Positions 1-24,706 of a DNA stretch of 24,706 nt are shown here, one piece after another (positions within the stretch are counted from its first letter, which is position 1; each line of letters begins with the position of its first letter). Under the pieces are notes generated by a model. The model searched no databases, was not told where the DNA came from, and worked only from the letters and a program-made list of their open reading frames with translations. The DNA lies in the IMG/VR virus record IMGVR_UViG_3300032050_007091, positions 1 to 24,706 of that record; one strand, 5' to 3'. The DNA comes from a virus. Made by a program: the position numbers and the translations under genes.

Positions 1-2274
1 ATAATAGGAATAGATACAACACCACCATCCGTACCAAGCGGTCTATCCGTACTTGCATATAATGATACTACAGATACATCTGGTGCTACTGGATATGTAG
101 ATGTTTCATGGACTGGATCCACATCAACTGATTTGCTAGGACATTATATTAGATATGGAAGAACATCTTCTGTATGGGATGAGTATTTATTTATTCAAGC
201 TGGGCAAAATACAAAAAGAATATTTAATTTAAAGTCTGGAACAACATACTATTTTCAGGTTAATGCTACGGACGGAAGTAATCCAAGCTCTTATGTTCCG
301 TCTGTGCCAATATCAGTTGTAATACCTGGTGATACATCAGCACCATCAGCCCCACTTAATTTAACAGCGCTGTCTGGCTTAGATAATATAATTGCATATT
401 GGGACAGAAACTCAGAATCAGACGTAGACTTTGCAAGGGGTCAGTATGAAGTTCAGATATCGACATCTAGTTCATTTGCAAGCATTGTGCAGGATTGTGT
501 TATAAGCGGAACCATAGCAACCTTTAATGGATTAACTACTGGTACTCTATATTATGTTAGAGTAAGGGCTATAGATTCATCTGGCAATGCTGGTGCATGG
601 TCAACTACGGCATCAACAACTCCATCAACAATAAATGCTTCAACATCTATTACTTCTGGAACAATTGTAGGAAATCTAATTGCAGCAAATACAATTGTTG
701 GAGATAAAATCCAGGCAAATACAGTTGATGCAGATAGATTTAAAACAAATACTGGAATTGCAGGAATTATATATGTTGGATCAGATGACTCGCCAACTGG
801 AACAAATAGGATTGTGCTTGACGGAGCCAGCCTATTGCCAAAAATATATTATGGAGGTGGTGTATATAACAACTCAAATACTGCATTTTATTTAGATGCT
901 GCTGGAAAATTTAGCCTAAAAGACCAACTTACTTGGGATGGATCAGCATTAACAGTTAAAGGTTCATTAAACGTAACACAAGCATCAACAATGACTGCTA
1001 ATTTAAATATTAACTCTGGTGGAAGCTTAATTGTAAATGGTGGGGCAATCCGTGTTACTGGTACTGCGGGTCGTGTAGAAATGAGTTCTCTCGGACTCGT
1101 AGGATACAATGCTTCAACAGGAGGATCCCCACTTGTAACTATACAGGCAAACACTGGACAAATAGTTGCTACTGGCGGACAAATAGGAGGATTTACATTA
1201 GGTCCTACTTCTCTTACTACAACAAACTCTTCTGGCCAAGCAGTGGGCTTATATAGCACTGGCCAATTTAGTCTTGGATCAAACTTTAATGTTAGCGCAG
1301 CAGGAGATGTTACCGCTACTGGAACATTTACTATTGCTGGGACTGGACAGACAGCAATTGCAGCAAATCAGGTTAACTCTAATGTAACATCGATTTCTGG
1401 TGGAGTTATAACAACTGGAACAATTAATCTTAATAACGTATTAGTTAACAGCGGATCTGGAACAACCAATACAGTAAAACTAAGTAGCTCTGGAATTGAA
1501 ATATGGAATACTAGCGGTACAAGAACTGTATTCCTTACTCCTTCTGGAAATGCATCTTTTAGTGGTGAAATAACTTCAACTACTGGAACCATTGCTGGGT
1601 TTAGCATGGATGCAGATGGATTAATTAACTCTGGCGGAACACTGAGGCTGTTTGCTGGAACAACTGGAATAAATAATGTTTATTCAATATTTACATCTAA
1701 ACCAGTTAGGTTTGGACAATTTGTTCAAATACAGGGAAACGGATTTGGCGGATATAGTTTAATTGGAGAAGAAGGAATGTCTTTGGCAAACGGCGGATTT
1801 GCAATAAATGCTTCTGGAACCGTTACGTCAAATGCAACATTTAATAGTTATATATACTATCCAGGATACCCAGTTTCTACAAGCGGTGGTGCAGCAAGAG
1901 TTAACGACGCAACAACTCCAGCCTCAAGATTAGTTGCTGCTTCTGGTTCTAGCATTAGATTTAAAGAAAATATTGTTAATATTTCAGAGAAACCAGACCT
2001 TGATCCGTCTACTTTATTAAATTTGCCAGTAAGATCTTTCACCTATAAACAAGGATATTTGCCAGAAGATGACGCAAGGTATGGCATGGATTTACCAGGA
2101 TTTATAGCAGAAGAGCTAGAAGAAGTTTATCCAATAGCTGTGGATCGTGATGCAGATGGAACTCCACAAAGATGGAATGCCGACTTCATAATACCAGGAC
2201 TATTAAAGATTATTCAAACACAGAACGACTCTATATTATCTATTAAATCAAGACTTGACGCTCTTGAGTCATAA
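1..2274 (+). CDS. Tail tip/fibre protein with FN3 domains and C-terminal S74 chaperone (5' partial)
   Basis: The reading frame is already open at base 1, so the gene starts upstream; the first internal start codon (TTG at 133) lies inside an FN3 fold and is not the real start. Two fibronectin type III-like domains are seen (about bases 25-340 and 340-630, each with a Tyr-Tyr-x-h-x-V core). They are followed by a tail-tip-like helix rich in IVGNLIAANTIVGDKI-type repeats, then a long Gly/Ser/Thr-rich beta region. The C-terminus (from about 1945) has the intramolecular chaperone pattern of peptidase family S74: SSIRFKENI, with Ser (codon 1948) and Lys (codon 1963) spaced as in the self-cleaving dyad, then a PGFIAEELEEVYP motif and a terminal helical stretch. 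Known family role: the chaperone trimerises the fibre and then cuts itself off. Role in host adhesion is inferred. Confidence is high for a tail protein and lower for exact location in the tail. Confidence 0.9.
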   Translation: MIGIDTTPPSVPSGLSVLAYNDTTDTSGATGYVDVSWTGSTSTDLLGHYIRYGRTSSVWDEYLFIQAGQNTKRIFNLKSGTTYYFQVNATDGSNPSSYVPSVPISVVIPGDTSAPSAPLNLTALSGLDNIIAYWDRNSESDVDFARGQYEVQISTSSSFASIVQDCVISGTIATFNGLTTGTLYYVRVRAIDSSGNAGAWSTTASTTPSTINASTSITSGTIVGNLIAANTIVGDKIQANTVDADRFKTNTGIAGIIYVGSDDSPTGTNRIVLDGASLLPKIYYGGGVYNNSNTAFYLDAAGKFSLKDQLTWDGSALTVKGSLNVTQASTMTANLNINSGGSLIVNGGAIRVTGTAGRVEMSSLGLVGYNASTGGSPLVTIQANTGQIVATGGQIGGFTLGPTSLTTTNSSGQAVGLYSTGQFSLGSNFNVSAAGDVTATGTFTIAGTGQTAIAANQVNSNVTSISGGVITTGTINLNNVLVNSGSGTTNTVKLSSSGIEIWNTSGTRTVFLTPSGNASFSGEITSTTGTIAGFSMDADGLINSGGTLRLFAGTTGINNVYSIFTSKPVRFGQFVQIQGNGFGGYSLIGEEGMSLANGGFAINASGTVTSNATFNSYIYYPGYPVSTSGGAARVNDATTPASRLVAASGSSIRFKENIVNISEKPDLDPSTLLNLPVRSFTYKQGYLPEDDARYGMDLPGFIAEELEEVYPIAVDRDADGTPQRWNADFIIPGLLKIIQTQNDSILSIKSRLDALES

Positions 2275-2311
2275 TGGTAGACTTATTATAAGTATATACT
2301 GAGAGGTAAAA

Positions 2312-2476
2312 ATGGAAAACAACGAACAACAGAACAAGGCTGAATTGGTAGTATTGGCACTACAACAAAGAATCGGTGAGCTGGTATCAAATTATGAAAC
2401 TCAAATTGCTATCCTTCGTGCAGAAATTACTCGAATGGTTAACAAGAGCAATTCTGAAGATAGACCAACAGAATAG
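2312..2476 (+). CDS. Small helical protein, 54 aa
   Basis: ATG at 2312 has a clear ribosome binding site (GAGAGG, 2301-2306). It encodes 54 residues beginning MENNEQQNKAELVVLAL and ending DRPTE. The middle (LALQQRIGELVSNYETQIAILRAEI) has a heptad-like spacing of Leu/Ile, suggesting one amphipathic helix or short coiled coil. It sits between the S74 tail protein and other tail-like genes, so a small virion or assembly helper is plausible, but no family was recognised. Its 3' half overlaps the upstream part of the next frame (2376-2855); the good start signal and normal amino acid composition favour this frame over the other one in bases 2312-2450. Confidence 0.7.
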   Translation: MENNEQQNKAELVVLALQQRIGELVSNYETQIAILRAEITRMVNKSNSEDRPTE

Positions 2477-2855
2477 CTTAATAGAACCTCCGACGGTACC
2501 TACCGCCTATCCAAGCGGGGTGGCCGTATTTGACGGGATCAATACTTATTTTATTAAAAATGGTAAAAAGTATAGGATAATCTCTCAGAGGGCTTTAGAG
2601 AGCTGGGGATTTTCAGTTTGGTATGGAAGTCCAGAATCTTTATCTAAGACGGTCCTAGGGGGCATTCTAGGCTTTAGAGACGGTACTGTGATTAAGGACA
2701 TATCAAATGGTAAAATATATCTAGTGGTAAATAGTAAAAAACAGCATATTACAAGCCCAGATGTGTTTACTAAGTTTGGTATTGATATTGATTCAATACT
2801 TTTAGTAAGCAATAAAGAGGCTGAATTGCATAAGGACGGGGAGCCAATAAGTTGA
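2394..2855 (+). CDS. Protein with GKK-YLV repeat motifs, tail-associated
   Basis: The well-supported part begins about base 2500. It holds two copies of a motif: one with FDGINTYFIKNGKKYRI followed by ALESWGF, and one with NGKIYLVVNSKKQHI followed by VFTKFGIDIDSI and a Val-Ser. This alternation of xYhhxxGKKxxI and hxxaGa is a repeat I recognise from bacterial surface and phage proteins without a settled name; the role here may be binding at the tail tip (inference). The start is unresolved. The frame is open back to GTG 2376, and ATG 2394 is chosen only because it is an ATG; no start has a good ribosome binding site, and the N-terminal residues from these starts are coded by bases already used by the 54-aa gene. 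A non-standard start nearer 2451 is possible. The gene ends with TTGA overlapping the next start. Confidence 0.7.
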   Translation: MKLKLLSFVQKLLEWLTRAILKIDQQNSLIEPPTVPTAYPSGVAVFDGINTYFIKNGKKYRIISQRALESWGFSVWYGSPESLSKTVLGGILGFRDGTVIKDISNGKIYLVVNSKKQHITSPDVFTKFGIDIDSILLVSNKEAELHKDGEPIS

Positions 2856-3463
2856 CAATCAATTACCTGAAGCCATTTGAGCCAGGAGACCCAATAGATA
2901 TAAATGTATTAAATAAGCTAATACAGAATGTTAATTACCTATCTTCTCAAATTGCACAGATATATAAGCTTCCAGCGGTAGAGGCTCCAGTATTGGTATC
3001 TGGTCCAGTTGGTGTAACCAGTGGATCAACAAGCTCTGGAACTATGGCATCTACAACTAATAATCCTGGATCATCTTATGTTGACTATCCATTTAAATGG
3101 ATTGATAATATTATTAATTTTAGTAGTGTTAATACAAGAGTGGTTAGATCAGTTACGCCAACAGTACTCTCAACATACTTACCTGGAATTTCATATGTAC
3201 GATACGAGGTTTTATCAGCATCAACATCTAGTTTATTTTTTCATCCAAACGGCATTCAGAGTAGTAGGTCTCAGGCAGTGGGGGCAAGGTTAGATTACTA
3301 CCAGATAGGTTCAGATAAACAGTCTTTTAGTTTTATGCCTAAAAAAAATGGAAGCGATGGAACAGTTTATAGAGCTGGCATCAATGCACCACAAACAACA
3401 TATAGCGCACTAAAAAATAGGCTATTGGCAACATTTGATGTCACTGTTAGACTATATAAGTAG
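2852..3463 (+). CDS. Putative minor tail/fibre protein
   Basis: TTG start at 2852 overlaps the previous stop (TTGA) and is preceded by GGACGGGGAG (2834-2843). The product is 203 residues. Residues 1-40 are mostly helical (DINVLNKLIQNVNYLSSQIAQIYKL). A Ser/Thr/Gly-rich linker follows (about 50-75), then a beta-rich domain of about 125 residues ending with FDVTVRLYK at the C-terminus. This helix-linker-beta layout is common in small phage structural proteins attached to the tail or baseplate, but no specific family was recognised. Its position directly after the S74 protein cluster supports a virion role. It overlaps the HNH gene by one base (TAGTG). Confidence 0.7.
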   Translation: MTINYLKPFEPGDPIDINVLNKLIQNVNYLSSQIAQIYKLPAVEAPVLVSGPVGVTSGSTSSGTMASTTNNPGSSYVDYPFKWIDNIINFSSVNTRVVRSVTPTVLSTYLPGISYVRYEVLSASTSSLFFHPNGIQSSRSQAVGARLDYYQIGSDKQSFSFMPKKNGSDGTVYRAGINAPQTTYSALKNRLLATFDVTVRLYK

Positions 3464-3726
3464 TGTATAAGCCAATCGAAGATTGGTCTAAGCGTAAAAA
3501 AGAAAAACTAAATAAATATACAATTGTCTGGGTACCAGAGCATCCTAAGTCTTTTAATGGTGGATGGTATTACGAACATAGGTTAGTGCTAGAAAAAAAA
3601 CTAAATAGGATCCTGAAGGCTTGGGAGACGGTTCATCATTTAGATGGTGATACACAAAACAACTCAATAAATAATCTATTTCCATGTACGGAGATAGAAC
3701 ATAGATATGCTCACAAAATAGCTTGA
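3463..3726 (+). CDS. HNH homing-type endonuclease
   Basis: The gene encodes 87 residues from a GTG start that shares a base with the preceding TAG. The C-terminal half carries the HNH signature of the HNH_3 type: YEHRLVLEKKLNR, then VHHLDGDTQNNSINNL and IEHRYAH, giving the His-His, Asn and second Asn/His of a beta-beta-alpha metal nuclease fold. Proteins this short usually nick or cut DNA and act either as free-standing homing endonucleases or as packaging co-factors next to terminase. Here the gene is far from terminase (16 kb), at the junction of the tail block and the replication operon, which fits a free-standing homing gene (inference). The basic N-terminus (KRKKEKLNK) would help DNA binding. 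Confidence 0.88.
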   Translation: MYKPIEDWSKRKKEKLNKYTIVWVPEHPKSFNGGWYYEHRLVLEKKLNRILKAWETVHHLDGDTQNNSINNLFPCTEIEHRYAHKIA

Positions 3727-3752
3727 CTTTATAGTCAGGGCAAGAGTAGAAT
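3723..3752 (+). promoter_or_regulatory. Sigma70-type promoter for the early/replication operon
   Basis: TTGACT (3723-3728), an 18-base spacer, then TAGAAT (3747-3752). The start codon of the metallophosphoesterase is 26 bases after the -10 box, with AGAAGGG (3766-3772) as ribosome binding site. The -35 box overlaps the end of the HNH gene. An inverted repeat TGACT-ttat-AGTCA (3724-3737) covers the -35 box and could be an operator. Confidence 0.65.
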
Positions 3753-3778
3753 AGATATAGGACACAGAAGGGTTCTTA

Positions 3779-4594
3779 ATGAGTAACGATTTAAAGTGGA
3801 TGCTATCATCCGACCAGCAATTCCCATATCAGGATGATAAAGCCATTGCTTTATGGTTTAAGGTAATGAAATGGTTTAAGCCAGATGTAGTCGACTACCT
3901 TGGGGATACTGACGATCAGGCATGTTATAGTAAATATACTGATGGTAAGCCAACAGAGTTTATTAAAGCATATAAAGACGATAACGTAACAAATGACCTA
4001 GAGCTAATGATAAAAGATATGCGTATTGAAGCTAGCGGTGCTAGAGAGTTTTATGAAAAAACAAGAAAGATGCTGCCAAACGCACAATTGTTTTCTGCAC
4101 TAGGAAATCATGATATCAGAATTTTTGACTACTTAGATAAAAAAATACCAGAATATGCAAAGCATGTTACACCAGAATCTTTATGGAGTTTAGACTCTTT
4201 AGGATATGACTACATATTTTATAACGAACTGCCAAAGAAACGATTTGGAGATATTCACGTACATCATGGAATGTCTATAAGCGCAACTGGAGCAGTAAGA
4301 AAAGACATGGAAGATATGCAAATCTCTTTAATACGTGGACATTCACACAGAATTGCTTCACACCTTCAAACTTATGAGTTAAGAAATAATGGTAAGGGCG
4401 AAACAATCAGAGGTTATGAGATTGGGCACATGTGCGACGAAAAAGGTCCAGGAATGAAATACACACAACACCATGACTGGCAAAAAGGTTTTGCTATTGC
4501 ACATATTGAAAATGGAAAATATCCACATATTAATATGATTCACATTTCTCCAAACTATACATGCGTAGTGGATGGGAAACTATTCACCCTATGA
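3779..4594 (+). CDS. Calcineurin-like metallophosphoesterase
   Basis: The product has 271 residues and the ordered metal-binding motifs of the calcineurin-like phosphoesterase fold: SSDQQFP near residue 10 (Asp present, with Gln where many members have His), YLGDTDD near 40, ALGNHDIR near 107, VHHG near 160 and RGHSHR near 185. This family hydrolyses phosphomono- or diesters with two metal ions; phage members are often found with replication genes, where a nucleotide or polynucleotide phosphatase role is possible but unproven. The DxQ variant of motif I is seen in other phage phosphatases, so I do not take it as loss of activity. It is the first gene after the promoter at 3723 and overlaps the following zinc-ribbon gene by ATGA. 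Confidence 0.88.
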   Translation: MSNDLKWMLSSDQQFPYQDDKAIALWFKVMKWFKPDVVDYLGDTDDQACYSKYTDGKPTEFIKAYKDDNVTNDLELMIKDMRIEASGAREFYEKTRKMLPNAQLFSALGNHDIRIFDYLDKKIPEYAKHVTPESLWSLDSLGYDYIFYNELPKKRFGDIHVHHGMSISATGAVRKDMEDMQISLIRGHSHRIASHLQTYELRNNGKGETIRGYEIGHMCDEKGPGMKYTQHHDWQKGFAIAHIENGKYPHINMIHISPNYTCVVDGKLFTL

Positions 4595-4782
4595 TGTTTT
4601 GTAGAAGGTGTAGAACTGGCAGGGTATTCATAGACAGAGTTTATTCTCAATATGATCACCTTGAGCTTTACTGTATTAAGTGTGCTAAAAGATGGGTCTT
4701 TCACAAACAAGGGAGTAGATTTGCATCATGGCTAATGAAAAAAGAAGCCGAAAGAGCAAAGACTTACGGTACTTTTTCCTAA
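4591..4782 (+). CDS. Small zinc-ribbon protein
   Basis: ATG 4591 overlaps the previous stop as ATGA, the usual arrangement in this genome; an upstream in-frame ATG (4561) would lie wholly inside the phosphoesterase gene and is less likely. The 63-residue product starts MMFCRRCRTGRVF and carries a second knuckle YCIKCAKRW, so two CxxC pairs about 25 residues apart form a likely zinc ribbon. The C-terminus is basic and helical. Zinc ribbons of this size in phages often bind nucleic acid or RNA polymerase; which one applies here cannot be told. The last 55 bases overlap the next gene in another frame. Confidence 0.7.
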   Translation: MMFCRRCRTGRVFIDRVYSQYDHLELYCIKCAKRWVFHKQGSRFASWLMKKEAERAKTYGTFS

Positions 4783-5243
4783 ACGGGGAATTACATAAGA
4801 AGTTGCACGTAAATAAGTCTTCCGACGTTATTACTGCCTGGAACTATGATCAGGCTAAACGTATCGGATACTCTCTTAGCGATGCTAAAAAGAATTTGCA
4901 GCAAGCATATACAATTAACGAAGCTGCAGCATTGTTAAATAGACACAGAAATAGAATACTGGAGTATATTGAAAAAGGTTTTATAACAAGACCTAAGATG
5001 ACATATACGTTGGATTCTAAAAAGAAACCAGTAAAATACCTAATGTCAGAAGATGATGTTATGATGGTTAGAGAATTTTTATCTACATTGCATAGGGGTA
5101 GACCAAGAAAAGATGGTCTTATTACTTCTAAGAATGTACCTACAAAACAGGAGCTACGTGCAAAAATTAAAAATGAAGTCGTGTTGTATCAACAAACAGA
5201 TGATGGCGAGTTCATTCCTGTTTGGAAGCAGCCAGAGTGGTAA
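4728..5243 (+). CDS. HTH DNA-binding protein, MerR/excisionase-like
   Basis: The 171-residue protein has a basic N-terminus (KRSRKSKDLR) and a 50-residue region ending KRIGYSLSDAKKN. A winged-helix type HTH follows at about 62-90 (AYTINEAAALLNRHRNRIL, then EYIEKGFI), typical of MerR/excisionase-type domains. After it come a wing-like segment with KKKPVKYLMSEDDV and an RGRPRKDG stretch resembling an AT-hook, which could add minor-groove contact. A role as operon regulator or replication-origin binding protein is plausible (inference). ATG 4728 gives a 55-base overlap with the zinc-ribbon gene. The conserved-looking part starts about 12 codons later, so the exact start is not certain. Confidence 0.75.
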   Translation: MANEKRSRKSKDLRYFFLNGELHKKLHVNKSSDVITAWNYDQAKRIGYSLSDAKKNLQQAYTINEAAALLNRHRNRILEYIEKGFITRPKMTYTLDSKKKPVKYLMSEDDVMMVREFLSTLHRGRPRKDGLITSKNVPTKQELRAKIKNEVVLYQQTDDGEFIPVWKQPEW

Positions 5244-5246
5244 TCA

Positions 5247-5558
5247 ATGACTAAACCAATAAAAAAGGCTGTAAAGAAACCAGTTAAAAAAACAACTAAA
5301 AAGAAAACAGTAAAGAAACAAGCTAAACAAATACAGCCTGAGCAAAAGGTAGACATAAATCAAGATCTTGCTTATACTAGATCTGCTGTTTATTTAGAAG
5401 AGGCTGGATCTAGAGCTGCTATTTCTAAAAATATAGAAGGATTATTGCTAGTTGCAAAAGGTTGGATGGAGTTGGCAGATATGCTAGACCCTGGACAGCA
5501 GTCCAAGAAACGTGCTAAACTGGGATTTAGACCAGCTGGAGAGGAAGATCATGAGTGA
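5247..5558 (+). CDS. Lysine-rich tailed protein, unknown function
   Basis: The gene encodes 103 residues, ATG 3 bases after the previous stop. Residues 2-30 are a low-complexity basic tail with repeats of the KKxVKKxxKK type, similar in composition to the basic tails of histone-like and nucleoid proteins. Residues 38-85 form a helical domain (DINQDLAYTRSAVYLEE, then a second helix ending WMELADML). The basic tail suggests non-specific DNA or RNA binding, which fits its place before the replication genes; this is inference. The extreme C-terminus (GEEDHE) is acidic. No family recognised. Confidence 0.65.
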   Translation: MTKPIKKAVKKPVKKTTKKKTVKKQAKQIQPEQKVDINQDLAYTRSAVYLEEAGSRAAISKNIEGLLLVAKGWMELADMLDPGQQSKKRAKLGFRPAGEEDHE

Positions 5559-5769
5559 AATTGATAATACAAGAGTAACCGTAACCCTTGGATTTACTAA
5601 AAATTTAGGAAACTTTGAAAGCTTAAGAGTAGATATTGGCATACAGGACCACGTAAGGTCTGGAGAAAATATTAGCGAGGCTACAGACAGGGTCTATAAA
5701 TTTGTAGAAAAAAAATTGGAAGAGAAAGCAATAGAGATAGCGGAAGAATTAAGTGTCGGCAAAAAGTGA
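5551..5769 (+). CDS. Conserved-looking small phage protein, unknown function
   Basis: ATG 5551 is chosen because it has a good ribosome binding site (GAGGAAG, 5541-5547) and overlaps the previous stop by eight bases (ATGAGTGA); the frame is open upstream to 5512 but that part lies inside the previous gene. The 72-residue product begins with a beta stretch (TRVTVTLGFTKNLG) followed by FESLRVDIGIQDHV. It ends in a long charged helix (ATDRVYKFVEKKLEEKA). It looks like a compact alpha/beta protein. Function is not known; it lies in the run of small genes just before the helicase. Confidence 0.68.
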   Translation: MSEIDNTRVTVTLGFTKNLGNFESLRVDIGIQDHVRSGENISEATDRVYKFVEKKLEEKAIEIAEELSVGKK

Positions 5770-6106
5770 TCCAAAATTATCCTATGCACTTATATCTTTA
5801 TACGAAAATCTATACCTAAACAAGTATAATAAAAGACCAGTAGTAAATAGATATAGAGAAAAGTGGGGAATGCAAGACGTAATAGAATCAGTAGGGTTTG
5901 ATCGTGCTAAAGAGTTACTTGAATACTATTTTAAAACTAGTAAGCCAGGTCACCCAATAAATTGGTTCTTCCTTAATTTTGATAATATTGATAGAATGTT
6001 ATATCAGAAGGCAGAAGATGAGATTAACAGAAAAAAGCTTAAAGAATTAACTAAGCAGATGGTAGAGGAGATGGAGAAGGATGAACACCGAAGCAGCAGT
6101 AATTAG
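5753..6106 (+). CDS. Small protein before helicase, possible helicase loader
   Basis: GTG 5753 overlaps the previous gene by 17 bases. The 117-residue product is helical, with the pattern NRYREKWGMQDVIESVGF, then RAKELLEYYFKTSKPGHP and INWFFLNFDNIDRML, and ends in a charged helix. Small helical proteins encoded immediately before a DnaB-type helicase are often helicase loaders or replication-initiation partners, and the 26-base overlap with the helicase gene means the two are translationally coupled. The loader idea is inference from position and size only; no loader motif is recognised. Confidence 0.65.
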   Translation: MSAKSDPKLSYALISLYENLYLNKYNKRPVVNRYREKWGMQDVIESVGFDRAKELLEYYFKTSKPGHPINWFFLNFDNIDRMLYQKAEDEINRKKLKELTKQMVEEMEKDEHRSSSN

Positions 6107-7295
6107 TGCGGTATGTAAAAATAAAGATATCAGCGTTCTTCTTGCAGACAATGTAGATGAAGTATTTCAGTCACATAAAGATGTTTGGGATGGCCTAAAG
6201 TCGTATTATTATAAGTTTAGAGCGGTGCCAGATATTGGTGTGCTCCAAGATAAGTACAGAGATTTTGATGCGGTAGATGTAAATGCAGAAACTGGTTTTT
6301 ATTTAGAGCAGATGAAATCAGAATTTCTAGGAAACAAGATTAAAACAATTATATTAAACTCTGGCTCATCACTTAAAGAAAATGCACCAGCAAGAGTTCT
6401 TCAGCAAATGCAGATGCAATTAGCTGGATTAAGTAAATTTACTAATAATGTTAGAGATTTAGATATTACTGACATTCAATCTGCCACAGACCACTACTTA
6501 GCTGTTAGAGATAGATCATTAGCTATGGGTGGATCACCAGGAATTCCAACTGGATTCAAAGCTATAGATGCTGCGTATCCTACTGGCCTAGCACCAGGAC
6601 ACCTAGCGGTTGTTATTGGTTGGCCAGGTAAAGGTAAGACTTGGTTCACATCCTATCTTGCCTGTAAAGCATGGGAGCAGGGATTTAAGCCTATGATTAT
6701 TTCTCTAGAAATGTCTCCAGAAAATATGCGTGACCGTATTTATACAATGCTGGGATCTGGATTATTTAGAGCAAGCCAATTTCAAAGAGGAGATATTAAC
6801 TTAGATGATTTTGGTACATGGGCAAATAAGAGTTTTAAAGACAAGCGTGGATTCATATTGGTATCTAACGAAGGTACCAACGAAGTAACTCCAGCTACAG
6901 TTCAGGGAAAGATAGACCAGCATAGACCAGACTTAGTAATCCTTGACTATCACCAACTCTTTAATGATAACAAAAGGTCTAACTCAGAAGTAGAAAGAAA
7001 TAGAAATATTTCTCGTGAGTTTAAGCTGCTTGCAGTAACAAACAACATACCTGTTATTGATATTACGGCTGCTACAGCCGATGATATCTCAGATCACGAC
7101 ACCCCTCCAATGATGAGTCAGGTGGCTTGGTCAAAGGCTATTGAATATGATGCTGATATAGCCATGGCTGTACATAGACATCCAGACACTAATATGATAG
7201 AAATCGTTTCTAGAAAAAATAGACACGGTAGAGACTTTAGCTTCTTTTTGGACTGGGACATTGATAGGGGTATAATTAAAGAACTGTACGAGTAG
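6081..7295 (+). CDS. dnaB: DnaB-like replicative helicase (SF4)
   Basis: The 404-residue protein has an N-terminal helical part (1-120) and a RecA-fold ATPase. Walker A is GWPGKGKT (180-187); the catalytic Glu follows beta2 in IISLEMSPENMRDR (Glu 210); Walker B is PDLVILDYHQ (Asp 289); an SRKNRHGRD segment (377-385) supplies the arginine region near the C-terminus. These are the ordered motifs of DnaB-family hexameric helicases, which unwind DNA ahead of the fork. It is slightly shorter than bacterial DnaB (about 450-470). ATG 6081 follows GAGGAG (6065-6070) and overlaps the preceding gene. Primase is encoded separately two genes downstream, so this is not a T7-type fused primase-helicase. 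Confidence 0.92.
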   Translation: MNTEAAVISAVCKNKDISVLLADNVDEVFQSHKDVWDGLKSYYYKFRAVPDIGVLQDKYRDFDAVDVNAETGFYLEQMKSEFLGNKIKTIILNSGSSLKENAPARVLQQMQMQLAGLSKFTNNVRDLDITDIQSATDHYLAVRDRSLAMGGSPGIPTGFKAIDAAYPTGLAPGHLAVVIGWPGKGKTWFTSYLACKAWEQGFKPMIISLEMSPENMRDRIYTMLGSGLFRASQFQRGDINLDDFGTWANKSFKDKRGFILVSNEGTNEVTPATVQGKIDQHRPDLVILDYHQLFNDNKRSNSEVERNRNISREFKLLAVTNNIPVIDITAATADDISDHDTPPMMSQVAWSKAIEYDADIAMAVHRHPDTNMIEIVSRKNRHGRDFSFFLDWDIDRGIIKELYE

Positions 7296-7308
7296 AAAGT
7301 GCTACAGT

Positions 7309-7626
7309 TTGACCCACAAAAGAATAAAGAGATTCAAGGTAGAAGGTACATTTAGGGACGATTCGGACATGATCCGCATACGTGCCCAATTTGAGTCCAC
7401 TTTAATCCAATCAATGCGTGGGGACGGTTATATACCAGTGCTTGACATAGACCCAGCCTTTTCAGTATCATATAATGTAGAAGATAAAAAATGGTCGTTT
7501 GTATTAACGATTCATGGAATTTATATAGGAAAGGTTAAAGCGTGGCAAATAGAGGGATTCTCAAACGGCAAGATGCTTCCACGCAGTATACAGAAAAACA
7601 AGTCAAAAAAGTCCTTAAATCGATAG
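7309..7626 (+). CDS. Small phage protein between helicase and primase, unknown function
   Basis: The gene encodes 105 residues from a TTG start with weak AGAAAG (7294-7299) upstream. It is a beta-rich protein with FKVEGTFRDD, then an internal helix with RAQFESTLIQSMRGDGYIPV, and strands WSFVLTIHGIYIG. The core appears to end near KAWQIEGF; the remaining 28 residues (basic, Lys/Ser-rich) are encoded in bases that are also the start of the primase gene in another frame. Its position between helicase and primase suggests a replication accessory role, but nothing in the sequence defines it. Confidence 0.7.
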   Translation: MTHKRIKRFKVEGTFRDDSDMIRIRAQFESTLIQSMRGDGYIPVLDIDPAFSVSYNVEDKKWSFVLTIHGIYIGKVKAWQIEGFSNGKMLPRSIQKNKSKKSLNR

Positions 7627-8567
7627 AGATTAAGTTAGTTTCTGAAACAGGAAATGACTTCCTATGCCTGTGCCCAATTCATGGAAACAGAAATACACCA
7701 AGCTTATCAGTGTCTAAACAAACTGGACTATTTCTATGCTTCAATCCATCGTGTGGTGCAAGCGGATCTTTGCAAGAGCTAGTAAAACTTATTACAAAAA
7801 GAAATGACTTTGAGTCATTAAGGTTAATATCAAAATGTGTAACTGATTCCCTAGAAGATTTTGACGAACAGATAATTGAAGTTTTAGAAGAAAAGCCAGA
7901 CTTCGTACAATTTGATCCACACATACTTGACAAGTTGTGGTCTGAAATGGACTCACACACAGAGGGTAAAGACTATATGCATAGTCGTGGATTTAATGAT
8001 GAAACAATAAGATACTTTCAGGTTGGCTACTCACATAATCAAGAAATGGTTACAGTTCCAGTTCATTCTCCAGATGGATTACCTATAGGAATTGTTGGTC
8101 GGGGCATTAAAGACAAGAAGTTTAAAAATTCTACTGGTCTTCCAAAAACAAAAACATTATTTAATGTGCATAGGGCAAAAAGACTTTCGTCTACTGTAAT
8201 TGTAACAGAGGCGTCATTTGATGCAATGCGAGTTCATCAGGCAGGGTATCCTAACGTAGTAGCAACTTTAGGCGGACATTTAAGTCCACACAATTATGAT
8301 TTACTAAATAGATACTTTACTAAAATAATTATAGCTACAGACTTTGACGATAAGTCTAGTCACAATGGAAAAAATCCAGGAAGAGACTTGGGTAATTCTA
8401 TTTCTAATAAGCTTAGAAATAAAGATGTTTACTGGGCTAGTTATGAATATAAGGTTGTCTATCCCCACGGAGCAAAGGATATGGGAGATATGACTGACGA
8501 AGAGATAAAGCAGTGTATAGAAAATTCTGTACCAAATTACGAGTACCACTCTTGGGAAATCTACTAA
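7542..8567 (+). CDS. DnaG-like primase (zinc finger + TOPRIM)
   Basis: GTG 7542 is preceded by AGGAAAGG (7527-7534). The 341-residue product has a CHC2-type zinc-binding domain with CPIH (44-47) and CFNPSC (66-71). A central region follows, with GRGIKDKKFKNS as in primase RNA-polymerase domains. The TOPRIM core has VTEASFDAM (Glu 223), ATLGGHLS and IIIATDFDDKS (Asp 267, Asp 269). It therefore should synthesise RNA primers. At 341 residues it lacks the C-terminal helicase-interaction domain of bacterial DnaG (about 580-600 residues), as expected for a phage stand-alone primase. Its first 85 bases overlap the previous gene out of frame. Confidence 0.92.
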   Translation: MANRGILKRQDASTQYTEKQVKKVLKSIEIKLVSETGNDFLCLCPIHGNRNTPSLSVSKQTGLFLCFNPSCGASGSLQELVKLITKRNDFESLRLISKCVTDSLEDFDEQIIEVLEEKPDFVQFDPHILDKLWSEMDSHTEGKDYMHSRGFNDETIRYFQVGYSHNQEMVTVPVHSPDGLPIGIVGRGIKDKKFKNSTGLPKTKTLFNVHRAKRLSSTVIVTEASFDAMRVHQAGYPNVVATLGGHLSPHNYDLLNRYFTKIIIATDFDDKSSHNGKNPGRDLGNSISNKLRNKDVYWASYEYKVVYPHGAKDMGDMTDEEIKQCIENSVPNYEYHSWEIY

Positions 8568-8580
8568 GATGGTGTATACT
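8552..8580 (+). promoter_or_regulatory. Promoter for the single-strand binding protein gene
   Basis: TTGGGA (8552-8557), a 17-base spacer, TATACT (8575-8580) with TG directly in front. The predicted transcript start (about 8587) leaves a leader of about 45 bases before ATG 8632, which has AAGGA (8618-8622). A dedicated promoter fits the high dose needed for a stoichiometric SSB. Confidence 0.62.
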
Positions 8581-8589
8581 AGAATGACA

Positions 8590-8606
8590 GAGGCATTTAC
8601 AGCCTC
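8590..8606 (+). promoter_or_regulatory. 5' leader hairpin of the SSB message
   Basis: GAGGC (8590-8594), a 7-base loop, GCCTC (8602-8606). It would lie at or within a few bases of the predicted 5' end of the transcript. It may stabilise the message or serve in feedback control; this is inference from position. Confidence 0.4.
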
Positions 8607-8631
8607 AAATATCAGAAAAGGAAACATATAG

Positions 8632-9300
8632 ATGGCAATAGTTAAAGGGCTTAAGAACATTAATAGTGCTCTAGATAAGCCAAGCGATTCAGAAGGTAGC
8701 AAAGCTCGCTGGGTAAAACTAGCGGACGGAGAAAGCGTAAAGATCAGATTCTTGCAAGAGTTAGATCCAGACTCACCAAATTATTTAGAAAAAGCTGGGC
8801 TAGGTTTTATAGCAGCCGAGCACACAAATCCAAAAAATTATAAATCAAAAGCATTGTGCACATCAGATGACCAAGGTCGCTGCTGGGCCTGCGAACAACA
8901 CCGCAAAGATTACAAGGCTGGCTGGAAAGCACGTAGCAGACTATACATTAATGTATTAGTAGATGATGGTAAAGAAGAGCCATACGTAGCAATTCTTTCA
9001 CAAGGTACAAGCGGCAAGTCAATCACACCAACACTAATTGAATATGCTGGTGAAATGGGTAGCGTTTCTAATCTCACATGGAGATTAAAAAGAAGCGGTA
9101 CTGGAACATCAACAGAATATGTAGGCATTTCACTTGGACAAGATAAAGAGCCAGTTGATCTATCTAAATACGAATTATTTGAACTTGAAAAAGTTGCAGT
9201 AAAAGAAATCCCATACGAAGAGCAAGAAAAGTTTTACATGGTAGGGGAATCAGAAGAGCAATCTTCAAACGATAGCTCATCTAGTAACGTAGAGTGGTAA
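8632..9300 (+). CDS. gp32-like single-stranded DNA binding protein
   Basis: The 222-residue protein contains a zinc-binding layout like that of T4 gp32: His 64, Cys 76, Cys 84 and Cys 87 (the last two in GRCWACEQH), within a region equivalent to the gp32 OB-fold core. The N-terminus has a short conserved start (KGLKNINSALDKP) and WVKLADGESVKIRFLQ. The C-terminus is a Ser-rich, acidic tail ending NVEW, typical of SSBs that recruit partners through their tail. Role: coats unwound DNA at forks and recombination intermediates and coordinates helicase, polymerase and recombinase. The gene has its own promoter and is followed by a strong hairpin, unlike its neighbours, suggesting separate, high expression. 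Confidence 0.85.
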   Translation: MAIVKGLKNINSALDKPSDSEGSKARWVKLADGESVKIRFLQELDPDSPNYLEKAGLGFIAAEHTNPKNYKSKALCTSDDQGRCWACEQHRKDYKAGWKARSRLYINVLVDDGKEEPYVAILSQGTSGKSITPTLIEYAGEMGSVSNLTWRLKRSGTGTSTEYVGISLGQDKEPVDLSKYELFELEKVAVKEIPYEEQEKFYMVGESEEQSSNDSSSSNVEW

Positions 9301-9303
9301 ATT

Positions 9304-9327
9304 GTAGGGGCGGGAAACCGCCCCTAC
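9304..9327 (+). terminator. Strong GAAA-loop hairpin after the SSB gene
   Basis: A perfect 10-bp stem GTAGGGGCGG / CCGCCCCTAC closes a GAAA tetraloop (9314-9317). It lies 3 bases after the SSB stop and 20 bases before the polymerase start. No T-run follows, so it is either a hairpin-only or partial terminator, or a 3'-end stabiliser/processing site that separates SSB and polymerase output. It is by far the most GC-rich stretch around. Confidence 0.6.
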
Positions 9328-9347
9328 CATATTCAAGAAAGAGATAG

Positions 9348-12300
9348 ATGTCAAACTTCACACATTTACATGTTCATTCACAGTATAGTGTAATGGATGG
9401 TCTTAATAGTCCTATGGAAATAATGTCTGCTGCAAAAAAACTTGGGCATACATCAATAGCAATTACAGACCATGGCACCCTATCAAGTCATAGAGAAATG
9501 CAAAAAGCTGGCGAGGAGCTTGGTGTAAAGCCTATCCTTGGGGTAGAAGCATATATATCTGCCACAGACAGATTTGATAAGCGTGATACAAGTAAGCGTG
9601 ATGATAATACATCTATATTTAATCATATAATTATTTTGGCCAAAAATGAAAAGGGGCTTCGTAATCTCAATAAACTATCTGAGATTGCATGGACAGAAGG
9701 ATATTATCACAAACCAAGAATAGATAGAGAAATTTTAGCTGAGTATAAAGAAGGGCTAATCATACTATCTGGATGCATGAACGGTTTAATATCTAAGGCT
9801 ATTGAGCGTGGAGAAGAAGACGAAGCAAGAATGCTTGCCAAATGGTTCAAGAATACATTTGAAGATAATTTTTATATGGAGATTCAGCCACATAATCCAG
9901 TAGAGTTAAATACAAAGTTATTAGAAATTGCAGATGCAACTGGAATTAAGCCAGTAGTTACTGCCGATTGTCATTTTTCTACAGAGGAAGAAAGAGCACT
10001 AGAAGAAGCAATGTTAATTCTTTCCACTTCCCCAAAAGCCAACAAAGATGCCGACTTTGAAAAGTCCAGACAAATTGAAAATATATTTGAGAGATTCAAC
10101 TACCTGTACCCAGATAGAAAAATAAGTTTTGAGCACTTGGATGTATATATAATGAGCCGTGAAACAATCGAGAAGCAGATGGCTGCTCAAGGAATTAATA
10201 GAACAGATATATACGACAATACAGTTTTAATATCAGATTCAATTGAAAGTTATGAATTCCAGCAGGGCCTAAGCATTTTACCAAGACCAAAGGAAGATCC
10301 AGACGAAACGGTCAGACAGTTTTGTTGGGATGCAATGGAAAGACTTAAGTTAACATCTTCATGGCTAGGCAATGACGTATATGAAATAAGATTGGAAGAA
10401 GAGCTTCATGTTATTAAAGAAAAAGATTTCGCCCCATACTTTCTAGTAATTTCAGATATGATTAATTGGGCAAAGTCACAAAATATTTTAGTGGGTCCTG
10501 GTCGAGGTTCTGCAGCAGGCTCATTGGTCTGCTATTTATTAGGAATAACAAATGTAGACCCCATAGAATATGATTTGCTATTTTTTAGATTTATTAATGA
10601 AGAAAGAAATGACTTCCCAGATATTGATACAGACTTTGAAGACCGCAGGCGTGGAGAAGTAAAAGACTATATTCGCAAGAAGTTTAAAAATGTTGCGTCT
10701 ATATCTACGTTTACATATTTCAAGGATAAGGGTGTGGTTCGTGATGCTGCCCGTGTATTTATGGTACCACTCGGAGAAGTAAACAAAGCGCTCAAACTGG
10801 TGGACACATTTGAAGAGTTTGAAGAGTCAGAAAATTTAAAGTGGTTTAGATTAAAATATCCAGAAGTTGTTAAATTGGCTAGAGAGCTTCGTGGAAGAAT
10901 TAGATCTGTTGGAATGCATGCCGCTGGTGTAGTGGTAGCTAATAAGGCATTAAATGCTTATGCTCCGATAGAAACTAGAACAGATCCAAGCGATAAAGTA
11001 TCTGGTAGAGTTCCAGTTGTTGCTTATGACATGGACCAAGTGGCGGATATTGGACTCATTAAGCTTGACGTACTTGGACTAAAAACACTATCAGTGGTTT
11101 CAGATACAGTCGCAATGATTGAAAAAAGATCTAAAAACAAAATTAATTTATCTGAAATATCTCTTAAAGATGAGAAAGTATTTCAGTCATTATCAGCTGG
11201 ATTTACAAAAGGTGTGTTTCAGGCAGAAGCTGTCCCATACACCAACCTTCTTATGAAAATGGGAGTAAGCGAGTTTGAAGACTTAGCAGCATCCAATGCT
11301 TTGGTTAGACCAGGTGCTATGAATACTGTAGGACAGGCTTATATAAATAGAAAAAATAAGTATGAGGCTGTTTCATATATTCACCCAATTATGAAAGAGT
11401 TTACAGAGAATACATATGGTGTTATTATTTATCAAGAGCAGGTTATGCAGGCCTGCGTACACTTGGGCGGAATGTCTTGGGCAGAAGCTGACAAGGTGCG
11501 AAAAATTATTGGTAAGAAGAAAGACGCAAAGGAGTTTGATCAATTTCGTGAGAAGTTTGTTATTGGCGCAAGCAGACATATATCAAAAGAGGCAGCGGAA
11601 AATCTATGGCATACTTTTGAAGCTCATGCTGGCTATTCCTTTAACAGGTCTCACGCTGTTGCTTACTCTTTGCTATCTTACTGGACTGCTTGGCTAAAGC
11701 ATTACTATCCACTAGAATTTATGTTTGCCCTTTTGAAAAATGAAGGGGATAAAGATGCCAGAACAGACTACCTTATTGAAGCAAAAAGACTTGGTATAAA
11801 AATATTACTTCCACACGTTAATGAGTCAGACTTAGACTTTACTATACAGGGGGACGCAATACGATTTGGTTTGTCAAATGTTAAATATATTTCTGATAAT
11901 ATTGGGCGTAAAATTATTGACAACAGGCCATACAAAAGCTATGCCGACCTTAAAGAAAAAGCATCACAGAAAAAGAGTGGCATATCTTCTAGAGCCATAG
12001 ATGCACTCAACTTAATAGGAGGAGCCTCTTTTGACGATAACCCAAGGAGCGGTAAAGAAAAAGACCATTTATACGAATATTTAAATATACCAAAGTTTGA
12101 TATAAGTGGAATTACCCCTTTTATCAAATCACAGATTAACAGGCTGGAAGACTTTGAAGAACTTGGTACATTCGTATTTATGGCAATGGTAAAGTCAATT
12201 AAGCGTGGTCAAGGTTGGTCTAGAATTGAGTTGGTTGATGAAAGCGGATCTGTTGGAGTGTTTCATAATGAGCAAACGCAGATAGAAGCTGGCCAAATGT

Positions 12301-12641
12301 ATTTCTTCTTGGTTGGAGATAACAGAATTCATAGATACGTAGAGATTGATAAGGTAGTTAAAGAGGATAGGTCAGACCCATTTGTTAATTTCTTGTACTC
12401 AGAAAAGTTTGATCTAAAGGATAATAACTTCTATGTTATCGATTTTACTAACTATAAAACAAAAGCTGGCAAAATGATGGCACATACTATTTTAACTAAC
12501 CCAAGTAAAAAACTTATTCGTGCAATTGCATTTCCACAGATATACGCAAGAGCCTTGGGCAAAATGAAGCCTGGACATAAGGTAGAACTAATGTTTGGAA
12601 AAACAGATGACGGAACTATAACAATAAAGGAGATAAAATGA
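9348..12641 (+). CDS. dnaE: DNA polymerase III alpha subunit (DnaE-type)
   Basis: The 1097-residue protein has an N-terminal PHP domain (1-210) with HLHVHS, AITDHG, LGVEAY, LSGC and TADCH motifs. The family-C polymerase core has GPGRGSAAGS near 385 and PDIDTDF (424-430) with catalytic Asp 425 and Asp 427. The third Asp (574) sits in KLDVLGLKTL, and GMHAAGVVV and GVFQAE are fingers/palm motifs. A helix-hairpin-helix region and a C-terminal OB domain (from about 945) follow. Length is close to bacterial DnaE (about 1160), so it looks complete. It is the replicative polymerase of the phage. No clamp or separate epsilon exonuclease gene is in the window; the PHP metal ligands all appear present, so it may proofread itself. 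ATG 9348 follows AGAAAGAGA. Confidence 0.95.
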   Translation: MSNFTHLHVHSQYSVMDGLNSPMEIMSAAKKLGHTSIAITDHGTLSSHREMQKAGEELGVKPILGVEAYISATDRFDKRDTSKRDDNTSIFNHIIILAKNEKGLRNLNKLSEIAWTEGYYHKPRIDREILAEYKEGLIILSGCMNGLISKAIERGEEDEARMLAKWFKNTFEDNFYMEIQPHNPVELNTKLLEIADATGIKPVVTADCHFSTEEERALEEAMLILSTSPKANKDADFEKSRQIENIFERFNYLYPDRKISFEHLDVYIMSRETIEKQMAAQGINRTDIYDNTVLISDSIESYEFQQGLSILPRPKEDPDETVRQFCWDAMERLKLTSSWLGNDVYEIRLEEELHVIKEKDFAPYFLVISDMINWAKSQNILVGPGRGSAAGSLVCYLLGITNVDPIEYDLLFFRFINEERNDFPDIDTDFEDRRRGEVKDYIRKKFKNVASISTFTYFKDKGVVRDAARVFMVPLGEVNKALKLVDTFEEFEESENLKWFRLKYPEVVKLARELRGRIRSVGMHAAGVVVANKALNAYAPIETRTDPSDKVSGRVPVVAYDMDQVADIGLIKLDVLGLKTLSVVSDTVAMIEKRSKNKINLSEISLKDEKVFQSLSAGFTKGVFQAEAVPYTNLLMKMGVSEFEDLAASNALVRPGAMNTVGQAYINRKNKYEAVSYIHPIMKEFTENTYGVIIYQEQVMQACVHLGGMSWAEADKVRKIIGKKKDAKEFDQFREKFVIGASRHISKEAAENLWHTFEAHAGYSFNRSHAVAYSLLSYWTAWLKHYYPLEFMFALLKNEGDKDARTDYLIEAKRLGIKILLPHVNESDLDFTIQGDAIRFGLSNVKYISDNIGRKIIDNRPYKSYADLKEKASQKKSGISSRAIDALNLIGGASFDDNPRSGKEKDHLYEYLNIPKFDISGITPFIKSQINRLEDFEELGTFVFMAMVKSIKRGQGWSRIELVDESGSVGVFHNEQTQIEAGQMYFFLVGDNRIHRYVEIDKVVKEDRSDPFVNFLYSEKFDLKDNNFYVIDFTNYKTKAGKMMAHTILTNPSKKLIRAIAFPQIYARALGKMKPGHKVELMFGKTDDGTITIKEIK

Positions 12642-12886
12642 CAGAGCAGAATAATATACAAAATATAGAAATATCTCTTCCAAGACTGTTGTTAGCAGCA
12701 ACAGCAACCATGGGGGAGCTTCCTATTAGTATTGAAAAATACTTATCGCATGACTTAGATCACAAAAAGATGATGCTGGACTTGGACGAAGATCAAAAAA
12801 CATTTATAGTAAGGCTTGTCGATAAAGAAAATGAAGACCATGCCCACAATGAGGAGGCTGCAGATGAGTCTGGACCTACTAGCTAG
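12638..12886 (+). CDS. Small acidic protein, unknown function
   Basis: ATG 12638 overlaps the polymerase stop as ATGA, after GGAG (12630-12633). The 82-residue product has an N-terminal segment with SLPRLLLAATATMGELP followed by SIEKYLS. The C-terminal half is very rich in Asp/Glu/Lys/His, ending NEEAADESGPTS. It could be a polymerase partner, because the two genes are translationally coupled, but no motif says so. It overlaps MazG by 23 bases. Confidence 0.65.
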   Translation: MTEQNNIQNIEISLPRLLLAATATMGELPISIEKYLSHDLDHKKMMLDLDEDQKTFIVRLVDKENEDHAHNEEAADESGPTS

Positions 12887-13184
12887 AGAAACACATACAA
12901 TAGCAAAAGCCAAAGGTTTTTGGGAGGGTGAAGTTACCTATGACAAAATAGGTAATAAGTTAGCATTAGTGCACTCAGAAGTTACCGAAGTTTTAGAGGC
13001 TATTAGAAAAAGCAAAGGCGGTAACGAAGTAGTTGAAGAGATGGCTGATGTAATAATTAGATTGGTAGACATATATCAAGCTATGGTTAACACTGGACAA
13101 ATAGACACCTCTTTAGATGATACTGTAGAAAAGAAGATGTTAAAAAATAGGGGAAGACCACCACTTCACGGAAACCTATTTTAG
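12864..13184 (+). CDS. mazG: MazG-like NTP pyrophosphohydrolase
   Basis: ATG 12864 is chosen for its strong ribosome binding site GAGGAGG (12851-12857); the frame extends upstream to 12816 but only inside the previous gene. The 106-residue product is a single all-alpha MazG domain with the metal-binding pattern ExxE...ExxD: Glu 39 and Glu 42 in HSEVTEVLEAI, Glu 59 and Asp 62 in EEMADVIIRLVDI. The family hydrolyses (d)NTPs to monophosphates and pyrophosphate. In phages it is thought to adjust nucleotide pools or the host stress alarmone, which fits an AT-rich genome next to its own polymerase. It ends just before the promoter of the recombination block. Confidence 0.9.
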   Translation: MSLDLLARETHTIAKAKGFWEGEVTYDKIGNKLALVHSEVTEVLEAIRKSKGGNEVVEEMADVIIRLVDIYQAMVNTGQIDTSLDDTVEKKMLKNRGRPPLHGNLF

Positions 13185-13193
13185 TGGTATAAT
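13165..13193 (+). promoter_or_regulatory. Extended -10 promoter of the recombination block
   Basis: TTCACG (13165-13170), 17-base spacer, perfect extended -10 TGGTATAAT (13185-13193). The next ATG is at 13205, only 11 bases after the -10 box, so the message would be leaderless or have a leader of about 5 bases and no Shine-Dalgarno site. Confidence 0.68.
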
Positions 13194-13204
13194 AGAATAT
13201 ACAA

Positions 13205-13504
13205 ATGAATGGTTACTTCTTATTTGGAACCAATGAGGAAATCATCCTTGTCATAAAATCATCTGACGAGGAAGATATACTTAATATCATTAAGAAAATA
13301 GCTACAATGCGTAGCAAGAAGGTGAAGGAATTAGCTTCACAATTAGAAGAGAGTTTTTATGAGCGTAGTTACAGAAATAATGTCAAAGCTGGATCCAAAA
13401 ACAAGACAAAGGGTTCAAACAGCACTAGAGGTGGAAACACCAAAACAAAAGACACCAAGCATAGGGCTGAACATGGCTCTAAGGGGCGGTCTAGGTCACG
13501 GTAG
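13205..13504 (+). CDS. Small protein overlapping recA, unknown function
   Basis: ATG 13205 lies immediately after the extended -10 promoter. Residues 1-55 look like a normal alpha/beta protein (MNGYFLFGTNEEIILVIKSS, then an EEDILNIIKKIATM helix and a charged helix). From about residue 52 the frame runs for 146 bases inside the recombinase gene in another phase, giving a basic, Lys/Ser/Thr/Gly-rich tail ending SRSR. The tail may be functional (DNA binding) or simply the result of lacking a stop before the downstream gene. Function unknown. Support comes from promoter position and the good composition of the non-overlapping part. Confidence 0.6.
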   Translation: MNGYFLFGTNEEIILVIKSSDEEDILNIIKKIATMRSKKVKELASQLEESFYERSYRNNVKAGSKNKTKGSNSTRGGNTKTKDTKHRAEHGSKGRSRSR

Positions 13505-14360
13505 ACAAGTACTTGTTTGGGGAAACAAATCGGCTGGTAAGTCTTCTTTCTGCCTACAGTTAATTGCAGAAGCACAAAAAGAAGGTAAGTCATGTGCCTG
13601 GATAGATGCAGAAAACTCATACTCTAAAGATTGGGCAGAAAAATTAGGAGTGGATTCAGAAAACTTAATATACTCTCCTGCAAAAACTATTAATGATATG
13701 GTCGATGTTGCCACACAGCTTATGGAAGCAGACATAGATATAATTGTTGTAGACTCAATATCAGCTCTATTGCCAGCAATATATTTTGAAAAAGATAGCT
13801 CTGAGTTAAAGAAGCTAGAAGACACAAAGCAAATCGGTGCAGAAGCTAAGGACATGACTCATGCCGTAAAAATGTTAAACTATGCCAATAAAAATACATT
13901 ATTAATTCTTATATCACAACAAAGAAATCAGTTTGGTTCAATGCATGCTTCTCATATTCCAACTGGTGGAATGGCTGTTAAGTTTTTTTCTTCAACAGTA
14001 ATTAAATTATGGTCATCTGAGGCAGAAGCAAATGCAATTAAATCTGGAATCAAGGTTGGAGATAAAATTATAGAGCAGCGTGTAGGTAGGCCAGTAAACT
14101 GGATTATAGATTATAATAAACTAGGTCCACCAAACCTATCTGGACAGTATGATTTTTACTTCCAGGGTGATCACGTAGGCGTCGACGGTGTAGGAGAAAT
14201 CCTTGATGTAGCAGAACAATTTGGTGTGATAGAAAAAGGCGGTGCCTGGTACACGGTACTTGGAGAAAGGTTTCAGGGAAGAGCTAAAACTGTAGAGTGG
14301 CTTAGACAAAACCCAGAGTCTGTAGAAAAGTTACGTAAGGAGATTTATGACAGAGCGTAG
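13359..14360 (+). CDS. recA: RecA/UvsX-like recombinase
   Basis: The 333-residue protein carries Walker A as GNKSAGKS (55-62), the catalytic Glu 85 in WIDAENSYSKDW, and Walker B as IIVVDSISALLP (Asp 132). An ISQQRNQFG segment and an L2-like GGMAVKFFSSTVIKLW segment follow, in RecA order. The C-terminal part has winged/helical segments (EILDVAEQFGVIEKGGAWY), as in bacterial RecA. It pairs homologous strands in phage recombination-dependent replication and repair, with the SSB, Cas4-like nuclease and RuvC encoded nearby. ATG 13359 follows GAAGAGAG (13346-13353); ATG 13380 is an alternative. The 146-base overlap with the previous gene is unusual. Confidence 0.92.
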   Translation: MSVVTEIMSKLDPKTRQRVQTALEVETPKQKTPSIGLNMALRGGLGHGRQVLVWGNKSAGKSSFCLQLIAEAQKEGKSCAWIDAENSYSKDWAEKLGVDSENLIYSPAKTINDMVDVATQLMEADIDIIVVDSISALLPAIYFEKDSSELKKLEDTKQIGAEAKDMTHAVKMLNYANKNTLLILISQQRNQFGSMHASHIPTGGMAVKFFSSTVIKLWSSEAEANAIKSGIKVGDKIIEQRVGRPVNWIIDYNKLGPPNLSGQYDFYFQGDHVGVDGVGEILDVAEQFGVIEKGGAWYTVLGERFQGRAKTVEWLRQNPESVEKLRKEIYDRA

Positions 14361-14538
14361 CATTGAAGACTTTATGCTTAAAAGGAATCCAGTTGGAGCA
14401 CCTTATTGGGTATCGATAGAGGGATCATTTGATTGCCAAGAATGTAATGAAAAGGTAAAGACAGCCATATACCAAGAAAGAACTGGCGAAATTAAATGGC
14501 AGTGCTCTCAAAACCATGAGTCAAAGGCTACGATGTAA
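14347..14538 (+). CDS. Small zinc-ribbon protein
   Basis: ATG 14347 overlaps the recombinase gene and has a strong ribosome binding site (AAGGAG, 14337-14342). The 63-residue product contains FDCQECNEK and WQCSQNHES, giving a CxxC...CxxxH metal site, with a beta hairpin (TAIYQERTGEIKW) between the two knuckles. This is a classic single zinc ribbon. It likely binds DNA or a replication partner; the sequence does not say which. Its stop shares a base with the next start (TAATG). Confidence 0.68.
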   Translation: MTERSIEDFMLKRNPVGAPYWVSIEGSFDCQECNEKVKTAIYQERTGEIKWQCSQNHESKATM

Positions 14539-14843
14539 TGTCTGAGCGTGGAGAAGTAAAGCGTGATAACGCTAAAGCACAAAAAAATTCTGGCAGAGGT
14601 CAATACCAGAAGGGTGATGCTAAGTGGAAACAGTTTGTTGTTGACTATAAAGAAGCTGGCACATCATTTAATTTAAATAAAGATAACTGGGCTAAAATTT
14701 GTACAGATACTTTTAAAGTAAGTAGAAATATGCACCCAGCATTAAAAATTATTATAGGGTCTGAGTCTAAAGTAAGGTTAGGAATTATAGAATGGGCAAT
14801 ACTGGAAGAGCTAATAGAGTTTTGGGAGGAAAACCATGGTTAA
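14538..14843 (+). CDS. Protein of the recombination block, unknown function
   Basis: The gene encodes 101 residues from ATG 14538 (TAATG overlap). A basic, Gly/Asn-rich N-terminus (RDNAKAQKNSGRGQYQKGD) leads to a compact helical domain: WKQFVVDYKEAGTSFNLN, then WAKICTDTFKVSRNMHP and LGIIEWAILEELIEFWEE. Regular Trp/Phe spacing suggests a folded three- or four-helix domain. It is a conserved-looking gene with no recognised motif. Placed between recombinase and Cas4-like nuclease, it could be a recombination mediator or nuclease partner (inference). Confidence 0.7.
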   Translation: MSERGEVKRDNAKAQKNSGRGQYQKGDAKWKQFVVDYKEAGTSFNLNKDNWAKICTDTFKVSRNMHPALKIIIGSESKVRLGIIEWAILEELIEFWEENHG

Positions 14844-14946
14844 TATAATGTACGGAGTTTTAATAGGGTTTGTAATGGGTTATGGTCTTGGTTTATGGGC
14901 TTCCTGGTATGCATATAAAGAGGTGAAAAAACATGTCGGCAGATAA
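14836..14946 (+). CDS. 36-residue single-pass membrane peptide
   Basis: ATG 14836 follows GGGAGG (14824-14829) and overlaps the previous stop by 8 bases; the stop (14944-14946) lies inside the next gene by 14 bases. The peptide begins MVNIMYGVLIGFVMGYG and continues LGLWASWYAY before a basic tail KEVKKHVGR. It is one hydrophobic helix of about 22 residues with Gly spacing and a positive C-terminus, expected to be inserted with the tail in the cytoplasm. Start signal, tiling between two genes and composition all support a real gene. Role unknown; small phage membrane peptides may affect host membrane processes or lysis timing. Confidence 0.65.
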   Translation: MVNIMYGVLIGFVMGYGLGLWASWYAYKEVKKHVGR

Positions 14947-15250
14947 TATTTTAGAAAAGATTAGCGAAGTAACTGAGTTCAATGACATAAAAGAGTTTAT
15001 GAATGATCAGGAGTTAGATGCAGCATTAGAGGCAATAATTAAAATTATTGCCAAGCCAGATATTCCTCCTGCAGCAGCATCAATTCTTATTATTAAATTA
15101 CAGGCAATCTCTGCCAAGCTAGCTGTACTGGCTAGATACTATACAACTTTAGAAAAGGGAGAGGTAGCCAGTAAAAAGAAAAATGTGTATTACACCGTAA
15201 GTGATTCTTTGGATAAATTGGTTGCTGCTCTGAAATATGGTACAAAATGA
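14933..15250 (+). CDS. All-helical protein, unknown function
   Basis: ATG 14933 follows AGAGGTG. The 105-residue product is predicted to be nearly all helix: DNILEKISEVTEF, then DAALEAIIKIIAKP, then PPAAASILIIKLQAISAK leading into LAVLARYYTTLEKG. It ends KKKNVYYTVSDSLDKLVAALKY. No family is recognised. It is coupled by ATGA to the following Cas4-like nuclease and may be its partner, or simply a small structural or accessory protein; this is inference from position only. Confidence 0.7.
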   Translation: MSADNILEKISEVTEFNDIKEFMNDQELDAALEAIIKIIAKPDIPPAAASILIIKLQAISAKLAVLARYYTTLEKGEVASKKKNVYYTVSDSLDKLVAALKYGTK

Positions 15251-16017
15251 TGGCTAGAAATTTAGTTAGTAATTTAAAGTTTAAAAAGTACACGGGGGAC
15301 TTTGACCCAGAAACTCTTTCTAAGATGTTAGATGAGGCATACCTAGAGGGCAGAAACAATAAAAAGTTTATGAAAAAAACTAGTTTTTCTCCAAGCACCG
15401 TTGGGTATGGCCATGGTACGTGCCCAAGATATTGGTATATAGCTTTTAATGGCGCAGAATTTACCGACAGCTTTGATGCAATATCAGTTGCAAATATGTC
15501 TAACGGAAATGCAGCCCACGAAAGACTGCAAGAAATGTTTAAAAAGACTGGTAAGGTTAAAGCAATTGAGCAGGAGATTTTAAAAAATCATCCACCAATA
15601 AAAGGATATGCAGATGTAATTTTAGACTGGGAAACCAAAACTGTTGTAGGTGAAATTAAAACCACTAAGGATGAGGCATACCTATTTAGACAAAATTCAA
15701 TGGAGCCATCAAAAAATCATCTACTTCAAATATTAATATACATGGACGTAATGGAAACAGACGAAGGTTTTGTTCTTTATGAAAATAAAAACAATCAAGA
15801 AATACTAATAATTCCAGTTAAGATGACTGAGTCAAACAGGGAGTTCTTGGATGGTTGCTATGCCTGGATGAAAGAAGTATATTTGTCTTGGGGCCATAAA
15901 GAATTGCCAAAGAGGCCGTTTAGAAAAAATAATAATATTTGTAAAAACTGTCCAGTATCAGACACATGCTTTGAAATGGAGGATGGAGAAAAATTAATCC
16001 CAGTTCTGAAGATCTAA
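15247..16017 (+). CDS. Cas4/AddB-like PD-(D/E)XK exonuclease with Fe-S cysteines
   Basis: The 256-residue protein carries the RecB-type nuclease motifs: His 91 in GNAAHERLQ, Asp 123 in KGYADVIL, and the E-x-K pair Glu 136 and Lys 138 in VVGEIKTTK. A QILIYMDVM motif follows (around 161-169). Cys 59 in GTCPRYWY together with Cys 232, Cys 235 and Cys 241 in ICKNCPVSDTCF gives the split four-cysteine iron-sulfur arrangement of Cas4 and AddB nucleases. It is likely a DNA end-resecting exonuclease feeding the RecA-like protein. No CRISPR array or Cas1/Cas2 is near, so it is a phage recombination nuclease. ATGATG at 15247 overlaps the previous stop. Confidence 0.88.
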   Translation: MMARNLVSNLKFKKYTGDFDPETLSKMLDEAYLEGRNNKKFMKKTSFSPSTVGYGHGTCPRYWYIAFNGAEFTDSFDAISVANMSNGNAAHERLQEMFKKTGKVKAIEQEILKNHPPIKGYADVILDWETKTVVGEIKTTKDEAYLFRQNSMEPSKNHLLQILIYMDVMETDEGFVLYENKNNQEILIIPVKMTESNREFLDGCYAWMKEVYLSWGHKELPKRPFRKNNNICKNCPVSDTCFEMEDGEKLIPVLKI

Positions 16018-16301
16018 TTTGCGGGTACGACGAATGTAATAACCCATTTACAAAAGCAACACATAATCAAAAGTATTGCTCAGAAGAGTGCTGCCGTCTT
16101 GCAACAAATAAAAGAACTATGGAAAGATATTATGAAAGACGAGCAATTAAATTAGGATCAGTAAGACATTGCAAAAAGTGTAAAATTAAACTTAGTAGAT
16201 ATAATTATGATGAGATGTGCTCGGTATGTATTGATGCAGAGGTTTATGAAGAAAGAAAAACTATATTGGATATGATAAATGGGAATAGCAAGTCTAGTTA
16301 A
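15993..16301 (+). CDS. Double zinc-finger protein with apparent ATT start
   Basis: The frame is clearly coding well before its first ATG (16119). Bases 16017-16110 encode ICGYDECNNPF and QKYCSEECCRLATN, a CxxxxC...CxxxC(C) zinc finger common in phage and bacterial DNA-binding proteins. A second site follows, with HCKKCKIKL and MCSVC. The frame is open only back to 15975 and has no ATG, GTG or TTG before the finger. ATT 15993 is the best start: GGAGG (15978-15982) lies 10 bases upstream, and it would give a 102-residue protein overlapping the nuclease by 25 bases, as is usual here. Starting at 16119 would destroy the first finger. Function: probably nucleic-acid binding. Start confidence is moderate. 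Confidence 0.62.
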   Translation: MNPSSEDLICGYDECNNPFTKATHNQKYCSEECCRLATNKRTMERYYERRAIKLGSVRHCKKCKIKLSRYNYDEMCSVCIDAEVYEERKTILDMINGNSKSS

Positions 16302-16845
16302 GCCTAGAGCTCGCCGTGTTATTGGTATAGATGCATCCACCTCTTCGGTGGCGTTTGGCATTATAGAAAACGGAAAACTTGTAAAGCACGGTAAGATTAT
16401 GATTAATGGTAATGATATATATGAAAAAATTTACGATGCTAGAAAAAAGGTTTCCGCTATGCATGACCATTTAATGTCAGACTATATTGCTATTGAAGGC
16501 GCAGTTTTTGTCAAGTCGGCAGATGTTGTAATAAAGTTATCTTATGTGTATGGAGCAATAATATCTCAATTAATGCAGGATGGAACCAAAGTTGTTACAG
16601 TTGCCCCCACATCATGGCAAAGCTTTATAGGTAATAAAGTATTTAACAAAGAGCAAAAAGCTGCCTTAAGAATTGAATACCCAGGCAAATCAGATACCTG
16701 GTACAGTGGTAAAATAAGAGAGATAAGAAAGCAGAGAACCATGGACTTTGTAAATAATAAGTTTAATGTAAAAGTAGAAGATAACGACGTGGGTGATGCT
16801 ATTGGTATAGCACATTACGCATACGAGAATTTAACTGCAAGATGA
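16279..16845 (+). CDS. RuvC-like Holliday junction resolvase
   Basis: The 188-residue protein has the RNase H-fold layout of RuvC: GIDAST (Asp 18) at strand 1, AIEGAVF (Glu 73), a PTSWQSFIGN segment, and a C-terminal NDVGDAIGIAHYAY helix with Asp 170 and Asp 173. These four acidic residues hold two metal ions that cleave four-way junctions. In phages RuvC-like enzymes resolve recombination intermediates and trim branched DNA before packaging. It is a little longer than E. coli RuvC (173 residues) because of insertions around 115-150. Its start overlaps the zinc-finger gene by 23 bases and its stop overlaps the mini-HTH gene (ATGA). Confidence 0.88.
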   Translation: MGIASLVKPRARRVIGIDASTSSVAFGIIENGKLVKHGKIMINGNDIYEKIYDARKKVSAMHDHLMSDYIAIEGAVFVKSADVVIKLSYVYGAIISQLMQDGTKVVTVAPTSWQSFIGNKVFNKEQKAALRIEYPGKSDTWYSGKIREIRKQRTMDFVNNKFNVKVEDNDVGDAIGIAHYAYENLTAR

Positions 16846-16988
16846 AACTATATGAATCAAAAGAGTGGCTATATAGAAGATATATAGTCCAAAAAAAGAA
16901 CATAAAAGAAATAGCAGAAGAGGCTGGATGCTCTCACATGACCATACAGAGATACCTAGAAAAGTTTGGATTAATTAAAAAAAGATGA
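16842..16988 (+). CDS. 48-residue HTH DNA-binding protein
   Basis: ATG 16842 overlaps the resolvase stop (ATGA) and its own stop overlaps the next start the same way, so it tiles perfectly between two genes. The protein begins MKLYESKEWLYRRYIVQKKN, followed by IKEIAEEAGCSHMTIQRYLEKFGL: a complete homeodomain-like HTH with the helix-turn of recombinase or sigma-like regulators (IAEEAGCS, then TIQRYLEKFG). It consists of almost nothing else. It may be a small transcription regulator or a DNA-targeting helper for the resolvase. Confidence 0.78.
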   Translation: MKLYESKEWLYRRYIVQKKNIKEIAEEAGCSHMTIQRYLEKFGLIKKR

Positions 16989-17671
16989 TATACTCACATA
17001 AAGTTTTTCATATAGAAGGCACAGATGATCGTAGATCAAAGTTGGCCCAAAACATTAATGAATATCTATCTGGAGACTCTACTCTACTAGATACACCTAC
17101 AATTAAAATATCCAATATAGAAGAGTACGACAAGTTTTTACTAGAGAATAAAAACTTTGTGCCAGACACCAGTGGATACGAGTTGGATGGATTAAGTGGA
17201 TGGAAGATGGGCGAAATAGGAATATGGGCCAGTAATTGGACTGCCTGGATTAACTTTTTAAAATCTGACCACGAGTATTTAATATTGATGGAAGACGACA
17301 TTGTTCATAATGAAAATTTTATGCCACTTATAAACTATTATGTATCCCAGTTACCAGAAAACTGGGACATATTTCATGCCTTTAGCCCAGCAGATCAATT
17401 TCCTAAATATAACGACACACACGATATTGGTGCCAGAGATATATGTAAAGCATACCAAGATTGGTCTTGTTTATGTTATATTATCAATAAGCGTGGCGCT
17501 AAAAAGTTGTTAATGAACGCCCACTTGTTTAATCTTCCGCTAGATTGGTACATGTTTAGACAGCAAGATATATTCAATGTTTATACACTAAAGCCAAAGT
17601 CTGAGTTTCCATGCACACTGATGAGCCTAGATTCAACATTTCAATTAAGCGAAACCAGGAAAATATTATGA
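16985..17671 (+). CDS. GT25-family-like glycosyltransferase
   Basis: The 228-residue protein opens with KVFHIEGTDDRRSKL, like the start of GT25 enzymes. It then has the family hallmark GEIGIWASNWTAWINFL (76-92) and YLILMEDDIVHNENF (98-112), where Glu 103, Asp 104 and Asp 105 form the acidic metal/nucleotide-sugar site. The usual Ser-His after G-E-x-G is Ser-Asn here. A later CYIINKRGAKKLL segment also fits the family. GT25 enzymes transfer sugars (often galactose) from nucleotide donors. In a phage the acceptor could be modified DNA bases, virion proteins or host surface glycans; the sequence does not decide. It is coupled to the mini-HTH gene and to a second glycosyltransferase. Confidence 0.82.
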   Translation: MIYSHKVFHIEGTDDRRSKLAQNINEYLSGDSTLLDTPTIKISNIEEYDKFLLENKNFVPDTSGYELDGLSGWKMGEIGIWASNWTAWINFLKSDHEYLILMEDDIVHNENFMPLINYYVSQLPENWDIFHAFSPADQFPKYNDTHDIGARDICKAYQDWSCLCYIINKRGAKKLLMNAHLFNLPLDWYMFRQQDIFNVYTLKPKSEFPCTLMSLDSTFQLSETRKIL

Positions 17672-18456
17672 TACCTAAAATTATATGGCAAACTTATAAA
17701 GAAGAGATAAATAATTTACCAGACTATGCAGTTCAGGCTATGTCTAGTTGGAATGAAAAAAATCCAAATTGGGAGCATAGGTATATGAATGATATGGAGT
17801 CTAGAGAATTTATAAGATCTGAATATGGTGAAGAGTATGCAAAAATATTTGACTCTGTGCCAGTTCCAGTTATGCGTGGGGATATTTGGAGATACCTGGT
17901 GATGTATAAATATGGTGGAGTCTATGCAGACCTGGACACGATTTGCCTTAAGCCAATAGAGTCTTGGCTTAAAGAAGATCACAAGATGGTAGTTTGTCCA
18001 GAAAACAACTTGCACTTTGTTCAATGGATATTTGCAGCAGAACCAGGTCACCCAGTTATAGGATCTGTTATTGATTTAATGATGGAAAGGCTAAAAAATC
18101 CAGACTATTCAATAAAGCATTTTGTACATATACACACTGGTCCAGGGGTATGGACAGATGGAATATACAAAGCTTTAGACATAAAAAAAGAAAAACATGG
18201 CTGTGGCATGGAGAATAGAGACGGAATTTGTGAGCATGTCTCGCTTATATCTGATTCTATAGAGTATAATGGATATATGAAAACAAAAAGTCTTGGGTTC
18301 TATTGTTACACTGGTCCAGAGGGTGATGAAGATTCTTTTTATGGATGGCGTATATTTCACGACAAAGCAGTCAAGCATATATACGGAAGTCAAAACTGGA
18401 ATGACGGAAGATATATACAATGGATAGAAGACGACTTGGTTAAGGGGATAAAATGA
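17668..18456 (+). CDS. GT32-like glycosyltransferase with DXD motif
   Basis: ATG 17668 overlaps the previous stop (ATGA) and has AGGAAA upstream; the frame is open to 17611 only within the previous gene. The 262-residue product begins IPKIIWQTYKE, typical of GT32 (OCH1/capsular) enzymes, then VMRGDIWRYLVMYKYGGVYA and the DXD motif DLDTI (Asp 88, Asp 90), followed by MVVCPENNLHFVQ and HTGPGVWT. DXD glycosyltransferases use Mn-bound nucleotide sugars. Having two different sugar transferases in a row suggests they act in sequence on the same acceptor (inference). Acceptor unknown. Confidence 0.87.
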   Translation: MIPKIIWQTYKEEINNLPDYAVQAMSSWNEKNPNWEHRYMNDMESREFIRSEYGEEYAKIFDSVPVPVMRGDIWRYLVMYKYGGVYADLDTICLKPIESWLKEDHKMVVCPENNLHFVQWIFAAEPGHPVIGSVIDLMMERLKNPDYSIKHFVHIHTGPGVWTDGIYKALDIKKEKHGCGMENRDGICEHVSLISDSIEYNGYMKTKSLGFYCYTGPEGDEDSFYGWRIFHDKAVKHIYGSQNWNDGRYIQWIEDDLVKGIK

Positions 18457-19007
18457 TTATTGGATTAAGTGGATATGCAAGGTCTGGAAAAGATACGGTA
18501 GCCGAGATTCTTGTGCTAAATCATGGTTTTAAAAGGTTAGCTTTTGCGGATAATATTAGGAAAGCTATTATTAAGCTAAACCCAATATTAGAAAATGGTA
18601 GAAGGGTTGCAGACATGGTAGATGAGTATGGCTGGGAAATTACAAAATCATTTGAAGAAACAAGAAGGCTGCTACAGGTATTTGGCACAGAGGTGGGAAG
18701 AGATATGTTTGGGCAAAATTTTTGGGTAGAGCAAGTCTTTGAGGAAATGAATATTTATCCAATGTATGATAACTTTGTAATATCGGATGTAAGGTTTCCT
18801 AATGAAGCAGATATGATTACCTGGAAGATGGGAGAGGTTTGGAGAATAGAAAGATCTAGTGTTTCTCCAATCAATTCTCACCCTTCTGAATTAGCTTTAG
18901 ATGGATATAATTTTACAAGAAATATATCTAATGACGGTACAATTGAAAACTTATCTAATGAAATATCTTTAATACTAAGGAGCAATGATGCCAGTTTATC
19001 AATATAA
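18453..19007 (+). CDS. Phage deoxynucleoside monophosphate kinase
   Basis: The 184-residue P-loop protein has Walker A as GYARSGKDT (7-15), then AEILVLNHGFKRLAFADNIR (the LID/substrate helix typical of phage dNMP kinases), and later ETRRLLQVFGTEVGRDMFG and FVISDVRFPNEADMI. These are hallmarks of T4 gp1-type dNMP kinases, which raise dNMPs to diphosphates for phage DNA synthesis. It complements MazG in the nucleotide pool. Its start overlaps the GT32 gene (ATGA), and its last 20 bases overlap the zinc-ribbon gene. Confidence 0.88.
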   Translation: MIIGLSGYARSGKDTVAEILVLNHGFKRLAFADNIRKAIIKLNPILENGRRVADMVDEYGWEITKSFEETRRLLQVFGTEVGRDMFGQNFWVEQVFEEMNIYPMYDNFVISDVRFPNEADMITWKMGEVWRIERSSVSPINSHPSELALDGYNFTRNISNDGTIENLSNEISLILRSNDASLSI

Positions 19008-19194
19008 ATGTGATTGTGCACAAGAAGAGGGCCAAAATCCTATTTTTGAGTATGAGCGTGGAATAAAAGATCCAGAGCCTACATATTTATGTCCAGAGTG
19101 CGACATGCCTATGGGAAGAGTATATAGTGTTCCTGGAGTTAAATTTAAAGGCTCTGGTTTTTATGCAACCGATAGCAGGATTAATCCAAAATGA
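18988..19194 (+). CDS. FmdB-family zinc-ribbon protein
   Basis: The second ATG of a pair (18985/18988) is taken because AAGGAG (18977-18982) is then 5 bases away and the product starts MPVYQYKCDC, like FmdB proteins. It is 68 residues with CDC and CPEC metal pairs (the spacing includes an insertion), and ends with the family signature FKGSGFYATDSR. FmdB-like zinc ribbons are small putative regulators; their role in phages is unknown. It lies just before the terminase genes and overlaps the small subunit gene by ATGA. Confidence 0.83.
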   Translation: MPVYQYKCDCAQEEGQNPIFEYERGIKDPEPTYLCPECDMPMGRVYSVPGVKFKGSGFYATDSRINPK

Positions 19195-19721
19195 CAGAGC
19201 TAGAAAAACCATTTGAACAAATGAATACTGTTGTTGAGATGACATTGAAAGGTTATAACCCAACAGAAATTGCCAAAGAACTTGAGATTAAGAGAGCCGA
19301 TGTTCTTAGGATAATAGAAGAGTGGAAATCTTATGCCCAAAATGATAAGAGCATACAAGAACGTGCAAGAGAAGCACTCGTTGCATCAGATCAACACTAC
19401 AGCATGCTAATAAATCGTGCATGGGAAACCGTAGAGCAATCAGATGTTGCGGCAGACCTTAAGGCAAAGGTATCTGCGCTAAAGCTTGTTTCAGATATAC
19501 AGGCTAAACAAATGGAAATGCTTCAAAAAGCTGGCCTACTTGATAATGCTGAGGTCGGTGCAAGAATTGCTGAAGCAGAAGAAAAACAAGAAATATTAAT
19601 GGGTATATTAAGAGACGTAACTTCAGAATGTAGTCATTGCCGTAGAGAGGTTGCACAAAGACTTTCTAGAATATCTGGTGCGGTAGAGCCAATAAGTATT
19701 GTGCAAGTAGACAATGGCTGA
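19191..19721 (+). CDS. Putative small terminase subunit
   Basis: The 176-residue protein has an N-terminal HTH (VEMTLKGYNPTEIAKELEI, then KRADVLRIIEEWK), a central helical stretch (QHYSMLINRAWETVEQS...KVSALKLVSDIQAKQMEML) suited to oligomerisation, and a C-terminal CSHCRREVAQRLSRIS segment. DNA-binding HTH plus helical oligomerisation core, directly before and 8 bases overlapping a large terminase gene, is the usual layout for TerS, which recognises the packaging start and loads the motor. The call depends mostly on position and architecture because TerS sequences vary widely. Confidence 0.75.
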   Translation: MTELEKPFEQMNTVVEMTLKGYNPTEIAKELEIKRADVLRIIEEWKSYAQNDKSIQERAREALVASDQHYSMLINRAWETVEQSDVAADLKAKVSALKLVSDIQAKQMEMLQKAGLLDNAEVGARIAEAEEKQEILMGILRDVTSECSHCRREVAQRLSRISGAVEPISIVQVDNG

Positions 19722-21507
19722 TTTTAGCGAATTTTTAAGCGCCCTAGATAAAGATGAGTTTGAAGAAACTCCAGCAGATCTAAGAGAGTTTGTTACATCA
19801 ACTAAGTATTTAGGTTTACCACCTCTTTCTGAAAATCAATACATAATGTTAAAAGCAATGACTCAGATATATAAAAAAGAAACATTGTATAGGTGGCTAG
19901 GCGAAGAAGAAGGCGAAAAAAGATGGAAGCAAACCTGTAACGAAGTTATATTTCAGTTAGGAAAAGGTTCTGGAAAAGACTATACATCTACAATTGCTGC
20001 AGCATACATAGCACATTTATTGTTATGTCTAAAAGACCCAGCCGTATATTATGGAAAACCACCAGGAGACTCAATAGACATTCTTAATATTGCCATTAAC
20101 GCAGTTCAAGCAAACAACGTATTCTTTAAAGGCTTTAGGGCTAGACTAGATAAGTCACCATGGTTTGTTGGAAAATATAACGCTAAGGCTGGCTCCATAG
20201 AGTTTGATAAAAGCATTACAGTTCATTCTGGACACTCAGAAAGAGAAGCCTGGGAAGGATACAACGTTTTGGTAGTAGTACTAGATGAGATATCTGGATT
20301 TGCCCTTGAATCAACAACTGGACATGATCAGGCTAAGACTGCCCAATCTATTTATGATATGTATAGAGCCTCCATATCATCACGTTTCCCAGACTTTGGA
20401 AAGCTAATATTACTATCATTCCCTAGATTTAAAAATGACTTTATTCAACAAAAATATGAAGATGTTATATCTCAGAAAAATGTCCTTATTAAATCACATA
20501 CATTTATCTTAAACCCAGATTTACCAGAAACTGAACCAGGAAACACATTTAGTATACAGTGGGAAGAGGACGATATTATAGCCTACAAGATTCCAAATGT
20601 TTATGCCTTAAAAAGACCAACGTGGGAGATTAACCCAACTAGAAAAATTGAAGACTTTAAAATTGAATTCTATCGCAATGCTGAAGACGCTCTATCCAGA
20701 TTTGCCTGTATGCCACCAGAAGCTGTAGATGCATTCTTTAAATCAAGAGAAAAAATAGAGTCTGCATTTAATAATCCAAACTTGGCAGTAGATTCATCTG
20801 GAAGGTTTGCCGATTGGTTTAAACCACAAGATGACAGAGAATATTTTATACACATCGACCTTGCACAAAAGCATGACCATTGTGCTGTTGCCATGGCGCA
20901 CGTAGAAAAATGGGTAAACCTAAAAGTTGGAAATGAATACGCACAGTCCGCACCAATGATAACTGTTGATGCTGTGAGGTATTGGACACCAACATCATCT
21001 AAGAGCGTGGATTTTAGCGAAGTCAAAGACTACATATTGTCACTAAAGCAGCGAGGGTTTAACATAAAGCTTGCTACATTTGATAGATGGAATTCACATG
21101 AAATGATGCAGCAGCTAAAGGCATACGGAATGAACACAGAGCTGCTATCGGTTGCCAAAAAACACTACGAAGATTTTGCATTAATTATTGCCGAAGAGCG
21201 GGTAAAAGGACCAGTACTTCCATTGCTTATAGATGAATTACTACAACTTAGAATTATTAGAGATAGGGTAGACCACCCAAGAAAAGGATCCAAAGACCTT
21301 GCGGATGCAGTTTGTGGAGCAATATATAATTCAATATATCACTCTAGGCGTAAAGAAAATAAAGAAATTGAAGTGCATACGTTTAAAGAAATGCAAAGAG
21401 ATAATTATTTAGAAGAACAACAAAAACAGGTCAAGAATTTAGTTACTCCGCCAAGGCAAATGCCACAAGAATTATCCGATGCGCTTGGTAGTATGGGTAT
21501 AGTATAA
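19714..21507 (+). CDS. terL: Large terminase subunit (ATPase + nuclease)
   Basis: The 597-residue protein has an ATPase domain with Walker A as GKGSGKD (83-89), a region with INAVQANNVFFKGFRARL, and Walker B VLVVVLDE (Asp 191, Glu 192). A coupling motif is likely around LILLSFPRF (231-239). The C-terminal RNase H-like nuclease has IHIDLAQKHDHCAVAM (Asp 382), ATFDRWN (Asp 457) and KDLADAVCGA (Asp 528/531). It powers DNA packaging and cuts the concatemer. Length and motif order are complete. ATG 19714 overlaps the small subunit gene. It is followed by a 43-base gap with a promoter. Confidence 0.95.
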   Translation: MADFSEFLSALDKDEFEETPADLREFVTSTKYLGLPPLSENQYIMLKAMTQIYKKETLYRWLGEEEGEKRWKQTCNEVIFQLGKGSGKDYTSTIAAAYIAHLLLCLKDPAVYYGKPPGDSIDILNIAINAVQANNVFFKGFRARLDKSPWFVGKYNAKAGSIEFDKSITVHSGHSEREAWEGYNVLVVVLDEISGFALESTTGHDQAKTAQSIYDMYRASISSRFPDFGKLILLSFPRFKNDFIQQKYEDVISQKNVLIKSHTFILNPDLPETEPGNTFSIQWEEDDIIAYKIPNVYALKRPTWEINPTRKIEDFKIEFYRNAEDALSRFACMPPEAVDAFFKSREKIESAFNNPNLAVDSSGRFADWFKPQDDREYFIHIDLAQKHDHCAVAMAHVEKWVNLKVGNEYAQSAPMITVDAVRYWTPTSSKSVDFSEVKDYILSLKQRGFNIKLATFDRWNSHEMMQQLKAYGMNTELLSVAKKHYEDFALIIAEERVKGPVLPLLIDELLQLRIIRDRVDHPRKGSKDLADAVCGAIYNSIYHSRRKENKEIEVHTFKEMQRDNYLEEQQKQVKNLVTPPRQMPQELSDALGSMGIV

Positions 21508-21527
21508 CCGTTTTAGTACTCATTTAC

Positions 21528-21536
21528 TGATATAAT
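21528..21536 (+). promoter_or_regulatory. Extended -10 promoter after terminase
   Basis: TGATATAAT is a perfect extended -10 element in the gap behind the terminase gene. No good -35 box is seen 17 bases upstream (CCGTTT at 21508-21513), which extended -10 promoters can tolerate. It would start transcription near 21543, just before the 844-codon gene. Confidence 0.55.
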
Positions 21537-21550
21537 TATCCTGGTAATCA

Positions 21551-24085
21551 TTGTATTACCTAGGAGAATGGGAAATCAATAAATTAAAAGTAATATTAGG
21601 TTCATTTCTATTAATTGCCTTCCTATTTTGTATAGGTCAGCAGTCAGCTTACGCTACAGATAATGGATCTGGTTCAGAACAGGTTATAGTAAGCCCTGCC
21701 CAACAGGCAGTTAATACGGCTTTATCAACTGCTACTACAGAGGTTCAGCAGGCAGTAGACGCTACAAATAATGCCACCATAGCAATATCAGAGGCACAAG
21801 CAGAGTTACCATCTGCACAAACAGCTGTTTCAGCACTTAGCCCAGTAGTTACAGAAGCCCAGTCAGCAGTAAGTAATGTTCAGTCTGCAATAAATACAAT
21901 AACCTCAATTGATTTAAACTTAAATCCAATTGATCAAAGTTCTCAAACAGTACAGGATGCAAAAACTACTGTTTCAACTGCACAATCAGCAATATCTAAT
22001 ATTAACACCACATTGGCACAAACCGAAATCAATCAATTAACTACAGAAAGAACACAGGCATCCACACTTCAAGCAACAGCTCAGACAGAGCTAACTCAGG
22101 CTAACACTGCTATTGATAACGCACAAACAGCAGTAAATAATTTACAGGCCACCATTGGAACAACAACCAACGTCTTGGCTGGAGTAGATGACGCTGGAAT
22201 AAGAATGAACTTACCGTTTGGAATGCAAATGGGTGGAACTGTTTATAATGATGTATATGTAGGGTCAAATGCAACTATCACATTTGGCGTAGATCAAGGT
22301 TGGGTATATTATCAAACTCCAGACGCTCCTTCGGTTTCTATTGCTGGTTGGGACTGGACAACCTGGAGCACAGGAACTGGAATTACATATTCAACAACTG
22401 GAACAAGTTTAGATATTGCCTGGGACTTAAGACCATTTCCACAACAAGATGCTTCTACACAAATGGTTCAAATAAGGTTCAATGCTGACGTAAATCCAAA
22501 TGATGGTGCCTGGATGGCTAATGTGACTGCTGTTGGCCCAATACCAGATCAGGCAAGATTTAATTATAGAGAATCAACTAATGGAACAATAATTCCAATA
22601 GCAGATACTAATACTGGTTCGGGATTTTCAGGTCAAATAAGTCAAGGTTCAGCATTTACTCCATATGTGGATCCAAATACATCTTCTGTTCAGGCTGCCG
22701 TGGATGCAGCAAATGCAGCAATTACACAATTAAATCAAAGCCTTACACCAGTTGTTAGTCAAAATGCTATAAACAATTCAGCTTTATCAACTCTGCAGTC
22801 AAACATAAACTCTTTAAACAATACAATAAACTCTGTTTCATCCACAAAAAACTCTTTGCAGTCAACATTAAATACCAGAGCCTCAACATTAAATACTGCT
22901 ATTAATAGTAACATTCCAACCCCAGCACCCATACTTGCAGAGCCAGTCGTTGATGGCAATACGGTTATTATTTCACCAGAGTTGCCAGAAGGATACACCG
23001 CCAACACTTGGTTTTATCAGGTAATAACAAATGATCCTAATGCAGAAAATCCATATGGGGGTGGAACGTATAATACAACTGGTGCCCCAGAGTCTATTGA
23101 GTTAACTGGTTTGACAGAAGGCGCTACATATACAATTAGAGTTGCAAATTGGTCTGGTCCAGTAAGTCAATATACCGAAACAGTTATATCTATACCTACA
23201 ACACAAAGTTCAAACCTAACTACTGGTGGATCAGTTGTTGATATGCCAGTAGATCAACCACCAGTCGAAGAACCACCTGCCGAAGAACCACCTGCCGAAG
23301 AGCCACCTGCTGAAGAACCACCTGCTGAAGAACCACCTGCAGAAGAGCCACCCGCTGAAGAACCACCTGCAGAAGAGCCACCAGCCGAAGAACCGCCAGC
23401 TGAAGAACCACCAATGACTGAAGAAGAAATAATTTCAGCTGTAGAAGATTTAGTTAGTGATGGAAACTTAACTACATCAGAAAGCGAAGCAATACTAGAC
23501 GCTTTGTCTGCTGACGGTGAAATAAGTTCAGAAGAAGTTTCAGACTTATCAGATGCATTATCTTCTGATGGTGATTTTACAGAGGCGGAGAAAGATTTAG
23601 TAGCGGAAGCACTAATAGAATCATTTGATGGAGAAGCTGTCTCTGCAGAAGCAATTAAAGAATCTGGACTTGAGTTTAGCGATTTACCACCATCAACACC
23701 TGTAGAAGTTAGAAGAGACGAAAATGGAAATGAGGTTGTTATAGTTGCAGCAGTTGCTTCAGCTTTAGAAAATCTAGCAAGTCCAGCTGCTCTTATAAGT
23801 GGGATTGGCAATTGCATAAATCCAGTTGATGAAAATGATCCAAACTATGATCCAGATGCACCAAAATGTGAAATATTTACAGCATTATCAAATATTGGTG
23901 CAGACATGAGCACAGAAGAAAGAGAAGAAGCTACCGACATGATGGTGGCAACAGTTGTGGCAGCGGGTGCAGCAATAAATGCTGTCGCTGCAGCAGGAAC
24001 AACCACTGGAGGATCCACTAGCGGTGGGTCAGGTGGAGGAGGAGCCTCTGGCGAATCCAAGGGGGTAAGGAGAAGAAGACGATGA
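21551..24085 (+). CDS. Large secreted modular surface-type protein
   Basis: The product has 844 residues from TTG 21551; ATC 21575 with AGGAG (21562-21566) would give a shorter, cleaner signal peptide (NKLKVILGSFLLIAFLF, cleavage after AYA at 35). Modules, numbered from TTG: an Ala/Gln/Thr/Ser-rich helical region (45-205); a beta domain (about 213-375) with FGMQMGGTVYNDVYVGSNA, resembling adhesive G-x-Y-x-x-V-x-V motifs; a second helical region (378-455); an FN3-like domain (456-551); ten EEPP units (573-621); and three 18-residue DG repeats (635-688). A Cys-containing segment, a hydrophobic stretch (797-816), a Gly/Ser linker and five Arg (840-844) end it. It looks exported and anchored in the host envelope, or a virion decoration. 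Function unknown; superinfection blocking or adhesion are guesses. Confidence 0.78.
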   Translation: MYYLGEWEINKLKVILGSFLLIAFLFCIGQQSAYATDNGSGSEQVIVSPAQQAVNTALSTATTEVQQAVDATNNATIAISEAQAELPSAQTAVSALSPVVTEAQSAVSNVQSAINTITSIDLNLNPIDQSSQTVQDAKTTVSTAQSAISNINTTLAQTEINQLTTERTQASTLQATAQTELTQANTAIDNAQTAVNNLQATIGTTTNVLAGVDDAGIRMNLPFGMQMGGTVYNDVYVGSNATITFGVDQGWVYYQTPDAPSVSIAGWDWTTWSTGTGITYSTTGTSLDIAWDLRPFPQQDASTQMVQIRFNADVNPNDGAWMANVTAVGPIPDQARFNYRESTNGTIIPIADTNTGSGFSGQISQGSAFTPYVDPNTSSVQAAVDAANAAITQLNQSLTPVVSQNAINNSALSTLQSNINSLNNTINSVSSTKNSLQSTLNTRASTLNTAINSNIPTPAPILAEPVVDGNTVIISPELPEGYTANTWFYQVITNDPNAENPYGGGTYNTTGAPESIELTGLTEGATYTIRVANWSGPVSQYTETVISIPTTQSSNLTTGGSVVDMPVDQPPVEEPPAEEPPAEEPPAEEPPAEEPPAEEPPAEEPPAEEPPAEEPPAEEPPMTEEEIISAVEDLVSDGNLTTSESEAILDALSADGEISSEEVSDLSDALSSDGDFTEAEKDLVAEALIESFDGEAVSAEAIKESGLEFSDLPPSTPVEVRRDENGNEVVIVAAVASALENLASPAALISGIGNCINPVDENDPNYDPDAPKCEIFTALSNIGADMSTEEREEATDMMVATVVAAGAAINAVAAAGTTTGGSTSGGSGGGGASGESKGVRRRRR
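21562..21566 (+). promoter_or_regulatory. Shine-Dalgarno AGGAG that argues for an ATC start at 21575
   Basis: AGGAG lies inside the reading frame opened by TTG 21551. It has no in-frame ATG, GTG or TTG at a useful distance downstream, but ATC (21575) is 8 bases away and would start the protein directly at the basic N-region of the signal peptide (NKLK). Confidence 0.4.
23267..23413 (+). repeat. 15-bp tandem repeat coding for EEPPA (10 units)
   Basis: Ten EEPP blocks joined by Ala run without interruption inside the 844-codon gene. The units differ mostly at third positions (GAA/GAG, CCT/CCC/CCA/CCG, GCC/GCT/GCA), so the protein repeat is kept while the DNA has diverged. A rigid, extended acidic-proline spacer is the likely product, like wall-spanning stalks of bacterial surface proteins. 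Confidence 0.92.
23453..23614 (+). repeat. Three exact 18-residue DG repeats (54-bp period)
   Basis: Consensus S-[AS]-D-G-x-[ILF]-[ST]-x-x-E then a helix ending A-L. The Asp-Gly pairs start at residues 637, 655 and 673 of the 844-codon protein, an exact 18-residue spacing. A degenerate fourth copy (FDGEAVSAEA) follows. The D-G-x-h-S/T-x-x-E core looks like the second half of an EF-hand loop, so calcium binding is possible but unproven. Confidence 0.8.
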
Positions 24086-24252
24086 TGAAGATAATAAAGG
24101 ACATGATTGACCAACTTTGGACACTCCTTGGCATGTTTATCGCCTGGGTTGTCCTTGATGGCAGTGCAAAAACTGTGGTGGGTTATGCAATAGTGGGAAC
24201 AATAATAGCTTGGATAATCACATATCCAATACGCAATAGAGAGGAGGACTAA
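24082..24252 (+). CDS. Small two-span membrane protein, holin-like
   Basis: ATG 24082 (or 24085) overlaps the stop of the 844-codon gene and has AAGGAGAAGAAG (24067-24078) upstream. The 56-residue product has a short N-terminus (MMKIIKDMIDQ), a first hydrophobic helix (LWTLLGMFIAWVVL), a turn with DGSAKT, and a second (VVGYAIVGTIIAWIITYPI). It ends with a charged tail NREED. Two helices with a tight turn and charged ends fit a class II holin or an anti-holin; this is a fold-level guess. It is followed after 1 base by another small membrane protein gene. Confidence 0.68.
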   Translation: MMKIIKDMIDQLWTLLGMFIAWVVLDGSAKTVVGYAIVGTIIAWIITYPIRNREED

Positions 24253-24253
24253 T

Positions 24254-24568
24254 ATGGCAAAGAAAAAAGAAATTGATCTTACAGCAATCGATCCAGTTAC
24301 TGGAGAAGAAGTTATAGGATCATCAGCCGTAACTAATATTTGGAACATCCTTATGAGAATTGTCGCAGTTTTTGCGGCATCAGGACTTTCAGTAATTGGT
24401 GCAGGATCTTTAGTAGGAATTGACACAATGAAGGCGGTCATTCTTGCTGGTACACTTGGTGTTGCTACTGTAGTTGAAAAACTTGCAAGAGCATTCCTAG
24501 ATGACGGTAAATTATCTGCAACAGAAATCAATTCTGCATTTGCAAAAATTGATAAAAACGCAGAATAG
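24254..24568 (+). CDS. Holin-like membrane protein
   Basis: ATG 24254 follows GAGGAGG (24241-24247). The 104-residue product has a Lys-rich start (MAKKKEID), then two hydrophobic helices: WNILMRIVAVFAASGLSVIG (about 29-48) and MKAVILAGTLGVATVVEKLA (about 59-78). It ends in a charged amphipathic helix (DDGKLSATEINSAFAKID). Gly/Ala-rich paired helices and a soluble tail resemble phage holins. Together with the preceding 56-residue gene this could be a holin/anti-holin pair, but no endolysin is in the window, so lysis function is inferred only. Confidence 0.68.
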   Translation: MAKKKEIDLTAIDPVTGEEVIGSSAVTNIWNILMRIVAVFAASGLSVIGAGSLVGIDTMKAVILAGTLGVATVVEKLARAFLDDGKLSATEINSAFAKIDKNAE

Positions 24569-24571
24569 TAG

Positions 24572-24600
24572 TAGACAGAAAAAATATAGGGGTGTATAGT
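24572..24600 (+). promoter_or_regulatory. Promoter for the tRNA gene
   Basis: TAGACA (24572-24577), 17-base spacer, TATAGT (24595-24600), each 5 of 6 matches to consensus. The predicted start near 24607 is six bases before the tRNA. A 9-bp inverted repeat with one G-T pair (24590-24598 / 24603-24611) covers the -10 box. Confidence 0.6.
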
Positions 24601-24612
24601 AATATATACCCA

Positions 24613-24689
24613 GCGGTGTTAGCTTAGTTGGTTAAAGCCCCCGACTCATAATCGGGTAATCGTAGGTTCAAGTCCTACACACCGCACCA
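24613..24689 (+). tRNA. tRNA with anticodon CAT (Met elongator or Ile2), CCA encoded
   Basis: A full cloverleaf is seen. The acceptor stem is GCGGTGT (24613-24619) with ACACCGC (24679-24685); the D stem is GCTT/AAGC (24622-24625, 24635-24638). The anticodon stem is CCCGA/TCGGG around loop CTCATAA (anticodon 24647-24649), and the T stem is GTAGG/CCTAC around TTCAAGT. All stems pair perfectly, followed by A73 and an encoded CCA. The normal G1-C72 pair excludes an initiator tRNA. CAT can belong to tRNA-Met or to tRNA-Ile whose C34 is changed to lysidine; the sequence alone does not settle this. Confidence 0.96.
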
Positions 24690-24706
24690 GCCCCACAGGC
24701 CTTTAG

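Follow-up and report, generated by a model that had tools for sequence, protein, structure and literature searches.

Why does a phage encode, behind its terminase gene (TerL), a large protein that appears to be built for the surface of a cell? This question is raised by the window analysed here, a stretch of viral DNA of 24,706 nucleotides. The original prediction was that the infected cell displays this protein or, alternatively, that it decorates the virion, and was argued in part from the premise that capsid genes should follow the terminase.

Start codon and layout of the slot protein

Nucleotides 21551-24085 form a single open frame. The original assignment of this frame to a modular protein of exported type was correct, and a scan of viral contigs identified 186 that encode relatives, of which 80 were kept. 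The start, previously placed at the TTG at 21551 (844 aa), had to be corrected, as this TTG lies inside a leader hairpin and lacks a Shine-Dalgarno sequence. The sequence AGGAG at 21562-21566 constitutes a Shine-Dalgarno 8 nt ahead of an ATC at 21575; relatives with the same leader have ATT at the position of this ATC, and most others have a TTG start. Because of this spacing and of the ATT/TTG starts in relatives, translation probably begins at ATC 21575, giving a protein of 836 aa. ATC and ATT are very rare start codons in bacteria. An ATC (window, 21562-21577) or ATT (L003, L008, L108, L112, L114, L119, L120) start behind a good Shine-Dalgarno appears to be maintained despite changes in the outer part of the protein. 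We name the position directly before the small gene with two hydrophobic stretches (two-TM gene) the slot, and the large anchored protein encoded there the slot protein. The features of the region are:

21528-21536, + strand: extended -10 promoter element TGATATAAT, 47 nt upstream of the inferred start
21540-21564, + strand: 5' leader hairpin ending in the Shine-Dalgarno (folding z, covariation)
21575-24085, + strand: putative coding sequence of the surface-display protein (inferred ATC start, 836 aa)
21575-21655, + strand: signal peptide with hydrophobic core and small-residue site, cleavage predicted after AYA (residue 27)
21695-22150, + strand: first helical (coiled-coil) region (AlphaFold helices 14-165 of the mature part, pLDDT mostly >85)
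22193-22645, + strand: beta domain between the two helical regions (strands predicted, low confidence)
22676-22912, + strand: second helical region (AlphaFold helix 341-419)
22940-23209, + strand: FN3-like domain (Pfam fn3 E=0.027; Foldseek FN3 matches)
23246-23413, + strand: Pro/Glu stalk of ten EEPP units (Tandem Repeats Finder, motif count)
23432-23644, + strand: helical DG units (alignment of relatives, motif count)
23645-23935, + strand: conserved membrane-proximal domain with two Cys and a DMSxxERxxA motif, common to all slot proteins
23936-23995, + strand: predicted C-terminal transmembrane helix (mean 19-aa hydropathy 1.93)
23996-24082, + strand: Gly/Ser linker and five terminal Arg, predicted cytoplasmic tail (translation)
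24082-24252, + strand: two-TM gene, overlapping the slot gene by 4 nt, constant partner in the census
24254-24568, + strand: holin-like gene of the window clade (PHROG 443 holin only at E=0.013; best match phrog_26427)

The protein thus runs from a signal peptide through a coiled coil, beta domain, second coiled coil and FN3-like domain to the Pro/Glu stalk, helical DG units, two-Cys membrane-proximal domain, hydrophobic helix, Gly/Ser linker and five Arg. The claimed signal peptide agrees with the hydrophobicity of the N-terminal core (best 19-aa Kyte-Doolittle mean 2.13) and with a cleavage-type site between AYA and T. Signal peptides of relatives, judged likewise by hydropathy and cleavage-type site (some census starts cut into them), are conserved in kind and not in sequence. 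The hydrophobic segment, Gly/Ser linker and five Arg at the C-terminus were all present as described. Among 77 representatives of the slot family the most hydrophobic 19-residue segment of the C-terminus reaches a median hydropathy of 1.92 vs 1.20 in the interior, and in 77/77 at least two K/R occur within the last eight residues. The signal peptide, the C-terminal hydropathy and the basic end together predict a topology with the N-terminus outside and the short tail inside, and we infer that the slot protein is exported.

Of the parts in between, the two helical regions appeared in the AlphaFold model as long helices. The supposed adhesin-like beta domain is supported in so far as strands are predicted between them, but its pLDDT is only ~45. 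The best PDB sequence match of the window head had an E-value of 0.041; in our own reading this head may resemble nidogen-type domains. For the FN3-like domain, Foldseek retrieved single-domain FN3 matches with target TM-scores of 0.65-0.75 (the query being a predicted model), but the fn3 (PF00041) score of 15.1 bits is below the Pfam gathering cut-off of 25. The stalk, a tandem repeat also in the DNA, indeed has ten EEPP units, yet only nine are EEPPA and one is EEPPM; a PF02095 extensin match corresponds to this repeat and was rejected. What had been reported as three exact DG repeats are four DG-containing units, ~18-20 aa apart, that are identical neither in protein nor in DNA. PADLOC/NCBIfam matches to LmuB, JetC and SMC fall in the helical regions, reflect coiled-coil similarity and were discarded. 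In the Foldseek structure search the outer part gave essentially FN3 matches only and the C-terminal part gave none.

Constant anchor and exchanged outer parts among relatives

The window carries the features of the slot family, i.e. DM[ST]xxxRxxA, a C-terminal hydrophobic helix, a basic tail and a two-TM gene directly next to it. A set of 24 representatives aligned over nearly the full length with 62-73% identity. In the close family, the beta domain is the most conserved part and contains a dense run of invariant residues. No beta domain was found in tail fibres across all fetched loci; in these loci it was seen in slot proteins only, and the matches outside complete slot proteins were all cut by a contig end or belonged to the frameshifted L128. 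In this locus (L128:10400-12717) the slot gene is split by a frameshift inside an EEPPA-type repeat, which may reflect slippage, decay or an assembly error.

A census based on the two-TM gene alone yielded 80 loci, 76 of them with enough upstream sequence and the other four cut by contig ends. What precedes the two-TM gene at each of these 76 is a gene for a large protein that shares the C-terminal anchor. When loci retrieved with the slot protein are counted too, the tally across all sets is 173/173; nine of these were one letter off the regular expression and were accepted by eye. The outer parts behave differently: among the 77 representatives the anchor was detectable in 85% of pairs, and only 10% of pairs could be matched over half or more of the outer part. 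These outer parts form 23 groups, 16 of them singletons, a number that is approximate given low-complexity stretches and filtering. Relatives whose TerL is 81-83% identical to that of the window already have a different outer part, joined at the same junction. EEPPA is not conserved either, the stalks of relatives being of the DTEPV, IIDEP, PTDI or Ser/Glu-rich type. Among ten hand-picked slot proteins, on which the head types rest, Pfam recognised PA14 in L144, L159, L172 and L263, and a SUEL lectin in L252 just below its cut-off. These patterns suggest that recombination replaces the outer part and leaves leader, signal peptide and anchor in place.

The slot family is carried by a large group of uncultivated phages. 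No match to the window protein was obtained among 50,697 phage records, and the two-TM protein and slot protein L246 had none in cultured phages; slot protein L235 gave one partial match there (33% over 9%). A search of GTDB genome contigs with the slot alignment revealed no host relative, and we found no description of the slot family in the literature. Many of the related contigs presumably come from freshwater metagenomes, judging by their sample numbers.

Genomic position, promoter and leader hairpin

The premise that capsid genes should follow the terminase does not hold in this lineage. Streptomyces phage Patelgo (Stanwilliamsviridae) has a TerL with 63% identity to that of the window, and the two have their genes in the order DnaB, primase, DnaE, RecA, Cas4, RuvC, TerS, TerL. 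The distance from TerL to the portal and capsid genes is ~50 kb in Patelgo and ~35-39 kb in three contigs of 92-110 kb, where these genes form part of a separate structural module. Since the replication module closes with TerL, and the genes for portal, capsid and tail are 35-50 kb off, the slot is not a displaced capsid position. Unlike the window, Patelgo has small unrelated genes and tRNAs after TerL, and no homologue of the slot, two-TM or holin-like protein was detected in it. WhiB genes are present in 10/12 related contigs; like the relationship to Streptomyces phages, this suggests that the host is an actinobacterium.

The slot gene is found downstream of TerL and, in many loci, immediately follows a gene for another exported Ig-like protein. 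This second protein (336-566 aa, with a basic helical C-terminus; L063:4250-5857, L056:4872-5879, L002:8492-10102) is encoded between TerL and the slot gene or close by; it had no family match and no relative in host genome contigs. In the same region some relatives encode a subtilisin-like protease (Peptidase_S8) with a signal peptide (L048:13535-14584). A small Cys-rich lipoprotein encoded behind the two-TM gene (L079:8694-8915) is also found in the metagenome-assembled Actinomycetia phage DSL-LC01 and in Caudoviricetes sp. MW202675; within its first 45 kb, DSL-LC01 has no slot protein. Elsewhere in the window, glycosyltransferase-like genes (16985-18456; 17611-18456 matches Gly_transf_sug) separate RuvC from TerS and could alter host surface sugars or phage DNA, and positions 1-2274 encode a tail fibre that contains FN3 domains and ends in a Peptidase_S74 intramolecular chaperone.

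Common to most slot leaders are an extended -10 promoter, a 5' hairpin and a start codon other than AUG. The motif TGNTAWAAT is present upstream of 44/78 slot genes vs 95/1172 other genes. In the window alone its count is not above chance, and a scan for consensus -35/-10 promoters did not list the slot promoter, which has no -35 element. On the coding strand of three long relatives TGNTATAAT occurs 19-23 times vs ~5 expected, and many of these sites precede structural and fibre-like genes. As the motif also precedes such genes, the slot gene is probably expressed together with them, i.e. late. Directly behind the promoter, a stem-loop that ends near the Shine-Dalgarno folds with z < -1 in 39/46 distinct slot leaders, compared with 31/140 control leaders and 12/64 promoter sites of the long relatives (some of the latter being slot or small-heat-shock-like genes); these z values, based on mononucleotide shuffles of 32-nt stretches, are a ranking and not a probability. 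Nine pairs of the stem show two-sided changes. The hairpin might either protect the mRNA or control translation.

The slot-type promoter motif, together with a strong 5' hairpin that encloses a G-rich Shine-Dalgarno, also precedes a gene at L091:13503-13567 (G001 53503), with counterparts at G002 85165 (reverse orientation) and G003 71765; hairpin z is -3.5 to -4. By eye, this gene looks like one for a small heat-shock protein (Hsp20), and a hairpin over its Shine-Dalgarno would be as in an RNA thermometer.

Proposed display and masking, and comparison with known systems

Several of the results presented above bear on display. A signal peptide, C-terminal helix and basic tail are found family-wide and some outer parts are of PA14 or SUEL type, and these argue for the predicted display on the infected cell; the supporting argument from position has fallen away. 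Surface display as such is likely, judging from the sequences, and is much better supported than its purpose. For that purpose we favour receptor masking by the head, since the exchange of non-homologous heads resembles that of the Llp proteins of T5-like phages; to display and masking combined we assign a probability of roughly 0.4. Heads of sugar-binding type (PA14, SUEL lectin), the family-wide signal peptide and anchor, the constancy of this anchor beside exchanged outer parts, and the dedicated promoter and leader hairpin count for this combination.

The model we propose is as follows. A lineage of large actinophages would share a surface-display slot, of which this gene is the copy in the window. 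The protein would be made in the infected cell, probably alongside the virion genes, and exported via the Sec route, and the conserved C-terminal helix and basic tail would hold it in the host membrane, perhaps together with the co-encoded two-TM protein. The stalk and coiled coils would span the wall and the head would reach outside. Heads are swapped from phage to phage, whereas the leader, the signal peptide and the anchor remain. The most likely target of the head would be a ligand on the cell surface (probably a glycan or a protein), the binding of which would mask the receptor; superinfection would then be prevented and progeny would not stick to the dying cell or its debris, as for T5 Llp. 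Probable late expression suggests a product that comes late for superinfection exclusion and better fits debris protection, or a role in lysis or the virion.

Three other functions were weighed against masking, and are ranked here. The displayed head might instead be an adhesin for other cells or particles, so that neighbouring hosts adhere to the infected cell, or to what lysis leaves of its envelope, and progeny reach new ones. The layout, with a head between two coiled-coil helices, is like that of Gram-positive wall-spanning adhesins (PMC7726212), PA14 heads are known in yeast adhesins (PMC6218569), and probable late expression would fit; however, planktonic hosts are dilute, and head swapping is expected equally under masking. 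We regard this function as rather unlikely. Still less probable is a part in lysis, in which the slot and two-TM proteins would weaken the envelope, bridge it or make it ready for lysis, with the head gripping a component of the wall or surface layer. Many relatives have, behind the slot, the two-TM gene and genes for a lipoprotein, another membrane protein and a CHAP endolysin, and the 4-nt overlap of slot and two-TM genes is frequent across loci; in many other loci, however, the endolysin is on the opposite side of the slot, and a freely exchanged outer part is not expected of a lysis factor. The least probable function, that of a fibre or decoration reaching the particle despite the hydrophobic N-terminus, has in its favour the promoter motif shared with structural and fibre-like genes and the frequency of FN3-like folds in phage tail proteins, but is opposed by a signal peptide and an anchor helix that persist around changing middle parts, by the place of the gene outside the structural module and by the structural PHROG matches, none of which is significant over a folded domain (head/tail families at E 0.00024 or worse) and which are weak and lie chiefly in the helical regions.

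We consider it an even bet that the shared leader, the constant frame of signal peptide and anchor, the two-TM partner and the wholesale-exchanged, in part lectin-type heads constitute a dedicated display cassette. If so, it would be a phage-run variable surface-antigen system on the infected cell, and the slot and two-TM proteins would possibly be a membrane-anchoring pair not described before. The phages that bear it occur widely in viral metagenomes, and the phage collection searched contains no close cultured relative of theirs. Their constant anchor and exchanged heads suggest that each phage puts binding proteins of its own on the cell it infects; this would influence which phages can share a cell and how progeny escape debris. 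A testable claim follows, namely that head type should follow receptor type, and the anchor plus two-TM gene provides a sequence marker for finding the function in metagenomes.

The non-homologous Llp proteins of T5 and BF23 block the phages' own receptors, exclude superinfection and presumably reduce phage inactivation on debris (PMC4728585). Like the slot protein as we picture it, Llp is phage-encoded, made in the infected cell and active at its surface, and unrelated versions, each matching a receptor, are exchanged between related phages (PMC4728585). Llp, however, is a lipoprotein, whereas the slot protein has 836 aa, an SPase I-type signal, a stalk and a C-terminal helix, and its masking role is proposed by analogy. 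Ltp of phage TP-J34 is likewise phage-encoded and exposed on the surface of a Gram-positive host, where it excludes superinfection, but is a lipoprotein from the lysogeny module of a temperate phage (PMC3952083); no lysogeny genes were seen in the window. In Gram-positive polymer-adhesin proteins, e.g. PrgB of pCF10 and antigen I/II, the head likewise sits between two helical segments, which together build a coiled-coil stalk; these proteins project from the wall and are encoded on mobile elements (PMC7726212). They have an LPXTG anchor where the slot protein has a membrane helix and Arg tail, and there is no sequence match. One defining feature of each family was looked for: the translation has no LPXTG sorting motif before the C-terminal helix, the helical region scored 21.7 bits against SEC10/PgrA (TIGR04320), far under the curated cut-off of 70 and reflecting coiled-coil similarity only, and no lipobox Cys is present at the end of the signal peptide (GQQSAYATDN). 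Because each feature was lacking, the window protein is, by sequence, not a member of the LPXTG, SEC10/PgrA or Llp/Ltp families, yet it may work like Llp or like the wall-spanning adhesins.
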